Shown here: piece by piece, positions 1-63,943 of the stretch
How positions within the stretch are numbered: the first letter of the stretch is position 1
How the letters are laid out: every line of letters begins with the position of its first letter
DNA from: an uncultured Acholeplasma sp.
Lineage (GTDB): Bacteria > Bacillota_I > Bacilli_A > Acholeplasmatales > Acholeplasmataceae
NCBI GenBank assembly: GCA_937868795.1
Contig: CALMNM010000094.1
Span: forward strand, 1-63,943
Direction: 5' to 3'
DNA: 63,943 nucleotides
Program-made: the position numbers and the translations under genes
The notes under the pieces: model-generated
Told to the model about the DNA's origin: nothing
Databases searched by the model: none
Seen by the model: only the letters and a program-made list of their open reading frames with translations

Positions 1-409
1 AGGCATTTCCTGAAATTGAAGGTGCGTAAAAAATCAATGTCATAAATGCTCTTAATTTTGGTGGGAGTTCATTAATCAACCACGCAAATACAAAAGCGAG
101 TAAGTAACTGACAGGTCCTGTAACAACTGCTAAAATAAGTGTATTTTTAAGTGCGATGATAAAGACATCATCATCTAATAGCAGCTTAATGTAGTTATCG
201 AGTCCAATAAATCGTGGCGCTTGTAGTAAGTCATACGATGTGAAACTGATGCCTAATGACATAAAGACAGGGATCACCGTAAACGTCATGAAAAGAATGA
301 CATAAGGTGCCATTAAAATATAACTATGTTTATGTTTCTTGATCTCCCGCCAAACGAGTTCACGTTTGGTCTTTTTGGAAATCACAGGTTGTGTTAACTC
401 ATGCGTCAT
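1..409 (-). CDS. Sugar ABC transporter permease, MalF/UgpA type (C-terminus outside window)
   Basis: Reading the minus strand from ATG at 409 gives an open frame of 136 residues that continues past the left edge. It starts MTHELTQPV, has a basic cytoplasmic stretch, then a first membrane helix (YILMAPYVILFMTFTVIPV, about residues 31-50), a periplasm-side FIGLDNYIKLL motif and a second helix near 80-100. IGLDNY after the first helix is typical of binding-protein-dependent sugar permeases of the MalF/UgpA family (one of two permease subunits). The Shine-Dalgarno AGGAGG lies at 415-420 and overlaps the stop codon of the upstream solute-binding protein gene, so translation is probably coupled. 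The EAA loop that contacts the ATPase is not in the window. Substrate cannot be read from this fragment. Confidence 0.9.
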   Translation of the reverse strand, partial: MTHELTQPVISKKTKRELVWREIKKHKHSYILMAPYVILFMTFTVIPVFMSLGISFTSYDLLQAPRFIGLDNYIKLLLDDDVFIIALKNTLILAVVTGPVSYLLAFVFAWLINELPPKLRAFMTLIFYAPSISGNA

Positions 410-418
410 GTGATCCTC

Positions 419-3328
419 CTAGTCAAGCCCAAACTCGCGGCGTTTTTTCAAGAGTTCAGCATTGATAATCTGAACATAATCGTAGATGGTTTCTCGTGGA
501 TTCGATGATTCTTCATAGACCAAACGGAACGCGTTATCCAAATGGCGTCCAGTCATGTAGCCACCTGGGACTTCAGGAATTCCCTTCACCCACTGCCACT
601 GTTCATAGAGTTTTTGATATTCAACGACTTTCCAAGGAAGTTGTCCAAGCGCATCCACATTGGCGGTCGGATAACGTGCAGCTGCACCTAAAATCCCTTC
701 CATTTCACGTCCATATTGAACTTGAATCTCTGTGCTTGTCCACCATTTTAGATATTCCCATGCATCGTCTTTCTTATCCGATTGATTGAGAATCATGATG
801 CCTGTTCCTGTCGATACGGTTTCACGACGAATCTCTGTGTCGCCTAATTCATTTTCGTATTCAGTTCCAGGGACGGAAATAAAATTCCACTTTCCTCTAA
901 TTTCTGGTGCGAAGACAGATAGCGTATTGTACGTGTTATAGTAGGTGATCCCAATGGGCATTTGTCCGCTTCTAAAACGATTGACAAAGTTGGCTTCTAC
1001 TGGGAAAGAATAATCGGTATAAAACTGCGTCCAACGTTCAAAGACCATCGGACCTAGTCCTTCATTAAACCCACTTTCTCTGCCACCATCCAAGTAAAAC
1101 TCACCATCGTTTTGATAAAACATCGTGGAGAAAATAGGGTTCGGTGGTAGTTCAATCACACTACCTTGGGTCTGCGGTACAGGTAAATAAAACTCAAGAT
1201 TATGCTTTTGTAAATCCGGAATAAGCGAGATGACATCATCCCATGTATCTGGAGGTGTCAGTCCCAAATCTTCAAAGATATCTGTCCGATAGAAAAGCAT
1301 TAAAAAGATCTGTTGTTCCGGGAGTGCATAAACGCCTGTTTCGTATTGATAAGGAACGATTGCACTATCCATGAAACGATCACTAATGGCTTCATAATCG
1401 GCAAAATTGGTTAAATCGTATGCAGCATTACGCATCGCATAGTTCACAGGAACGCTGTGTCCTTGACCCATCGCGACATCAGGTCCTACTCCTGACAATG
1501 TCGCTGGTAACAACACGGCTCCATTCACAAGTTTTAGGTCCACTTTAATGCCTGTGGTTGGGGTAAAAGATTCGTCAATCAGTTTTCTAAGGACGTTCGC
1601 TTGGTCTTTCCCAATGGAGAGCCAAACTTCAATGGCTTCGCCTTCAGTGGTGGTGGTGCTACCAATCGATGCATAATCCGTTGTAAAGGTTGAAAAGAAG
1701 GCTCTAAAATTAAACCATGATTTTTCTAACACATTAGCTCTTGAACGTGGAAGATCGACGTCTTCACCTGAAATGATTAAATAATCAACTTCAAGAGGGT
1801 GTGCATTAAGGAGAATAATTAAAGTCCCCAATGCTGAAACGTTGGCATTATAGTTAGATAAATTTCGATGAATTTCTCTGGGCTTTTCGATGAAATCATC
1901 GAGTTGAATCAAAATCGTATCCAAGATCCCTGTCTTTTCACTCTTGGATCCAGAGATATCAATCAAGCCTTGTCTCACTTCAGTAAGATTATTTTTTTCT
2001 GTCTGTAAGCGACCGACAAGGTTATCGATACGCTCAGTCAGTTGATAGTCACGATATTGATCGGGTTCTGGTCCGGTATAGACCAAAATCTCACGATAGA
2101 GTTTATTCAGTTCATCAATGGAACTTTGTATCTGAGCGATTAACGGACCATATTGACCCAAGGAGACTTCCATCGACAATGTATGGGTGCCTTCTTCTAA
2201 ATAAAACCAAAAAGGTTCATCTTGGGTACCTAACGTCTGTAAACGCCAGTTATTGTCATGTTTAAAGGCATAACTTTCAAGCTCTTGAAAGGGGATTTCC
2301 CCATCGATATAGATATTACGACCTGCATTCATACCAGAGGCTTGTTTTTGTTTAACACGTAAACTGATCTGGTAAAGTCCGGTTTCTGGAACTTGAAATT
2401 GCCAGGTAATTTGATCACCCGTCACGCCCCAGTTATTCCCACCGATGGTATTGAGTTTAATCTTTGATGGAGATGTCGGACTTGAAAGTGGTGACGTACG
2501 GTCATTTAAAGGATAGAGTGTCGGAGATGTCGTGAAAAGAGCATCTTCAGCTTCGATTATTTCAATTTGATCTTGTACTTTTTGATAATTGTGCACGCTA
2601 TATTCCAAAAGAACTTCTTGATATGTCTTTTGTTCAACCACAGAGACGATGTCAATCTTTTCAATCATTAAAGGCTCTCTGATCGACTCAAGTGAAATCT
2701 GATTGATTCCTTCTTCAAAGTAAAATGCGTAAGGTTCTTGAACATAACCGATGGAGTCCTTCACATAAGCGGATGTCCATCGTGGTATTTCGATTTGGCT
2801 TGGTCTAATATCATTGCCGTAAATATCTTGAATGACGTCATTTTTATTACCCCAAATTCTTGGAAAAGTGAGGTTTTGTGCCCCATCAAAGGGGATTTCA
2901 TCATTGATGTAGAGAGCTCGTTCAATGGATGAACTCTTTCCAGGATAAGGATAATAAGAAATACGGATTTGATAAAATCCGGTTTGAATGATATCGACTT
3001 CCCATGTGGTTATTCCTGATTCATAGGTGAGAAGAACATCATCTTTTCCATCATAGGTACCGATTATATCGACCCCTTCGGTGGCATCGATGTAATCATA
3101 AGCCCAAATGGTTTGGGTAGGGGTTTGAGGGAAAAGTTGAGGTTTACTCACTTGATACTGATAATAGGGTGAATTTTGATAGTAAGCGAGATCAGAAATA
3201 TCGATTGACTCTTCAGTTTCGTTAAAACTTAATCCATCGATTCTTGATGCTGAAACAACTACATCAACAACGATGTAAGTGATGAGAAGTATGCCTAACG
3301 ATAAGAGGATGATCACAAACTTTTTCAC
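419..3328 (-). CDS. Membrane-anchored extracellular solute-binding protein (family 1) with N-terminal carbohydrate-binding-like modules
   Basis: 969 residues from a GTG start at 3328, with SD AAAGGAG about 8 bases upstream. Residues 5-27 form one hydrophobic helix without a lipobox Cys, so the protein is probably anchored by an uncleaved N-terminal segment. The first half holds two related beta-rich modules (about 90-235 and 255-400), each with an 'xYINDEIPF/IYIDGEIPF' strand and a 'FYFEEGINQISLE/FYLEEGTHTLSME' ending, resembling CBM6/35-like lectin folds. Residues 400-500 are probably helical. From about 565 to the end is a family 1 sugar-binding protein (SBP_bac_1: DLPRSRANVLEKSW, GITYYNTYNT, YLKWWTSTEIQ). 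Twice the normal SBP length. It sits between a second SBP and the permease, so it probably feeds the same importer; the lectin modules may hold a polysaccharide near it. Ligand unknown. Confidence 0.85.
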   Translation of the reverse strand: MKKFVIILLSLGILLITYIVVDVVVSASRIDGLSFNETEESIDISDLAYYQNSPYYQYQVSKPQLFPQTPTQTIWAYDYIDATEGVDIIGTYDGKDDVLLTYESGITTWEVDIIQTGFYQIRISYYPYPGKSSSIERALYINDEIPFDGAQNLTFPRIWGNKNDVIQDIYGNDIRPSQIEIPRWTSAYVKDSIGYVQEPYAFYFEEGINQISLESIREPLMIEKIDIVSVVEQKTYQEVLLEYSVHNYQKVQDQIEIIEAEDALFTTSPTLYPLNDRTSPLSSPTSPSKIKLNTIGGNNWGVTGDQITWQFQVPETGLYQISLRVKQKQASGMNAGRNIYIDGEIPFQELESYAFKHDNNWRLQTLGTQDEPFWFYLEEGTHTLSMEVSLGQYGPLIAQIQSSIDELNKLYREILVYTGPEPDQYRDYQLTERIDNLVGRLQTEKNNLTEVRQGLIDISGSKSEKTGILDTILIQLDDFIEKPREIHRNLSNYNANVSALGTLIILLNAHPLEVDYLIISGEDVDLPRSRANVLEKSWFNFRAFFSTFTTDYASIGSTTTTEGEAIEVWLSIGKDQANVLRKLIDESFTPTTGIKVDLKLVNGAVLLPATLSGVGPDVAMGQGHSVPVNYAMRNAAYDLTNFADYEAISDRFMDSAIVPYQYETGVYALPEQQIFLMLFYRTDIFEDLGLTPPDTWDDVISLIPDLQKHNLEFYLPVPQTQGSVIELPPNPIFSTMFYQNDGEFYLDGGRESGFNEGLGPMVFERWTQFYTDYSFPVEANFVNRFRSGQMPIGITYYNTYNTLSVFAPEIRGKWNFISVPGTEYENELGDTEIRRETVSTGTGIMILNQSDKKDDAWEYLKWWTSTEIQVQYGREMEGILGAAARYPTANVDALGQLPWKVVEYQKLYEQWQWVKGIPEVPGGYMTGRHLDNAFRLVYEESSNPRETIYDYVQIINAELLKKRREFGLD

Positions 3329-3348
3329 AAAAACACTCCTTTGGAGAA

Positions 3349-3376
3349 CCCCCCCTTTCTGGTGTGAAAGGGGGGA
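3349..3376 (-). promoter_or_regulatory. Intra-operon GC-rich stem-loop between the two SBP genes
   Basis: A 10-bp perfect inverted repeat (CCCCCCTTTC at 3350-3359, GAAAGGGGGG at 3366-3375, 6-base loop) lies between the stop of the upstream lipoprotein SBP (3387) and the SD of the next gene. On the minus strand it is followed by GTTCTCC rather than a U-run, so it is unlikely to be a full terminator. Such hairpins are known to stabilise the 3' end of an upstream SBP message and keep the binding protein in excess over the membrane subunits; that role here is inference. Confidence 0.75.
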
Positions 3377-3386
3377 TTATCAAATA

Positions 3387-5015
3387 TTAATTGCCTAAAT
3401 AATCTTCCAACGCTGCATCATAGATCGGTTTGATTTGATCCATAAGTGTGCGTGAAGTTCCTTCGCGGATACCGAGATTGATATTTCTCCGCCATCCGTT
3501 TTCGCCATAAGCACCAATGCCTACTGCATTGATTAAATCAAGATAAATCTTGTCATAAACTTCAAGGTAAGCTTCAACATAGGATTCCTGATCAAATTTC
3601 GTCATCAGTGTAAGTTCGAATTCATCAGCATATTGTTGATCTGTCTTCCATAATTGGAGTTCATTCCATACGGTGAAGACGAGTTCTTCTTTTTCTGGAG
3701 TCATACCACTTGCAATATGATAGAGGGCCACACCAGAAATCGGAGAAATATAATCACCTGTATAGGTATCAGATTTAGGATATGGAACAAATCCTAATTC
3801 GAAAGGAAGTCCACCCCAACGGTTATCTGCAGTCACGAACCAAAGTTGACCCGGATGCATTGCGACTTGACCTGCCATCCACGTAGGTGAACCTGCGTCG
3901 TATTGTGGTGTGGGTTCAAATAAACCTTTGACATATAGGGAGTTCAAGAAATCGTATGTTGCAAGTGCTGGATTTTGAGCAAATGCGACACGACCTGTGT
4001 TTTTATTGATCAAACTTCCTCCATTGAGGGGTACCATGTTTTCAGCATAATAGGATGGCATGCCACCTAATGCATAACGATCGGGTCCTAATGAATTCAA
4101 TGCCGTTTGAACAGCGGTTGCCCATGTTTCAAAGGTTGACCATGTCCACTGACCATCTAAGAATAGTTCAGTTGGATTATCAACACCTAGGCTAGCGACT
4201 AAATCGGCATTGTAATATAAACCTGCATCAACGGTGAGTTTACCCACTTCAAATCCATACACGGAATCACGATATGATCCGATTTCTTGATAACTTGGAT
4301 CAATGTTTTCACCGATGGTTGACATGTACTGATCGACACTGACGATCGCTTCACCTAAAACAAGTTGTTGGATCCAGTCAGAGACTGACCAATAGATTTC
4401 AGCTAAATGATCACCTGAAATAGAGGATTGAATAATCGCATTTACGCGATCTGGACCCCAAGGTGCATTAGCTGGATAAGGAAGATATTGGATATCGACA
4501 TTGTATAATTCTTCGATTTCATTGTGTCTTTCTTGTTTGGCTTGTTGTTCGGTTCCACTGTAATTGGCATCAAATGGATCGACTTCATAAGGAGCACCAT
4601 GCATAATGCGAATCACGGTGGCTGGTAGATCGACACATACACCATTCACTAATTCCTGATGAACACCACATCCGGATGCAGTTAACACAACGATAAGTCT
4701 TGTCACTGTCACTTCTTTACCATCACTACCGATAACCTTATACGTCAATGTATAGTTACCCGCTGTTGATAGGTTCAAATTGGCAACCCCTTCAACAGTG
4801 ATCGATGATGTGATGTTACCCGTGACACTATCAGTTGCGGTAACACCTTCAAGTGGATCAAAGGTATCCCCTGCATTCAAGGTCACTTGTGCAACACCAG
4901 AAATGGATGCTGTCGGTGTATCGGTGGGTACAGGTGTCTCTTCACCACCATCACCACAAGCGACTAGCCCCAATAGGACAGTGAGCATAAGGAAAAAACC
5001 AAGTATTTTCTTCAC
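3387..5015 (-). CDS. Sugar ABC transporter solute-binding lipoprotein with N-terminal Ig-like (DUF5011) domain
   Basis: 542 residues from GTG at 5015 (GAGG SD 8 bases upstream). The signal peptide ends in a lipobox LVAC (Cys20), so this is a diacylglyceryl lipoprotein. Residues 37-110 form a DUF5011/cadherin-like bacterial Ig domain (VTLNAGDTFDPLEGVTA, GNYTLTYKVIGSDGKEVTVT). Next comes a short Cys-bracketed linker (CGVHQELVNGVCVDLP) and then a family 1 SBP domain (about 135-540; VNAIIQSSISGDHLAEIYW, WTWSTFETWATAV). The linker resembles those in two other proteins of this window. First gene of the transporter operon, upstream of a hairpin and the 969-residue SBP. The Ig domain probably spaces the binding lobe from the membrane. 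Substrate not assignable. Confidence 0.87.
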   Translation of the reverse strand: MKKILGFFLMLTVLLGLVACGDGGEETPVPTDTPTASISGVAQVTLNAGDTFDPLEGVTATDSVTGNITSSITVEGVANLNLSTAGNYTLTYKVIGSDGKEVTVTRLIVVLTASGCGVHQELVNGVCVDLPATVIRIMHGAPYEVDPFDANYSGTEQQAKQERHNEIEELYNVDIQYLPYPANAPWGPDRVNAIIQSSISGDHLAEIYWSVSDWIQQLVLGEAIVSVDQYMSTIGENIDPSYQEIGSYRDSVYGFEVGKLTVDAGLYYNADLVASLGVDNPTELFLDGQWTWSTFETWATAVQTALNSLGPDRYALGGMPSYYAENMVPLNGGSLINKNTGRVAFAQNPALATYDFLNSLYVKGLFEPTPQYDAGSPTWMAGQVAMHPGQLWFVTADNRWGGLPFELGFVPYPKSDTYTGDYISPISGVALYHIASGMTPEKEELVFTVWNELQLWKTDQQYADEFELTLMTKFDQESYVEAYLEVYDKIYLDLINAVGIGAYGENGWRRNINLGIREGTSRTLMDQIKPIYDAALEDYLGN

Positions 5016-5055
5016 TGTATAAACCTCGTTTCTTTACGTTTTTTTCTTCTTGAAG

Positions 5056-5101
5056 CTGCGTTAACTATGACGCAGAACACGTGCTGTTTGATTACATTAT
5101 A
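5056..5101 (-). promoter_or_regulatory. Putative -10 box and downstream palindrome for the ABC transporter operon
   Basis: On the minus strand a perfect TATAAT lies at 5101-5096, about 80 bases before the GTG at 5015; no good -35 hexamer is found 16-18 bases upstream. Downstream of it, in the presumed leader, is the perfect dyad CTGCGT-N8-ACGCAG (5056-5075), which could be an operator or a leader hairpin. The remainder of the 244-base gap (5016-5259) holds only the SD and the terminator of the next gene. Confidence 0.45.
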
Positions 5102-5208
5102 GCGGAAGTGGGAGAAAAAGATAATCCTCTCTCCATGCTTTTTCAACATTAAAAAATAATTTTCACAAACCGCATTTTCTCGCACGTACGCGCGTAATGG
5201 CTAACACA

Positions 5209-5233
5209 AAGTACCCGAAAGATTCGGGTACTT
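5209..5233 (-). terminator. Rho-independent terminator-like hairpin after the GCGS surface protein gene
   Basis: An 11-bp perfect stem AAGTACCCGAA (5209-5219) / TTCGGGTACTT (5223-5233) with a 3-base loop starts 27 bases after the stop at 5260. The tail on the minus strand (TTTGTGTTAG) is only moderately U-rich. Confidence 0.75.
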
Positions 5234-5259
5234 CGCTAGCTTTAATTAGAGTTTACTAT

Positions 5260-7704
5260 TTAACTTCTTTTCTTAAGAAAGACAATGAGTGCTGAACCCA
5301 TTAAAATGCTAAACGTGATGAATAATGCGCTAGAACCATTGATTGCAGATCCACAACCTGTTTCTGGAACAACTTGGAGGGCTTCAATAGCTTCTTGAGC
5401 ATCAGCAAGTGCAGTTTCAAGTGCTTCAATGCGAGCAATCGCTGCTGCTAATGCTGCTTCGTCATCACCAAATTGGTCTTCAAGATCCGCTAAAGCTTGT
5501 TGAGCTTCTTCGAGTTGAGCAAGAAGATCTGCCACTTCTTCATTAAGTACGACATGCACATCAAAGGTCACAACAGTGACATTACCTGCCATATCTTCAA
5601 CAGTGACTTCAACCGTATATGTTCCACCTGCATTTAAGTTTAAGTTGCCATTATTGGAAACATAAACAGCAAGATCATCGATTGAATCATAGTAATCAAA
5701 GACAACAACGTTTGCTAAAATAGCTGCATCACGGTTTGTGAATTCACCCGTATTAATCGTGTAATTATCATCAACGATAAGCGCGATTGGCGCAGTGGTA
5801 TCATCGACAGTAAGCATATAAGATGCAGTCTTCACGATATCATAATCAAAATCAGGAACTTCTAATGCATAAGAACCAGCAACATCGTAAGGAAGACCCT
5901 TAACAAATGCGTTTTCTGGAATGGATGAAGTACCCTTAACAACAACGATAAATCCACCTTCTTCAAGGGTTAATGCTGCTTGCCATACGGCTGGATCAAC
6001 GACATTGGTATTACCAGCATCGGTGGTTGGAAGTGGGTTAGCTTCATTCATAAGCTTATTGTTTGCTCTTGATAATACTTGATCAAGTTTTCCATCAGCA
6101 CCGAAGACTGCAATTGCAGATGTCCAGCTTAATGTCATCGCTTTAACGGTAGCTACATTGGTATAAATATGGACATTGTAATCATTGGTTGTTGTAGCAG
6201 TTGGGTTAAATGCTTGATATGCGTATGTTGTTCCATTCATGGTGACTTCTGGAAGAACACCATCAAAATGAACATGATGTGTGAATTCTAAGTCAATTTG
6301 ATATTGACCAGGTTGTGGGAAGTATGTGTTGAATCCAGCTGGATAAGTAACTTGAATAGTATTTGTTAAGTCGTTACCATAACCATCATCAGCTGTAATA
6401 CCTTCCATTAAATCAACATATAGATCTTCATCAACATAACGATTCATGACACCAGCAAATCTTGGAGGCATAACACCAATAACAATGTCAACTTCTCTTT
6501 CAGTCACTTGCATTTCAGGATTGGTTGCACGATAAATTGCTTTGTAACCATCACCAAATGCTGATGAATCAATGACAGTGACTGCTCCTGATGGAGTGTA
6601 AGCGTCAGCAATTTCATCATAGGTGAACGTAATCGTTTCAAGGATGGTTTCATCTTGAGAAATTTCTACTTCATAATTGATCTTTTCTGTATTGTTGATG
6701 ATTGCACCAGTGGTGTCATCAAACATGTCAATCCAAGTTACAGAAATGTCATTTGGAAGATCAAAAGTACCATTATAGTCGACAACGACATTGATACCTG
6801 CGGTTGCTGGATCATCATCCATTGCGCCAAGGGCATTGTTGAAGACTGGCGCTTGGGTGACATAGTTGAATTCAATAGGTTCAACGGTGTCATCAGCAAG
6901 TAAACTTGGTAACATCTTGACAAAGTTTGTTGCAGTGTATGCGCCTCTGTCATGTGTACCAAAAGTAACGACTGTCCAATCTGCTGGAATGGTGACATAG
7001 TCTGGATTGCCATCAATCAATAATGAACGATCTTCGATTGGAGCATCTGCAGCAGTACCATACATTCTCCATGCAAGGTAAACAAGTGGTTCTAGGACAT
7101 AACCTTCGTCATCGACGTCATCAACGATCATTCTGACTGGAGTTACAAGCATGTCTGCTGGTTTTGGATCAGCAGCATCGTATGCTGTTTTTTCTTCAGC
7201 GGTTGCTAAACGCCAATCTGGAGCTTCTGTTGTTCCTTCATTTTTAATGTATTGGCTAAAGAAATGATCTTCGACCATAGCTAAATCGCCATTTTCATCA
7301 AAATAAGCGTAAATACGATGAACTACAGAGGTTAAATCGGTACGTGCTGTTGCTGTTGATAAAACGACTTCTTCTGATGTGTTATTGAAAATGACACCAG
7401 CAAAAGCATTCCAAGCGAGTGTACCCATTTCGTTTGATGCAATAAATCCATCAGAGTTACCATCGTTGAATTCACTTGCAAAACGAGCAGCACCTCTAAC
7501 AAAGTGATAGCGATAACCTGCATACTCAAATGTCCAGAATGAACTTCCTAATTTGGTTTGAGTACATGCACTGGTGCCTTCCAAACATGCGATTTGATCA
7601 TATGGATATAGATCAATTAAATCGCCATCTGCGGCTTGAGTCTTGACAGAATAGCCAAAAGCTATAAACAAGCCAAGCAATAAAAATGCGACTACTTTTT
7701 TCAT
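5260..7704 (-). CDS. Large secreted surface protein with Ig-like domains, coiled coil and C-terminal GCGS-TM-KKR anchor
   Basis: 814 residues, ATG at 7704 preceded by AGGAGGAAAAA. Signal peptide of about 24 residues (cleavage near KTQAADG). The central part contains at least two DUF5011/cadherin-like segments (near 395-475, YVDEDLYVDLMEGITADDGYG, and 645-720, with DMAGNVTVVTFDV). Residues about 722-775 are an Ala/Glu/Leu-rich coiled coil. The last 32 residues are tripartite: GCGS (783-786), a hydrophobic helix (SALFITFSILMGSALIVFL) and a basic KKRS end. This layout matches known C-terminal sorting signals (LPXTG-like, Synerg-CTERM-like) but with a Gly-Cys-Gly-Ser core, suggesting cleavage or lipidation at Cys784 (inference). 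It has its own strong promoter with an overlapping cre. Function unknown; possibly a surface-layer or glycan-binding protein expressed when preferred carbon runs out. Confidence 0.8.
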   Translation of the reverse strand: MKKVVAFLLLGLFIAFGYSVKTQAADGDLIDLYPYDQIACLEGTSACTQTKLGSSFWTFEYAGYRYHFVRGAARFASEFNDGNSDGFIASNEMGTLAWNAFAGVIFNNTSEEVVLSTATARTDLTSVVHRIYAYFDENGDLAMVEDHFFSQYIKNEGTTEAPDWRLATAEEKTAYDAADPKPADMLVTPVRMIVDDVDDEGYVLEPLVYLAWRMYGTAADAPIEDRSLLIDGNPDYVTIPADWTVVTFGTHDRGAYTATNFVKMLPSLLADDTVEPIEFNYVTQAPVFNNALGAMDDDPATAGINVVVDYNGTFDLPNDISVTWIDMFDDTTGAIINNTEKINYEVEISQDETILETITFTYDEIADAYTPSGAVTVIDSSAFGDGYKAIYRATNPEMQVTEREVDIVIGVMPPRFAGVMNRYVDEDLYVDLMEGITADDGYGNDLTNTIQVTYPAGFNTYFPQPGQYQIDLEFTHHVHFDGVLPEVTMNGTTYAYQAFNPTATTTNDYNVHIYTNVATVKAMTLSWTSAIAVFGADGKLDQVLSRANNKLMNEANPLPTTDAGNTNVVDPAVWQAALTLEEGGFIVVVKGTSSIPENAFVKGLPYDVAGSYALEVPDFDYDIVKTASYMLTVDDTTAPIALIVDDNYTINTGEFTNRDAAILANVVVFDYYDSIDDLAVYVSNNGNLNLNAGGTYTVEVTVEDMAGNVTVVTFDVHVVLNEEVADLLAQLEEAQQALADLEDQFGDDEAALAAAIARIEALETALADAQEAIEALQVVPETGCGSAINGSSALFITFSILMGSALIVFLKKRS

Positions 7705-7733
7705 TTTTTCCTCCTATTTTTTCGTTTATATCT

Positions 7734-7769
7734 AAGTGTATTTTACACTTGATGTGAAAGCGCTGTCAA
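7734..7769 (-). promoter_or_regulatory. Strong sigma-A promoter with overlapping CcpA cre site
   Basis: Minus strand: -35 TTGACA (7769-7764), 18-base spacer, -10 TAAAAT (7745-7740), 36 bases before the ATG at 7704. The sequence TGAAAGCGCTGTCA (plus strand 7755-7768) fits the cre consensus TGWAAGCGNTWNCA except at one W position (G) and covers the -35 box, so CcpA binding should block polymerase. A second perfect dyad AAGTGTA-TTT-TACACTT (7734-7750) covers the -10 and could be another operator. Confidence 0.82.
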
Positions 7770-7843
7770 TTTGATTTCGATATGTTTCCCTTTATTGACT
7801 TCTTTATTACATATTTTGATAATTTTTTTCAGTGATTCGATGA

Positions 7844-10800
7844 TTACTGGATTGTCCCTGGTAAATAGCTATAGAACGTTCTTGATGTTGTGATTCCTTC
7901 AACGGTGACGGTCACGGTGAAACTTACGGTCATCGCGCGATCTGGCATTTTAATGACACGACCGGTATTATCGACATATTCTGGGTTATCTGAAACAAAG
8001 GTTATGGTTGCATCACTAAAATCATGAGCTACTCTATATTCGATATCTGCCATCTTTTCAAAGAGGGGAATAAGCCCTGCATTCCGCAGTGTTTGAGGAC
8101 AATTTTTTCCTGAGAAATCCACATGATATTTCATATGATCACTCGGTAAGTTATATTTCACTAAGAGTCCATTGGCGAGTTTTGCGGTACGTTGCCATAT
8201 ACGATAAACATCAGCGTCTTGGTTGACACCCATTTCGATCCCAATACCATTTCGGTTTCCACCACCTGTGTATGTGCCTTGTCCAGGTAATGTGGATCCA
8301 TCCCCTGCGTGATAACCTCGTTCTATTTCTGGAAGATGCTGATAAACTTCTTTATCATCCATGGTAAAATGCCAAGATACCCAAAGCTCAGTTCCAGCCA
8401 TGGCGTTACTATAAAGGTAATTGGCATGGGCTAATGCACCAGCTCCTGGGTTCGTATTCGCTGTATCATGAATGACTACCCAATACACATTGTATGGATT
8501 ATATTGTGTGATTCCTTCGGGATGTGGATCAAAGCCTTCACCTGGACGAATCCCGTTGGATACAGGGACGATCTTACTTTGATTGACGACGATTTCATCA
8601 AAATAGAATCTTGAAACCGATTCATATTTGAAATCATCATAGTTGAACCCAACACCGACTGCTGTCCAACGATGTGGCATCGTATAGGTGACCATATTCA
8701 TCGTTAAAAGATCAAGTAGATTGTTTTCATCTAAGGTTGGATAGACTTCAAATGTATAAGCTTTTTGAACATCAGGGTCATCTGCTAACGATGCTGTAAT
8801 AGTGACGACACCTGGTGCATGATTAGTGACAATACCATAGGGATCGACTGATGCTATCAGTGGATCGCTTGATGTAAAGTTAACTTCTGCATCAGAGATG
8901 GATGCGGGAAATGGTGTCGCTTCTAACGTGAATGTTGTTGCAGGTACATGAACGTTTTCAATCACTGAAGGTGTCAGTTCAATACCCGGTGTCGTGGTGA
9001 CTGTGATGGTGATGGTCGTATTTATGGATGTATCGATGGTAGAACGCACTGTTAGGGTCACCTCACCACTTCGTATCGGTGTTAATAAGCCTTCTCTTGT
9101 GATCAACATCACATCAGGATTTGATGTAATCCAACGAATGCTTGTTGTTACAAGATCAAGAGGTAATACTAAGTAATTTAATGTATAGGTATCACCCATC
9201 TGTATTTCAGTGATGGGATTTTCGACCACAATTTTTGCAGGCAACGTCTTAATATACTCGAGTTCCGTCAATATATCATCTTGACTGACGTAGTGACCAA
9301 GTAGCATACGTGATTCGATGTTATTGAAATAGTCCATATCCAGGGGATCCATCCCCCAATGATTTAGCGTAAATTCCACTGAGTTATCTGGATTAGATCC
9401 TGCAAGATAACGGGTGACATCCGTCACACTATTAAATCTCGCATAGGCATGAATATCCACACTGCCGGTTTCAATCACGATACCATCGACCATCTCATAA
9501 AGAACATTGCGTTCCACTTTGATTTCTGTGGTGGATTCATAAACATCATTTGGCGTAATAATGATTCCTTGATAGACACGGTTGATTTGATTTTTACTAA
9601 TATTGATGACTCCCCCACGATAATGGGTGACAGAAATCGCATGACCTGAGAAATATTCGATGACATTATTTGTAATCGTTAGACCGTCCACTAAAGTCAG
9701 TGTCATGAAACTTCCTGATTTTGCGGGTCCTGTATGAATGCCTTGAATAAGTAAGTCATCAATGGGATCACTATTCATGATTTGGCCGTTGCGATCAAAG
9801 ACGATATCTAAAATTGAGACTTGATTTGCAGCGACGGTCACGATAGATTCAATCACGGCTCCGGTTAACCCTTGTAAGATGAGTCCATCATGATCCAATG
9901 TGAAATCCGTTGTATAATTTCCTTCTCCCAAGACAAGTGTAGTTCCTTCGCTAAGATGATCTAAAGCAGTACTCACATCTGTAAAGACATCAATATCCTT
10001 GGTCATAATAATTCCTTGATAGGTATACTGATTTTCGACCAAGTTTGGAACGACTAAAATATAATTGACGATATTCAATGTCTTACTCGTCGTAATGGCT
10101 TGATCCCCTTCTGAAGTGACGGTAATCGTCACAGATCCGGTTTGATGAACCGCAGCCTGACCTTCACTATCGAAACTTAAGATTGTTGGATCAGAGGATT
10201 CAAAGATCACATAGGGATAGGCATCTGAAGGGGTTAATGATACGGGAATAAGACCTTCAAATGTCATGTTAATTTGTTCATTTAAATCGATATTGAGTGC
10301 CGTAGGCGCTGGAAAGACTTTGATCGTAACTGTTTGATAAACGGTATCATCATAAGTTGATCGCACGATGATGTTGGCTTCTCCTGCGCCAACCCCAGTC
10401 ACAAACCCATTAGCATTCACCGATAGAATCGCTTCATCCGATGAGGTGAACGAATAATCATCATTACTATCAACGATAATTTGACCTACGTCACCAATCA
10501 CGAGTTCGGATTGGTAGTTAGTCACACTTAAGTCAATCACTTTTCTGACATAGATCGTGATGGTGATACTCACATTGCTATCGGTCACGGATGTGATGGT
10601 CACTGTGGTCGAACCTTCACTCACCCCTGTAACCACACCTTCGTCACTTACGGTCGCCACTGCTTCATCAGCCGAACTAAACGTCACAGGATCATTGGTT
10701 TCATAAACAAGGGATGAAGTAAACCCTTCTGTGACATTGATGCTTGGTTGTGAGGTTGAAAGATTAACAAGCTTACTCACGGTGACATCAATGGTGATCT

Positions 10801-11074
10801 TTAGATCAGGATTTGACACGGAAGTGATGGTAACTATGGCAGTTCCCACACCTTCACCGGTGATTATGCCATCCTCATCCACAGTAAAGACTGTTTCATC
10901 TGATGAGCTAAATGAAACAAATTTATCATCATTGGTTTGCAATGGAATGTCGAATGTTTCACCTTCTTTAATCGTAATCGATGAAAGTTCACTCGTTAGT
11001 GTAATCTCTTGACATCCCGCTAAAAATAGCAAGAAAACACCAATCATGAGATAGATTAATCCTTTATTTTTCAT
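7844..11074 (-). CDS. Secreted lipoprotein: Big2 Ig repeats, right-handed beta-helix and C-terminal N-acetylmuramoyl-L-alanine amidase
   Basis: 1076 residues from ATG at 11074, chosen because AGGGAGGAA lies 5-13 bases upstream and the signal then begins MKNKGLIYLM; a longer frame to 11116 lacks an SD. Lipobox LAGC. Order: four to five Big2-type Ig repeats (about 20-340; each ends like 'VSDEGVVTGVSEGSTTVTITSV'), a parallel beta-helix region (about 345-590; ILDIVFDRNG, LTITNNVIEYFSG), two more Big2 repeats (about 620-780), then an Amidase_2 domain (about 850-1020). Zinc ligands are visible as VVIHDTA (His near 866) and YHVDFSGKNCP (His and Cys near 984 and 992), the T7-lysozyme/AmiE pattern. 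It should cleave MurNAc-L-Ala bonds in peptidoglycan outside the cell. Overlaps the preceding serine hydrolase gene by 11 bases. Confidence 0.88.
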   Translation of the reverse strand: MKNKGLIYLMIGVFLLFLAGCQEITLTSELSSITIKEGETFDIPLQTNDDKFVSFSSSDETVFTVDEDGIITGEGVGTAIVTITSVSNPDLKITIDVTVSKLVNLSTSQPSINVTEGFTSSLVYETNDPVTFSSADEAVATVSDEGVVTGVSEGSTTVTITSVTDSNVSITITIYVRKVIDLSVTNYQSELVIGDVGQIIVDSNDDYSFTSSDEAILSVNANGFVTGVGAGEANIIVRSTYDDTVYQTVTIKVFPAPTALNIDLNEQINMTFEGLIPVSLTPSDAYPYVIFESSDPTILSFDSEGQAAVHQTGSVTITVTSEGDQAITTSKTLNIVNYILVVPNLVENQYTYQGIIMTKDIDVFTDVSTALDHLSEGTTLVLGEGNYTTDFTLDHDGLILQGLTGAVIESIVTVAANQVSILDIVFDRNGQIMNSDPIDDLLIQGIHTGPAKSGSFMTLTLVDGLTITNNVIEYFSGHAISVTHYRGGVINISKNQINRVYQGIIITPNDVYESTTEIKVERNVLYEMVDGIVIETGSVDIHAYARFNSVTDVTRYLAGSNPDNSVEFTLNHWGMDPLDMDYFNNIESRMLLGHYVSQDDILTELEYIKTLPAKIVVENPITEIQMGDTYTLNYLVLPLDLVTTSIRWITSNPDVMLITREGLLTPIRSGEVTLTVRSTIDTSINTTITITVTTTPGIELTPSVIENVHVPATTFTLEATPFPASISDAEVNFTSSDPLIASVDPYGIVTNHAPGVVTITASLADDPDVQKAYTFEVYPTLDENNLLDLLTMNMVTYTMPHRWTAVGVGFNYDDFKYESVSRFYFDEIVVNQSKIVPVSNGIRPGEGFDPHPEGITQYNPYNVYWVVIHDTANTNPGAGALAHANYLYSNAMAGTELWVSWHFTMDDKEVYQHLPEIERGYHAGDGSTLPGQGTYTGGGNRNGIGIEMGVNQDADVYRIWQRTAKLANGLLVKYNLPSDHMKYHVDFSGKNCPQTLRNAGLIPLFEKMADIEYRVAHDFSDATITFVSDNPEYVDNTGRVIKMPDRAMTVSFTVTVTVEGITTSRTFYSYLPGTIQ

Positions 11075-12119
11075 CGTATTCCTCCCTTTTTGACATGACA
11101 AGATTCGCAATATCATGTCGAAGTTTTAAGATACTTTTTGTTTCACGTGATGGATGAACATCATTAGATAATAAGACAAAACCAATGCCAGCTTTTCGAT
11201 CGATAAACATGTTGCAGCCAGTAAACCCCGTATGTAAAATCGTATCCTCAAAAGAAACTAGATTTCCTGCTGAAGATGTCATGGTGGGTTTATCCCAACC
11301 TAAAGCACGAATTAAGATATTCCCATTGGGGAAAACCCGTTTTTCTTGGGGCATAAAAAGCATATCGACAGACGATTTGGATAAAACAAACTTTTGGTTT
11401 AAAATAGCACTCATAAAACGTGCAATATCATTGGTGGTAGAAAACAACCCTGCATGGCCAGCTTCACCGCCCATAGCGAATGATTTCTCATCGTGGACAA
11501 GCCCTTGAAGAAATCCTTGATAGACATCATCATGACGATATTCTGTGGGTGCACATAACGATGGATTGGGATGATAGCCTGTATGTTTCATACCTAGTGG
11601 TTTAAAGATAACTTCTTCAGCAAATTCACTTAATTTTTTATGCGTGATGGTCTCAATCATCAAGCCTAGTAAGATATAACCGATATCCGAATAGACAATC
11701 GTCTCACCTACAGGATTAATCAGTTCTGCACCAAAGACTTTTTCTAAAACTTCTTCTCGATTTCTTAATGACTTTGCTCGAGGAATATCCGCAGGTAATC
11801 CAGAAGTATGGGTCATCAGATGATAAACGCTAATTTCAGAATGATTAAATTGAGGTAAAACGTCATTCACTTTGGTTTTTAGACTTAGTTTCCCGTGCTC
11901 TATCAAATACATCGCCATCGTGGTGGTCGAAATCACCTTGGTTAACGAGGCAACATCATAGATGACACTCGACTTATTTTTGATCTTTTTGGGATGGGTT
12001 TGAAAATAACCCAAGGTTTTAACTTCTTTGTATCCGCTTACATGAACAATAGCGTAGGAGGCCCCTGCGAGGGAGCCTTCTTTAATCGCTAAATTTAGAA
12101 TATCATCGATTGCTTTCAT
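11064..12119 (-). CDS. Serine hydrolase of the class C beta-lactamase/PBP4* family (YbbE-like)
   Basis: 351 residues, no signal peptide. The nucleophile motif SLTK (near 57-60, VASLTKVIST), YSD (YSDIGYILLG, near 145) and a HTGFTG box near 295 in place of KTG identify the beta-lactamase/transpeptidase-like fold (PF00144). ATG at 12119 overlaps the upstream stop (ATGA), so translation is coupled. In Bacillus subtilis the MurNAc operon also carries a member of this family (ybbE), which supports a role on muropeptides, for example as a D-Ala or ester hydrolase; the exact reaction is unproven. Lack of a leader suggests a cytoplasmic location here, unlike secreted PBPs. Confidence 0.88.
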   Translation of the reverse strand: MKAIDDILNLAIKEGSLAGASYAIVHVSGYKEVKTLGYFQTHPKKIKNKSSVIYDVASLTKVISTTTMAMYLIEHGKLSLKTKVNDVLPQFNHSEISVYHLMTHTSGLPADIPRAKSLRNREEVLEKVFGAELINPVGETIVYSDIGYILLGLMIETITHKKLSEFAEEVIFKPLGMKHTGYHPNPSLCAPTEYRHDDVYQGFLQGLVHDEKSFAMGGEAGHAGLFSTTNDIARFMSAILNQKFVLSKSSVDMLFMPQEKRVFPNGNILIRALGWDKPTMTSSAGNLVSFEDTILHTGFTGCNMFIDRKAGIGFVLLSNDVHPSRETKSILKLRHDIANLVMSKREEYDEK

Positions 12120-15100
12120 AGTTTTAAGACAAATTTACGCACCAAATAAATGGCGACAGCCAAACCTGAAACTGATCCACCGACGATCGCAATCGTCACG
12201 ACTGTTTGATTGACATTGGGTTCTTCGGGTTCAGTCATAGGCACACATGCTCCATCGATCAGTTCTTCATCAGGATCACAAACAGGTGCATTGGGGACAC
12301 AGGTCCCATCAATCAATGTTTCATCAGGATCACACACGGGTGGATTAGGGACACACGTGCCATCAATCAGGGTTTCATCAGGATCACAAACAATCGGAGT
12401 TTCGGGTTCCACATCACTTGGCCATGGGAATGTCACATATTCTGTCCAATAAGTATTTCCTAAGCGTTCAAGTGATTGTTCAACCAAAGCATTCGTGCTA
12501 TTTAGTGTTTTGTAGCTAAAGAATGAGCTACCGATAATCACATCATATTTCTGGTTGTATCTAAGTTGTTCCATGAGTTCATTTTCAGCTTCCCATGAAC
12601 CATCAGCAAACCGGTAGAATCCATGACCAATAATGAGATCGACCTCATTTTCAGCACAGAGTTCAGCCCACCAGTCCACTAAATCGGCGTAAGGTGCAGC
12701 GCTATGATCAAATTCCCAATAAAGTTGGGGCATGATGTAATGAAGCCAACCCTCTTCAACCCATTTTTTCGTATCTGCATACTGATCATGATAACTTTCT
12801 AAGGTGTAAGGTGATGTATTGGATCCTTCTAAACCTTGAGATTGCCATATGCCAAAGGGGGAAATTCCAAACTTCACGGTTTCTCCTTGACTTAGATTAT
12901 AACTCTCCACGATATCGAAAAGATCAGAGACTAAGATATTGACATTTTCTCTACGCCAATCTGCTAAAGTTTGATCTACCTCTTTTGTTCGTTCATAGGT
13001 TGCTGCATCTTGTGCATTATCCATCCCATTATAGGAGTAGAAATAGTCATCAAAATGAATACCATCGATATTATATTCAGTGAGCAGTTCTTGTACGATA
13101 TTCTTGATATAGGATCTGACCTGATTTTCACCAGGATTCAAAATCAAACGTCCTGATAAATCTTGTAAGACGAGATTGGGATGTAGTTTGGCAAAATTGT
13201 CGTCATGAAGGAGAGCAAGTTGACTATCCTTATCCCCTGTTCCGGTAGAAACACGATAAGGATTGAGCCAAGCATGAATTTCTATCCCTCTTTTATGACC
13301 TTCTTCGATCCAATATTCTAAGACATCCCATCCGGGATCTTGACCTTCAATGCCCGTTAAATAACGAGAAAATGGCGCATATTCGGAAGGATAGAAGGCA
13401 TCATTCATCGGACGCACTTGGAAAAAGACAGTATTGAAATGATGCGTCACTAGCGTATCTAAGATGTCATCGATTTCTGCTTTGTATTGTGCTTCCGAGG
13501 TATGGAGTGGAATATCAATATTACCCACGGTGGCGACCCAAACCGCACGAACTTCAGCCTCTTTTTCCTCATATCCAATCGGTAATTGGATAGGAATCGA
13601 TGAGTTGTAATAGGTGACAGGTACACCATCACGCATCACATACTCGTTATTTTCATCCGGTGGAATATCCATACGAAGACGTTCTTCTAAAGTTTCTGAT
13701 GCATTCCCTGCGAGGTCTTCTGCATAATATTCTAATGTGTATGTGACATTAAGATTTAAAATTAAGGGATCACTAAACTCAGCCCAGGTTGTCCAAACAG
13801 ATCCATTATGAAGTCTAAAATAAACCATATCGCCTAAGGCTTCTGGTGCTAAGGTTACCGTAGTTTCACCCGTATAGTATCTGCCATCATACGGACCATC
13901 GATCGTGATGATGGGATCACTAGGAGGTGTTAAATCGATCGTAAATGATATGCTTTGTATGGTTCCACAATCATCATCATTCTTATATTCAACCGTATAT
14001 TCGCCTTCACTTCCAAAGTAAAGATCATCGGTATAGGTTAACCATTCGCCACCATTGATTCGATATAAAACAGTTGTTTGACCGTTAATAGCAAGCGTCG
14101 CTTCTCGGTAATAAGGATCGGTTCCAGTTCCCAAAATTTCAATTTCAGGTTCTGGATAACACGCTTGAACCACGGAAATCAGACGATTGACTTCGATGGA
14201 TTCAACCCCTTCACTATTGATGGTTTTGGTGCGAATGTAATAATTTCCTGTATCATCAAGTGTAATGGGACCGGTGTAAAGATTCCATTCACCGACACTT
14301 CCGTGGTTTATGGCAACCCAAATGGTCTCACTGACCGAGGAGACTGACACCATCGATCCAATGATATAACTTGTATTAATCATATCACCTGTCACTGTGA
14401 TGACAGGAGCATCGTTGTTTTGCTTATCAATCGTAATGGTATACCCGGTGACAAGCGATTCTTCTAAGGTATCCGAGATGGCTTTGACATGGAGTGAATA
14501 CGTTTTTTCTTGATCAAAGAGAATCGCTTCTGTATAAAGTGTCCATGGACCACCATCAATACTGACATAAATATCATCTAGTGACGTGATGGTTGCTGTC
14601 ACATTACTCGTATAAAGATTGCCTGACTTGGTTCCTGATAGGGTAACTTCTGGATTAGGGACTCCACTTTCAGGCCACATATTTAAAGGTGTTTCTGTCC
14701 AATAAGTATTTCCCACTAACGTCATCTGTGCACTTTCTAAGTAGGCTGCAGAATACATCGAGGATCCTTTGATTTCAGGATGTTTTTGATTGTATCTAAG
14801 TTGTACTTGAAGCTCATCGGTTGCCCAACTTGTATTATGTGCCCCATGACCAATGATTAGGTCAACATCTGTACCTCTAACCACGGATGCCCACCAATCC
14901 ACGACATCGGCATAGGGTGCGGTGGCGTGTTGAAAGCTCCAATAAACTTGGGGCATGATGTAATGAAGCCAACCTTCTTCGACCCATCGTTTGCTATCGG
15001 CGTATTGATCATAATAAGATTCAGAGGTGCCTGTGGAGGTGTTTGATCCTTCACCTTGAGATTGCCAAATACCAAAGGGAGATATTCCAAAGCGGATATC

Positions 15101-15964
15101 GGTGTCATTTAACGTGTTATATTCAACCACATCTTCCATGACGCCACGAACGACATCATTGACGTTTTCTCTACGCCAATCACCAATGGATTGACCAGGC
15201 AATTTGTAGGTATCATACGTTGCTGTATCACTTGATAAACCAGAATAAGGATAAAAGTAGTCATCAAAATGAACTCCATCCACGTTGTATAATGTGATGA
15301 GTTCTGTGACGACGTTACGGATATACGTTTTAACCGCCGGTTCACCCGGATTTAAGATATAGGGATAAACACCTTCTGAGTTGGGGTTACCCGCAATCAC
15401 GAGATTAGGATTAATTCGTGCAAAGTTTGTGGAATGTAGCGCCGAGAGCATCGATGTTTTACTTGCTGAGGAATTTTGTACCCGATAAGGATTCATCCAC
15501 GCATGAAATTGAATGCCTTGTGAATGTGCGTAGTCAATCATGTATTGCATGACATCCCATCCAGGGCTGGTTCCTTCAGTTCCTGTCAACCAGCGGCTCC
15601 ATGGTGCATATGATGACTGATAAAAAGCATCATTATTTGGGCGAACTTGAAAAAGGATCGCATTCATATGTTTCGCTTTTACTTTGGCAATGAGTGCTTC
15701 ATAAGCAGATTTGTATTGTGCTTCGCTCGTATGGAGTGGCATGTTTAAATTATAAACAGTCGCTACCCATACACCACGAAATTCGGTTTGACTTTCGCTG
15801 TAGCTATCAGGAATCATCACTGGATCTGTTGTATTATAATGGGTCACTGTGACACCTGAGCGTGTTAAAACAACCAGTGATGCTGCTTCACTAAAGATCC
15901 CAACACTCAAGAATAGACCAAACAAGATGAAAATGGAGAGTAATCCATATTTTAATTTATTCAT
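12116..15964 (-). CDS. Surface-anchored tandem GHL10 (FenI/YngK-like) glycosidase with Ig-like linker domains
   Basis: 1282 residues. Signal peptide (1-28), first GHL10 domain (PF02638-type, about 50-420), three or four beta-sandwich linker domains (about 455-770, with repeated 'IDGGPWTLYT', 'INGGEWLTYTDDL' strands), second GHL10 domain (about 795-1165), three 18-residue CDPDETLIDGTCVP repeats, and one C-terminal membrane helix (about 1252-1275) ending RKFVLKL. Both catalytic-type domains keep FRGVWVATV/VRAVWVATV, ILFQVRP/VFFQVRP, HAWMNPYRV/HAWLNPYRV, DGVHFDDYFYPY/DGIHFDDYFYSY, FGISPFGIWQSQ and HYIMPQ(V/L)YW, so both look active. GHL10 enzymes are TIM-barrel glycosidases whose natural substrates are poorly defined; the operon points to peptidoglycan glycan. 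Overlaps neighbours on both sides by ATGA. Confidence 0.88.
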   Translation of the reverse strand: MNKLKYGLLSIFILFGLFLSVGIFSEAASLVVLTRSGVTVTHYNTTDPVMIPDSYSESQTEFRGVWVATVYNLNMPLHTSEAQYKSAYEALIAKVKAKHMNAILFQVRPNNDAFYQSSYAPWSRWLTGTEGTSPGWDVMQYMIDYAHSQGIQFHAWMNPYRVQNSSASKTSMLSALHSTNFARINPNLVIAGNPNSEGVYPYILNPGEPAVKTYIRNVVTELITLYNVDGVHFDDYFYPYSGLSSDTATYDTYKLPGQSIGDWRRENVNDVVRGVMEDVVEYNTLNDTDIRFGISPFGIWQSQGEGSNTSTGTSESYYDQYADSKRWVEEGWLHYIMPQVYWSFQHATAPYADVVDWWASVVRGTDVDLIIGHGAHNTSWATDELQVQLRYNQKHPEIKGSSMYSAAYLESAQMTLVGNTYWTETPLNMWPESGVPNPEVTLSGTKSGNLYTSNVTATITSLDDIYVSIDGGPWTLYTEAILFDQEKTYSLHVKAISDTLEESLVTGYTITIDKQNNDAPVITVTGDMINTSYIIGSMVSVSSVSETIWVAINHGSVGEWNLYTGPITLDDTGNYYIRTKTINSEGVESIEVNRLISVVQACYPEPEIEILGTGTDPYYREATLAINGQTTVLYRINGGEWLTYTDDLYFGSEGEYTVEYKNDDDCGTIQSISFTIDLTPPSDPIITIDGPYDGRYYTGETTVTLAPEALGDMVYFRLHNGSVWTTWAEFSDPLILNLNVTYTLEYYAEDLAGNASETLEERLRMDIPPDENNEYVMRDGVPVTYYNSSIPIQLPIGYEEKEAEVRAVWVATVGNIDIPLHTSEAQYKAEIDDILDTLVTHHFNTVFFQVRPMNDAFYPSEYAPFSRYLTGIEGQDPGWDVLEYWIEEGHKRGIEIHAWLNPYRVSTGTGDKDSQLALLHDDNFAKLHPNLVLQDLSGRLILNPGENQVRSYIKNIVQELLTEYNIDGIHFDDYFYSYNGMDNAQDAATYERTKEVDQTLADWRRENVNILVSDLFDIVESYNLSQGETVKFGISPFGIWQSQGLEGSNTSPYTLESYHDQYADTKKWVEEGWLHYIMPQLYWEFDHSAAPYADLVDWWAELCAENEVDLIIGHGFYRFADGSWEAENELMEQLRYNQKYDVIIGSSFFSYKTLNSTNALVEQSLERLGNTYWTEYVTFPWPSDVEPETPIVCDPDETLIDGTCVPNPPVCDPDETLIDGTCVPNAPVCDPDEELIDGACVPMTEPEEPNVNQTVVTIAIVGGSVSGLAVAIYLVRKFVLKL
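12237..12398 (-). repeat. Three tandem 54-bp coding repeats (CDPDETLIDGTCVP modules)
   Basis: Three near-identical 54-base units in the 3' part of the double glycosidase gene encode an 18-residue Cys-bracketed module just before the membrane anchor. Copies differ by a few bases, suggesting recent expansion or slippage. The module resembles single copies in the lipoproteins at 3387-5015 and 29214-29843. Confidence 0.85.
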
Positions 15965-17175
15965 TCAGTAATCCTTCCTACAAATAATTCTTTTAAGTGT
16001 GTCATACCTTCTTTTGCTTTGTCGGTATCGATAAATGTCTTAAACGTGAAAAAGACATTACCTTTCACGCTTTCATATTGATTGGCATACTTCACTTGAT
16101 CAACGACTTCCATGGGATTTAAATATCTACCATCTGTGCCGAGTCGATACGCACCATGACCAATATAAAGATCGACATGATGGTCTTTGCAGACATCTGC
16201 CCACCAGTCGACGATGTCTGCGAAAGGGGCTAGTTTATGACCAAAGTCAAAATAGATTTGCGGTACGATATAATCGATAATGCCTTTTTGGACCCAGTCA
16301 TACGCATCGGCATACTGACCGTAATAACATTCCCCACAATGGGGATCGACATTCGCACCCATGGGATCACTGTATTTGGTTTTCCAGATGCCAAAAGGGG
16401 ATAATCCAAAACGCAATTTTGGATTGATTTGTTTCATTGCATGATAGATCTTTTCCATCGCATCTGTCACATGATGGCGTCTAAAATCACCGAGTGACCA
16501 GGCTTTATTTTCTCTATATTCATAATCTCTTAAGTCATTTTCAACATCATCAAGTCCGGCATAGGGATAAAAGTAGTCATCAAAATGTATTCCATCGACG
16601 TCATAGTTCTTTACTAATTCCACCATGGAATCCACTAAAAACTGTTTGACTTCATCCCTAGCGGGATTTAAGATGATTTGTCCTTTCTTATCTTTGACAA
16701 TGAGTTCAGGATGACGTTTCGCAAAGTTCTTTTCATCACAGGTCTTTAAATATTCTTCTTTGGGAATATTCCCATTCAAAGAAATTCGATAGGGGTTACA
16801 CCACGCATGAAACTCTAGACCACGCTTTTTGGATTCTTCTATGATCCACTTTAAAACATCATAAGGGGGCTCTTTACCTTCAATTCCTGTGAAATAACGA
16901 CTATAGGGATTTAAGTCTGAACGATAAAACGCGTCATTGGTTGTTCTCACTTGGAAGAGGATCGCAGTCATATGATATTCAACCGCTGTATCGAGCATAC
17001 GGATGACTTTTTGTTCATAGGATTTGATGTCTTCAGTTGTTGGTAAATCAATATTGACAACATTGGATACCCAAAATGCGCGGAAAGGTTTTGGGTGATA
17101 GATCGTTGGAATTTCGACGGGTTGTTCTGTTCCAAAATGATGAATGACATGTCCGTCAGGATGATATATGGGCAT
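15961..17175 (-). CDS. Cytoplasmic GHL10 (FenI/YngK-like) glycosidase
   Basis: 404 residues from ATG at 17175, selected because AAGGAG stands 8 bases upstream; a TTG two codons earlier is too close to it. One GHL10 domain fills the protein: FRAFWVSNVVNIDLP (near 33), ILFQVRTTNDAFYRS, FHAWCNPYRIS, VDGIHFDDYFYPYAG (near 210), LRFGLSPFGIWKTK and IDYIVPQIYFDFGHK. No signal peptide or membrane segment, in contrast to the double-domain paralogue encoded immediately downstream. A pair of secreted and cytoplasmic paralogues suggests outside cutting followed by inside trimming of imported oligosaccharides (inference). The gene begins two bases after the GH4 stop codon and overlaps the next gene by ATGA. 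Confidence 0.87.
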   Translation of the reverse strand: MPIYHPDGHVIHHFGTEQPVEIPTIYHPKPFRAFWVSNVVNIDLPTTEDIKSYEQKVIRMLDTAVEYHMTAILFQVRTTNDAFYRSDLNPYSRYFTGIEGKEPPYDVLKWIIEESKKRGLEFHAWCNPYRISLNGNIPKEEYLKTCDEKNFAKRHPELIVKDKKGQIILNPARDEVKQFLVDSMVELVKNYDVDGIHFDDYFYPYAGLDDVENDLRDYEYRENKAWSLGDFRRHHVTDAMEKIYHAMKQINPKLRFGLSPFGIWKTKYSDPMGANVDPHCGECYYGQYADAYDWVQKGIIDYIVPQIYFDFGHKLAPFADIVDWWADVCKDHHVDLYIGHGAYRLGTDGRYLNPMEVVDQVKYANQYESVKGNVFFTFKTFIDTDKAKEGMTHLKELFVGRITE

Positions 17176-17177
17176 AA

Positions 17178-18494
17178 TCAATTCTCCTTGTAGTAGGTAA
17201 GATAAGGAGCATGAGCGATAACTAATTCATCAAATGCCTTTTGGGCAGAAACGATGGAATGGGTCATCGGATGCATTTGTAAAGCAAGCTTAGCTTTTGC
17301 TAGATTTTTTTCATAAATCGCATCAACGAGTAATTCTTCATAGGCTTTCACCTGTTGGATCAGTCCTCTAATTTGTACCGGGAGTTCACCAATATGAACA
17401 GGGATAGGACCATCTTTGGTGATACGACAGGTGATCTCTATCGCACACCCATCAGGTAAGTCTTTGATGTGACCATTATTCACCGTATTGACGACTTGAT
17501 AATCGCGTTTGTCATTATGAATCGAAGAGATGACACTGCAAGCGACGTCTGAATAATACGCGCCGCCCCGTTTTTCAAGTTCCGCTGGTTTTTCTTTAAG
17601 ATTAGGATCTTTGTACTGTTCAAAGAGTCGTTCTTCAATGGCTTTTACGAGTTCAGCACGTGTCTCGTGTTTTTCATATGAATCCATAAATTTCTTAAAC
17701 ATTTCTTCGTAGAAATAATAATATTTCAAATAGGGAGATGGATAACAGCCGAGTTGTTGCATAAATTCATAACTCCAGGCGAGTGGATCAATGTTATTCA
17801 TCGTCATTTGTTTTTCTTTTATGTTGTCCATAATTTCAGGGAGTCGATCTTTCTTGTTATGGAAGACATTTAACACGAAAGAAAGATGGTTTAACCCAGC
17901 AAAAATAGGGACAAGTTTGTCTGCTTTAACATTTAAAACATCAGAGAAATGCATGGTCATATTGATGGGTACATTGCACACGCCAATATAGCGATCAAAC
18001 TCAGCATAACGGAACACCGCTTCTGACACGACACCCGCAGGATTTGTGAAATTAATCAGCCAAGCATGTTCACAAAGTTCTTTCATATCCTTGATGATAT
18101 CAAAGATGATAGGAACCGTACGAAGGGCTTTAAAGACACCACCTGCCCCATTGGTTTCTTGACCGAGCATGCCGTATTTGGCTGGAATACGTTCATCCTT
18201 GATTCTCGCATCGAGTTGTCCTACACGAAATTGTGTGGTGACAAAATCTGCATTAGGAAGGGCTTCTCTGCGATTGAGGGTAAGGTGAATATCAATGGGG
18301 AGATTTGCTTTTTGTACCATACGTCTAGCAAGATTACCAACAATCTCCAATTTTTCTTTACCGGCTTCGATATCGACAAGCCAGATTTCAGCAATCGGCA
18401 ATTCTTCATATCGCTTAATAAATCCTTCGATCAGTTCGGGTGTGTAGGATGAGCCACCACCGATGGTGACAATTTTTAAACCTTGTTTCATCAT
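17178..18494 (-). CDS. GH4 family NAD- and metal-dependent 6-phospho-glycosidase (LicH/CelF-like)
   Basis: 438 residues. N-terminal dinucleotide-binding loop VTIGGGSSYTPELI (9-22), then FRVGQLDARIKDE, GQETNGAGG, INFTNPAG, and the metal ligands of GH4 seen as Cys in GVCNVP (near 172) and His in GLNHLSF (near 200). GH4 enzymes cleave phosphorylated glycosides by an NAD+/Mn2+ oxidation-elimination mechanism, usually 6-phospho-beta-glucosides. In this operon the likely substrate is a 6-phosphorylated amino-sugar disaccharide or MurNAc-6-phosphate derivative, which is inference. ATG at 18494 overlaps the kinase stop as ATGA; a second ATG follows directly. Confidence 0.9.
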   Translation of the reverse strand: MMKQGLKIVTIGGGSSYTPELIEGFIKRYEELPIAEIWLVDIEAGKEKLEIVGNLARRMVQKANLPIDIHLTLNRREALPNADFVTTQFRVGQLDARIKDERIPAKYGMLGQETNGAGGVFKALRTVPIIFDIIKDMKELCEHAWLINFTNPAGVVSEAVFRYAEFDRYIGVCNVPINMTMHFSDVLNVKADKLVPIFAGLNHLSFVLNVFHNKKDRLPEIMDNIKEKQMTMNNIDPLAWSYEFMQQLGCYPSPYLKYYYFYEEMFKKFMDSYEKHETRAELVKAIEERLFEQYKDPNLKEKPAELEKRGGAYYSDVACSVISSIHNDKRDYQVVNTVNNGHIKDLPDGCAIEITCRITKDGPIPVHIGELPVQIRGLIQQVKAYEELLVDAIYEKNLAKAKLALQMHPMTHSIVSAQKAFDELVIAHAPYLTYYKEN

Positions 18495-19462
18495 AATGCG
18501 CCACTCTCCTTGAGATTGTTTTCAATCATCTTGGTTTGTTCGATTTTGAGATGATCAAGTGCACGAAGATACGCACCTACCATCGGAGAATACTTAGGGG
18601 TAATCAAATACGCTTTAGGGACTTCCATCTTGAGAATAGCAAGCATTTGATCTTTAAACCGTTGATTGCCATCTTTGAAGACACGTCCTCCGATGACTAC
18701 AGGAAAAACCTCGTTTTCAGCATGTATTTGCTTGATGACACCTGCAGTCTGATGACCTAAATAGGTCGCGATCTTTTCCAATATCTCTTCACATACCTCA
18801 TCATGTTGATCGGCAAGATCAAAGACTAATCCCGTAATCATCCCGAGCTGTTCTCGAGAAAGGACGTTTTTCGGATAGAGTAAGGGGACCATGGTCTCCA
18901 TGGAATCAAGGTGGAAAAGTTTAGGTATCTCTTGACTTAATTTGGTGGGCTTATAGGACATTTCATCATCACGAAAGGCGAAGTGTAAAGCTTCTCTTGC
19001 GATATCAAGACCGCCCCCATAAATGCCTAATATAAACCCTAAACTTCTAAGAATTGCAGATTGACCATTTTTATGAATGGCTGCTGCATTGGTCCCAGTT
19101 CCAGAGATACAAACAGCTCCATGAGGCTCTTTTAAACCACTTCTTAAGATTAACCATGCATCGTTTTCAAGTGTGAAAGGCACTTGCCCTAATAGATGTT
19201 TCGTTGCACGGTTTAATTTATCAAAATCATCGACGGTATCTGCACCTGTTAATCCCAAATGGGCATAGGTTAGATCTTCTCTTGTGATGCTTAATGCAGC
19301 TAAAGCTTCATCTAGCAACATGTTGATCACTTCTTCGTAGGTATGAATCCCTAAGGATTGATGGGAACATCCTGGACCGATCGTACGATAAAGGATATGA
19401 CCTTCACGGTCAAAAATCCCAAGATCTGTTTTCGTTCCTCCACCATCGATGGCTAAAATCAT
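18491..19462 (-). CDS. BadF/BadG/BcrA-type N-acetylglucosamine/N-acetylmuramic acid kinase (MurK/NagK-like)
   Basis: 323 residues. Phosphate-1 loop LAIDGGGTKTDLGIFD at the N-terminus, LGLTGAD near 88, VCISGTGTNAAAI near 137-149, and YGGGLDIAREAL near 168, as in the actin-like ATPase family that includes human NAGK and Clostridium MurK. The predicted reaction is ATP-dependent 6-phosphorylation of GlcNAc and/or MurNAc in the cytoplasm. It overlaps anmK upstream and the GH4 gene downstream, both by 4 bases, so the two kinases and the hydrolase are probably made together. Substrate preference cannot be read from sequence. Confidence 0.88.
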   Translation of the reverse strand: MILAIDGGGTKTDLGIFDREGHILYRTIGPGCSHQSLGIHTYEEVINMLLDEALAALSITREDLTYAHLGLTGADTVDDFDKLNRATKHLLGQVPFTLENDAWLILRSGLKEPHGAVCISGTGTNAAAIHKNGQSAILRSLGFILGIYGGGLDIAREALHFAFRDDEMSYKPTKLSQEIPKLFHLDSMETMVPLLYPKNVLSREQLGMITGLVFDLADQHDEVCEEILEKIATYLGHQTAGVIKQIHAENEVFPVVIGGRVFKDGNQRFKDQMLAILKMEVPKAYLITPKYSPMVGAYLRALDHLKIEQTKMIENNLKESGAL

Positions 19463-20622
19463 GATATAACCTCTTCTTTATGATAATACGTCACTTGACC
19501 TAAAATCGCTTTTCGTTTCGCGCCTGTAGCACTAAGTAAATTACTCGGGTGTTGATGAAGAGTTTCGTGTCCTAAAATTAAGAATGCTAATGCTTCTTTT
19601 GCATCAGTATGACCACTGATCGCTTCTATGGGTAAGAAGTTCATTTCAGGGAGTTTCTTTTTAAGTTCATTCACTAAAAACTGATTATGCATCCCGCCGC
19701 CAGAGATGATGACTTCGTCGACATTGTGCTTAGGAAGAATGAATGATTTGAATTGTGAGACGATTGAGTTAACCGTAAACATCGATAAGGTATGAATGAT
19801 ATCCTCAGGCTTTTCGTTTTGATATAAGGTGATGAGTTTTTTCGTGTAGTGAACACCAAAGACTTCTCTTCCTGTCGATTTTGGAGGCAACATCGTTAGA
19901 TAGGGATGAGCCATCAATTCGTTCATCAATGCGAAAATGAGTTGTCCAGAGGATGCGATCTTTCCATCTGCATCATAGGAACGTTGATAAAGTGTTTGCA
20001 TAGCCTCATCAATCATCATGTTTCCTGGACCCGTATCAAAGGCGAAGACATCACTTTCTTTCGCATGTTTAGGGATAACGGTCACATTGGAAATGCCACC
20101 GATATTATGCAGAACACGTGTTTTATCTTCTTTCCGATAGAGGATGTAATCGACATAAGGAACAAGCGGTGCACCTACGCCACCTTCGGAGATATCTGCA
20201 TTTCGAAAGTTGGTGATGACCGTTGTCTTCATGATAGATGCTATGGCAGCACCATCACCCAGTTGAAGGGATGAACGCACATACTCTTTACTGTCCTCAT
20301 TGATGTGCCATAGCGTTTGGCCATGGGAACTTACAAAGGCTATTTGTTCAAGAGGAATCCCTTGTTTAGCGCATAATGACTTTGCAGCAAAACCAAAAGC
20401 GTAGCCTAATTCCATATTCAAACTGGTGATTAATTCTAGGCTACAATGCTTGGGATTTAATGCTTCGATGATTTTTCTTTTCAAAAGGGGGTCAAATGGA
20501 AAGGTCTCGAATGCAACGAGTTCAACCGTCGTTGACTTGCCTAAGCCATCGATGGATGCAATAACAACATCGATCCCATCCAATGAGGTGCCACTCATGA
20601 TGCCAACTGCCATGTCCTTCAT
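19459..20622 (-). CDS. anmK: Anhydro-N-acetylmuramic acid kinase AnmK
   Basis: 387 residues from ATG at 20622 (GAGGTGG SD 5 bases upstream; a GTG nine bases earlier overlaps the SD). The signature MAVGIMSGTSLDGIDVVI, SSHGQTLWH, NIGGISNVTVIP, FDTGPGNMMIDE and SGGGMHNQFL are those of AnmK (PF03702). It opens the 1,6-anhydro ring and phosphorylates, giving MurNAc-6-phosphate. First gene of the seven-gene amino-sugar operon, preceded by a promoter with repeated motifs and by the MurR-type regulator gene. No MurQ etherase, NagZ or NamZ is encoded in the window, so the next step after MurNAc-6-P is not visible here. Confidence 0.95.
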   Translation of the reverse strand: MKDMAVGIMSGTSLDGIDVVIASIDGLGKSTTVELVAFETFPFDPLLKRKIIEALNPKHCSLELITSLNMELGYAFGFAAKSLCAKQGIPLEQIAFVSSHGQTLWHINEDSKEYVRSSLQLGDGAAIASIMKTTVITNFRNADISEGGVGAPLVPYVDYILYRKEDKTRVLHNIGGISNVTVIPKHAKESDVFAFDTGPGNMMIDEAMQTLYQRSYDADGKIASSGQLIFALMNELMAHPYLTMLPPKSTGREVFGVHYTKKLITLYQNEKPEDIIHTLSMFTVNSIVSQFKSFILPKHNVDEVIISGGGMHNQFLVNELKKKLPEMNFLPIEAISGHTDAKEALAFLILGHETLHQHPSNLLSATGAKRKAILGQVTYYHKEEVIS

Positions 20623-20645
20623 GACAACCACCTCGATCTACCTCT

Positions 20646-20697
20646 ATTATAAAACAACCGTAGGTTAACCGTAAGTTTTGTTCAACGTTATGGTTGA
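20646..20697 (-). promoter_or_regulatory. anmK operon promoter with AACCGTA direct repeats and a TCAAC/GTTGA dyad
   Basis: Minus strand: -10 TATAAT (20651-20646), 17-base spacer, weak -35 TTACGG (20674-20669). The 7-mer AACCGTA occurs twice (20656-20662 and 20667-20673), 11 bases apart, one helical turn, between and over the promoter elements. Upstream lies TCAAC-N6-GTTGA (20682-20697). These are candidate binding sites for the RpiR-type regulator encoded next door. Confidence 0.55.
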
Positions 20698-20732
20698 TTT
20701 TTTCAATTATGAGAAAAAACACCTCATTCATG

Positions 20733-20757
20733 AAAAAACGCATGAGATTCATGCGCT
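20733..20757 (-). terminator. Terminator of the murR-type gene
   Basis: Minus-strand stem CGCATGA-ATC-TCATGCG (20755-20739), extended by A/T pairs, followed by TTTTTT; it begins a few bases after the stop codon at 20763. Confidence 0.9.
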
Positions 20758-20762
20758 TTAGG

Positions 20763-21608
20763 TTAACGTTTAAATTTTTTGAATGTTTTGTACGTCATCT
20801 CAAGGGTTCGTACCGAACGATCGATGTCGGTATATGCACAATGGGCGAATAAAGCATCCACAACACACATCTGAGAAATACGTGAGGTCATCGCACCACT
20901 TCTAAATTCACCTTCTAATGATGAGGTGTATAACACGATATCAGATAAATCCGCTAAAATGGAAGATCCCAATTTGGTAATGGAAATAATCTTGGCTTTA
21001 TTTTCTCTCGCCAAAAGTGCTGCACTGACGATTTCTTTGGTTTTCCCTGAGTTTGAAATAAAGATAATGACATCTTTTTGATTGATAAATGACGCATCGA
21101 CAAGCTGTTCATGAGACTCACCTTGGGCGATACAAAACTTATTGATACGTCTTAGTTTCATCTCTAAATCTTTGCAGACAAGATAGGAAGATCCTTTACC
21201 AAAAATGAGAATTTTCCGTGCACTCATGATGAGCTCAGCGGCTTGTTTTGTAATCTCTTCATCATAGAGTTTCAATGTATCTTCCAAGACGCGAATGTTA
21301 TTTTCAATGGCACTGCGACCGCAGTGTTCATCACGACCTAAAATAACATCAACATATTCTTTATTTTCGGGAATTTCAACTTTGGCATTCGCTAAGATAA
21401 AATCTATTTTAAAATCTTTGAACCCTTTATACCCTAATTTTTTGCACATCCGTACCACAGATGCAGGAGAGGTATACGCGGCTTCAGCAATTTTTTCCAC
21501 ACTAAAATCTTTAATCGTTTCTTTATTTTCAATCAGGTAGTCCAAAACAACACGTTCTGCCATGCTGAGTTCTTCTTTATACTTAAGCATATTTAGCATC
21601 ACGCTCAT
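20763..21608 (-). CDS. murR: RpiR/MurR family transcriptional regulator (HTH + SIS)
   Basis: 281 residues, ATG at 21608 with GAGGTGA 7 bases upstream. N-terminal RpiR winged-helix HTH (about 1-77; FSVEKIAEAAYTSPASVVRMCKKLGYKGFKDF) and a SIS sugar-phosphate isomerase domain (about 110-250; KILIFGKGSSYLVCKD, DVIIFISNSGKTKEIV). SIS domains of this family sense sugar phosphates, MurNAc-6-P in E. coli MurR. Being next to and co-oriented with the anmK operon, it probably controls that operon in response to MurNAc-6-P or GlcNAc-6-P; the effector is inferred from context. Separate transcription unit, with a terminator after it. Confidence 0.88.
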   Translation of the reverse strand: MSVMLNMLKYKEELSMAERVVLDYLIENKETIKDFSVEKIAEAAYTSPASVVRMCKKLGYKGFKDFKIDFILANAKVEIPENKEYVDVILGRDEHCGRSAIENNIRVLEDTLKLYDEEITKQAAELIMSARKILIFGKGSSYLVCKDLEMKLRRINKFCIAQGESHEQLVDASFINQKDVIIFISNSGKTKEIVSAALLARENKAKIISITKLGSSILADLSDIVLYTSSLEGEFRSGAMTSRISQMCVVDALFAHCAYTDIDRSVRTLEMTYKTFKKFKR

Positions 21609-21641
21609 CCAATCACCTCACCAACGAAATCTTGCAAGACT

Positions 21642-21647
21642 ATTATA
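21642..21647 (-). promoter_or_regulatory. Putative -10 box of the murR-type gene
   Basis: TATAAT on the minus strand, 34 bases before the ATG at 21608. No convincing -35 hexamer at the right distance. Confidence 0.45.
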
Positions 21648-21702
21648 TCATTGTTTATCTGTTTTTACCTATAGTAAATGTATGCGCTTTACTTCTTCTA
21701 AC

Positions 21703-21734
21703 AAAAGATGGCAAGCCATCGCCTGCCATCTTTT
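21703..21734 (-). terminator. Terminator of the lactate dehydrogenase-Etf operon
   Basis: Perfect 11-bp stem AAAAGATGGCA (21703-21713) / TGCCATCTTTT (21724-21734) with 10-base loop, 46 bases after the glcD stop at 21780; the 3' arm ends in TTTT on the minus strand. Confidence 0.85.
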
Positions 21735-21779
21735 GGATGGGATTATCCATCATTTTGAAAGGAAAAAAATGAATGTCCT

Positions 21780-23177
21780 TTAGATGACTTTTCCGGGATT
21801 TAAAAGATGCTTGGGGTCAAACGATGCTTTAATTCCACGCATGATGTTAAGTTGCGTTTCCCCAAGTTGCTTTTTCATATATTCTCTTTTAGCAAACCCG
21901 ATGCCGTGTTCACCGGACACAAGTCCACCATAAGAGAATGCCTTTTCATAAAGCGCATTAAAACCTACTTTTAATTTTTCATGCCATGTGTGATCATCCA
22001 TGTGATCTTTACAAAAATAGATATGGAGATTCCCATCACCGACATGACCAAAATAGGGGATTCTAATGTCGAGTTGTTTGGCAACATCACGAACGTAATT
22101 TAAGAAATTGGCAATATTGGATCGTGGGAGAACGACATCGCACTCATCGATTTCAGACGTGGATGCCTTAATCGCTTCAAGAAAACCACCACGAACCGTC
22201 CATACGCTCTTTCTTCGCTCCTCGGTATCGACTAAAAATACATCAAGTGCATGATATTTGTCCATACATAGTGCACTCGCGGTTTCAATATCTTCATCGA
22301 TCGCTTTTTCGTTATTTCCATCATAACTGATGAGAAGATATGCTTCATAATTGTTATGCGGAATCTTTTTGCCTAAAAACTCTTCAGAGTATTGTAGTGA
22401 TTGCTTTTCTAAGAATTCGAGTGCTGTAGGGAGCACATGATGCATGATCAGTTGTGGCGCAGCAGCAATCGCATCTTCTCTTGAAGCAAATGGCACGAGT
22501 AAGCTTACCGTTTTCTTAGGTTTGGGAATCAGCTTGAGCGTTGCTTCAACAATAATTCCCAACGTTCCTTCACTTCCGATGATTAAATCTTTCAGTCCGT
22601 ATCCAGTTGAGTTTTTAACGACTTTACCTCCGAATGTGACCATCTCGCCCGTGGGAAGCACTACTTCGAGTCCTCGAACCCAGTCACGGGTGACGCCATA
22701 TTTGATGGCGCGCATACCGCCTGCATTAGTGGAAATATTTCCCCCAATGGTTGCGGATTTTTCCCCTGGATCTGGGGCGTAGAACAGGTTTTCTTTTTCG
22801 ACGTGTTCATAGATATCCATCAATAAAACACCGGGTTCGACGCGAAGTGTCAAATTGGTTTTATCTAATTCAATGATACGGTTCATCCCTGAGACATCAA
22901 GAAGGATTCCGCCATAGATGGGGACGCAGGCACCCACAAGACCTGTACCACTGCCACGAACGGTGACAGGAATGGTATGTTCATAGGCATACGTCATGAT
23001 TTTAGCCACTTCGTATTTATCTTTGACTTTCACATGAACTTCTGGCATATGATGGACAGTTTGGAGTTCATCATGGGCATAGTCGTGTTCGATGGCACTA
23101 TCTGTAAATAGTGATTCTTGTCCAACGATTGATTTTAGTGCTTCAATGTCTTTAGGTTCAATTTTATGGTAGTTCAT
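21780..23177 (-). CDS. glcD: FAD-binding D-lactate/glycolate dehydrogenase, GlcD/LctD-like
   Basis: 465 residues from ATG at 23177 (SD AGGTG; overlaps etfA stop as ATGA). FAD_binding_4 domain: PVTVRGSGTGLVGACVPIYG (near 67-86), PDPGEKSATIGGNISTNAGG and YGVTRDWVRGLEVVLP, then FAD-linked oxidase C domain with PYFGHVGDGNLHIYF (His pair near 390) and GLVSGEHGIGFAKREYM. Encoded with EtfA and EtfB, it matches the Acetobacterium woodii LctD-LctBC complex, in which electron bifurcation lets NAD+ oxidise lactate using reduced ferredoxin. Substrate could also be another 2-hydroxy acid. Confidence 0.9.
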   Translation of the reverse strand: MNYHKIEPKDIEALKSIVGQESLFTDSAIEHDYAHDELQTVHHMPEVHVKVKDKYEVAKIMTYAYEHTIPVTVRGSGTGLVGACVPIYGGILLDVSGMNRIIELDKTNLTLRVEPGVLLMDIYEHVEKENLFYAPDPGEKSATIGGNISTNAGGMRAIKYGVTRDWVRGLEVVLPTGEMVTFGGKVVKNSTGYGLKDLIIGSEGTLGIIVEATLKLIPKPKKTVSLLVPFASREDAIAAAPQLIMHHVLPTALEFLEKQSLQYSEEFLGKKIPHNNYEAYLLISYDGNNEKAIDEDIETASALCMDKYHALDVFLVDTEERRKSVWTVRGGFLEAIKASTSEIDECDVVLPRSNIANFLNYVRDVAKQLDIRIPYFGHVGDGNLHIYFCKDHMDDHTWHEKLKVGFNALYEKAFSYGGLVSGEHGIGFAKREYMKKQLGETQLNIMRGIKASFDPKHLLNPGKVI

Positions 23178-24373
23178 ACATTCACCTGCCATATCTTATC
23201 AATTAACTTATTCAATTCTGGCAAAACCTCATAAAGGTCTCCAACAAGGCTGTAATGACTAATATCAAAGAGCTTATTATGCTCATCTTGATTCACCGAG
23301 ATGATCAAATCCGCTTCTTTCATCCCCTCGATGTATTGAACTGCACCACTGATGCCAAGATTGATGATTAATTTTGGTTTAACAGTTCTTCCAGAGAGGC
23401 CGATTTGGTGTTTCGCATCAAACCAACCATTTTCAATCAGTGGACGGGTACAAGCCACTTGAGCATCAAGTTTTTTAACTAGGGGTTCAATCAAGGCTAA
23501 GTCTTTTTCTTTTTTAAATGCTCGTCCAACGGCGATGATGACATCCGCTTCAGAAATATCTTTGACTTGAGGTTTATCTAAACGACTGAGTAGATGAATA
23601 CGATCAGGAAGATCAATGCCATCAATGGACTCATGCGAGATTGTGCCATGGGGGATTTCTTTTTCAGGGAGTTTGAACATTTTATAACGTATGGTCGCGA
23701 GTTGAGGTCGATGGTTTGGTGTGTTGATCTTCGCCATGATATTCCCCCCAAAAGCGGGTCTGATTTGGAGGAGATCACCATCTTCTTTGATATCAAGCAT
23801 CGTACAGTCGGCTGTTAATCCTGTTTTTAATCGGGCAGCGATACGTGGAGCAAATGATCTTCCAAAAGGGGTTGAACCCAATAGAATCACGTTATTTTGA
23901 TATTTTTTGAAAAAGGCTTCAACCACACGGGCATAACGTTCGACATTAAATGTCTCAAGTGCTTCATGATCATAGACAAAAACTTGATCCACACCATACG
24001 ATAAGACTTGCTCTGCGATATGATCGACACGATGACCCACAAGTAAGGCATATACAGGTTCTTTTGTCTTCTTGGCAAGTTCTTTTGCTTTACCAATGAG
24101 TTCAAAGGAGACGTTATGAGCGATGCGTTGATGGTGCTCGATATAGACGGTGATGCCTTTATATTTACTTTTATCAACGGAAGGCTTGACGGTTTCGACG
24201 AGTTCACAAACCCCTTCAGGTCCTTTTTTCACACATACTTTACAGATCTTGCACGAAGCGTTGATGGAAAGATACGCATCTTGATAATCAAATGCGTTAA
24301 AAGGACATAGATCGATGAGTTTTTTCGCAACCTCAGGGGTTACTTTGTTGTTATTGACTTTAATGTATGCCAT
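23174..24373 (-). CDS. etfA: Electron transfer flavoprotein alpha subunit with N-terminal Fe-S motif
   Basis: 399 residues. The first ~50 residues form a short ferredoxin-like extension: CPFNAFDY (Cys23) and CKICKVCVKKGPEGVCE, giving Cys spacing for one [4Fe-4S] cluster. The ETF alpha/beta domain follows (about 75-250; GSTPFGRSFAPRIAARLKTGLTADCT) and the FAD domain (about 270-390; VGRAFKKEKDL, GLSGRTVKPKLIINLGISGAVQY, ISVNQDEHNKLFDISHYSLVGD). Such Fe-S-containing EtfA proteins occur in bifurcating lactate dehydrogenase complexes. Ten bases downstream of etfB and overlapping glcD. Confidence 0.93.
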   Translation of the reverse strand: MAYIKVNNNKVTPEVAKKLIDLCPFNAFDYQDAYLSINASCKICKVCVKKGPEGVCELVETVKPSVDKSKYKGITVYIEHHQRIAHNVSFELIGKAKELAKKTKEPVYALLVGHRVDHIAEQVLSYGVDQVFVYDHEALETFNVERYARVVEAFFKKYQNNVILLGSTPFGRSFAPRIAARLKTGLTADCTMLDIKEDGDLLQIRPAFGGNIMAKINTPNHRPQLATIRYKMFKLPEKEIPHGTISHESIDGIDLPDRIHLLSRLDKPQVKDISEADVIIAVGRAFKKEKDLALIEPLVKKLDAQVACTRPLIENGWFDAKHQIGLSGRTVKPKLIINLGISGAVQYIEGMKEADLIISVNQDEHNKLFDISHYSLVGDLYEVLPELNKLIDKIWQVNV

Positions 24374-24383
24374 ACGTATTCAC

Positions 24384-25175
24384 CTAAAGATAACGATTGT
24401 CTTTTAAGACAGCAAAAAATGCGTCGGCTAGATCACGTTTCGTCCCACGAACAAGTTTCGTTTCGGTTCGTTTTTGGGGTGGAAAGATTTCATCGACCTG
24501 CGTGGGTGATCCAGATAAACCATAATGTTCAGGATTTTGATCATCAAGATCCTTAAGGGAGACCATTTTAATCAAAGTATCCTTCATGAGTCGCTTTCTC
24601 TTAAAAGAAGGAAGCCTTGGTGTGTTCATCCCTTTATCAATCGTGAGTAAACACGGGGTATCAATTTCAATAATTTCTTCATACTCATCGAATACGGATC
24701 GTACGATTAATGAATGCGTTTTAACTTCAATGATTTCTTTGACATATGGGGTATGAGGGATTCCTAAAAACTCCGCGATTTCAGGACCCACTTGTGCGGT
24801 ATCGCCATCGGTCGTTTGTTTGCCACAAATGATGACATCATAAGATCCAATATGCGTGATCAGTTGACTTAACGTGTATGAGGTTGCTAACACATCAGCA
24901 CCAGCAAAGCGACGATCACTGATTAATGTCCCAGCATCTGCACCCATGTAGATAGCTTCATAAAGAACTTGACTTGCTGCGGGTGGCCCCATAGAGATCG
25001 CATGAACAAAAGACTCAGCAGAACGTTCTTTGAGTTCGAACGAAGCTTCGAGTGCATAAAGATCATAAGGATTCATTTTGACGTTGTTCCCATCTCTGAT
25101 GAGTACCCCGGTTTTGGGATCGACTTGGACATTGGAGGATGCGGGAACTTGCTTAATGCAGGTAATAATTTTCAT
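24384..25175 (-). CDS. etfB: Electron transfer flavoprotein beta subunit
   Basis: 263 residues, ATG at 25175 with AGAGG 7 bases upstream. ITCIKQVP at the N-terminus, MNPYDLYALEASFELKE, YMGADAGTLISDR, IICGKQTTDGDTAQVGPEIAEFLG and TPCLLTIDKGMNTPRLPS are the usual EtfB signatures including the AMP/FAD-binding loop. First gene of the etfB-etfA-glcD operon. The promoter region (25176-25290) contains a TTATC-ATA-GATAA dyad at 25214-25226 but no clear consensus promoter. Confidence 0.95.
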   Translation of the reverse strand: MKIITCIKQVPASSNVQVDPKTGVLIRDGNNVKMNPYDLYALEASFELKERSAESFVHAISMGPPAASQVLYEAIYMGADAGTLISDRRFAGADVLATSYTLSQLITHIGSYDVIICGKQTTDGDTAQVGPEIAEFLGIPHTPYVKEIIEVKTHSLIVRSVFDEYEEIIEIDTPCLLTIDKGMNTPRLPSFKRKRLMKDTLIKMVSLKDLDDQNPEHYGLSGSPTQVDEIFPPQKRTETKLVRGTKRDLADAFFAVLKDNRYL

Positions 25176-25290
25176 AAGTAAACCTCTAGATGAAAGAATG
25201 TCTCACTATAAACTTATCATAGATAACGAAACTTGAATAGAGTTTCCAAGATTTGCCCTTTGTTTTTTCAAGTTTCGTAAAATATGTTCG

Positions 25291-25321
25291 TATAAAAAAG
25301 AAAAAAGCCAAGGCGGCTTTT
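25291..25321 (-). terminator. Terminator of the kinase/PIG-L operon
   Basis: Minus strand AAAAGCC-GCCTT-GGCTTTT (25321-25303) followed by TTCTTTTTTATAC; the stem includes part of the TAA stop of the deacetylase gene. Confidence 0.9.
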
Positions 25322-26171
25322 ATTCCATCATTTTCTTAATTCGATCAAAGACATCTTTTTTAAAGCGGTCAATATAGGATGTGGTATAGTCTGTGATATC
25401 GAGTGAGTCATTTTCAATGAGCGGTGTTAAATCCATCGCGTTGATGATCTGATCTGCACGATCGACTTTGTGAGCTATCGCATAGGTGGCATTGGCAGCT
25501 CTTCTACCAATGGTTGCTACATCGTAACGTTTACCCCCAACGATTTGAGAATCAAAAACCTCCACGAGTGCTTGGGCTAGATTGGGATGTCCTGAGACAT
25601 CAAATTGAACTTTCTCTTCATCGAGCATCCAATCAAGATCACGCCACACTTCACAGCCATAGACTTTCTTTGGACGTAGTTCTTTAGGGATACGTCTTAA
25701 TGCTTTGATGACCTTGGTTGTTACACCGATATGTGTATCGTGTTTATCGGCAAGATTATGGGTATAAAGGATGTCGGGTTGCGCTAGTAAAAGCATTCTT
25801 TCTAAATCATCAACGACGTCTTCATTCTTGGGATCTTTGGTTTCCTTGCTGGTATACTCGAGTAAGGCAAGCGCACCAAATTCACCGATCATGGCTGCTT
25901 TCTTCTGTTCAAGACGTCTCACTTCAATCATTTGTTCATCGGTATAGTCTTTGTAGATGCCATCGCGTGCTGAACCACTTCCATTGGTGACAACCACGCC
26001 TAAAAACCAGGCATCTTCTTTTCCAAGGCATTGCAAAATACCATCATATGCCATGATTTCAATATCATCTTGATGGGCTGCAATCGACATATGCGTTGTC
26101 CGTTTAATCGCCTCATCGAACGGTTTATTGTCCGGTATGTACCATGATGCTTGAACTTTGTTCAGTTTCAT
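25320..26171 (-). CDS. PIG-L/LmbE family N-acetyl-sugar deacetylase
   Basis: 283 residues from ATG at 26171 (GAGGG SD, 5-base spacing). Zinc-site motif AAHQDDIEIMAYDGI (H33-x-D-D), then LGVVVTNGSGSARDG and LYTHNLADKHDTHIGVT (second His group near 140-150), as in the GlcNAc-PI de-N-acetylase fold. Predicted to remove an acetyl group from a GlcNAc-type sugar in the cytoplasm. It follows the sugar-kinase gene by nine bases, so the pair may deacetylate and phosphorylate an amino sugar; order and substrate are unknown. Confidence 0.85.
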   Translation of the reverse strand: MKLNKVQASWYIPDNKPFDEAIKRTTHMSIAAHQDDIEIMAYDGILQCLGKEDAWFLGVVVTNGSGSARDGIYKDYTDEQMIEVRRLEQKKAAMIGEFGALALLEYTSKETKDPKNEDVVDDLERMLLLAQPDILYTHNLADKHDTHIGVTTKVIKALRRIPKELRPKKVYGCEVWRDLDWMLDEEKVQFDVSGHPNLAQALVEVFDSQIVGGKRYDVATIGRRAANATYAIAHKVDRADQIINAMDLTPLIENDSLDITDYTTSYIDRFKKDVFDRIKKMME

Positions 26172-26179
26172 AATATCCC

Positions 26180-27589
26180 TCACTTCTTGATTTCTGGAAG
26201 GCTAGCCGCAGCGATTGACTGACCCACTCTTCGATTATTTTCATCCGGTAGCACAATCTTTATCGTTTGTGCAAGATCTGGAAATTCATCACTTAAAATC
26301 TGATTAGCCACATTGAGCATGATTTCGCCACCCTTTCCAGAAGTGACACGACCTAAGATTAACACGACATGGATTTTATAGAACATGCTGTAGTAAGCAA
26401 CCCCATAGGCTAAATAAGCACCCATGGTTTGATATATTTCTTCTACTTTGGGATCGCCATACGCCATCATGTCTTGAATAACTTTAAGTTTATTTGCGGG
26501 TGATAAATCATCCTCAAGTTCAATCTTCGCCGCTTTAGCCAACTTAATGATCGCTTCTTGAGAAAAGTATTCGACACCAACGCCACGATCACCTGACCAT
26601 GGATCGATTTCCGCTTCAGGGTTTAAATCAAGAGGGACGAAGGCAAGCTCATTAAGCCATCCGGTAATATTCCCAAATTCATCGACATAGCCTGCCGCTT
26701 CTGATGTTCCCATCGCAATCCCTAAGACTTGATCTGTGTCCAAACTCATCGCTCCTGCAAGCGCAGTGACATCGCCATCGTTGGCGACTTCGATAGGGAT
26801 ATCGCCCATTTCTTTGGCAATATCTAGGTACATCGTCTTTATTTTATCATTAAAATCCTTCTCATTCACTTGAATGTAGAGCGATCCTACCATCGTTTTG
26901 TTGTCGATGTAGATCCCTGCGGCTGAGACACCAATCGCATCCACACGTTCCATCTTTGATGCTGCACGCATCAATGAATCTTTGACACCTTCAATATGAT
27001 AATTAGGGTCATGGTGTAATTTAGGATGCCATACAATCTCTTCCGAATAGATTGCTTTCCCATTCACAACCGCCGATACTTTACGATCAGATCCACCCGC
27101 ATCAAATCCAATGCGATAGCCTTCTAAATGTCTACCGACAGGTTTTGAGACTTCATTGGCTTTGGGTAGATGAAAATATGATGTGATGATCACTTCGAAG
27201 GGTTTTTCATATACTCGACTCATGAACGCTTGATCAAATGCTCTATCTCCTTCTTTGGAGTAGATATACTTTATGGCTTCTCCCAAGTAACTGGGACCAC
27301 CAATATAAACTCTAAACCCTCCTTTAAGCCATAATAATGTCTTAACGAGTCGTTCAATATAGACCACATTTTCTTTCTGATAACACACATCAGATAAAAC
27401 ACGTGTTTCATAGGTGGCGATTTGCCCTTGGCTACGCTCTAGGGCAATGCCTACTTTTATCGAGTTCTTATCTTCGTTGACTGCTTTTTGATAAGCTGCA
27501 AACGCTAAAACAATCGGGAGATATCCCGGATCTAGGGGTAGATGATGTTTAGGATGTTGGTTAAATGTAAATGAATTCATGACAATCAT
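26180..27589 (-). CDS. ROK-like sugar kinase with ~165-residue N-terminal extension
   Basis: 469 residues. An N-terminal part of unknown fold (about 1-160; PLDPGYLPIVLAFAAYQKAV) precedes an actin-like kinase domain with GFDAGGSDRKVSAVVNGK (about 164-181), IGVSAAGIYID, VANDGDVTALAGA (catalytic-type Asp in NDGD), and GIAMGTSEAAGYV. These resemble the ROK phosphate and substrate loops, though the ROK zinc Cys cluster (CxCGxxGC) is absent. Two possible ATGs (27589, 27580) share GAGGTG. Transcribed from a good promoter just upstream with the PIG-L gene. Substrate unknown; amino sugar likely from context. Confidence 0.72.
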   Translation of the reverse strand: MIVMNSFTFNQHPKHHLPLDPGYLPIVLAFAAYQKAVNEDKNSIKVGIALERSQGQIATYETRVLSDVCYQKENVVYIERLVKTLLWLKGGFRVYIGGPSYLGEAIKYIYSKEGDRAFDQAFMSRVYEKPFEVIITSYFHLPKANEVSKPVGRHLEGYRIGFDAGGSDRKVSAVVNGKAIYSEEIVWHPKLHHDPNYHIEGVKDSLMRAASKMERVDAIGVSAAGIYIDNKTMVGSLYIQVNEKDFNDKIKTMYLDIAKEMGDIPIEVANDGDVTALAGAMSLDTDQVLGIAMGTSEAAGYVDEFGNITGWLNELAFVPLDLNPEAEIDPWSGDRGVGVEYFSQEAIIKLAKAAKIELEDDLSPANKLKVIQDMMAYGDPKVEEIYQTMGAYLAYGVAYYSMFYKIHVVLILGRVTSGKGGEIMLNVANQILSDEFPDLAQTIKIVLPDENNRRVGQSIAAASLPEIKK

Positions 27590-27603
27590 AGCACCTCAAT
27601 CAT

Positions 27604-27632
27604 ATTATATCGCATCATCTTTATCTTGTCTA
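27604..27632 (-). promoter_or_regulatory. Promoter of the ROK-like kinase/PIG-L operon
   Basis: Minus strand -35 TAGACA (27632-27627), 17-base spacer, -10 TATAAT (27609-27604), 15 bases before ATG 27589. It lies directly downstream of nothing but the upstream gene's stop (27638), which suggests read-through as well. Confidence 0.8.
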
Positions 27633-27637
27633 TACAT

Positions 27638-29203
27638 TTAAGATGATTGTGTTTCTCTAAGTAAAAATTCTTTGAGTGCATCGATAAACGAATTAATATT
27701 ATCAGGTCGCACAATCAAGATAAACTCTTCAGAAAAATCACTATGCTTATAGTTGATTTGATCGGCTAACGCACGCACTTTGATCACATATTCACCTGGC
27801 GCTAGATCCAAAGTCATGGATGTGTCGTCATTTTCCAAAAGCTCTCCATTAATGCTGACCATATAGGATAAACTGTGTTGAATTGGATCAAATCTTAGGT
27901 CACCTGCTTGATCAACATAAAGATTCATAGGACGATCAAGTTTGATTCTTGGATCAGGGAAACCGACAGGATTGGGTCTTGGAATATGCTCGCCTCTCAC
28001 TATATAGACACCGTTAGTCACCGCACGTACGGTTCCATCAGAAGGAGTATTCATGATGTCATAGGTACCTTCTTCATTTTTCAGCGCCATCGTTGTTGAG
28101 CCACCACCATCGATGTTATAGGCACGATAAGCACCAAAATAAACCATGATTTGGGCGAGTTCATACAAATTCACACCATCCATACCGAGTGGCTTATTTC
28201 GACCATCTACCGTCACGAAAAAGACGGTTCCATCTTCTTTTTGACCGATGGCTGTTCTTGGATGTTTCCATTCAGGATCAAGACCATAATCAAGATGGGT
28301 TACCGGTATGCCTTCGGTTACGAGTTCATCATAGACACCTAATGCAAATCTGACATCTTCAAAGCCACATCCTGGTTTTCGTTGAACGACAACATAATCA
28401 ACTCCGGTGATAAATTCGTCTTCATTGAAATCATGACCTACGATGACAAATGTATGATCTTCCACTGTCAGATCGATATCGGTTTGGCTATCGAAGATAC
28501 CACTACCGAAGTATCGAACACCGTCCATCTTCGTTTCCTTCGCTTCAATCACCACTTTATTGGCGGTGGTTGAAATGGGTAAATCGTAGTTATCAAAATA
28601 GACGGTGATTGAATCATTACTGGTGGGCAAATTATTGATTCTTTCCACAGGAACTTCTTCTTTTAACGCACCATCTTCATCATAAACAAGGAGTACATAC
28701 CCTTGATAACAGGGAACACCAAAGACGACAGTTCCATCATCTTTGAAACCTGCAGCAGGACGCGATGATACCACACCTGAGGCGATCGTTTCAAAATTTC
28801 TGATATAGATGCCTTGAGGTTGTCCATTTAAATTGGTTTGTGAGGTGTTATAAAAGTCGCCATTGACACCACCAATGACTTCATAATTATCATAACGCGA
28901 ATGAATATCTTCGATATGGCCTAAAAGGGTTCCGCGTCCCCAACTATCATGGGGTTTGTAATTGTCACCGACAACCACATTGAGATCGCTAAATGTAGCC
29001 ACATTCGTCCCTAAATAGTTAATGACTTGATTCGAGACAACACCATCATACTCTAACTGTCCCACAATTTTCGTATGTCTGACACCATCGACATAATTTG
29101 TTTCTTTAACTGAAGTTGTCAAACGCATTTCTGCGCGAACTGTTTGACCACTAAAGGCTAAGAAGAGGATGAATATGAAACATAAAGAAAGGATTTTTTT
29201 CAT
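27638..29203 (-). CDS. Secreted phosphodiester glycosidase, NAGPA family
   Basis: 521 residues from ATG at 29203 (AGGAGG 6 bases upstream; a longer in-frame start at 29248 lacks SD and lengthens the leader). Signal peptide about 1-23 (SGQTVRAEM). NAGPA/PF09992 domain about 90-385: VNGDFYNTSQTNLNGQPQGI, HPRTAIGQKEDGTVFFVTVDG, AYNIDGGGSTTMAL and GTVRAVTNGVYIV. The C-terminal 130 residues look like an Ig/FN3 fold (YMVSINGELLENDDTSMTLD). Family members hydrolyse GlcNAc-1-phosphodiesters, and bacterial ones attack exopolysaccharide or teichoic-type linkages. Starts 10 bases after the lipoprotein stop, so co-transcribed with it. Confidence 0.87.
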   Translation of the reverse strand: MKKILSLCFIFILFLAFSGQTVRAEMRLTTSVKETNYVDGVRHTKIVGQLEYDGVVSNQVINYLGTNVATFSDLNVVVGDNYKPHDSWGRGTLLGHIEDIHSRYDNYEVIGGVNGDFYNTSQTNLNGQPQGIYIRNFETIASGVVSSRPAAGFKDDGTVVFGVPCYQGYVLLVYDEDGALKEEVPVERINNLPTSNDSITVYFDNYDLPISTTANKVVIEAKETKMDGVRYFGSGIFDSQTDIDLTVEDHTFVIVGHDFNEDEFITGVDYVVVQRKPGCGFEDVRFALGVYDELVTEGIPVTHLDYGLDPEWKHPRTAIGQKEDGTVFFVTVDGRNKPLGMDGVNLYELAQIMVYFGAYRAYNIDGGGSTTMALKNEEGTYDIMNTPSDGTVRAVTNGVYIVRGEHIPRPNPVGFPDPRIKLDRPMNLYVDQAGDLRFDPIQHSLSYMVSINGELLENDDTSMTLDLAPGEYVIKVRALADQINYKHSDFSEEFILIVRPDNINSFIDALKEFLLRETQSS

Positions 29204-29213
29204 CATAGACCTC

Positions 29214-29843
29214 CTAAACCACGGGGAGTGTGATGACGGTTGATCCAATCAGATCAAACGTCATATTAAACCGATAAGAAAGATCACCTACGATGACATC
29301 AAAGATAATGGCATCAAAGTAAGTCTCACCTAAAACCAGTTCCAAGTTCGCGACGGTGCTTCCTTCAATTTCAGATTGAAAAAGTGCCGCAACTTCATCA
29401 TAAAACTCAGTTTTTAAGAAATACTTTCCGCTAACTTCTAGAAACCATGATGCCTCAAAGGCATGAAAGAAGTCATAAGTTGACTCACTTTCACCACAGG
29501 GGATGACTTCAAAGCGGTACCCTTCACCAACAGGATAATAGAAGGTACATGTGCCGTCTTGATTGACATAGTATTCCTTTTGTCCATCCATTTCAAATGT
29601 CGCTTTTTGTTGATCGACTTCAAGTACCATCTGATAAACATCTGCGAGTTGTTGAACGGTGATCTCTAACGTATAGTTCTCAAGGACTGCCATCCTATCA
29701 AACGTCTGCTCAAAAGGTGTTTTGATAAGTTCACATACACCATCGACTAATTGTTCATCTGATTCACACTCAATCTCTTGATCTTCACATGAAGAAAGGA
29801 TAAATAGGCACATGATCAGTGCTAAAAACACGAACTTTTTCAT
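29214..29843 (-). CDS. Lipoprotein of unknown function with Cys-bracketed N-terminal module
   Basis: 209 residues; lipobox LSSC (Cys19). Directly after it comes a module CESDEQLVDGVCELI (about 25-39), like the linkers in the SBP lipoprotein and the double glycosidase. The remaining 165 residues are beta-rich with no motif I recognise (EFEMDGQKEYYVNQDGTCTF-like strands, one further Cys pair CTF...CGE that could be a disulfide); the layout recalls LppX/LolA-like sacs but this is a guess. Co-transcribed with the NAGPA glycosidase. SD AGGGAG 6 bases before ATG. Confidence 0.75.
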   Translation of the reverse strand: MKKFVFLALIMCLFILSSCEDQEIECESDEQLVDGVCELIKTPFEQTFDRMAVLENYTLEITVQQLADVYQMVLEVDQQKATFEMDGQKEYYVNQDGTCTFYYPVGEGYRFEVIPCGESESTYDFFHAFEASWFLEVSGKYFLKTEFYDEVAALFQSEIEGSTVANLELVLGETYFDAIIFDVIVGDLSYRFNMTFDLIGSTVITLPVV

Positions 29844-29926
29844 AATATTCTCCCTAAAAATAAAACATTCTCGTTATTTACACCGTTATTTTATCGTTTA
29901 ATCTTTGGAAAAAAGTTTCAAAGAGT

Positions 29927-29949
29927 AAAAAAAGAGGAATTTTCCTCTT
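29927..29949 (-). terminator. Terminator of the GAF-GGDEF gene
   Basis: Minus strand AAGAGGAA-AA-TTCCTCTT (29949-29932) followed by TTTTTAC; four bases after the stop codon at 29953. Confidence 0.92.
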
Positions 29950-29952
29950 CTC

Positions 29953-31374
29953 TTAAGGTAGGTATTTACGTTCTCTCTTATCTTGATACATGCGTTTATC
30001 GGCAATTCGTATCACCATTTGTAAATCTTCATGATCGTCCTTGTAGTGTGCGACACCGGAACCGAACTCAATGGGAACGGACTGTCCATCGATAAAGAAA
30101 GGTGATTTTTTAACGTCTTCATGAATTTTATCCAGTCGTTTAATTCCCTCTTGAAGCTTACATTCCGGCATCAGGATGACAAACTCATCGCCACCTGTTC
30201 GATAAAAGGTATCCTTCGAGGTTAGATTGCGCTTCACGATTTGAACAAAGTGAATCAAGTACTGATCACCTGAAGAGTGGCCAAAACTATCATTAACTTT
30301 TTTTAAATCATTGACATCAAGAATAGCCAAACAAATGGCTGCATCCTGATGCTTCATCAACGATTGAATCGCTTTATCATAATGTTCTCTTGAGTAGGCA
30401 CCGGTTAGTGAATCATACTGTGAAAGTTTATAAATCTCTTCAACAAGGAGATGATTATTAAGCGCGATTTCAATCTGCGATGCTAAATGCTTGATCAGGA
30501 GTTTATCCTGTTCATCAAAGGCTTCAATATTTGTTAAATTATCCAAGTTAATAAACCCATATACCTTATTATCAAATTGAATCGCACATGTTAATACGGA
30601 GGCTGCCATCGCAGTATCTTTGTCTTCAAACTCTTTAGCAAGATTACGTTCTGGGTTCGCTTCATTAAAGGTCTTAATATCACGAATCACCGTCGGTTCT
30701 AACAACATACCTAAGCGGTATTGATAGGTATCTGTATAACGCAAACTCACTTCTTTGAGTAAGTTCAAATCGTATCCTACGGCTGCTCTAAATTCCATAA
30801 ATTCATCATCTTTGTGAATCAAGATACTTCCTGATTCCGCATTGGGAACTAACTTGACGGCAATCTCTAAGATATTTTGCAAGAGTTTATCGATATCATC
30901 ATCAAGGAGCATTTGGGGAGTGACTCCCATCATCGCCCTCGTAATTTCATAACTTCTTTCTAGGTGTTGAAACTTCTTTTTAAAGACTTGAAGTTCGATT
31001 TCTTTTCCGATGACAATTTGTTCAAAGAAGTGACAAAAAATAAGGGTTAGTGAAACAATCAAATAAAAATCAGTGATTAAATTATGTGAGAAAATGACAT
31101 AGTCAAGGATATGAAAAGTTCCAAACATGAACACGACGACGACGCCTAAGATACCCCCTCTGAGACGATCAAATTGCATCCAAATCGTAGAAGTAATCAT
31201 CACGAGAATCCCCATGATAATGAGTATCTTTTCTGATACATCACTCTCAAAATAATTAGTGTAACCATCATTTAAAAGTGGGTAAGTTAACCATGCTAAA
31301 AGGAGGACAATGACTGCTCCTCTTAAAATCGATGAAAGGATACGATTGATTTTGATTACCATCGATGTTTCCAT
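29953..31374 (-). CDS. Membrane GAF-GGDEF diguanylate cyclase
   Basis: 473 residues, ATG 31374 with AGGTGA SD. About five hydrophobic segments in residues 12-130, a GAF domain (about 150-300; SGSILIHKDDEFMEFRAAVGYDL, FGFINLDNLTNIEAFDEQD-type ending), and a GGDEF domain (about 310-473) with LAILDVNDLKKVNDSFGHSSGD and YRTGGDEFVIL (near 393). The active-site loop is intact, so c-di-GMP synthesis is expected. No RxxD inhibitory site precedes GGDEF. Single-gene unit with its own promoter and terminator. Confidence 0.92.
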   Translation of the reverse strand: METSMVIKINRILSSILRGAVIVLLLAWLTYPLLNDGYTNYFESDVSEKILIIMGILVMITSTIWMQFDRLRGGILGVVVVFMFGTFHILDYVIFSHNLITDFYLIVSLTLIFCHFFEQIVIGKEIELQVFKKKFQHLERSYEITRAMMGVTPQMLLDDDIDKLLQNILEIAVKLVPNAESGSILIHKDDEFMEFRAAVGYDLNLLKEVSLRYTDTYQYRLGMLLEPTVIRDIKTFNEANPERNLAKEFEDKDTAMAASVLTCAIQFDNKVYGFINLDNLTNIEAFDEQDKLLIKHLASQIEIALNNHLLVEEIYKLSQYDSLTGAYSREHYDKAIQSLMKHQDAAICLAILDVNDLKKVNDSFGHSSGDQYLIHFVQIVKRNLTSKDTFYRTGGDEFVILMPECKLQEGIKRLDKIHEDVKKSPFFIDGQSVPIEFGSGVAHYKDDHEDLQMVIRIADKRMYQDKRERKYLP

Positions 31375-31405
31375 GAAATCACCTAATTAGTTTCTTGTAG
31401 CCCAT

Positions 31406-31450
31406 ATTATACCGTAAATATCCCCCTCATTCAATCATGAATAAGGGGTC
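31406..31450 (-). promoter_or_regulatory. Promoter of the GAF-GGDEF gene with overlapping inverted repeat
   Basis: Minus strand -35 TTGAAT (31434-31429), 17-base spacer, -10 TATAAT (31411-31406). An imperfect dyad CCCCTCATTC-N6-GAATAAGGGG (about 31422-31447) spans the -35 and may be an operator or the upstream operon's weak terminator. Confidence 0.75.
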
Positions 31451-31496
31451 TATGGTCAAAATGTCCTTAAGTTTTTATTAAGTATGCTATGACACT

Positions 31497-33281
31497 TTAC
31501 TTACAGATAACAACCATTAAATCATCTTCATTGATGGTAAGGGGCTCTTCTTGATCAAGATTGCCTTTAAAGATATTGAGTTTTCCATCTTTGATCGTAC
31601 CAATCCAGATATAATCTTGATTTCCGCTCATGAAGACGGTGTAGATTCCTAAAGCTTTGGTTGAAAAGGAAAGTGGAAAGGCATGCTTGATAATATCTTT
31701 CGCTTTGTACGCGTAAACCTCATACGTTTCATCCTCGCTACTTTCATCATCATAGGTAAGTAAATCGATGAACAAAGGATAAAGTTTTCTATTTTTCGAA
31801 AGCTGAGTCATCAAACGGCTGACGTACTCATTACTGATAATCGTATTTTGTACATTGTAGCTTTGAGCAATGTCAAAATGTTTAGGATCTAAAAGTTCGA
31901 TGATGATCTGTGCTTGATGTTTTTTGGCAAGTTCTTGCGTCATCAAAAGGGTGACCAAAACTTCTGAATCGTATTCAGATGGATCTAAGTTATCCTCAGA
32001 TAAAATCAATATATGATCGATATGTTCAATACTCTCTGTGTAGGACTTTATGTCAACAGCTTCATTCGATTCCATTTGTGAGATGTGAATTTTGACATGG
32101 TTCTCCCGTTCATAGAGGCGAATCGAGTCAAGGATATACGGTAATTTTTGATTTTTACCAAAGATCACGATATGTTTTTCATGATAGCGTGTTTGATCAT
32201 TGATGATCAGGGGTTCATAATGATGTAGTGGAACTTCTCGCTTCAATTCGATATCTTTGGATTCACTCGATAGGACATAGAGGGTGTCACCAAGATGATA
32301 GATGGGGATGGCGTGATGATGGGTTTCCATAAATTCACGCGCTTTCATGTTTTTTACGGTATAGAACTCAGCCCCTTCAAATGACAACAGTTCATGATAG
32401 ACTTGATTTAATTCAGGCATGAGTAAAGTTTGAGCAATCAGTCTACCCATGAGTTCATCGGGTAAAAGAGGTAGGATTTGATCGTTTAATCCACTATGCT
32501 TCGCGATGTAATCATTGATCAGCCCTATCGAAGTCTGTTCTTTGACTTCAACCAAAATCGTTTGTTCGGGTTTGATCTTAAGATTGGATACAAGCATTAA
32601 TGTTTTCATCGATAGCATATCTTTATGGGTGAGTGTATTGGCTTCACTTTCATCAGCTAAAATGATGACCGTTTTTGAATCTTCGATACAGATATTCATT
32701 AAATCTCTTTTTGAGAAGACTTCACCTTCTCTAACGATGATTGACAATTTCTTCTTATTTCCATCTTTGGCATCATAGAGTTTTCGTTTAATCTCATTTT
32801 CAAGCACATCTTTATCGTGATGACTCAAAATGACAATAGCTGTCGTTTCGTCATCATAGCGATAATCGGCGATGAGTTCTAAGGCTTTATGATTCCAATT
32901 TAAGATGACAATATGGTTATAGAGGTGAAGTTTATTCTTCCCTCTTTTCGCATTATCGATAATACTAGAGAAGATGTTCGCCACATAACCGATGATACCA
33001 CCGGTGAAAGTTATCATGGAAGTTAAGATGACAATAATCGAGATAATTCTTATCGCAATCGGCACTGCAGGATCATAAAAACCAGGCTCTAACATCCACG
33101 TGATGCCCGATGCCCAAAGCGCAGTGACGATATTTCCGTAATGATCAGGGGCAATTACATAAGCAACAAGGGATGAGACAATCCATAGTAATAGATTAAA
33201 TAAGACGATAAAAAGTAGGAGAATACCTCTCGCATTCTTTTCACGCATCAGACTAAACCATTGTCTTATCTTTTGTTTCAT
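31497..33281 (-). CDS. CASTOR/POLLUX-like ion channel protein with RCK/TrkA-N-like domains
   Basis: 594 residues. Two membrane helices near 20-45 and 78-105 flank a pore-like region (VTALWASGITWMLEPG) without the classic GYG filter. Then come Rossmann-type domains: LYNHIVILNWNHKALELIADY (near 118), a second KHIVIFGKNQKLPYILDSI (near 368), and acidic C-terminus. This order (TM, pore, TM, two RCK-like domains) matches the bacterial relatives of plant CASTOR/DMI1 channels. It follows the MscS gene by 11 bases. Ion selectivity is not deducible. Confidence 0.8.
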   Translation of the reverse strand: MKQKIRQWFSLMREKNARGILLLFIVLFNLLLWIVSSLVAYVIAPDHYGNIVTALWASGITWMLEPGFYDPAVPIAIRIISIIVILTSMITFTGGIIGYVANIFSSIIDNAKRGKNKLHLYNHIVILNWNHKALELIADYRYDDETTAIVILSHHDKDVLENEIKRKLYDAKDGNKKKLSIIVREGEVFSKRDLMNICIEDSKTVIILADESEANTLTHKDMLSMKTLMLVSNLKIKPEQTILVEVKEQTSIGLINDYIAKHSGLNDQILPLLPDELMGRLIAQTLLMPELNQVYHELLSFEGAEFYTVKNMKAREFMETHHHAIPIYHLGDTLYVLSSESKDIELKREVPLHHYEPLIINDQTRYHEKHIVIFGKNQKLPYILDSIRLYERENHVKIHISQMESNEAVDIKSYTESIEHIDHILILSEDNLDPSEYDSEVLVTLLMTQELAKKHQAQIIIELLDPKHFDIAQSYNVQNTIISNEYVSRLMTQLSKNRKLYPLFIDLLTYDDESSEDETYEVYAYKAKDIIKHAFPLSFSTKALGIYTVFMSGNQDYIWIGTIKDGKLNIFKGNLDQEEPLTINEDDLMVVICK

Positions 33282-33292
33282 TCAAACACTCC

Positions 33293-34252
33293 TTATTCTT
33301 TGTGTTCTTTGTTACCTGCTTGGTGAACAACCACTTGTGGGAAAGGGATATTGATGCCTTTTCGGTCAAATAGGAGCTTTAATTCACGGTTTAAGGCACG
33401 TGTCACATCAAAGCGATTCTTTTCTTCACATTTAGCTGCTACCCTGACAACTACCGATGAATCCGCTAGAGCATTGACGCCTTTATAGATAGGTCCTTCG
33501 ACGATGTCGGGAATTGCTTTTTTGATTTCAGGTAAGTATTCTTTAATCGCTTCTTCGACTTTGATTAAATCTGCACCATACTCAACAGATATATCAGACA
33601 CTGCGACAGAAAGTTCAACCGATAGATTGACTATCTCACGAATATCTGAGTTGGCGATAATTAACACATTGCCAGCGATATCTTGGATTCTCGTATTTCT
33701 GGGTCCAATCTGTTTGACGGTTCCGCGGAAAGTTCCCACTTCGACGATGTCACCGACAACAAATTGACGTTCAAAGATAATCGATAATCCCGCAAAGACA
33801 TCCTGAAGTAACCCTTGAGCTCCAAAGGATACGGCAAGACCTGCAATACCAGCACCAGCGAGGAGTGTCGGTGTTTGTACACCCCACGCGGATAAAATGA
33901 GTAATCCCGCAATCAAGATACTGATATACTTCACAATCGATGTGAATAAGATTCCCAATGTTTCTGCTCGTTGCCCTCTTTTGGTAAGTAATTTAACTAA
34001 AAACAGCAGAATAAAGTTTAAGATCCAAACAAACACGAGAATGGTGACGCTTTCTAGAATATTCACGTAATTGTTTTTGAAAAAGCCAATTAAATCAAAG
34101 AATTTGCCCACCGAATTATCGATGATATTGGCAAACGCTGTACCAGGAAATAATATGCCTGATAAACTACCGAGCAGGATGAAGACCCCGATTACCACCG
34201 CGGTCACAATCATTTCAATCTTTTCTCTTTTTGATCTTTCTTTTTGGTTCAT
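33293..34252 (-). CDS. mscS: Small-conductance mechanosensitive channel (MscS family)
   Basis: 319 residues, ATG 34252 with GGAGAG SD. Three N-terminal helices (about 14-38, 62-90, 98-150), the Gly/Ala-rich pore helix GAGIAGLAVSFGAQGLLQDV (about 132-151), and the beta domain VGDIVEVGTFRGTVKQIGPRNTRIQD. The long first segment is normal for YkuT/YggB types. Releases solutes on membrane tension. Part of an apparent three-gene operon with a membrane-anchored protein upstream and a CASTOR-like channel downstream. Confidence 0.94.
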   Translation of the reverse strand: MNQKERSKREKIEMIVTAVVIGVFILLGSLSGILFPGTAFANIIDNSVGKFFDLIGFFKNNYVNILESVTILVFVWILNFILLFLVKLLTKRGQRAETLGILFTSIVKYISILIAGLLILSAWGVQTPTLLAGAGIAGLAVSFGAQGLLQDVFAGLSIIFERQFVVGDIVEVGTFRGTVKQIGPRNTRIQDIAGNVLIIANSDIREIVNLSVELSVAVSDISVEYGADLIKVEEAIKEYLPEIKKAIPDIVEGPIYKGVNALADSSVVVRVAAKCEEKNRFDVTRALNRELKLLFDRKGINIPFPQVVVHQAGNKEHKE

Positions 34253-34264
34253 GGGTTTTCTCTC

Positions 34265-35560
34265 CTATTCATGAATGTCGTCATAAAGGATATGACGAAT
34301 AAGATAATTTTGTTGGTTCCGAATACCGATCGTGATTTGATAGTTATCTACGGCAGGTATTGGAATGGTGAAACTTACGGATTTACTATTAAGGGATGGT
34401 GTGAAATCGAAGATGTCACCATCCAAATACATCGGATGGTCACCATTCAGTTCAAACACATCATAATACGGGATTTGAAAATAGTGATTGGGATCAACGA
34501 CGGTGATCATCACTTCAAGGAAACCATCCACTTCAACGATTGAAAAATCAATGGTATAACTTTCTAATGTCGTGACTTCATCCTCATAGATGATGATTGT
34601 TTCTTCTCTTAATGTTTGAGGGTTGATGTAATATGCTTTACCGATAATGGTATATGTGGTATTTCCCTGTAATCCTGAAATGGGAACTTCCTGGTAAAAT
34701 CCCATGACCTGATCGGGAATCACATCGAAGTCATGAATCAAGCGATTATTCTGATACACTTCAATCTGATAGATGACATCAATATCGTTATATGAATCTG
34801 GATAAAGTGAGAGATAGAATTCTGTGTGATTGATTCGATCGAGGTAAAGTGATGCAGATAAATTGAATTCTGGTGTAATCCACATCTCATCGAGTAAAAG
34901 AGGACCTTCACTCGTTATTCCTTCTAGGTAGACATGAAAGGGGTTGCTCGTGAAGACTTGCATCAATTCAACAGATTGGAAGCTTCCTGTGATAAGGATT
35001 TCTTGGTATTGAATGGGCATCTCCGGTTCCCAAGTGAATCCATAATAAAGGATAACTTGTTGATAGATGGACTCTGGATCATGTATCTTGACATCAATCG
35101 TATAGATGGGATCAAAAGAGTCCCCGGTAACTTGATACCCTAAAATGGCCCCACCTACGGTTTCTTCTGTCCTTAGAACCACCGTATCTAACCTTTCTTG
35201 ACCAAAACCTTTACTACCATAAACGCTTAATCGATATTCTGTATTTGGGGTAAGCTCATCAAAATAGCCTGCGCTCTCCCCTAAAGAGATAGGGACTTCA
35301 TAATACTCTAATTGATTTTCCAAAACGACAAAAAGTGTCTCTAAATCAAGGGCGTGGTCTTGATCGGTAACAGACACTTGATACGTGATTTCACTTGTTA
35401 ATGCTTCCGCTTTGATGATACTTGCTTTAGGTGAAGCAGGAATGAGTGTGACAGCAGCAACCGCAGCGACTGCCGTAACGACAAAAGAAGACATCCAGGT
35501 CTTGATGATCTCGTATTGTCTTCGTAAACTTTCATTTTTGTCTTTTTGACGTCGTGACAT
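34265..35560 (-). CDS. Single-pass membrane protein with extracellular FN3/Ig-like domains, function unknown
   Basis: 431 residues if ATG 35560 is used (AAGGAAA SD, 5-8 spacing). The frame is open to ATG 35623, but that codon lies inside an extended -10 sequence (TGTATAAT), so I prefer the internal start. A basic N-terminus (SRRQKDKNESLRRQYEI), one helix (SSFVVTAVAAVAAVTLI), then three to four beta-sandwich modules outside, e.g. LTPNTEYRLSVYG and LQGNTTYTIIGKAYYI, typical of FN3 folds. No enzymatic motif. Twelve bases before mscS, so probably co-expressed with the two channels. Confidence 0.72.
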   Translation of the reverse strand: MSRRQKDKNESLRRQYEIIKTWMSSFVVTAVAAVAAVTLIPASPKASIIKAEALTSEITYQVSVTDQDHALDLETLFVVLENQLEYYEVPISLGESAGYFDELTPNTEYRLSVYGSKGFGQERLDTVVLRTEETVGGAILGYQVTGDSFDPIYTIDVKIHDPESIYQQVILYYGFTWEPEMPIQYQEILITGSFQSVELMQVFTSNPFHVYLEGITSEGPLLLDEMWITPEFNLSASLYLDRINHTEFYLSLYPDSYNDIDVIYQIEVYQNNRLIHDFDVIPDQVMGFYQEVPISGLQGNTTYTIIGKAYYINPQTLREETIIIYEDEVTTLESYTIDFSIVEVDGFLEVMITVVDPNHYFQIPYYDVFELNGDHPMYLDGDIFDFTPSLNSKSVSFTIPIPAVDNYQITIGIRNQQNYLIRHILYDDIHE

Positions 35561-35614
35561 AACGATTTCCTTATCTTCGTCATCATCTTCATATCGTCGT
35601 TGCTTTTTGTTTCT

Positions 35615-35622
35615 ATTATACA
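35615..35622 (-). promoter_or_regulatory. Extended -10 promoter element of the FN3/mscS/channel operon
   Basis: Minus strand TGTATAAT (35622-35615) lies 55 bases before the preferred ATG at 35560; the -35 region (TTTCAA, 17 bases further) is weak, as is normal for extended -10 promoters. Using it makes the upstream ATG 35623 untranslated. Confidence 0.6.
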
Positions 35623-35651
35623 TCGAATAAAAACGTTTTGAAAACCTATTC

Positions 35652-35676
35652 TAAAAAAATAAAGGCTTGCGCCTTT
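35652..35676 (-). terminator. Terminator of the nahK-like/NUDIX operon
   Basis: Minus strand AAAGGC-GCAA-GCCTTT (35676-35661) followed by ATTTTTTT. Confidence 0.93.
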
Positions 35677-35679
35677 GAA

Positions 35680-36210
35680 TTAATAATCTTTGAAATGGGA
35701 GTGAACATCCTTGGTTAGATTTAGATCAAAGATGATGTTGATAAAACTCTTATGATAGCTGATAAACGTTTTATCATCAATCATGTTCATGATCTCTTCA
35801 CGTGATGCCCATTTGACCTGTTGAACTTCTTCCATCTGAAGACTAAGTTCATTCAAATCAACATCTTTTAAAACGATATAAACATCATCAAAACCAAACG
35901 AGAAACTAACAGTGAGTGCAGGACGTTCTCCTGCTAAAGAGATCTTCAACCCTAATTCCTCAAACACTTCCCGTTCTGCTGCTTGAACGGAAGTATCTCC
36001 TGCGACTGCACTTCCACCTACCGTGACATCCCATAAATTGGACCACCCTTGCTTAAAGGGTTGTCGTTGTTGAATGAGCATTTCACCCTTCTGGTTGAAG
36101 ATACAAACGTGGACGACGGTATGATAATATCCAGCTGGAACTTTTTCACCACGTGTGATGATTTTCCCTGTCTTTTGTCTGTTGATGTCATATAATTCCC
36201 AATGTTCCAT
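35680..36210 (-). CDS. NUDIX hydrolase (IPP isomerase-like subgroup)
   Basis: 176 residues. Starts with MEHWELYDINRQKTGKIITRG, the N-terminal pattern of NUDIX proteins related to isopentenyl-diphosphate isomerase. NUDIX box at about 67-90: GGSAVAGDTSVQAAEREVFEELGL, with the metal-binding REVFEELG intact and the first Glu replaced by Asp. Substrate is unknown; a nucleotide-sugar or thiamine-type diphosphate is possible. Eleven bases downstream of the NahK-like kinase gene. Confidence 0.88.
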   Translation of the reverse strand: MEHWELYDINRQKTGKIITRGEKVPAGYYHTVVHVCIFNQKGEMLIQQRQPFKQGWSNLWDVTVGGSAVAGDTSVQAAEREVFEELGLKISLAGERPALTVSFSFGFDDVYIVLKDVDLNELSLQMEEVQQVKWASREEIMNMIDDKTFISYHKSFINIIFDLNLTKDVHSHFKDY

Positions 36211-36221
36211 GTTAACCTCTT

Positions 36222-37298
36222 CTACCGATATTTACTGACAATATTTGTCATCATAATCATTTTTTCTTCCATGCGTTTCACAAGGGTCAATTGACTTTTC
36301 GCCCGATCTAAATTGTGATTTTCTCGATGAATCTTGAAATAGATGTCTCCTAAAAGATGATCCATTAAAAAGCGCATCCCCAACTCTAACGTGATGATGA
36401 TGGCGGAGACGGGTAGATAATCAAATTCTTTTTCGGTCATCACATCCTTTAACGGACGGATAAAACCTTTGGTAAAGGTTTCAAAGCGTACGAGATCAAG
36501 ATCGACTAAGGATAGATTTGTCTCATCTTCTAGTGCTGTGCTGCATCCAAAACGAATCGCGTCACCATAATCATAGAGTAAGCTTCCCGGCATGACGGTA
36601 TCTAAATCAACGATACATTTGATCGCTTCAGTAGTCTTATCAAAAAGAATGTTATTGATCTTAGTATCGTTATGGGTCACACGCAAGGGGATGGTTCTTT
36701 CTTCAATGCCCTTGGTAATTAGATTGGCATATCCTTCTTTTGATAAAACGAAATCAATCCATTCTTGTGCATCAGAAACACGTGCTGGTATGGCTTTATG
36801 AAGTGATTCTTTGAAAACAGAAAAACGTTTAGGGGTATGATGAAAATCACGGATTGTTTCAAATAGCGATGAGGGATCGAAGTTATGCAATCGCTTTTGA
36901 AATTCACCAAAAGCTTCACCAGCAAGTTCCAAATATGAGGGGTGAGGAACCTGTTCAAACGAAATCGAGTTTTCAACAAAATGAAAAAGACGGTAATGAT
37001 CCTCGCCATCCAAGTAATAACTTCCCCCTTCCCATGTCGGGATAAAGGAAAGTACTTTATCTTTAGGATCAATGCCTTCTTCAAGATATTGATGTTTAAT
37101 ATGTTCTGTCACGCGTTCAATATTCATCATCACCTCAGGAATATGATGAAAAACGCGATGATTCACCCACTGCAAGACATATTGTCTTTCTGGGTTGGTA
37201 CAGGTAATTAAATAGGTATCATTGATATGACCACTGCCATAGCGCTCATGGGTAAGATACGTGCCCTCATGTTGAAACTTATCAAATATCTGTTTCAT
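36222..37298 (-). CDS. N-acetylhexosamine 1-kinase-like (NahK) APH-fold kinase
   Basis: 358 residues, ATG 37298 with AAGG SD. APH fold: SGHINDTYLI (nucleotide loop, 22-31), YVLQWVNHRVF, catalytic loop RVTHNDTKINNILFD (about 206-220) and metal site CIVDLDTVMPGSLLYDYGD. These motifs match Bifidobacterium NahK (LnpB), which makes GlcNAc/GalNAc-1-phosphate from ATP. Fits with the amino-sugar theme in the window. Has a consensus promoter of its own. Confidence 0.82.
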   Translation of the reverse strand: MKQIFDKFQHEGTYLTHERYGSGHINDTYLITCTNPERQYVLQWVNHRVFHHIPEVMMNIERVTEHIKHQYLEEGIDPKDKVLSFIPTWEGGSYYLDGEDHYRLFHFVENSISFEQVPHPSYLELAGEAFGEFQKRLHNFDPSSLFETIRDFHHTPKRFSVFKESLHKAIPARVSDAQEWIDFVLSKEGYANLITKGIEERTIPLRVTHNDTKINNILFDKTTEAIKCIVDLDTVMPGSLLYDYGDAIRFGCSTALEDETNLSLVDLDLVRFETFTKGFIRPLKDVMTEKEFDYLPVSAIIITLELGMRFLMDHLLGDIYFKIHRENHNLDRAKSQLTLVKRMEEKMIMMTNIVSKYR

Positions 37299-37332
37299 GA
37301 AGAACCTTCTTTATATTTTGTCTACTTCTTCT

Positions 37333-37361
37333 ATTGTAGCCGAACTTCAAAGGATTGACAA
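37333..37361 (-). promoter_or_regulatory. Promoter of the nahK-like/NUDIX operon
   Basis: Minus strand -35 TTGTCA (37361-37356), 17-base spacer, -10 TACAAT (37338-37333), 35 bases before the ATG. Confidence 0.82.
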
Positions 37362-37368
37362 GAGTAGA

Positions 37369-37821
37369 TTATTGTCCACCTAACGTCCAATGGGCATCCT
37401 GAACTTGAAGAAGATCTTTAATATCCTTTAATAACGAGGAGGGAGGAAGTCCAACATCAATCATCTCACGATGAAACAAGAAATATTTTCTACCATCTGG
37501 GAATTGATAGCGATACCCCAATCCCTCTATGGCTCCTTTAATCATCCCTGTGTATTTAAAGGATGAAGATTCCATGGTTTCTCTTACTTTTTCATGAAAA
37601 TAAGAGGGGTAAGTTCGATTAGCATAAAACTTCATGTGTAATGAAGGTCCATAACGCAAGCTATACGAGAACTTAGCGATTTTCTTTCCCTTCTTTTGAA
37701 AGACAAAAATTAAGTCTTTGGTCGGTGACTGTTTGGGTTGATACCCAAGATGAAGTAAAAAATCATAGAGTTCCTTGAAAAACTCTTGTTGAGTGATCAC
37801 CGTATCAAACCAAATATGCAT
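37369..37821 (-). CDS. Hypothetical protein, 150 residues
   Basis: I do not recognise this family. The start at 37821 (MHIWFDT) is preferred because AAAGGTGA lies 6 bases upstream; upstream in-frame GTG/ATG codons lack an SD. The protein is basic and aromatic-rich (FVFQKKGKKIAKFSYSLRYG, MKFYANRTYPSYFHEKV), without signal peptide or membrane segment; this could be a small DUF5655/DNA-binding-like domain but no motif decides. It has its own consensus promoter and a leader of about 90 bases containing an ATG-TAG mini-ORF. Confidence 0.65.
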   Translation of the reverse strand: MHIWFDTVITQQEFFKELYDFLLHLGYQPKQSPTKDLIFVFQKKGKKIAKFSYSLRYGPSLHMKFYANRTYPSYFHEKVRETMESSSFKYTGMIKGAIEGLGYRYQFPDGRKYFLFHREMIDVGLPPSSLLKDIKDLLQVQDAHWTLGGQ

Positions 37822-37885
37822 AAAACCATCACCTTTCATCACATGTGGGTGAGATAAAAAGATTAAGGAAAAAAATTATTTTTAT

Positions 37886-37945
37886 CTACATAAATCCCCC
37901 TTGTTACTTTAAGAAAATTATAGCACAAATCCCCTGTCGTGCCAA
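37886..37945 (-). promoter_or_regulatory. Promoter and start-stop leader of the 150-residue hypothetical gene
   Basis: Minus strand -35 TTGGCA (37945-37940), 17-base spacer, -10 TATAAT (37922-37917). About 20 bases downstream is AAGGGGGATTT followed by ATG immediately followed by TAG (37891-37886): a ribosome site with a one-codon ORF, 65 bases before the gene's start. Confidence 0.72.
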
Positions 37946-37950
37946 TCAGT

Positions 37951-37981
37951 AATAAAGAAAAAGATCCCCTTAGGGGACCTT
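37951..37981 (-). terminator. Terminator of the PadR/HAAS/small-ORF unit
   Basis: Minus strand AAGGTCCCC-TAA-GGGGATCTT (37981-37961, one G-U pair) followed by TTTCTTTATT, 14 bases after the TAA of the 37-residue ORF. Confidence 0.9.
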
Positions 37982-37994
37982 GTCTACGTTTTGA

Positions 37995-38108
37995 TTATTT
38001 AACAAATGACCATAATTGCGTCATCCAATAATCTGAGAGTTCATGACACATACACCATGTGGTATTTGCCTTGCACGATAAACTCTGCTTATTGAGTGTG
38101 AATTTCAT
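37995..38108 (-). CDS. 37-residue Cys-rich small protein
   Basis: A short frame with a strong SD (GGAGG, 7 bases before ATG 38108) follows the HAAS/DUF4097 gene by 13 bases and ends just before that unit's terminator, so it is probably translated. Residues: basic N-terminus MKFTLNKQSLSCK, a Cys/His cluster (C12, C19, C21, H22) and an aromatic C-terminus DYWMTQLWSFVK. No leader-peptide double-glycine site and no clear membrane helix. It could be a metal-binding micro-protein, a small envelope-stress effector or a peptide toxin; sequence alone does not decide. Confidence 0.65.
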   Translation of the reverse strand: MKFTLNKQSLSCKANTTWCMCHELSDYWMTQLWSFVK

Positions 38109-38121
38109 ATCTTTTCCTCCG

Positions 38122-39096
38122 TTAATTTACATCTACTGTCCCGGAGAGCGTTGACACCTTTTCTAAATGGATGCTTGTTTTGGTTTTATTGCTGATGGAT
38201 AGATCGCCATTTACGGATTTGAAGCGAATGACTTCAGGATAAAACTCTGAACCATCCACATCGCCACTGACTGAACTGAACTCGACTTTTTTTGCTTTAA
38301 CATCTTTGAAATTTAAATCACCGCTCACGGTATTCATATGAACATCACCATTGATATCGGCATGTTCCATGTCCAAGTCACCACTCACCTGTGAAGATGA
38401 GAGGTCATTTAATGTGACATTTTTCACTGATAAATCGCCACTGACTGTGTTCCATTTTGCTTGTCCTAGTTCACAACTTTCAATCATGACATCACCACTG
38501 GTTGTGTTGACTTGAAAGTTTTCAGTTTTGATATTTTTAATGCTTAGATCACCACTTAAATTAACAAATTTACTTTCGGTGATATTGACGTTTTTGGGAA
38601 TCTCAAACACAAAGTCTAGATCATCACTTTTTCTCATGAAGATGAGTCCACCTCTGAATTTAGGTGCTTCAAATTTGAATTCGCCATGTTCGCAGCTGGC
38701 CGTATAATGATCAATATTGCCTTTGCCTTCATAATAAATACGAATCTTATCATCACTTGATGCTTGAACACGATAATCTTCTGAAATGGTATTGATGAAG
38801 ATTTTTAGTGAGTCTTGATCTGGTGTCAATGTTTTCCATAACGTTAGCTCATCGGTATCTTCTTGTTCTCCATGACGTCTTTCTTCTGAAGCATCATTAG
38901 TTTTTGCGTTATCAGCAAGTTCTTTAGCTAGTGTTTTAGGATCACCAAAACGCAAGGGGATTTGTTCTTCTGTGAGGCCTTGTCTAATCGCTTCTTCAAT
39001 CATTTCTCGATGATCGTTAATGATATCTTCAATTTCTTCCATATTGACTTTGTTATGAATCAATTCGTTCCTTAAATCGTTTAAAAATGTCTTCAC
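38122..39096 (-). CDS. HAAS (DUF1700) + DUF4097 beta-helix protein
   Basis: 324 residues from GTG 39096 (AGGAGG, 8-base spacing), overlapping padR by 44 bases. N-terminal helical HAAS/DUF1700 domain (about 1-65; DLRNELIHNKVNMEEIEDIINDHREMIEEAI), acidic linker, then DUF4097 (about 80-324) with repeated VSGDL(S/D) turns, e.g. LSGDLSIKNIKT, TVSGDLSVKNV, QVSGDLDMEHAD, giving a solenoid. PadR plus HAAS plus DUF4097 is a known envelope-sensing arrangement in Firmicutes. No membrane segment is visible, unusual for DUF1700 proteins. Confidence 0.85.
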   Translation of the reverse strand: MKTFLNDLRNELIHNKVNMEEIEDIINDHREMIEEAIRQGLTEEQIPLRFGDPKTLAKELADNAKTNDASEERRHGEQEDTDELTLWKTLTPDQDSLKIFINTISEDYRVQASSDDKIRIYYEGKGNIDHYTASCEHGEFKFEAPKFRGGLIFMRKSDDLDFVFEIPKNVNITESKFVNLSGDLSIKNIKTENFQVNTTSGDVMIESCELGQAKWNTVSGDLSVKNVTLNDLSSSQVSGDLDMEHADINGDVHMNTVSGDLNFKDVKAKKVEFSSVSGDVDGSEFYPEVIRFKSVNGDLSISNKTKTSIHLEKVSTLSGTVDVN

Positions 39097-39415
39097 TCTT
39101 CTTACCTCCTAAATTAATGATGTGGTAGACACCACCGATAAATGCATCCCATTCCTCACGCAGTGATAAATAGTAGATGAATCCTTTTTCTGTCATTTGA
39201 TAATACTTTCTTGGTGCACCTTCTGTGGATTCTTGTAAATACGTTTCGAAGTATCCTTCTGAGGTGAGTCGTCTTAAAATGGGATAAATCGTGTTTTCAC
39301 TCACATCGATGTATGATGATAGTTGTGAAATGATTTCATAACCATACGTATCTTTTTCTACAAGGACGGATAAGACGCATAATTCGATGATTCCTCGTTT
39401 AAATTGTGCATTCAT
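39053..39415 (-). CDS. PadR family transcriptional regulator
   Basis: 120 residues; winged helix at about 5-85: GIIELCVLSVLVEKDTYGYEIISQLSS, VSENTIYPILRRLTSEGYFETYLQES, GAPRKYYQMTEKG. Typical length and motifs of the PadR-s1 group that governs adjacent HAAS-domain genes. First gene of the unit; its own promoter (39438-39466) probably includes its operator. SD AAGGAGG 7 bases before ATG 39415. Confidence 0.93.
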   Translation of the reverse strand: MNAQFKRGIIELCVLSVLVEKDTYGYEIISQLSSYIDVSENTIYPILRRLTSEGYFETYLQESTEGAPRKYYQMTEKGFIYYLSLREEWDAFIGGVYHIINLGGKKSEDIFKRFKERIDS

Positions 39416-39437
39416 CTGATAACCTCCTTACGATCCA

Positions 39438-39466
39438 ATTATAACACAGTACTATTTGTCACACAA
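39438..39466 (-). promoter_or_regulatory. padR promoter
   Basis: Minus strand -35 TTGTGT (39466-39461), 17-base spacer, -10 TATAAT (39443-39438). The spacer contains AGTACT, a short palindrome, and GTGTGACA upstream. Confidence 0.65.
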
Positions 39467-39517
39467 TACCTAAAATGCATTTTCATATATTTTCATTGCT
39501 AATCATCAAAGATGATT

Positions 39518-39546
39518 AAAAAATAAAAAATCTTCAAAATTGAAGA
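39518..39546 (-). terminator. Terminator of the three-paralogue operon
   Basis: Minus strand TCTTCA-ATTT-TGAAGA (39546-39531) followed by TTTTTTATTTTTT. A second perfect hairpin AATCATC-AAA-GATGATT (39501-39517) lies just beyond it. Confidence 0.85.
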
Positions 39547-39569
39547 CTTTTCAGTGTTTACATCCGATT

Positions 39570-40076
39570 TTATTGTGTTTTTAAGCGTTGTTTTAAGCGT
39601 TCAGCTAGCAAAAAATACTTGCCGTCTTCATTAAAATAGAGCTTGATCGCGTTCACCGCATCATCAAATAGTGGTAGTGTATATTCTTTTTGAAGGAACA
39701 GTTCAATGAAACGGTCATCATCAAATCCATGATCTAAGAACCCAGCGAGGCTGATTCTCATCGATGTGGATATTCTTTTTCCTTCACTCTTTAAATACTT
39801 TTTCATACGTCGATGCTCTGACCAGGTCACTCTTCCATCATTTCCATAAAATAGATAGACAAGAAGTAATCCTGATAAATCTGCCCGATTCTTTTGATAA
39901 ATCTCATTCCAATTGGAAAGAGGTTCATTTTCTGGAACGATGTGATACGCATCTGGATGAAATCCCTCAGGTTTGGTTGTGAGTAACTTCCCTACAAGAC
40001 TGCGCCGCCGGTGGTGTCCTCGCCATGCGTTTGTTTTTGGTGCGACCGACCAACGATCTTCACTACGTTGTTGCAT
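39570..40076 (-). CDS. EF-hand-like tandem paralogue 3 (168 residues)
   Basis: Last of three neighbouring homologous genes. Core about 75-165: LSGLLLVYLFYGNDGRVTWSEHRRMKKYLKSE followed by a helix-rich stretch, FIELFLQKEYTLPLFDDAVNAIKLYF and a closing NEDGKYFLLAERLKQRL. The segment FYGNDGRVTWSE fits positions 5, 6, 8 and 12 of an EF-hand loop but lacks Asp at position 1. The remainder recalls TerB-like helical folds. No signal peptide; Arg-rich N-terminus (RGHHRRRSLVGKLL). SD AAAGGGGGA. Function unknown. Confidence 0.7.
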   Translation of the reverse strand: MQQRSEDRWSVAPKTNAWRGHHRRRSLVGKLLTTKPEGFHPDAYHIVPENEPLSNWNEIYQKNRADLSGLLLVYLFYGNDGRVTWSEHRRMKKYLKSEGKRISTSMRISLAGFLDHGFDDDRFIELFLQKEYTLPLFDDAVNAIKLYFNEDGKYFLLAERLKQRLKTQ

Positions 40077-40099
40077 ATGTATCCCCCTTTAACGTCTAT

Positions 40100-40597
40100 C
40101 TAATATATGGAATTTTCTGGTGATAATTTCTCTTTCAATCTTTCCATCATCAACAGTGTCTTCCCATCGTTTTGAAAAAATGGTTTAATCGTAGCTTTAG
40201 CTTGATCAAAGAGTTGTAGGGTGTATTTCTTTTGCGTAAATATATCGATGAAACGTTCATCACTCAAGCCATTGGTCATATATCCCGCTAAATCAAGTCT
40301 AACTCTTTCGCCTAAATGTTCCATATTTTCTTTCATAAAGCCTTTAATCTGTCGATACTCCGTACGACTGATTTTCCCATCATTATTAAATAAGATAAAG
40401 ACTAATAATAGTGCAGATAATTCTGTTTTGTTTTTCGTGAAAGCATCTTCCCAATAATCAAGTGTTTCATCCTCATGAATGTGTGCTTTAGGTGCTTCAA
40501 CAAAATCAACTTGACTCCCCTTTGTCATTAATCCAAACAATACTTTTCTGCGATATGAATTGAAGATACCGCCTCTTCGGTGTCGATGATACATCAT
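40100..40597 (-). CDS. EF-hand-like tandem paralogue 2 (165 residues)
   Basis: Middle copy. Same layout: Arg/His-rich start (MMYHRHRRGGIFNSYRRK), DEDxLDYWEDAFTKNKTELSALLLVFILFNNDGKISRTEYRQIK, then FIDIFTQKKYTLQLFDQAKATIKPFFQNDGKTLLMMERLKEKL. It aligns with paralogue 3 over almost the full length (YWEDAFTKNKTELSALLLVF against NWNEIYQKNRADLSGLLLVY). The NNDGKISRTE segment is the best EF-hand-like loop of the three. SD AAAGGGGG before ATG 40597. Confidence 0.7.
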   Translation of the reverse strand: MMYHRHRRGGIFNSYRRKVLFGLMTKGSQVDFVEAPKAHIHEDETLDYWEDAFTKNKTELSALLLVFILFNNDGKISRTEYRQIKGFMKENMEHLGERVRLDLAGYMTNGLSDERFIDIFTQKKYTLQLFDQAKATIKPFFQNDGKTLLMMERLKEKLSPENSIY

Positions 40598-40620
40598 AAT
40601 ACTTTTCCCCCTTTATTTTT

Positions 40621-41091
40621 TTATAATTGATATCCTAAGATATCTCTTAATTGTTGAATATAAAACTGATTTTTTGTTGATATCTTGATGGTCGATCTTA
40701 AATGATAGATTGCTTGATCGAATATTGCTCGCTCGATATGTTTTTGACTCATGAATGCTTTAATATCATCACTCGTCATGTTTTTTGATTGATATTGATA
40801 AATTGATTGAATATCTTCTAAAGACAAATAGGGTCGAGCTTTTTTTGCTAATTTATTGATACCTGCTCGTTCTTTCATAGATAGAATACCATCATTATTG
40901 ATAAAAACATAAAAAAGAATCATCATCGCCAGACTAAATCTTTGGTTCATCTCGCTATGACCATGATCCATCTTTGTCTTGGTGTCTTCTTGATCGATGG
41001 ATCCAAACATACGTTTTGATGCATTAATCATACGGTAATAGCGTGATATTTTTCGATTGCGTGATCCCATAAAATAATATGTGATTTTCAC
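40621..41091 (-). CDS. EF-hand-like tandem paralogue 1 (156 residues)
   Basis: First and most divergent copy; GTG 41091 with an SD-like GGGGGGGA 5 bases upstream. Conserved part FSLAMMILFYVFINNDGILSMKERAGINKLA, FMSQKHIERAIFDQAIYHLRSTIK. Spacings to the next genes are about 23 bases each, so one operon of three. The basic N-terminus (MGSRNRKISRYYRMINASKRM) is shared in character with the others. No catalytic motif. Confidence 0.7.
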   Translation of the reverse strand: MKITYYFMGSRNRKISRYYRMINASKRMFGSIDQEDTKTKMDHGHSEMNQRFSLAMMILFYVFINNDGILSMKERAGINKLAKKARPYLSLEDIQSIYQYQSKNMTSDDIKAFMSQKHIERAIFDQAIYHLRSTIKISTKNQFYIQQLRDILGYQL

Positions 41092-41149
41092 TTAAATCCC
41101 CCCCAAGTCCTGATTTGATGTTAAATTTTTACCTCTTACTCTAGACGAG

Positions 41150-42166
41150 TTATATTTTGTTGTGAAGATGAAATTTAAAATTGATAAAGTGCTGATACGT
41201 ATCTTCTTTTCTCAAAATCGCTGAGTTGAAATCTTTAAAGTGAATGCCACCTGGTTCGTATTCACATTCCAATGTCAAAGATGAGTACACACCATCGCCA
41301 TATGCACTAGGAAGTGTGCTTGGTGAAACTAAATTATGGGTGAAAATAACCACCGCAGGGTAATCGGTTGTGAGTTCAAGACTTAACTGCTTAGTAGGAT
41401 CGACGAGTTTTGCATACCCTACTTTATCATCAAATAACCAAGGATGATCGTAACCCATCGCAGGTGTTTCCATGATGGAGCGAATTCTTGATCCAAGATT
41501 GGATAACTTTCTCAAATCGAAAGCTGTCTTTTTGACATCAACTTTTCCTAAGGGAATGCCATCATTATCACCTTCAATATAATGAGACGCATTCACCTGA
41601 AGTTCATGATCCATAATGTCGCCATAACCAGCAAGATTAAAATATAAATGATTGGTAATACTGCAAAGTGTATCTTTGGTCGTAGTTGCACGATAGTCGA
41701 TACGGAAATTCATATGATTATCTAACGTGTAGATGACATCAAGCGTAAGTTCTCCTGGATAGTCTTCTTCACCATCCGCACTGATATAACGGAAAGTTGC
41801 AGAAGAGAGGTGTTCATCTTCTTTCACATCAATGACTGAAAAATGACGGAAACAAAATCCAGTAGCCCCACCGTGAAGTTTGGTTTTATCAGAACGATAA
41901 GGCTTTACAGGGTAACTTATACCATCGATTTCATAGGATGGAGCAATCAGTCTTCCTGCAGTACGTCCAATGGTCTTTCCATAATCAAAATCTGATGTTA
42001 AGAAATCATTGAGTTCTTCAGGTCTAACGGAAACTTCTTTCCCCTTTATCTTAATGGAATAAACAGCAGCACCATAGGATATTAACGTCACTTCCATGTG
42101 TTTTCTTTCAAATGTAATGCGTTCGATAGGACCTACTTGGGTTGGGATATTCTTTTCGTGTTTCAT
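41150..42166 (-). CDS. galM: Aldose 1-epimerase (mutarotase), GalM family
   Basis: 338 residues, ATG 42166 with AAGGAGAACGAAG upstream. GalM motifs: YGKTIGRTAGRLIAPSYEIDG (substrate Arg), LHGGATGFCFRHFSV (catalytic His region), CSITNHLYFNLAGYGDIMDHEL (second His) and a late catalytic Glu near LTLECEYEPGG. Interconverts alpha and beta anomers of hexoses; could serve the glycosidase pathways in the window, including anomerisation of released sugars. Monocistronic. Confidence 0.93.
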   Translation of the reverse strand: MKHEKNIPTQVGPIERITFERKHMEVTLISYGAAVYSIKIKGKEVSVRPEELNDFLTSDFDYGKTIGRTAGRLIAPSYEIDGISYPVKPYRSDKTKLHGGATGFCFRHFSVIDVKEDEHLSSATFRYISADGEEDYPGELTLDVIYTLDNHMNFRIDYRATTTKDTLCSITNHLYFNLAGYGDIMDHELQVNASHYIEGDNDGIPLGKVDVKKTAFDLRKLSNLGSRIRSIMETPAMGYDHPWLFDDKVGYAKLVDPTKQLSLELTTDYPAVVIFTHNLVSPSTLPSAYGDGVYSSLTLECEYEPGGIHFKDFNSAILRKEDTYQHFINFKFHLHNKI

Positions 42167-42282
42167 CTTCGTTCTCCTTGTTTAATGTACGTTATTAGTA
42201 TAACATGAGTTTCTTCTAGAATAAAATGTCGATCAAGAGAAAACAAGAAGTGTCAATGATTTATCGCATTATTGATAAAAAC

Positions 42283-42294
42283 ATGTTATCCTAT
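42283..42294 (+). promoter_or_regulatory. Shared 12-mer ATGTTATCCTAT, copy 1 (promoter region of small membrane protein)
   Basis: ATGTTATCCTAT lies 27 bases before ATG 42321 and overlaps a possible -10 TATGAT (42292-42297), with TTATTG 17 bases upstream as -35. The identical 12-mer recurs at 42663. Confidence 0.5.
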
Positions 42295-42320
42295 GATTAA
42301 ATAAAAAGGGGGAATTAACG

Positions 42321-42569
42321 ATGATTTATGCCTATATTGGGATTCCATTATTAGGTCTTGCAGGTGTGGGTTGGGGCCTTTGGATGTTGCTTGCTCCAGA
42401 GAGTTATTTGCGATATATAAGTTATAGAGGGTGGATGCAGGGAAGACCTTGGCGGAATAGCATACCACTTCGTGAGTCTTCGATCACAATCACACGATAC
42501 TTGGGTGGCATAACCATACCTTTGAGTATTATTGCTGCAATCTATGCTCTCATCACGATTTCTAAATAA
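42321..42569 (+). CDS. Small membrane protein, 82 residues, two predicted helices
   Basis: SD AAAGGGGGAA lies 7 bases before the ATG. Two hydrophobic helices (about 3-26: IYAYIGIPLLGLAGVGWGLW; about 55-80: TRYLGGITIPLSIIAAIYAL) flank a basic loop containing ESYLRYISYRGWMQGRPWRN and an RESSITIT stretch. No known family comes to mind. Own promoter and strong terminator, so a real independent gene. Confidence 0.72.
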   Translation: MIYAYIGIPLLGLAGVGWGLWMLLAPESYLRYISYRGWMQGRPWRNSIPLRESSITITRYLGGITIPLSIIAAIYALITISK

Positions 42570-42597
42570 GCGCGATGCTCGCGTTTATTTTTTTATT
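42568..42597 (+). terminator. Terminator of the small membrane protein gene
   Basis: AAGCGCGA-TGC-TCGCGTTT (42568-42586, one G-T pair) followed by ATTTTTTTATTT. Confidence 0.93.
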
Positions 42598-42662
42598 TAT
42601 ATTTTGCGTTTATTAAGTTTGTCTTAATTCTTTCAAGAGTCCATAGGATTTCTTGGTTGGAT

Positions 42663-42674
42663 ATGTTATCCTAT
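42663..42674 (+). promoter_or_regulatory. Shared 12-mer ATGTTATCCTAT, copy 2 (promoter region of PAS-GGDEF gene)
   Basis: Exact repeat of the 12-mer at 42283, 40 bases before ATG 42714. A -10-like TATCCT and a TTCTTG 16 bases upstream are possible promoter parts. Confidence 0.5.
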
Positions 42675-42713
42675 CCTTGTAATAATTTTGAAAGATTTAT
42701 TTAGGTGGCAACC

Positions 42714-43607
42714 ATGATTACATTTGAAGAATTTGACCGCATTTTCAAACATTTTAATGAAGGTGTTTATTTAGTCGATAAAAACCGAAAGATTCTTTAC
42801 TATAACGAAGCTGCAGAGCATTTTTCAGGTTTTGATCGCCAATATGTGACGGGTCGTCATTGTTTTGACAACATCTTTAATCATATGGCCGAAGACGGTT
42901 CACTTCTTTGTTTCAACGGATGTCCACTTCATCGGTCGATTCAAGAAAACATTGATACTGAAGCTTATGTCTATTTGAGACATAAAGATGGTTTCCGCTT
43001 AAAAGTTCATGTGAAGACGATGCCTATGTTAGAGAATGGTGAAGTCATCGGTGCTCTTGAGGTGTTTTCCCCTGTGATTCCCCAAGAAGATACACAGGTC
43101 ATCCATTTTTATAAACAACAACTTCTTATGGATCCACTCACTAAAGTCCATAACCGAAAAATTCTTGAAACTGGTGATCCCGTCCTCGAATTGAATCAAG
43201 GTGAAATGCAACGCATGGGAGTCATTTTTATCGATATTGATAACTTTAAATCCTATAATGATACTTACGGTCACGAATTTGGCGATCGTATACTGATCAA
43301 CATCGCGAAGACACTAACGAATGCTGTTCATTTAAATGATTTGGTTATACGTTATGGTGGTGAAGAATTCTTAATCTTATCACCCGATAGTTCTAAAGAA
43401 AAATTGACAATACTTGCTGAAAAAATTAGAGTTCTCGTTGAAAATACCAAGATTGAAAGAGATGAACTTTCTTTAAATTATCAAATTTCCTTAGGTGTGA
43501 CCTTAAGACATTATAAAGAGCCTTTGGTGGCTGCTATCAATCGAGCAGACCAAGCGATGTATAAGAGTAAATTCCTCGGTAAGAACAGAGTCACATATCT
43601 TGAATAG
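42714..43607 (+). CDS. PAS-GGDEF diguanylate cyclase with three-Cys PAS domain
   Basis: 297 residues from ATG 42714 (AGGTGG SD; GTG three codons earlier is inside the SD). PAS domain about 8-125 (FNEGVYLVDKNRKILYYNEAAEHFSGF) with Cys50, Cys66 and Cys70 (GRHCFDNIF, LLCFNGCPL) that might bind a metal or respond to redox state. GGDEF domain about 135-297: MGVIFIDIDNFKSYNDTYGHEFGD and IRYGGEEFLIL. No RxxD inhibitory site. Second c-di-GMP synthase gene of the window. Confidence 0.92.
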   Translation: MITFEEFDRIFKHFNEGVYLVDKNRKILYYNEAAEHFSGFDRQYVTGRHCFDNIFNHMAEDGSLLCFNGCPLHRSIQENIDTEAYVYLRHKDGFRLKVHVKTMPMLENGEVIGALEVFSPVIPQEDTQVIHFYKQQLLMDPLTKVHNRKILETGDPVLELNQGEMQRMGVIFIDIDNFKSYNDTYGHEFGDRILINIAKTLTNAVHLNDLVIRYGGEEFLILSPDSSKEKLTILAEKIRVLVENTKIERDELSLNYQISLGVTLRHYKEPLVAAINRADQAMYKSKFLGKNRVTYLE

Positions 43608-43612
43608 TCATT

Positions 43613-43646
43613 GAGAACTTCTTGCATGTGCAGGAAGTTCTTTTTT
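43613..43646 (+). terminator. Terminator of the PAS-GGDEF gene
   Basis: 12-bp stem GAACTTCTTGCA / TGCAGGAAGTTC (43615-43640, one G-T pair) followed by TTTTTT. Confidence 0.95.
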
Positions 43647-43663
43647 CTTTGTTCATCTCGTGC

Positions 43664-43669
43664 TACAAT
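43664..43669 (+). promoter_or_regulatory. Putative -10 box of cdaR-type gene
   Basis: TACAAT 31 bases before ATG 43700; no clear -35. Confidence 0.4.
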
Positions 43670-43699
43670 GAGACTAAACGAACCACACGAGGTTATGCT

Positions 43700-44833
43700 A
43701 TGTTACTCTCTAAATCGATTGCTGACCAAATCGTCTCACAACTCTCGCAGATCATTGAACAACACATCAACATCATGGATACCCAAGGAATGATCATTTC
43801 AAGCACAGACCCTAAACGTATTGGAACATTTCATGGGGGTGCACAAAAAATCATAACCGAGAGACTTAATGAACTCATGATTGTCAATGATAGTGAATAT
43901 CAAGGTGCGAAAAACGGGATTAACCTCCCCATCGAATTCAACAATGAAATCATCGGTGTCATCGGGATGACCGGCAATTATGACCTTGTCTATAAATATG
44001 GGCAAATCATCAAAAAAATGACAGAAATTCTTCTTCTTGATACCTACGTAAGAGAACAATCCACCATCGAACAAAAAGCAAGAGATCGTTTCTTAGAAGA
44101 ATGGATTTTCGGTCGTTATGAACTTAATTACCCCGATGAATTTCAAGCGCGTGCGATTTCCCTTGGTATTGATGTCAAATCACCAAAGCGAGTTTTAGTC
44201 TTTGCTTTACGCTCCTCGGATCATACGATTGTCTCTGACCAAATTCAAACGAATATCTCACATCGCATTCGCAATTATTTAAAATCTATTCCCCAAGCCT
44301 TTCTCTTTCGTACAGCGACGCTTTACATCGGTGTTTTCAATCAACTTGAGGATCATGAAATGACACAAATCGCAAAAGAAATTTATTCGACGATTAAAGA
44401 AAACTTTAAGTGTGATGTCCACGTGGGTATGGACTCCAATACGCCAAAGCCTATTGCTCGCTCATTTAAGAATGCGAACCTTGCCCTTCAGTTATCTTTA
44501 AAGTCTGATCAACCCATCACCATCTTTGACACTTTGAACTTTGATCTATATATTACACGGATGAGTGAAAACGATCGTATTCAGTTTATCGAAAATCTTT
44601 TTCCCAAGGAATCCATGCATGACATTGGTACCCATATTGAAACACTTCGAACGCTCTATCAAGCAGAAGGATCAATCAAGCTTGCTTCAGAACGCTTATT
44701 TATCCACAAAAACACACTCCAATACCGTCTCAATAAGATTGAGCAACTCACATCTTATGATCCCAGAAAACTCTCAAAATCCTATTTATTTATGGTAGCC
44801 ATTAAGATTTTCGACTCACTCAAACACTCATAA
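43700..44833 (+). CDS. cdaR: CdaR family sugar-diacid/glycerate regulator
   Basis: 377 residues from ATG 43700 (GAGG SD, 8-base spacing); a longer frame from 43622 runs through the preceding terminator and is rejected. N-terminal sugar-diacid recognition domain (about 1-130; IADQIVSQLSQIIEQHINIMDTQGMIISSTDPKRIG), middle GGDEF-like degenerate region, C-terminal PucR-type HTH (about 310-365; YQAEGSIKLASERLFIHKNTLQYRLNKIEQL). Upstream of gntP and glycerate kinase, matching CdaR control of glycerate/galactarate genes in E. coli and Bacillus. Confidence 0.92.
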   Translation: MLLSKSIADQIVSQLSQIIEQHINIMDTQGMIISSTDPKRIGTFHGGAQKIITERLNELMIVNDSEYQGAKNGINLPIEFNNEIIGVIGMTGNYDLVYKYGQIIKKMTEILLLDTYVREQSTIEQKARDRFLEEWIFGRYELNYPDEFQARAISLGIDVKSPKRVLVFALRSSDHTIVSDQIQTNISHRIRNYLKSIPQAFLFRTATLYIGVFNQLEDHEMTQIAKEIYSTIKENFKCDVHVGMDSNTPKPIARSFKNANLALQLSLKSDQPITIFDTLNFDLYITRMSENDRIQFIENLFPKESMHDIGTHIETLRTLYQAEGSIKLASERLFIHKNTLQYRLNKIEQLTSYDPRKLSKSYLFMVAIKIFDSLKHS

Positions 44834-44853
44834 CTCAACATTTCATTGTTACA

Positions 44854-44879
44854 GGTACCAAACATTGGTGCCTTTTTTT
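44854..44879 (+). terminator. Terminator of cdaR
   Basis: GGTACCAA-ACA-TTGGTGCC (44854-44872, one T-G pair) followed by TTTTTTT. Confidence 0.93.
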
Positions 44880-44894
44880 GTTTTTCGACCCATA

Positions 44895-44921
44895 GGAAAG
44901 CGCATTCATCCTTGTTATAAT
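44895..44921 (+). promoter_or_regulatory. gntP promoter with cre-like site
   Basis: TATAAT at 44916-44921, 38 bases before GTG 44959. Immediately upstream GGAAAGCGCATTCA (44895-44908) matches the cre consensus TGWAAGCGNTWNCA except at two positions, and it covers the place of the -35 box. Confidence 0.55.
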
Positions 44922-44958
44922 GAATTTAGAATTTTAGAAAACATTGGAGGAATATGTC

Positions 44959-46338
44959 GTGTTAACAGGTATTTGGCTTATTATTGCGTTACTTGTCGCC
45001 ATCGTCATTATGATTCTCTTGATTTCGAAGTTCAAAGTTCATCCGTTTATTTCGATCCTTTTGATCTCAATTATACTCGGACTCTTTGTACTTCCCATCA
45101 AGGATATCCCAGGGACGATCGCAGCTGGTTTTGGTGGTACCATGCAAGGTATCGGTATTGTCATTATTCTTGGCGCACTCATCGGATTCATCGTTGAAAA
45201 AACGGGTGCAGCATTAACGATTGCAGATGCTGTTGTCAAGGTTGTTGGTAAAAAACATCCTGAACTCGCGATGATGCTCATGGGTTGGATTGTTTCTATT
45301 CCCGTCTTTTGTGACTCAGGCTTCATCATCTTAGATCCTATTCGTAAATCGATGGCAAAAATTACGAAGAAGTCTTCTGTCGGTATGGCTGTAGCTTTAT
45401 CCTTAGGGCTCTATGCATCACACGTGTTTATCCCACCTACACCGGGTCCAATTGCCGCAGCAGCGAATGTGGGTCTTGCGGATAATTTGCTTCTCGTCGT
45501 TGGTATCGGTGCGTTAGTTTCCATCTTTGCATTAGTTCCCGCTTACTTCTTCGCATTATACATCGGTAAAAAAGTTAAAGTTCAAGAAGATCAAGACGAT
45601 GATGTTAATCCGAATGCTGCTCAAGAAGCGTTTGATGCCCTCAAGGCAAGCTACGGAAAACTTCCTAATGCATGGCTATCCTTTGCACCCATTATCGTTC
45701 CTATCTTAGCTATGTCATTAGGTACATTAGCGAATGTGCTTGGTTGGACCTCTCCAGTCTTTGGCTTCTTAGGTCATCCCATTCTCGCGTTATCCTTAGG
45801 TTTGATCTTTGGTATCGTTTTACTTCAAGTCACTGGTAAACTCAATAAGTTTTATGATATTACCAATGAAAACTTAAAAGTTGTCGGTCCTATCCTTTTT
45901 ATTACCGCAGCTGGTGGTGTCTTAGGTCGTGTGATCTCTGCAGCAGGTGTCGTTGACTATGTTAAAGGTAGTGCGGATGCACTCAAGGTGATGGGTATTT
46001 TATTCCCATTTGCCATCGCTGCAATCCTTAAGATCGCTCAAGGTTCATCCACGGTTGCTATCGTGACGACGTCAGCGATGTTAGGTTTATATACAGACCC
46101 AGCATCCTTAATGACCGCATTAGGCTTTACTACACCTCTCGCAGCAGCGCTTGTTGTCATGGCGATTGGTGCGGGAGCAATGACGGTCAGTCATGCCAAT
46201 GACTCTTACTTCTGGGTGGTCACCAATATGAGTGGTATGACACCTGATCAAGGGTACAAAACACAAACCCTTGGTACACTTATTGAAGGTCTTGGTTCTA
46301 TTATCGGTATTCTTCTCATCAGTTTGATTTTCCTATAA
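44959..46338 (+). CDS. gntP: GntP family gluconate/glycerate:H+ symporter
   Basis: 459 residues from GTG 44959 (GGAGG, 8-base spacing; TTG 44944 sits within the SD). About 12 membrane helices; GntP signatures include FGGTMQGIGIVIILGALIG, VSIPVFCDSGFIIL, SHVFIPPTPGPIAAAANVG, KIAQGSSTVAIVTTSAM and MTVSHANDSYFWVV. Proton-coupled import of gluconate or D-glycerate; followed by glycerate kinase and preceded by cdaR, so glycerate is the likely substrate. Confidence 0.93.
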   Translation: MLTGIWLIIALLVAIVIMILLISKFKVHPFISILLISIILGLFVLPIKDIPGTIAAGFGGTMQGIGIVIILGALIGFIVEKTGAALTIADAVVKVVGKKHPELAMMLMGWIVSIPVFCDSGFIILDPIRKSMAKITKKSSVGMAVALSLGLYASHVFIPPTPGPIAAAANVGLADNLLLVVGIGALVSIFALVPAYFFALYIGKKVKVQEDQDDDVNPNAAQEAFDALKASYGKLPNAWLSFAPIIVPILAMSLGTLANVLGWTSPVFGFLGHPILALSLGLIFGIVLLQVTGKLNKFYDITNENLKVVGPILFITAAGGVLGRVISAAGVVDYVKGSADALKVMGILFPFAIAAILKIAQGSSTVAIVTTSAMLGLYTDPASLMTALGFTTPLAAALVVMAIGAGAMTVSHANDSYFWVVTNMSGMTPDQGYKTQTLGTLIEGLGSIIGILLISLIFL

Positions 46339-46348
46339 GCATGTTATG

Positions 46349-46384
46349 ATGAAAAGAGGTTATCCTGCGATAGTCTCTTTTCAT
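46349..46384 (+). promoter_or_regulatory. 36-base hairpin between gntP and glycerate kinase genes
   Basis: ATGAAAAGAGGTTATC (46349-46364), tetraloop CTGC, GATAGTCTCTTTTCAT (46369-46384) form a continuous 16-bp stem with two G-T pairs. No U-run follows. Probably an mRNA-stability or processing element that sets the kinase to permease ratio, or a target of post-transcriptional control. Confidence 0.75.
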
Positions 46385-46412
46385 TAGACATCAAAAGAAA
46401 GGGGGTTAACCA

Positions 46413-47540
46413 GTGAAGACTTATTTAATTATTCCGGATTCATTTAAAGGAACGTTATCGTCGATTGACGTTTGTTCAATCATCCAAGAAGAAATCTTGA
46501 AGGTTGATCCTCAAGCAATCACTAAAACACTCCCCGTTGCTGATGGTGGAGAGGGAAGTGTCGATGCCTTTTTACAAGGACTTCCTGGTAAGAAAGTGTT
46601 TGTTGATGTGAAAAATCCTTACTTTGAAACGATGACATCTTTTTATGGCATCATCGATCAAGGAAAGACTGCAGTGATTGAAATGGCTGCGTGTGCAGGA
46701 CTTCCTCTAGTGGAGCATCGAAAAAATCCTGCGCTTACAACGACCTACGGCGTCGGTGAGTTAATTTTAGATGCCTTAAACCATGGTGTTGAAAAAATTA
46801 TCTTAGGCTTAGGGGGAAGTTCAACCAACGATGGTGGATGTGGGTGTGCTGCAGCATTAGGGGCTAAATTCTACAACCAACAAAAGATGAGTTTTATTCC
46901 CACTGGCGGTACGCTTCATATGATCGAATCCATAGACTTAAGTGGCATGGATCCCCGTCTTCAACACATTGAATTTATCACCATGTGCGATATCGATAAT
47001 CCCCTTTATGGCATCGAAGGTGCTGCTTATGTCTTTGGTCCTCAAAAAGGTGCGAATCACGCCATGGTTGAATATTTAGATGCCAATCTAAAGCATTTGT
47101 CACTTAAGGTCAAAGAGGCAACAGGCTTTGATGATCCCTTCTTCAAAGGTGCAGGTGCGGCGGGTGGTATGGGTTACGGAACCAAGGTATTCTTGCATTC
47201 AAAGATTCAGATGGGCATTGAAACCGTCCTCGATGTCATCTCATTCGATGAGCTTGCTAAGGATGCCGATGTCATCATCACCGGTGAAGGAAAATTAGAT
47301 CGTCAATCACTCCGTGGAAAAGTGGTCATTGGGGTTGCTCGCAGAGCGAAAAAGACAAAAGCGAAGGTGGTTGCTGTCGTGGGATCACTCGAAGGAAATC
47401 CCAAGGACTATACATCTGAAGGTGTGGATCACATCGTCATCACCAATTACGAAAATCTTAGCTTTGAGGAACTCAAACCTCGAGCAAAAGCAGATATGAT
47501 TTTCACCGTATCACAATTTCTAAAAAAGAATCTCGTCTAA
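46413..47540 (+). CDS. glxK: Glycerate kinase (GlxK/GarK type)
   Basis: 375 residues from GTG 46413 (AAAGGGGG SD). MKTYLIIPDSFKGTLSSIDVC at the N-terminus, TLPVADGGEGSVDAF, GLGGSSTNDGGCGCAAALGAKF and ITGEGKLDRQSLRGKVVIGVAR are family I glycerate kinase motifs (PF02595). Makes 2-phosphoglycerate (or 3-phosphoglycerate) from D-glycerate and ATP, linking to lower glycolysis. Ends at a bidirectional terminator. Confidence 0.95.
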   Translation: MKTYLIIPDSFKGTLSSIDVCSIIQEEILKVDPQAITKTLPVADGGEGSVDAFLQGLPGKKVFVDVKNPYFETMTSFYGIIDQGKTAVIEMAACAGLPLVEHRKNPALTTTYGVGELILDALNHGVEKIILGLGGSSTNDGGCGCAAALGAKFYNQQKMSFIPTGGTLHMIESIDLSGMDPRLQHIEFITMCDIDNPLYGIEGAAYVFGPQKGANHAMVEYLDANLKHLSLKVKEATGFDDPFFKGAGAAGGMGYGTKVFLHSKIQMGIETVLDVISFDELAKDADVIITGEGKLDRQSLRGKVVIGVARRAKKTKAKVVAVVGSLEGNPKDYTSEGVDHIVITNYENLSFEELKPRAKADMIFTVSQFLKKNLV

Positions 47541-47545
47541 AAAAG

Positions 47546-47571
47546 AATGGTTCGTGAGCTCACGAACCATT
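47546..47571. terminator. Bidirectional terminator between glxK and the GrpB gene
   Basis: A 26-base perfect palindrome (arm AATGGTTCGTGAG) flanked by A-run on the left and T-rich TTTTCTTTG on the right; works for both convergent units. It includes the TGA stop and last codons of the GrpB gene. Confidence 0.94.
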
Positions 47572-48078
47572 TTCTTTGATCTTCTGATAGATGTTTTCAA
47601 TAAATGAGGTCTTTCCCATCACATAGGAATCAATATCCGTGGGATATTTCTTCGCTAACGCAATCTTGAGTTTCCCATAAGCTACTTTATCTTCCTCGTG
47701 ATGATTTAACCAATCACGGAAGTTGATGTGGCGCTGATATTCTTGACTATCCTTGGGGCAGACATAAAGATGATGTTTGAGCAAATGAGGTTTATCTACA
47801 TATTTAAATGCTTCACGGTCGGTAATGCCTAAATCGCCCTCATGATGATAAGCGATTGATTCAAGTCTTTCTTTGACTAAAGAGAAATCAGATCGCTCAA
47901 TGATGATATCAATATCGATGATGGGTTTACTGGGAAGTCCCACCACGGAGGTACTCCCTACGTGTTCAATTCGAACATCAACGTCATGTAACACTTGATC
48001 CAGTTCAGACTTAATCTTCAAAAATGCCTTTTTCCACTCCTCTTGATAGGGAACCACTTCAACATATTTTGTTTTCAT
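47560..48078 (-). CDS. GrpB/UPF0157 family nucleotidyltransferase-fold protein
   Basis: 172 residues. KTKYVEVVPYQEEWKKAFLKI at the start, IEHVGSTSVVGLPSKPIIDIDIII (about 38-60) and YVCPKDSQEYQRHINFRDWL are GrpB signatures; the DIDI acidic pair suggests a nucleotidyltransferase active site. Related proteins fuse to CoaE or act near glutamate-rich/aminoglycoside enzymes; true activity unknown. Overlaps the upstream gene by 4 bases. Confidence 0.9.
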   Translation of the reverse strand: MKTKYVEVVPYQEEWKKAFLKIKSELDQVLHDVDVRIEHVGSTSVVGLPSKPIIDIDIIIERSDFSLVKERLESIAYHHEGDLGITDREAFKYVDKPHLLKHHLYVCPKDSQEYQRHINFRDWLNHHEEDKVAYGKLKIALAKKYPTDIDSYVMGKTSFIENIYQKIKENGS

Positions 48079-48593
48079 GATAACTGGTTGATCAATTCAT
48101 CACAGGTCAGTAATTGACCGTAGTCGGGATAGGTTTTAAAGTATTTGGCAAGGATCTTCTCTTTGGTCATATTGGGTCGATCAAAGGTGTTCTGACAATC
48201 TTTGGGAATCAAGACATTATAACCGAGTTCTTTCGCACCCTTAATGGTTGAAGATATACAATATTCCGTTTGGAAACCCACCACGATGACAGTATCAATT
48301 TTTTGTGCTTGTAGTAATGCATGTAAGTTTGTTTTCTTAAAGGCATTTTTATAATGCTTCAAGATGACATCATTTCCAAAATAGAGTAAATGCTCACTCA
48401 GTCTAGAAGTAGGAGCATTTAGATCAAACTCAGAACCTTCTTCAATATGACGTACATAATACGTAGGTATCTCTTTGGTTTTAGCAAAACGAATGAGATC
48501 ATTAATCTTTTGTACGGTTTGAATGATATGAGGATGTTCACCTTCTGTCATCGCTTGTTGGACATCGATTACGAGTAAAGCATACGTCTTCAT
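48075..48593 (-). CDS. Isochorismatase-like cysteine hydrolase
   Basis: 172 residues. Catalytic triad visible as Asp9 (ALLVIDVQQAM), Lys near 92 (DVILKHYKNAF) and Cys near 125 (VGFQTEYCISSTIKGA). Family includes nicotinamidases, pyrazinamidases and N-carbamoyl hydrolases; the EYCI motif is common to many uncharacterised members. Middle of a five-gene operon of small enzymes. Confidence 0.9.
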   Translation of the reverse strand: MKTYALLVIDVQQAMTEGEHPHIIQTVQKINDLIRFAKTKEIPTYYVRHIEEGSEFDLNAPTSRLSEHLLYFGNDVILKHYKNAFKKTNLHALLQAQKIDTVIVVGFQTEYCISSTIKGAKELGYNVLIPKDCQNTFDRPNMTKEKILAKYFKTYPDYGQLLTCDELINQLS

Positions 48594-48985
48594 TGTCTTA
48601 CCTTCTTCTCAAAGTTCAAGATTTCTTGTTGAACCATCTCACGATAGTTTTCCTCAAAAGGTTCCCATAGTTCAATCTTGTTGCCAAAAGGATCTAAGAA
48701 ATGGGCAAATTTCCCATAGGGATAGGTTGTGATCGGTGAGGTTTCTAATCCTTCTTCTTTAAGATGGTTCATCATCTCATCAAGATCATCGACGCGAAAG
48801 TTAATGATCGCATCCGATGCCATCTCTTTGGTAAACGTGACTAAGACGAGCTGACTTCCTTCAAAAAAGCCACTTCCATAATCACTCATTAAAAGTCCTA
48901 GATGTTCATGATACCAACGGTGCAGTTCATCCTTATCGCCTTTAAACGACAAGAACACACCACCAAGACCTAATATTTTTGACAT
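48590..48985 (-). CDS. VOC/glyoxalase family protein
   Basis: 131 residues. Two beta-alpha-beta-beta-beta modules: LGLGGVFLSFKGDKDELHRWYHEHLGL and FRVDDLDEMMNHLKEEGLETSP...GKFAHFLDPFGNKIELWEP. The C-terminal Glu of NKIELWEP and an N-terminal His/Gln position could bind metal. Possible roles: glyoxalase, antibiotic binding, dioxygenase. No specific prediction. Confidence 0.87.
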   Translation of the reverse strand: MSKILGLGGVFLSFKGDKDELHRWYHEHLGLLMSDYGSGFFEGSQLVLVTFTKEMASDAIINFRVDDLDEMMNHLKEEGLETSPITTYPYGKFAHFLDPFGNKIELWEPFEENYREMVQQEILNFEKKVRQ

Positions 48986-48989
48986 CGTT

Positions 48990-49526
48990 TTACTCCTTTA
49001 TGGTAATCCAATAACGTTGGATTGTCTCTTTAGTTCCCTCTTCGGGAATCTCATTCTCCAAGATACCACCCTGGGAAAGGATGGTTTTCGCGGATGCGGG
49101 ATTTGATTTATTGCACGTGATAAGTACTTTAGATAGATGGTATTTATGACATTCTTTTAATGCTAATGCTAACTGAGCTTTTCCATATCCCTGATTTCGA
49201 TAGGATGGATGAATCGAATATCCGATATGTCCTCCATATTTCATTAAGTAATCATTGAGTTCATGCCTGATGTTAATCATTCCAACGAGTTTATGCTCTC
49301 TGATCGTCACTGCGATATATTGTGTTGCAGGAACTTTGTCCTGTGGAAGATATCGTTTTTGTTCGCCTAGCATCACATGCTTAATCCAATCTTCTGCAGA
49401 TGCATATTCCCGTAAACTTGATGTGCCTGCTAAACTATCCCCATTATCCAAAAAAGCCTGTCGATAGGCTTCGATTTGGTCTTTATATTCAAAAGTGGGA
49501 CGTATCAGTTTTATCTCCATACTCAT
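48990..49526 (-). CDS. GNAT family N-acetyltransferase (YjaB/RimJ-like), copy 1
   Basis: 178 residues. Acetyl-CoA loop GHIGYSIHPSYRNQGYGKAQLALAL (about 98-122), preceded by LVGMINIRHELNDYL. Start overlaps the preceding GNAT stop by ATGA; SD weak, so coupled translation. Substrate unknown. Confidence 0.9.
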   Translation of the reverse strand: MSMEIKLIRPTFEYKDQIEAYRQAFLDNGDSLAGTSSLREYASAEDWIKHVMLGEQKRYLPQDKVPATQYIAVTIREHKLVGMINIRHELNDYLMKYGGHIGYSIHPSYRNQGYGKAQLALALKECHKYHLSKVLITCNKSNPASAKTILSQGGILENEIPEEGTKETIQRYWITIKE

Positions 49527-50011
49527 GGTTTAACCCAACCATAGACATGAACATCAATCCATTTTTCACCATTGAAGTGGGCTTGACGTTTGGTTCCTTC
49601 TTTAAAGAAATTAAGACGTTCTAATGTTTTGATGGAGGCACGGTTATGTTGATAGACTTCAGCTTCAATGCGATGAATACCTTTTTTGATTAAATCTTGC
49701 ATGAAGAGTTGTAAAGCAATCTTAGAAAATCCTTGACCACGTTGTTCCCCTAAGGCGAAGCGCAGCCAAGCCACTTTATGCTCTGGATCCATGTAGTTTA
49801 CTCTGACATAACCAATGGGGGTATGATCCGATAGAATGATCCGATAATCTTGATTGGGATCTAAAAGGGCATGCTTGATGTCCTCTTGTTGCTGATCCAA
49901 GGATGTATCATAATTGTATTCGAGAGCATGCTTAATCAGATAAGGATCATGTTTCCATGCGTTTAAAAGGGTTGAATCAAAGACCGTCACTTGCCGTAAA
50001 CTGATTGCCAT
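49523..50011 (-). CDS. GNAT family N-acetyltransferase (RimJ/RimL-like), copy 2
   Basis: 162 residues; ATG 50011 with GGAGGAGG upstream. RimJ/L-type motifs IGYVRVNYMDPEHKVAWLRFALGEQRGQGFSKIALQLFMQ and VYQHNRASIKTLERLNF. First gene of the five-gene operon (GNAT, GNAT, VOC, isochorismatase, GrpB). An extended -10 TGTATAAT lies at 50035-50042 (minus strand). Confidence 0.91.
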   Translation of the reverse strand: MAISLRQVTVFDSTLLNAWKHDPYLIKHALEYNYDTSLDQQQEDIKHALLDPNQDYRIILSDHTPIGYVRVNYMDPEHKVAWLRFALGEQRGQGFSKIALQLFMQDLIKKGIHRIEAEVYQHNRASIKTLERLNFFKEGTKRQAHFNGEKWIDVHVYGWVKP

Positions 50012-50034
50012 AGGATACCTCCTCCTTCACTTTG

Positions 50035-50042
50035 ATTATACA
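50035..50042 (-). promoter_or_regulatory. Extended -10 of the GNAT operon
   Basis: Minus-strand TGTATAAT, 23 bases before ATG 50011; no strong -35. Confidence 0.6.
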
Positions 50043-50074
50043 TGATTTAATGAAAATATAGCATCGATGGTCAA

Positions 50075-50097
50075 AGAAAAAAGGGCGCTTTGCCCTT
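50075..50097 (-). terminator. Terminator of the enoyl-CoA hydratase-like gene
   Basis: Minus strand AAGGGC-AAAGC-GCCCTT (50097-50081) followed by TTTTCTTTG; the stem overlaps the TAA stop. Confidence 0.92.
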
Positions 50098-51178
50098 ATT
50101 CATCGTCTCGATCCAAAGGATGAGGTTCAGGACCTCTCCATTTGTTGAAAACCAATTCCATACCTCTTTTATTGATCACTACTCGGTCATCTTCAATCCA
50201 TTCAGGATTTCCTGTTTTCTCGATGAGAACCGCTTTGACGCCTTCAAGGAAATTCGTTGAATCGATCAGATTATATCCTAGATCATATTCCATTTTGAAG
50301 CATTCGCGAAGTGACATCTTTTTCCCACGCTTCAATAATTCAAGAGTGAGCTGAATCGATGTATTGCATAATCCACGGATATACTTCATATGCTCGAGCG
50401 CTTCTTTCGAACCGTCATGTTCTAACGCGAAATAGATCTTATTATAGGTCTCATTCTCGTAAAACTTTTCGATAAAATTGATCATTGGCTTGATGACCGA
50501 TCCCTCTATGGAAGGATCATGATATTTTTGGAATAATGCGTGTAGTTCAGTTTCGAATGTATTTTCTTGCCACTCATGGGTGAATAAGTAGTTTTCTACG
50601 AGATCAAAGCGATCTTTTATAATCTTGTAATGGGAAATCCCTAAATAGAGAAGGTCATCACTGTTGATTAATTTCCCAGTGACACCTAGATATTTACCGA
50701 CATTTCTTGGCATACGTGTTAAAAAGTAACTCGCGCCTACATCAGGAAAAAATCCAATATGGACTTCGGGCATCCCAAAGTATGCATCTTCTGAAGTAAT
50801 TCTGATCGATGAGGCCATCGCGATCCCTGCACCACCACCCAAAACATACCCATGAAGAAAACTGATCACAGGTTTGGGATATTCATGAATCATTAAGTCC
50901 GTTTTGTATTCTTCTTTTAAATAATTTCGACCGTACTCATAATCTCTTTGGAGTGCGTGTTCAACCACCGATTTGACATCACCACCTACACAGAAAGCCC
51001 GTTCTGTCGTCGAGGTGATATAGACAAAAAGAATGGCGGGATCATCTCGCCACATTTTTAAGATGTTTTGGATACCTAAGAGCATGTCTAAGGATAAAGC
51101 ATTGAGAGCTTTTGGACGATTAAGTTTGATGACACCTACCCCATGGTAGGTTTCTAAGATGATATTTTCTTGGCTCAT
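50096..51178 (-). CDS. 3-hydroxyisobutyryl-CoA hydrolase-like (crotonase superfamily)
   Basis: 360 residues from ATG 51178 (MSQENIILE); an in-frame TTG at 51211 has no SD. Crotonase motifs VGVIKLNRPKALNALSLDML, AFCVGGDVKSVVEHAL, HGYVLGGGAGIAMASSIRI and the HIBCH-type PEVHIGFFPDVGASYFLTRMP, plus the ~100-residue C-terminal extension with FLEGVKAVLIEKTGNPEW. Would hydrolyse a 3-hydroxyacyl-CoA thioester; valine breakdown genes are not nearby. A TATGAT -10-like box 8-13 bases upstream suggests a very short leader. Confidence 0.82.
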   Translation of the reverse strand: MSQENIILETYHGVGVIKLNRPKALNALSLDMLLGIQNILKMWRDDPAILFVYITSTTERAFCVGGDVKSVVEHALQRDYEYGRNYLKEEYKTDLMIHEYPKPVISFLHGYVLGGGAGIAMASSIRITSEDAYFGMPEVHIGFFPDVGASYFLTRMPRNVGKYLGVTGKLINSDDLLYLGISHYKIIKDRFDLVENYLFTHEWQENTFETELHALFQKYHDPSIEGSVIKPMINFIEKFYENETYNKIYFALEHDGSKEALEHMKYIRGLCNTSIQLTLELLKRGKKMSLRECFKMEYDLGYNLIDSTNFLEGVKAVLIEKTGNPEWIEDDRVVINKRGMELVFNKWRGPEPHPLDRDDE

Positions 51179-51232
51179 ATTTCTATCATAACATAAAATG
51201 ATTAACACCAATCAAGGAGTATGGCTAACTTT

Positions 51233-53188
51233 TTATGCATTAAAAAGTGTCATGCTCGATTCGAAAAGCGACTTATACTGACTATCTGATGGGTAAAATG
51301 CGATAGGTAATCCTAATGGTGTCGCGATCTCATGAATTCCTTCTGTCAATGAAAGATTGGTTCCAAGTTGAATCCATGACCCTTTGGGTAAGGTGACCAT
51401 CATGGTGCGACAATGATCTTTGATCACGGGATAACACAAGAGATCAGGTCCATACATAAAGGCATACGATTCTTGATACGCCCACGGTTCATCATGATGA
51501 AAAAACAGAGGACGAATGACCGGATATCCTTTGAGATAATATTCTTGGAGTAGAGCTTTTGTATAGGGAGCGAGTAAACCAAAGAGTTGACTTAAACGAC
51601 TCATGTGAAAAAGCGTCTCTTCGTCGTGATGGAATTGAACATTTTTATCGGGTTGATTACCTTCATGACAACGGAACACTGGAGAAAACACGTTCATTTC
51701 TGCCCAACGAATAAAGAGTTCCTTTGATCGTTTCATATGAAGGATCGTCGTATACCCTCCGATGTCGGAATGGGTAACCCCAACACCAATCGTTGACATG
51801 GATAACGCAGAGATGATGGCAGAAGGCAACCCATCTTCTTTAGAAAAATCGACATGCTGGTCGCCAGCCCAAAGTGAAGGTGCATATTTTTGCGTCCCTG
51901 AATAGCCTGCACGAACGAAAAAGAATAATTCATCGCTATTTTCTGATTCCATCACCGCTTCATGATTGAGCTTTGCCCAGAGCACTGGCCAGATGTTATG
52001 AACATCTTCGGCATGACCTTGATGAATCACGGCATCCGTTGGTAAGTACTCACCAAAATCAGCCATCCATCCTTTCATACCTATACCGATCATCTCTTTC
52101 TTGATGACTTCTTTGTACCACTGGTACGCTTTAGGGTGGGTGAGATCTACAATCCCTGCCTGAAAGGTCGTCGATTGAATGTGATAGACATCCTGTTGTT
52201 GATTTAAGACGAGATAGCCGAGTGACTTCGCTTCTTGATAAAGTGGGGTATCTTCTTTTAAAAATGTGTTGATATATCCTAAGAATGCAATGCCTTGTTC
52301 ATTCATCCACTTAATGGCTTCTTCAAGTTTGGGGTAGAGTTCATCATTTTTCTGCCAGTTCCAATACACTTGATAACCAAAGGCAGTAATCAGATGTCCT
52401 GACCAGTCTTGAGACCACACACCCGCTAGAGGAATGTTATGCTCTTGAGCATTTTTAATATTTTTAATTAATGCCTCAGTACCGCCTTGTGAAGCGATAA
52501 TGGCTCCTTGATGAATCCAAGAGGGAAGCTTGGGTTGTCTTCCGATGAATGCGGTAAAATGTCCTAATAGGTCTGTGAATGATTCATCATAAAAGAGATG
52601 AATGTCTTCAGGGATACTACGAAATTGATGGATCGTTTTAAGTGCTTGAAAATCATAAGTTTGATACGAATTACATGTCGCGTGAAAGAGATATTTTTGA
52701 CTGGAGAGATAGGTAGGTTGTGCGTAATAGGTTTGTTGTTCTTTCCAACTTGAGTGATGGTTAGGATTCACACCTAGGAGTTTTTCACGCAAAAATTTCT
52801 TGATGAGTTTTTTAACCGTATGGTGTTCACTGACCCAAATGTTGACTTTTTTACCTTTCAAATCAAAGGCAGCGAACTGTTCACCACATCCATAAACATG
52901 CTCATCCTTGATGGCGTGCGTGATTATTTCAAAACGATTAAAATCCGATTGATTAATGATCTTTAAGGTGAGATGGTGATCGCTTTGAATAGGCTTCACT
53001 CCAATGAACTGATGGCTTGCTTCATACCAAAAAACCCCTTCATCCTCATGATGAAAGATTAGGGGTTGCCATGGCTTGATGTGATCTTTGGTTTTAAATG
53101 TTCCCCGTGACATATGATATGCAGCTCGCCCCGTCGTGGCACGAAGCATCAAATGCTCATAGTCACCAAAAAAGGATGATACCATCAT
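51233..53188 (-). CDS. yihQ: GH31 sulfoquinovosidase (YihQ-like) with Arg-to-Gln substitution at sulfonate site
   Basis: 651 residues from ATG 53188 (GGAG, 9-base spacing; overlaps transporter stop as ATGA; an upstream TTG at 53203 lies over the SD). GH31 barrel with nucleophile Asp377 in KGWMADFGEYLP and acid/base Asp443 in SLWAGDQHVDFS, the E. coli YihQ arrangement (Asp405, Asp472). YihQ substrate residues align as: Gln288 to Gln260 (GVWSQDWSG), Trp304 to Trp276, Tyr508 to Tyr479 (HSDIGGYTT). Arg301, which holds the sulfonate, aligns to Gln273 in AFGYQVYWNW (codon 52370-52372). Expected to release sulfoquinovose from SQ-glycerol in the cytoplasm. No leader. Followed by no clear terminator. 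Confidence 0.85.
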   Translation of the reverse strand: MMVSSFFGDYEHLMLRATTGRAAYHMSRGTFKTKDHIKPWQPLIFHHEDEGVFWYEASHQFIGVKPIQSDHHLTLKIINQSDFNRFEIITHAIKDEHVYGCGEQFAAFDLKGKKVNIWVSEHHTVKKLIKKFLREKLLGVNPNHHSSWKEQQTYYAQPTYLSSQKYLFHATCNSYQTYDFQALKTIHQFRSIPEDIHLFYDESFTDLLGHFTAFIGRQPKLPSWIHQGAIIASQGGTEALIKNIKNAQEHNIPLAGVWSQDWSGHLITAFGYQVYWNWQKNDELYPKLEEAIKWMNEQGIAFLGYINTFLKEDTPLYQEAKSLGYLVLNQQQDVYHIQSTTFQAGIVDLTHPKAYQWYKEVIKKEMIGIGMKGWMADFGEYLPTDAVIHQGHAEDVHNIWPVLWAKLNHEAVMESENSDELFFFVRAGYSGTQKYAPSLWAGDQHVDFSKEDGLPSAIISALSMSTIGVGVTHSDIGGYTTILHMKRSKELFIRWAEMNVFSPVFRCHEGNQPDKNVQFHHDEETLFHMSRLSQLFGLLAPYTKALLQEYYLKGYPVIRPLFFHHDEPWAYQESYAFMYGPDLLCYPVIKDHCRTMMVTLPKGSWIQLGTNLSLTEGIHEIATPLGLPIAFYPSDSQYKSLFESSMTLFNA

Positions 53189-54642
53189 GCTTTTTGTCTC
53201 CAAAGTTGGTCATAAGGATACCCTGTGACCTTCTCACAAACTTTCTTTTCTTCTTCCGTTGCCATACTATCTTCTAGCCCTTTACGGCGTAAGATATCTT
53301 TTTTAATAATATCGAATTCTTTCTTATTCAAGGGGTAACGATAGGTGACATAAAGTGCACCGATCATGAAGATCGTAGGTAAAATAACAAACGCATACTT
53401 AATCCCTTCAATGGTTAAGCTGCTCTGCATACCACTAGTCCCTTCAATCCCCTTATCGTATCCAATCACGGTTAATAAAAGCCCAATGATTCCAAATGCT
53501 AATCCATTGGCAATCTTTCTCGTGAATGTTGCCATTCCCGAATAAATACCCGGACGTCTTTCTCCTGAAATAAGTTCATCTACATCGGTCAGATCAGGTA
53601 GGATGGCAAATGCGGTCACTGAAGAGGCTGCAGTACCAAATCCTGAAATAAAGGAAGCGATGAAAATTGGTAAGATCGGTGCTCCGTTATACGCGAAAAA
53701 TAACATAGATAGCATCGCAACGATTCGAATGGGGAACCCATAAAGAATCGGGACACGTTTGGATGTTTTGGATAAGATATATTGAAATAAAAACATCGCT
53801 AAGATTTGAGATCCTAAAACCCCTGACATGACAAAGGTGTATTGATTGCTTTGACCTAAGACATCACGCAAGAAATAGATGAAAAGAATCATCACAAAGT
53901 CAGCAGATCCTTGTCCTAACAAAAAGATACCTAAGAAATACTGAAACGATTTATTCTTATAGACGGTCCATGATTCCTTAACAAACTGTCCAAAAGAAAA
54001 TGAAGGGACGACTTTATCATTTTGTTTTTCCCATGTCTTTAGGAATGTGAAGAGAATGGAGATAAAGAAAATCACGCCAAAGATAATCCCCATCACGAGA
54101 TAACCTTGGGATGAGCCACCTCCCCCAACACGGGAAATGATCATATTTGGAAGCAATCCTGCAATGATGGCGGACGCTGCTGAGAAAATCATGCGAATCC
54201 CCGTATATTGACCTCTTAGGTGATAATCATCCACCATTTCAGGAAGTAAAGCATTATAAGGAATCATCACGATGGTAAACCCTGTTGAGAATAACAAGAA
54301 CGTCACTAAATAGAAGACATAGGTCCAAAAGATCGATCCTGATAACGATACCCAGAGTAACGCGAAGGTGATCGAACCGATGAAACTTCCAATCAAAAGA
54401 TAAAACCGTTTAGACCCAAACTTACTCTTCGTTCGATCGACGATCGTTCCCATGATTGGATCGGAAACAGCATCCCAAATTTTCCCAATTAAGGGAATGG
54501 TTCCAGCTAAAATGGCAGGAATCCCTAAACTCGTTAAAAACTCTAAATAAAAGATTGAGATAATGAGAAAAGTTCCCCCGCCGAACATATCGGCTGCACC
54601 ATAGGCAATTTTCGAGGAAAGACGTTTTTCTAAGGGTTTCAT
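53185..54642 (-). CDS. GPH-family (MelB-like) glycoside:cation symporter, probable SQ/SQ-glycerol importer
   Basis: 485 residues with about 12 helices. MelB/GPH features: KIAYGAADMFGGGTFLIISIFYLEFL, GKIWDAVSDPIMGTIVDRTKSKFGSKRFYLL (cation-site Asp region and loop 2-3), IPYNALLPEMVDDYHLRGQYTG, and late PDLTDVDELISGERRPGIYSGM. E. coli YihO/YihP sulfoquinovoside importers belong to this family. Overlap with the SQase gene supports import of the SQ glycoside. Cargo remains inference. Confidence 0.87.
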   Translation of the reverse strand: MKPLEKRLSSKIAYGAADMFGGGTFLIISIFYLEFLTSLGIPAILAGTIPLIGKIWDAVSDPIMGTIVDRTKSKFGSKRFYLLIGSFIGSITFALLWVSLSGSIFWTYVFYLVTFLLFSTGFTIVMIPYNALLPEMVDDYHLRGQYTGIRMIFSAASAIIAGLLPNMIISRVGGGGSSQGYLVMGIIFGVIFFISILFTFLKTWEKQNDKVVPSFSFGQFVKESWTVYKNKSFQYFLGIFLLGQGSADFVMILFIYFLRDVLGQSNQYTFVMSGVLGSQILAMFLFQYILSKTSKRVPILYGFPIRIVAMLSMLFFAYNGAPILPIFIASFISGFGTAASSVTAFAILPDLTDVDELISGERRPGIYSGMATFTRKIANGLAFGIIGLLLTVIGYDKGIEGTSGMQSSLTIEGIKYAFVILPTIFMIGALYVTYRYPLNKKEFDIIKKDILRRKGLEDSMATEEEKKVCEKVTGYPYDQLWRQKA

Positions 54643-54661
54643 AATGGCTCCTTATGTGAAT

Positions 54662-55417
54662 TTATTTAAAATTGATAATCGATTGAAAATAGTAACTACT
54701 TGTCGAATGACTTTGTCCATAATCGATCAAACGTTTGTACTGATCATAGACGTGATTCGTTGATGAAATCGAAGGTGAACCCGTGGGTTCATTTAAGTAT
54801 TTGGCGATATGTTCAGGTAAGTTTACCGCTTTGGTCACACGATGGGATTCTTTCGCATAAAGTCCATAGTGTTCAAAGATAAACGCATTGAGTGGTTCAA
54901 CCCCTGTCAGCGCTTGATCGAGATCAGGAAATATACTCATCGGTAAATAGTTTTCAAGGATGATGAGAGGGCGTTGATTCCCTTTATAGATACGATTGAT
55001 GTATAAGAACTTACGTGCTTGATCAAAGCCAAAGCGTTTGGCTTCCTCATCGCTAAGTGTCACGATTTTTTTACTGACACATTCAATCGATGGGGTTAAC
55101 CCTAACGCGATAATGGCATCATAAATCGCGACATTTCGGTCAAAGAAGTAATTGGTGAGTTCAAGATAAGCAATCTCATATCCTTGTTCAGTCTTCTTAA
55201 TAAAGCTTTCTCTTGTCAGATGTCTATAGGCTTGAATCGCAAATTCCTTATCGATATTAAGCACATTAGCAAGTTCTAAGGGATCGGGTAATACATCTTG
55301 ATAATAGAACGTTTGATCGAGGATCAGCGCCTTAATACGATCCTTAATTTGAAGATCATAGGGACGTTTTTCTCGTCGATCAATCGAGATCAATTCAAAG
55401 GCTTTATGGTTTTGCAT
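54662..55417 (-). CDS. GntR/UTRA regulator B
   Basis: 251 residues. N-terminal winged helix (about 18-80; YDLQIKDRIKALILDQTF, LPDPLELANVLNIDKEFAIQAYRHLTRESFIKKTEQGYEI) but more divergent than usual; UTRA effector domain about 95-245 (RKFLYINRIYKGNQRPLIILENYLPMSIFPDL, SSYYFQSIINF). ATG 55417 with GAGGTG SD. Overlaps regulator A by 14 bases. Twenty bases upstream of the transporter gene. Possibly senses SQ or a pathway intermediate. Confidence 0.88.
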   Translation of the reverse strand: MQNHKAFELISIDRREKRPYDLQIKDRIKALILDQTFYYQDVLPDPLELANVLNIDKEFAIQAYRHLTRESFIKKTEQGYEIAYLELTNYFFDRNVAIYDAIIALGLTPSIECVSKKIVTLSDEEAKRFGFDQARKFLYINRIYKGNQRPLIILENYLPMSIFPDLDQALTGVEPLNAFIFEHYGLYAKESHRVTKAVNLPEHIAKYLNEPTGSPSISSTNHVYDQYKRLIDYGQSHSTSSYYFQSIINFK

Positions 55418-56135
55418 GCACGGTCACCTCGAATGAAGAAAATTCCCCTGGGAAGTAATTGACAATGTAGCCAATGACGGTTTGTTTAGGATCATAGATT
55501 TGACTACGAATCAGGTAAATGGCTTCACCAGGCAATATATTCAAAAGCTGCGCTTCTGCAGATGATGCAAGTGTGGGAGAGAATGTGTTTTGGATATGAT
55601 GAATCTTTTGATGGTAGACTTCTTGAATGAGCGTAAAAACACCCACATTGGCTGAATAATTCTTTTTGAGTTTGGGATAGTGTTTTTCAGGTAAATAAAT
55701 ATGTTGATAGACTAAAGGAATATCATTGGATTTGACGATACGATGAATCACACAAAATGACTCATCTTTATCCATCTTGAGCATCCGTTTGATCATGTAT
55801 TCATCATCTACGCAGTCAAAAAGAATGTCTTGAATCACATGGTTCGGTTCAAATTCAAAACGGTAGACATTCAAAAAATCTTGATGATACGTCATCCGAT
55901 TGGTAACAAATGTCCCCTTCCCTTTGATCCGTTTAATCTTTTGTTGATCAATGAGTTGTTGATAGGCCATCTTTACTGCAGTTTGGCTAACATCAAAAAC
56001 CTCGCAGATTTCTTTCTCTGTGGGCAGTCGATCATTATAGGTGAGTCTTCCTTCATCCATCGCTTTTGAGATCGATGAAGCAATCTGTTTATAGATCGAT
56101 GTTTTGATGGTTTTGTCAATGAAAATATAATCCAT
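55404..56135 (-). CDS. GntR/UTRA regulator A
   Basis: 243 residues. Classic GntR winged helix (about 10-75; TSIYKQIASSISKAMDEGRLTYNDRLPTEKEICEVFDVSQTAVKMAYQQLIDQQKIKRIKGKGTFV in pieces) and UTRA domain about 95-238 (ESFCVIHRIVKSNDIPLVYQHIYLPEKHYP, IYLIRSQIYDPKQTVIGYIVNYFPGE). Best DNA-binding domain of the pair. First gene of the regulator-transporter-SQase unit, 63 bases from the last gene of the pathway operon, with repeated AAC-N3-GTT motifs in front. Confidence 0.9.
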   Translation of the reverse strand: MDYIFIDKTIKTSIYKQIASSISKAMDEGRLTYNDRLPTEKEICEVFDVSQTAVKMAYQQLIDQQKIKRIKGKGTFVTNRMTYHQDFLNVYRFEFEPNHVIQDILFDCVDDEYMIKRMLKMDKDESFCVIHRIVKSNDIPLVYQHIYLPEKHYPKLKKNYSANVGVFTLIQEVYHQKIHHIQNTFSPTLASSAEAQLLNILPGEAIYLIRSQIYDPKQTVIGYIVNYFPGEFSSFEVTVHAKP

Positions 56136-56158
56136 GGGAGCTCATCCTCCAATCATTG

Positions 56159-56184
56159 AACTTAGTTACATCATAACATAGTTA
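56159..56184 (-). promoter_or_regulatory. Repeated AAC-N3-GTTA operator candidates at the regulator promoter
   Basis: AACTTAGTTA (56159-56168) and AACATAGTTA (56175-56184) are direct repeats 16 bases apart, each a small palindrome (AAC-N3-GTT). They flank a minus-strand -10 TATGAT (56175-56170); the -35 region is poor (GTCAAT, 17 bases up). Probable autoregulatory site of one of the GntR proteins. Confidence 0.55.
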
Positions 56185-56198
56185 TCCAAAAAATTGAC

Positions 56199-57089
56199 TT
56201 AGTCTTTCATAACCCCAAGTTCTTCTAAGAGTTTTCCAACTTTACGCGGGCGATCTGCGACTTTCGCACCCGCCTTTTCTAACATTTCAATCTTGTTTTG
56301 GACAGAACCTTTACCACCGGTGATAATTGCTCCTGCATGGCCCATCTTTTGTCCTTTAGGTGCGGTTCTTCCACCGAGGAAAGCAACAAGAGGTTTCGTA
56401 AATGTTTTATTCATCATCGCTTCAGCAACTTCTTCTTCCATGGTTCCACCAAGTTCACCAATGATGACAACCGCTTTTGTTTCTAAATCTTTCTCATAAA
56501 GGGGTAGGAATTCAGCAAACCGCGCACCAGGTACAGGATCCCCTCCTACACCAATGAGTGAGGATACACCGTATCCCGCTTCAACGATCATCGCGGTCAC
56601 TTCGTTGGTTAAAGAACCACTGCGTGTCATGACACCAATGGATCCTTTTTTATAGACACGTTCAATCCAGTGAGGAAAACTTCCCATCATCGCTTCTTTG
56701 GGAGAGATCACACCTGAGGTATTACCACCTACAACAAAGGCGTTTTCTTCTAACGCACGTTGTCTGATCTCCATCATTTCATGAAGAGGGATGCCATCAG
56801 CAATCGTGACAATCTTTTTAATGCCTGCATCAAGGGCTTCAAAGACAGCATCTTTGGTCATCTTAGGGGGAACAAAAAGCATGGTGGCATCAACCACGTG
56901 ATGTTTTAAGGCATTTTTAACGGAATGATACACGGGGATGCCTTCAACGGATTGTCCTTCTTTGCCAGGAGTGACACCGCAGACAACTTGAGTTCCTAGA
57001 TCCATCATATGTTTGGTCCAGAAACTTCCTTCACTCCCGGTGATTCCTTGAACACACACACGTGTGGTTTTATCGATAAAGATACTCAT
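56199..57089 (-). CDS. Acyl-CoA ligase (ADP-forming) alpha subunit, SucD-like; probable sulfoacetate-CoA ligase
   Basis: 296 residues. CoA-binding Rossmann domain (VCVQGITGSEGSFWTKHMMDLGTQVVCGVTPGKEG) and ligase domain with phospho-His251 in KMGHAGAIITGGKGSV, and Glu in VIIGELGGTMEEE. Standard succinyl-CoA synthetase alpha features. In the operon with an acylating aldehyde dehydrogenase and no other TCA genes it is best read as SqwKL-type: sulfoacetyl-CoA + ADP + Pi giving sulfoacetate + CoA + ATP. Overlaps the beta-subunit gene by 4 bases. A short GACTAAGTC hairpin followed by AATTTTTT at the stop could be a weak terminator. Confidence 0.83.
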   Translation of the reverse strand: MSIFIDKTTRVCVQGITGSEGSFWTKHMMDLGTQVVCGVTPGKEGQSVEGIPVYHSVKNALKHHVVDATMLFVPPKMTKDAVFEALDAGIKKIVTIADGIPLHEMMEIRQRALEENAFVVGGNTSGVISPKEAMMGSFPHWIERVYKKGSIGVMTRSGSLTNEVTAMIVEAGYGVSSLIGVGGDPVPGARFAEFLPLYEKDLETKAVVIIGELGGTMEEEVAEAMMNKTFTKPLVAFLGGRTAPKGQKMGHAGAIITGGKGSVQNKIEMLEKAGAKVADRPRKVGKLLEELGVMKD

Positions 57090-58207
57090 CGCGCTTCCCC
57101 CTTCGCAAGACGTACAGCCGTTCTTACGGCTTCTTCCGTATCAAAGAGTGGGGTGAGTCCCGCTTCTTTTAATAGTTCAACTGCGTGGGCTTCATTGGTT
57201 CCTCTAATGCAGGTGACAATCGGTCGATCAGGATTAAGTTTCTTAATCGCTTCCACAATACCTTCTGCCATAACATCAGCACGAGCAATCGTTCCGAATG
57301 TCACGATCAAAATCACTTTTGAAGGAACCTTTAAACAAATTTCCATTGCCTTGACGGCTTTCTTATAATTGGGACCACCAAATTCGAGATAATTCGCGAC
57401 ACTTCCCCCTTCATAGTGAATGAGGTCATAGACGGTGGTGGTTAAACCAGCACCGGCACACATGAGTCCAATATCGCCATCAAACTGAATAAAAGGAATT
57501 CCTTCTAGGGATGCTTCATACGCAGCTTCTGAAGAATAGTCGGTTTCGGTTTGGGCAAAGCGTGGTTGACGGAACACCGAGTTATCGTCAATCATGATCT
57601 TGCCATCACCTGCGATAAGTGTATCTTCTTTTGTTGCAAACAAAGGATTGATTTCGACGAGTTCAGCGTCATATTTTACAAAAATATCATAGAGATTCAA
57701 TAGGATCTGAATCATTTGTTTCGTTTGATTGGTAGATAAATTCATTTGATATGCGATATGTCTTGCTTGATGCGCGAGCAAACCATAACGAAGATCAATG
57801 GGTTCTTTGATGATCTGTTCAGGGTGTTCCACCGCGAGCGTTTCTATTTCAACGCCACCGGATTCACTCGCGATTAACACGGCTTTACCACTTGGCGCAT
57901 CCACGGTGATGGAGACATAGATTTCTTTATCGATATGAACCGCTTCTTCAATCAAAAGATGCTTCATCGATGGTTCTACTTCAAAAAGTCTCTTTATCTG
58001 AAAAAGAGCTGCTTCTTCATCTTTGACGAGTTGAATGAGTCCTCGTTTCCCGCGACCACCACTTAGAACTTGTGACTTGATCACACAAGGAAAACCGATA
58101 CTTGAAAAATCTGGACTCATATTATCCTTATCGATCAGTAAACTTTTAGGTGTGGTTATTTTATGTTCACTAAAGACTGTTTTTGCTTGATACTCATAGA
58201 GTTTCAT
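57086..58207 (-). CDS. Acyl-CoA ligase (ADP-forming) beta subunit, SucC-like; probable sulfoacetate-CoA ligase
   Basis: 373 residues. ATP-grasp part (1-230): MKLYEYQAKTVFSEHKITTPKS, KSQVLSGGRGKRGLIQL, VEINPLFATKEDTLIAGDGKIMIDD. Ligase/CoA part (240-370): IGLMCAGAGLTTTVYDLIHYEGGSVANYLEFGGPNYKKAVKAME and PIVTCIRGTNEAHAVELLKEAGL. Partner of the alpha subunit next to it. The usual DVGG of SucC is EFGG here. Catalyses substrate-level ATP formation in the proposed sulfoacetate branch; succinate or another acid remains possible. Confidence 0.83.
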   Translation of the reverse strand: MKLYEYQAKTVFSEHKITTPKSLLIDKDNMSPDFSSIGFPCVIKSQVLSGGRGKRGLIQLVKDEEAALFQIKRLFEVEPSMKHLLIEEAVHIDKEIYVSITVDAPSGKAVLIASESGGVEIETLAVEHPEQIIKEPIDLRYGLLAHQARHIAYQMNLSTNQTKQMIQILLNLYDIFVKYDAELVEINPLFATKEDTLIAGDGKIMIDDNSVFRQPRFAQTETDYSSEAAYEASLEGIPFIQFDGDIGLMCAGAGLTTTVYDLIHYEGGSVANYLEFGGPNYKKAVKAMEICLKVPSKVILIVTFGTIARADVMAEGIVEAIKKLNPDRPIVTCIRGTNEAHAVELLKEAGLTPLFDTEEAVRTAVRLAKGEAR

Positions 58208-59610
58208 GCCTTCACCTCTTTAAGATAATCACCAAAAATCTCTTCATCAGAAGGACGTTTTGGGGTAAAGTATTCGGATACCCAAGTTACGTTAATAAAG
58301 TGTTTAAAGGTGATGTTTTCTGAAGTGATATTACCACCCCACGAACCACAACCTAAGGATACCGTAGAAGGCATGCCATTAAAGAACGCACCTCCATTAC
58401 CTGCAGCTTGTGCTTGGTTGACCATGACACGGCTCGTCTTCATGCGTGCACCAATAGTGTCGATATAAGATTGATTAAAGGTATGGATACCACAGGAATG
58501 ACCTGTACCGTAATTATTCGTGAGTCTTTCTAAAATCTTATAGCCTTCTTCAAATTCAGTATATTTAAAGACGGTTAAAACAGGGGATAATTTTTCTTGA
58601 GAAAAGAAGTCTTTTTCAATCTCATTAGCTCCTTCTACTAGCAATACTTTAACATCATCACTAACAGCGATTCCTGCTGCATCTGCAATCGTCTTTGCAG
58701 ATTGTGCAATGATCGCTGGATTGATAGAGCGATAACCTTTCGCATTTAAAATCCACATGTATTCTTCTAAGGTTTTTCTTTCTTCTTTCACGAAGTAAGA
58801 ACCTAATCTAATTAGTTCTCCAATAAAGGCATCATAGATGGATTCATGGACAATCACTGAGTTTTCACTTGAACACGAAGTCGCGTTATCAAAGGATTTA
58901 CTGGTAAATACTTTCTTGGCTGCATCTAAAACATCACAATCTTCCGCGATGATTTGTACAGAATTACCGGGTCCTACACCATAAGCTGGAGTCCCTGAAG
59001 AATATGCCGCTTTAACCATCGGTCCACCACCTGTTGCAAGCACGACATTCACTTGCTTCATGAGTTCACCTGTGAGCTCTAAAGAAGGTTCTTCAATGAC
59101 TTGAATGAGGTCTAGAGGAGCCCCTACTTTCCGTAATCCTTCACGCATAAAATCCACAGCCATCTTGGTTGATAACTTCGCTTTTGGATGAGGTGCGAAG
59201 ATGACAGCATTCTTTCCTTTAACAATGGTAATTCCATTGCTTGCGGGAGTTGCTGTTGGGTTGGTCACAGGTGTTAAAGCACCAACAACACCGACGGGTT
59301 TCGCATATTTTTTGATCTTCTTTTCGTGATCAACATCAATGAGCCCAACTGATTTTGCACCTTTAATATCTTTTAAAACACCTAAGACTTTATTCTTGTG
59401 TTTAAGAATTTTATCAGGGACATTTCCCATACCCGTTTCTTCAACCGCACTCTTGGCGAGTTTGGCGATATTCTCATCGTTGTAGACTTCCCAACCGATG
59501 GCCACGCATACCTTATCAATCTCTTCTTGGGTATAATGATCAATCTGTTGTTGAGCTACTTTCGCTCTTTCGACGTATGTTTGAATGATTTCTTTTGGAT
59601 TCATGGACAT
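58204..59610 (-). CDS. sqwD: CoA-acylating aldehyde dehydrogenase, probable sulfoacetaldehyde dehydrogenase (SqwD/SauS-like)
   Basis: 468 residues, SD AAAGGAG; ATG 59610 or 59604. Aldehyde dehydrogenase fold of the EutE/SauS acylating subgroup: PVGVVGALTPVTNPTATPASN, ATGGGPMVKAAYSSGTPAYGVGPGNS, catalytic Cys near 246 in SFDNATSCSSENSVIV; the second Glu of ordinary ALDHs is absent. No N-terminal encapsulation peptide is evident. With the transketolase genes and CoA ligase it should convert sulfoacetaldehyde + CoA + NAD+ to sulfoacetyl-CoA. Overlaps sucC-like gene by 4 bases. Symbol recalled from the Acholeplasma pathway; substrate not proven here. Confidence 0.82.
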   Translation of the reverse strand: MSMNPKEIIQTYVERAKVAQQQIDHYTQEEIDKVCVAIGWEVYNDENIAKLAKSAVEETGMGNVPDKILKHKNKVLGVLKDIKGAKSVGLIDVDHEKKIKKYAKPVGVVGALTPVTNPTATPASNGITIVKGKNAVIFAPHPKAKLSTKMAVDFMREGLRKVGAPLDLIQVIEEPSLELTGELMKQVNVVLATGGGPMVKAAYSSGTPAYGVGPGNSVQIIAEDCDVLDAAKKVFTSKSFDNATSCSSENSVIVHESIYDAFIGELIRLGSYFVKEERKTLEEYMWILNAKGYRSINPAIIAQSAKTIADAAGIAVSDDVKVLLVEGANEIEKDFFSQEKLSPVLTVFKYTEFEEGYKILERLTNNYGTGHSCGIHTFNQSYIDTIGARMKTSRVMVNQAQAAGNGGAFFNGMPSTVSLGCGSWGGNITSENITFKHFINVTWVSEYFTPKRPSDEEIFGDYLKEVKA

Positions 59611-59619
59611 GTCACTCCT

Positions 59620-60864
59620 TTAGACTAAGATTCCGACTAAACCTAAGATCCATAAAAAGATTGCGATAAACGCTAGGGATACAAAGGCATAAGAAAATAA
59701 CTGATTGAATAACTTCTTCTTATCCACCACTTCTGGTGCACTGGCAATCGCGAGTGCCCCCATGGTAGAAAAGGGACTGATGGTCACAAAGTGAGAACCA
59801 ATCGCGATCGCAATAGTAATCACTGCTGGGGAAACCACATTATTCATCTTATCGGCAAGTTCAACCGCTGTGGGGATAAGGGTAGGCATCACGACACCAA
59901 CCGCGGATGAGAACATCGACATCACACCAGATAATAATGCCATGATGGGAATAGCCGTTCCTTTACTCATTAAATTAGCAAGGAAGGTGGTTAGTAATGC
60001 AACACCACCAAGCTCACTGATAACACTGATCAAGACAGCTGTTCCACAGATTAAGGTAATCGCCGTCCATGCAACACTGTGAATGGCTTGATGAGGATCT
60101 GCTGATTTAATGATGAGTAAGAAGGTAGCAAACACAATACTTGCAAAACCGACGTTCACGCCAAACCCCATGACCCAAACAATGAGTAAGAGGATACAAA
60201 TGAGCGTAATGATTTGTTGTTTATTTAACTTCTCTGGTTTTTCAATGTCGATGCGATTCCCTTTGAGTTTCGCACCACCCAGTAAAAAGAATAAGAAGAT
60301 AGATAAGCAAGTCATGCTGAAAACATGGGTTAAATAGATTCTAAAACCTAAATCTCCAACACCATTTTCTGCAGCGAGTTGTAGGGCAACAATCCCATTA
60401 GGTGCGATGGGTGATAATCCACCAGCAATCGCACCATTGATGATGATAATACTCATCAAGGCAATGGGAATTTTTGCTTGGTAAGCGAGTGCTAAACCGA
60501 TTGGTAATAACAACGCACCGGTTGAAATGTTTCCTGGCCCAATTGATGCAAGAATTAACGCGAGGAAATAAAACACCACAATGATCAGAATCGTTTTCCC
60601 ATGGGATTGATAAATCATCATGTTGGATACTTTTCCTAAGGTTCCATTGAGTTTGGTGATCCCAAACAGTAAGGTCACACCAAAGGTGGTAAAGAAGAGT
60701 TTGAGAGGCCAGTACGAAATGATCGTATCAATCGGGATGCCACCCAAATAGAAACCGACCAATAGGGAAAAGACTAACGCAATTAAACCCACGTTAACAT
60801 TCTTCCAAAAGCCGATAGCAATCGCTACAACGAGCGAAAGTAATGAAATGATCGCGATCGTCAT
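59620..60864 (-). CDS. MatC/SLC13-like anion permease, probable sulfoacetate exporter
   Basis: 414 residues with 11-12 helices. N-terminal block VAIAIGFWKNVNVGLIALVFSLLVGFYLGG and SYWPLKLFFTTFGVTLLFGITKLNGTLGKV is typical of the MatC dicarboxylate-carrier N-terminus; later IGPGNISTGALLLPIGLALAYQAKIPIALMSII, GLSPIAPNGI and ISPFSTMGALAIA repeat-like loops fit the ion-transporter superfamily. Located between the isomerase and dehydrogenase genes, it likely carries a sulfonate or carboxylate end product out. Direction is inference. Weak SD, start 5 bases inside the neighbour's 3' region. Confidence 0.83.
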   Translation of the reverse strand: MTIAIISLLSLVVAIAIGFWKNVNVGLIALVFSLLVGFYLGGIPIDTIISYWPLKLFFTTFGVTLLFGITKLNGTLGKVSNMMIYQSHGKTILIIVVFYFLALILASIGPGNISTGALLLPIGLALAYQAKIPIALMSIIIINGAIAGGLSPIAPNGIVALQLAAENGVGDLGFRIYLTHVFSMTCLSIFLFFLLGGAKLKGNRIDIEKPEKLNKQQIITLICILLLIVWVMGFGVNVGFASIVFATFLLIIKSADPHQAIHSVAWTAITLICGTAVLISVISELGGVALLTTFLANLMSKGTAIPIMALLSGVMSMFSSAVGVVMPTLIPTAVELADKMNNVVSPAVITIAIAIGSHFVTISPFSTMGALAIASAPEVVDKKKLFNQLFSYAFVSLAFIAIFLWILGLVGILV

Positions 60865-60869
60865 ATCAA

Positions 60870-61361
60870 TTACCGTTCTTTATGAAAACTTTCTTTTTCG
60901 ATCTCTCTGACGATAACTCTCGCCTTTTCTAGATTACGAGCACGCCAATCTTCTAAGTTTTGGGTAAACGATGTATTTAAGAATGTTTTTGTCATTTCAA
61001 CACCCATGATGGGTGCGATGATCCATCCACCCATGCATAAGACATTGGCATCATTAATCGCACGGCATTTTTCTGCTGCATAAACGGATTCACAAGCAGC
61101 TGCGTAAACACCTTCATGCTTATTCGCGACCACAGACATCCCCATGCCAGTTCCACAGATTAAGATCCCTCGTTCATAGGTTTTATTTTGAATGAGGGTT
61201 GCTCCTTTTTTGGCGACTTCAAAGAAAGGAAGGGCATTGTTTTCATCAATGGTTCCGATATCTTCTACGAAGTAGTCTTGTTCTAAGAGATACCCTTTAA
61301 TGGCTTCTTTAAGCACATATCCAGATTTATCTGATCCAATAAAGATTTTATTCATCGTCAT
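60870..61361 (-). CDS. sqwI: RpiB/LacAB family isomerase, probable 4-deoxy-4-sulfoerythrose isomerase (SqwI-like)
   Basis: 163 residues (ATG 61361 or 61355). NKIFIGSDKSGYVLKEAIKGYLLEQ replaces the usual DHAG with DKSG; proton-transfer Cys in RGILICGTGMGMSVVANK (near 69), then AAEKCRAINDANVLCMGGWI and a C-terminal WRARNLEKARVIVREIE helix. In RpiB the DHAG loop and Arg residues handle the phosphate and substrate; the altered loop fits a sulfonated substrate (inference). Sits between transketolase and permease genes as in sulfo-TK clusters. Confidence 0.83.
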   Translation of the reverse strand: MTMNKIFIGSDKSGYVLKEAIKGYLLEQDYFVEDIGTIDENNALPFFEVAKKGATLIQNKTYERGILICGTGMGMSVVANKHEGVYAAACESVYAAEKCRAINDANVLCMGGWIIAPIMGVEMTKTFLNTSFTQNLEDWRARNLEKARVIVREIEKESFHKER

Positions 61362-61377
61362 GTTCTCCCTTTATTTT

Positions 61378-62322
61378 CTAGTTTTTTCTTGCGATGACAC
61401 GATGTGCTGCATCAACGATATTCTTTGCTTTAAGACCAAATTTTTCCATGAGGAAATCTTTCTTTCCGACTTCACCAAAATGGTCTTTGACGCCGACTCT
61501 TTCCATCGGTGCTGGATAATGTTCACCTAGTACTTCAGCAACAGCACTTCCTAATCCGTTGATGATATTATGGTTTTCAGCAACCACCACTGCATGCGTC
61601 TTTTTGACATCGTTAATGATGGCTTCTGCATCAATGGGTTTAATCGTATGGATATTGATGACACTCGCAGATATACCTTCTTCTTTAAGGACTTTCGCTG
61701 CATCAAGTGCTTCTTTCACCATAATCCCAGTAGCGAAAATAGAAACATCTTTACCTTCTAGAATCTGAGTAGCTTTTCCTAACGTAAAGGGTTGATTGTC
61801 TTCAAAAATAGGATCAAACTCTTGACGTAGTAAACGAATATACACAGGACCTTTATGGTCAATAATTTGTGGAAATAATGCCGCAAGTTGAACACCATCC
61901 ACGGGTTCAACCACTGTCATCCCTGGAAGATTTCTCATGAGTCCCACATCTTCTAAAGACATATGGGTTCCCCCATTGAGTTGTGCCATGACACCTGGGT
62001 CCGATCCACACATCTTCACATTAAGTCCAGAATAAGCGACCGATAAGGTCACTTGGTCAAACACACGACGTGTGGCAAACGGAGTAAAGGTATGCGTAAA
62101 CGGGAGTTTGCCCATATTCGCTAAACCAGCAGCTACCCCAATCATGTTCGCTTCTTGAACACCGACGTTCACGGTTCTTTCAGGATACTTTTCAGCAAAC
62201 ATCGTCGTTTTTAAAGCTTTCATTAAGTCCGCTTCTACGATGACGATTTCAGGATACTTCTCTGCATAATGCATCAGTAAGTCGACATAGATATCTCTTA
62301 ATTGTCTATTTCTTAGTTCCAT
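61378..62322 (-). CDS. sqwH: Transketolase C-terminal subunit, probable sulfofructose/sulfoerythrulose transketolase (SqwH-like)
   Basis: 314 residues. Pyrimidine-binding domain: VVEADLMKALKTTMFAEKYPERTVNVGVQEANMIGVAAGLA with catalytic-type Glu57, THTFTPFATRRVFDQVTLSVAYSG, THMSLEDVGLMRNLPGMTVVEPVD; C-terminal transketolase domain 185-310 (VSIFATGIMVKEALDAAKVL). Partner of the N-terminal subunit 3 bases upstream. Two-gene transketolases also occur as ordinary pentose-phosphate enzymes, so function rests on the neighbouring genes. Letter of symbol recalled, not verified. Confidence 0.85.
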   Translation of the reverse strand: MELRNRQLRDIYVDLLMHYAEKYPEIVIVEADLMKALKTTMFAEKYPERTVNVGVQEANMIGVAAGLANMGKLPFTHTFTPFATRRVFDQVTLSVAYSGLNVKMCGSDPGVMAQLNGGTHMSLEDVGLMRNLPGMTVVEPVDGVQLAALFPQIIDHKGPVYIRLLRQEFDPIFEDNQPFTLGKATQILEGKDVSIFATGIMVKEALDAAKVLKEEGISASVINIHTIKPIDAEAIINDVKKTHAVVVAENHNIINGLGSAVAEVLGEHYPAPMERVGVKDHFGEVGKKDFLMEKFGLKAKNIVDAAHRVIARKN

Positions 62323-62325
62323 GAT

Positions 62326-63138
62326 TTATTCCAACCCTTCAATGGCTTGTTTTGCCATGTCCTTCGTGACAGGCATATTATGTGAGCCTACTTTACCTTC
62401 ACAGAAAGATGCACCTTTTCCTTTAATGGTGTGCATGATAATCATAGAAGGTTTTCCCTTAATGGCTTTTGCATTCAAAATCGCTTTTTGGATGGCGATG
62501 ACATCATGGCCATCAATCACTTGAACATACCAATTAAAAGCTTCCCATTTCTTATCTAAAGGATGCACATCATTGATCTGATTGACATCACCATCGATTT
62601 GCATCTTGTTATAATCGGTGAATGCGATAAGGGTATCCAATTTTCTGTTTCCTGCAAAAAGTGCAGCTTCCCAAATTTGCCCTTCTTGAGATTCACCATC
62701 ACCAATCAGGGTAAAAATCTTATAGGGTGCATGATCCATCTGTGCTGCTACTGCCATACCCACGGCTGCTGAGAATCCTTGACCTAAAGATCCCGTGGTC
62801 ATATCCACACCGACCGTCTTATTCATATCGGTATGTGAGGGAAGATTGGTATTGGAGACATTCAAGGTATCCAATAGTTCCATTGGGAAATAACCTTTCA
62901 AGGCAAGTGTTGCGTAAACCGCAGGTCCACCATGACCCTTCGATAAGACGAAACGATCACGTTCACTCCATTTAGGATTTTTAGGATCAATCTTCATCTG
63001 ATCAAAATAAAGGACAGCGAGTGCATCAGCAATCGATAAGGATCCGCCGATATGTCCAACCCCGAGGGTCGCGATGGTATGCAAGGTGAGTTTTCTTATT
63101 TCCTTTGCATAATGTTCTAATAATTGTCTGTTTTCCAT
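62326..63138 (-). CDS. sqwG: Transketolase N-terminal (TPP) subunit (SqwG-like)
   Basis: 270 residues. Thiamine-diphosphate binding motif GDGESQEGQIWEAALFAG (about 144-161) ending at DYNKMQ; HTIATLGVGHIGGSLSIADALAVLYF, FVLSKGHGGPAVYATLALKGY, TGSLGQGFSAAVGMAVAAQ. Complements the C-terminal subunit. Predicted to remove a C2 unit from 6-deoxy-6-sulfofructose and pass it to glyceraldehyde-3-phosphate, giving xylulose-5-phosphate and sulfoerythrose, with a second round after isomerisation giving sulfoacetaldehyde. SD GGAGA 6 bases before ATG 63138. Confidence 0.85.
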   Translation of the reverse strand: MENRQLLEHYAKEIRKLTLHTIATLGVGHIGGSLSIADALAVLYFDQMKIDPKNPKWSERDRFVLSKGHGGPAVYATLALKGYFPMELLDTLNVSNTNLPSHTDMNKTVGVDMTTGSLGQGFSAAVGMAVAAQMDHAPYKIFTLIGDGESQEGQIWEAALFAGNRKLDTLIAFTDYNKMQIDGDVNQINDVHPLDKKWEAFNWYVQVIDGHDVIAIQKAILNAKAIKGKPSMIIMHTIKGKGASFCEGKVGSHNMPVTKDMAKQAIEGLE

Positions 63139-63147
63139 AATCTTCTC

Positions 63148-63943
63148 CTAATAAATGTATGTATCAATCTTGAGTAATTGTCCTAAAACGCTAAGTTCTT
63201 CTTTGACATCACCATAGATCACCACAAAGTGGGGTTCCCAGCCATCTTGAACTAAATCTTCGATGAGTGGATGTACGTCTTGTTCAACTTTGACGACGAC
63301 AGAGGTTCCTAAGAACTGTTGAGGTTTATCAAGGATTTCCCCTGAGGCGATAAAGAATCTAAATGTGCCATCAGGACGTCTTCCGATACGGAATAATGTC
63401 GCTTCTTTATTCGCTCTTAAACCGAACTCCATGGTAGGTCCAATCTTGCGGTTAGGATGAACGCCTGTGGTTGCTCCTGTATCTAGACGGGCTAGTGAAC
63501 ATGCTGCGGTGCCACAATGCCAGAACGTAATCGTGTTTTCTTCTTCATTGATGGAGACAGGATCTCCTAAGTAAGTAGGTGTTTCTGAGAGTTCTTGACC
63601 CACATACATCGATAAAGCACCATATGCATCAGCTTCACATGCAGCAGCAATCTTCCGGTCATTGAGTAATCCTAAGACACCACACACAGGTGTTTTATAT
63701 TCTGTGAAGAAGTCAGGCCAACAGCGGGATGCAATCGCGTGAATCTGGTGCTTGTCAATATAATCTTGATAAGCTTTAAACAGTTTCACAAAGTCTCTTT
63801 GATTGGTGGCATCTATCTCTTTTAAACCCACCATCTTTGATTCAGCGAGTTCTCTTTCTTTTTGAATCGCTTCTTCTGATAATTTTTGTGCTTCTTGCAT
63901 GAATTCTCTTGCTTCAATGGTCTTTAGGTTCACACCAAAAGCA
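63148..63943 (-). CDS. sqvD: Fucose/arabinose isomerase-like protein, probable SQ isomerase SqvD (N-terminus outside window)
   Basis: Open frame runs to the right edge (residues AFGVNLKTIEAREFM at the start), so the true N-terminus lies beyond 63943; a GTG at 63933 is only an internal codon. The 264 visible residues correspond to the middle and C-terminal part of L-fucose/L-arabinose isomerase-like enzymes: IASRCWPDFFTEYKTPVCGVLGLLND, AACEADAYGALSMYVGQEL, TFWHCGTAACSLAR, ATGVHP-like loop and FFIASGEIL. Glu/Asp/His metal residues are consistent with E-A-D in ACEADAYG and the H of FWHCG. In sulfoglycolysis such enzymes turn sulfoquinovose into sulfofructose. Confidence 0.8.
   Translation of the reverse strand, partial: AFGVNLKTIEAREFMQEAQKLSEEAIQKERELAESKMVGLKEIDATNQRDFVKLFKAYQDYIDKHQIHAIASRCWPDFFTEYKTPVCGVLGLLNDRKIAAACEADAYGALSMYVGQELSETPTYLGDPVSINEEENTITFWHCGTAACSLARLDTGATTGVHPNRKIGPTMEFGLRANKEATLFRIGRRPDGTFRFFIASGEILDKPQQFLGTSVVVKVEQDVHPLIEDLVQDGWEPHFVVIYGDVKEELSVLGQLLKIDTYIY

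Follow-up and report, generated by a model that had tools for sequence, protein, structure and literature searches.

A sulfoglycolysis-linked clade of YihQ-like GH31 glycosidases with glutamine in place of Arg301

A sulfoglycolytic gene cluster of an uncultured Acholeplasma sp. includes a gene for a YihQ-like glycosidase of family GH31 in which glutamine occupies the position of Arg301 in sulfoquinovosidases (SQases). The gene lies on a 63,943-nt stretch of DNA (assembly GCA_937868795.1, contig CALMNM010000094.1), referred to here as the window. Sequence comparisons indicate that this Gln, far from being an isolated mutation, is fixed throughout a sister group of the proven SQases that occurs widely, and the clade that carries it is linked to sulfoglycolysis. 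The window enzyme, whose catalysis we infer, most likely represents a second class of sulfoquinovose (SQ)-glycoside hydrolase that lacks Arg301, and this class may bind the sulfosugar differently than the proven SQases do.

The gene (positions 51,233–53,188, minus strand, as are all features below) encodes 651 amino acids and was assigned using NF007746, the Pfam GH31 domains and AlphaFold2/Foldseek. A longer open reading frame runs from TTG 53,203; the protein start is ATG 53,188, which shares the sequence ATGA with the stop codon of the GPH transporter gene lying upstream. This overlap supports the ATG, and therefore the Gln273 numbering of the first-pass annotation. The protein contains PF01055 and PF21365, and its NF007746 score of 680.6 bits (cutoff 553; the model is named alpha-glucosidase) places it in the YihQ-like branch. 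By alignment, with positions computed from ATG 53,188, the nucleophile is Asp377 (YihQ D405; 52,058–52,060) and the acid/base is Asp443 (D472; 51,860–51,862). Trp276 (W304; 52,361–52,363) is kept in all groups compared here, and Q234, Q260 and Y479 correspond to Q262, Q288 and Y508. Retention of the catalytic pair and of the Q288, W304 and Y508 equivalents, claimed in the first-pass annotation, is thus borne out.

Gln273, encoded by CAA at 52,370–52,372, faces Arg301 in local alignments to 5aed, 6pnr, 8r56 and 5ohy (E. coli YihQ, E. rectale SftG, BmSQase and the A. tumefaciens SQase, respectively), and MAFFT gives the same pairing. The segment reads FG-Y-Q-V-Y-W in the window enzyme and FG-K-R-V-M-W in the SQases. 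The claimed replacement of Arg301 stands: a local shift restoring Arg is ruled out because the alignments are free of gaps in this region. Every proven SQase in the alignment has Arg301. A sequencing error or chance as the source of Gln273 is likewise ruled out, since every close clade homologue has Gln; all 58 aligned members of the clade carry it.

The GH31 gene closes a single minus-strand run that, within the window, reaches from SqvD to the GPH symporter and the Gln-type enzyme. At the contig end lies the C-terminal part of SqvD, the sulfoquinovose isomerase (63,148–63,942; Fucose_iso_C), which is truncated there and is 94.7% identical over 264 aa to the complete SqvD of a congener. The run continues with the N- and C-terminal halves of a transketolase, labeled SqwG (62,326–63,138) and SqwH (61,378–62,322) here; an RpiB-type isomerase (60,870–61,361; SqwI by context); a CitMHS/MatC-type permease in the SqwE position, a candidate sulfonate exporter by context (59,620–60,864); a SauS-family, acylating sulfoacetaldehyde dehydrogenase-like protein (58,204–59,610; SqwD by context); SucC-like beta (57,086–58,207) and SucD-like alpha (56,199–57,089) subunits of a CoA ligase, SqwK/L-type by context; two GntR-family regulators (55,404–56,135 and 54,662–55,417); and the GPH-family sugar symporter (53,185–54,642), partner of the Gln-type GH31. 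Homology of SqvD, SqwGH, SqwI, the dehydrogenase and the CoA ligase assigns this run to the sulfo-transketolase variant ending in sulfoacetate, with the dehydrogenase below its family cutoff (NF047625, 507 bits, E = 3.7e-152, cutoff 600), and makes the GH31 gene part of an SQ catabolic cluster. PMC11659671 attributes this variant to Acholeplasma (Chu et al. 2023), and the window shares with it, as described there, SqvD, SqwGH, SqwI, the acylating dehydrogenase, the CoA ligase and the candidate exporter. The permease at the exporter position is of the CitMHS/MatC type, in contrast to the TauE type of many Firmicutes clusters. Beside the sulfo cluster, at 44,944–47,540, are genes for a GntP-type permease and a glycerate kinase-like protein, named from sequence only.

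YihQ-like homologues in 101 genomes from the same genus, family and order divide into an Arg-bearing and a Gln-bearing set of paralogues, and several genomes carry both. Among 85,000 species genomes scanned, the Gln motif occurred in at least 118 stretches. We also counted both types in unselected genomes, using a motif in which residue 301 was left open. This gave 4 Gln and 4 Arg in the window's own class, 10 and 9 in Lachnospiraceae, and 11 and 8 in Erysipelotrichaceae, where some genomes may recur from the own-class set; in the latter two families the two types are thus about equally frequent. No third residue appeared at 301 among the genuine open-motif matches in these three sets. One match in the Erysipelotrichaceae scan (G1165) was dropped as spurious, being unlike GH31.

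In a tree built with the diagnostic columns masked and the very distant YicI as outgroup, the Arg sequences, including four proven SQases, form one clade (SH-aLRT 99), and the window protein falls outside it. The Arg/Gln label requires one change, with Gln sequences on both sides of the Arg clade, and FastTree agrees. Arg301 therefore seems to have been gained once, with Gln as the older state, although the root is uncertain because the YicI branch is long. As read from these sequences, Gln is probably the background, ancestral state of the YihQ branch at residue 301. The first-pass annotation had described an SQase with a substituted Arg; the Gln is there, but the enzyme does not appear to be an SQase that lost its Arg, as Arg301 seems to be derived and of one origin. 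Because it has neither Arg301 nor a place in their clade, the window enzyme is a YihQ-like GH31 outside the proven SQase group. PDB sequence searches returned no chain from the Gln group, and a synthetic 36-residue probe against the PDB recovered the known SQases and one chance match but no other member. In the literature searched and in the PDB we found no characterized Gln-clade member, and the same literature contained no paper describing the clade; key papers lay outside that search, and prior notice is possible.

Three groups can be told apart by their residues. We define the Gln clade by Gln301 together with H153, K161 and H474 (YihQ numbering), the latter three invariant in 58/58 members and absent from the Arg-types and from a big Gln group described below. 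In the window enzyme these are His122 (YihQ Q153 position; 52,823–52,825), Lys131 (T161 position; 52,796–52,798) and His445 (N474 position, two residues after the acid/base; 51,854–51,856), which with Gln273 make it a member. The Arg-types alone have Arg301, D/E366, F367, G368, E369 and an invariant Q462; the last five are missing or unconserved in the Gln clade. That Arg301 and the acidic 366–369 motif are absent together suggests that the two types differ in how the pocket is built, and not merely by the loss of a residue. The third, big Gln group comprises proteins of about 720–790 aa from Pseudomonas, Chloroflexota, Leptospiraceae and Actinomycetota. It lacks Y409, Y193 and H196, which the Arg-types and the Gln clade have in common, and retains Q262, Q288, W304 and Y508 in the alignment, yet none of 36 stretches around its genes contained sulfoglycolytic markers. 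Q288, W304 and Y508 are therefore no proof of an SQase, contrary to their earlier use as SQase marks. Loop 153–176 (GVGR...AGG) is present in the Arg-types and the big Gln group and is replaced in the Gln clade by a segment for which AlphaFold2 predicts a helix (window residues 125–138, pLDDT 84–89; 93.8 for the whole model). The best Foldseek matches of this model are the SQases 6pnr, 8r56 and 5oht (TM 0.92).

Linkage of the Gln clade to sulfoglycolysis is seen both in genome content and in operons. To avoid selection bias, we cross-tabulated 426 unselected genomes of Lachnospiraceae and Erysipelotrichaceae, calling a genome Gln-only if its YihQ-like GH31 enzymes included the Gln but not the Arg type. 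SqvD was present in 14 of 15 Gln-only genomes, compared with 3 of 394 that had neither type (Fisher p = 3e-22). This value treats species as independent and so overstates the strength of the association, but both families give one picture, which the operons bear out. For Lachnospiraceae the SqvD counts were 7/8 (Gln-only), 7/7 (Arg-only), 2/2 (both) and 1/233 (neither); the corresponding counts for Erysipelotrichaceae were 7/7, 4/4, 4/4 and 2/161. Many Gln-type genes are part of a complete sulfo-transaldolase operon that also encodes SqvD, DUF4867, a YihU-like reductase, a transaldolase and a GPH importer sharing about 49% identity with that of the window, and operons of this composition occur without any Arg-type gene. 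Butyrivibrio sp. MB2005 (L107) is one Gln-only genome whose sulfo-transaldolase operon is complete; Pseudobutyrivibrio ruminis DSM 9787 (L076) likewise has a Gln-type enzyme. Moreover, the Gln type is the only YihQ-like GH31 in three spirochaete sulfo-transketolase clusters (L212, L213 and L216), and both SqvD-positive Oscillospirales genomes without the exact motif carry a Gln-type gene in the operon. That the Gln type is the sole YihQ-like GH31 of many sulfoglycolytic genomes, of gut as well as environmental bacteria, goes beyond the first-pass annotation.

The same is true of the arrangement within the window's genus, where the Gln gene is a second GH31 and a canonical Arg-type SQase belongs to the same cluster. 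Two congeners, G001 and G012, and another member of the family, G026, have genes beyond SqvD for a binding protein, two ABC permeases and an Arg-type SQase; DUF4867 is also found there in the two congeners. In the genus, the Gln gene closes the sulfo-transketolase cluster, coupled in translation to the gene of a GPH importer, and the Arg-type SQase and ABC importer stand at the cluster's other end. A binding-protein search did not find this missing part in the window's own assembly, as expected given that the contig ends inside SqvD. These layouts point to two importer-hydrolase pairs in the genus, ABC with the Arg type and GPH with the Gln type. There the Gln enzyme probably acts on another SQ glycoside, or works with another uptake route, than the Arg type does. 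Five relatives (G052, G056, G041, G050 and G028) have the Gln gene at a site away from the sulfo-transketolase cluster; it adjoins a GPH gene in all but G050, where it is at the contig start. DUF4867 (SqvB) of the two congeners (L031/L032 and L033/L034) is only 60% identical between them, whereas neighboring enzymes are mostly 78–95% identical.

On balance, we think it likely that the window enzyme is a cytosolic, retaining GH31 alpha-glycosidase of the Gln301 clade that hydrolyzes a GPH-imported alpha-sulfoquinovoside and feeds SqvD. The coupled symporter would bring the glycoside in, the GH31 would cleave it in the cytosol, and the released SQ would pass to SqvD and on through the sulfo-transketolase route to sulfoacetate. 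Koshland double displacement is the established catalysis in the family (PMC11968277). Both catalytic Asp residues are present in the window enzyme, and an SQ glycoside as substrate is suggested by the Gln-only operons, which hold no other glycosidase that could feed SqvD. In the absence of Arg301, a neutral Gln-Gln-Gln-Trp-Tyr pocket (Gln273, Q234, Q260, W276 and Y479) might hold the sulfonate, possibly with help from H153, K161 and H474, whose roles are guesses. This reading is favored by the SqvD linkage, the Gln-only operons, the spirochaete and Oscillospirales clusters, the genus layout, the SQase fold matches and purifying selection on the gene within the genus (dN/dS ~0.1). Counting against it are the invariance of Arg301 in the proven SQases, the missing Arg-type-specific residues, the same Gln, Trp and Tyr residues in the big Gln group, and the five relatives with the gene outside the cluster.

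The first-pass annotation had offered two explanations, compensation by other residues or an altered substrate, and these remain the live ones. In one rival reading the -1 subsite takes a neutral hexose: the Gln enzyme would act in SQ catabolism without cleaving the SQ glycoside itself, on for example a glucosyl cap, a galactosyl cap or some other sugar of a plant glycolipid, while a different enzyme frees SQ. The absence of sulfo genes near the big Gln group, the lack of the Arg-type pocket residues, and an Arg-type SQase on the same contig in the window's genus and in G1189, G1145 and G1035 all fit this idea, which we nonetheless regard as unlikely, though a serious contender. Most Gln-only genomes in the two families have no Arg type, their operons encode the whole SQ route with no other glycosidase, and the Gln clade shares with the Arg-types the Y409, Y193 and H196 that the big Gln group lacks.

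More remote is an ordinary neutral alpha-glucosidase or alpha-xylosidase with its GPH importer, situated beside the sulfo-transketolase cluster by chance. The NCBIfam name is that of an alpha-glucosidase, E. coli has a comparable pair of hydrolase and transporter genes in yicI-yicJ, and some relatives carry the Gln and GPH pair away from the sulfo cluster. We consider this improbable in view of the clade-wide SqvD linkage in two bacterial families and a cluster-end position conserved across several genomes. YicI resembles the window enzyme in fold, catalytic family and gene pairing but is only about 20% identical to it, lacks the QDW...FG.Q..W segment and is not linked to sulfo genes. Decay of a redundant paralogue that is losing function after duplication of an Arg-type SQase seems very improbable. 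Compared with most neighboring genes, the window gene does change two to three times faster at amino-acid sites, and the G028 copy (L047:5733-7606) is split in two frames, either because the gene is broken or through misassembly. Against decay, the low dN/dS goes together with intact catalytic residues and clade invariants, and the tree shows that the window gene did not arise by recent duplication of the Arg type.

Our preferred reading, cleavage of an alpha-sulfoquinovoside, sets the window enzyme beside known SQases of two families. With the GH31 SQases (YihQ, SftG, AtSQase/SmoI and BmSQase) it shares the Asp pair, the Q262, Q288, W304 and Y508 equivalents, about 35–38% identity when aligned by structure and the same gene company (SqvD, SqvB, and SqvA or SqwGHI); it differs in Gln for Arg301, the absence of the D/E366-F-G-E369 motif, its own H153, K161 and H474, the predicted helix in place of the GVGR loop, and its separate clade. 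The NAD-dependent GH188 SQases (SqgA), the alternative in sulfoglycolytic clusters without an Arg-type GH31, belong to another family with an oxidoreductive mechanism and hold the sulfonate through Arg, Lys and a main-chain amide (PMC10755693). SQases have been described as one monophyletic group, and a 2026 rumen study reported SQ-degrading Caproiciproducens without YihQ or SqgA, suggesting that these bacteria depend on other microbes to release SQ, or else possess a sulfoquinovosidase not yet known (PMC13219744). The Gln-type GH31 is a candidate for that enzyme. A bolder proposal, which we advance tentatively, is that the clade is a widespread second SQase class that binds sulfonate without Arg301 through a rebuilt loop (H153 and K161) and H474, predates the Arg301 class, and is the missing SQase of sulfoglycolytic bacteria reportedly without YihQ and SqgA. 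Arg301 serves to recognize SQases, and yihQ primers and trees rest on the proven group. If the Gln clade does release SQ, its turnover in rumen and gut is being undercounted, and sulfonate recognition either works without a charged partner at 301 or allows that partner to move.

Two Gln-type enzymes (L245:13330-15366 and L246:5339-7333) have Val for Phe298 (AVGKQ) and lie in complete sulfo-transaldolase operons; such variants escape motif searches that use FG. In addition, two Lokiarchaeota stretches (L063:4343-7650 and L075:1439-4710) pair a Gln-type YihQ-like GH31 with a FucI/SqvD-like isomerase (24–26% identical to SqvD), hinting at the use of sulfosugars or related sugars in Asgard archaea.
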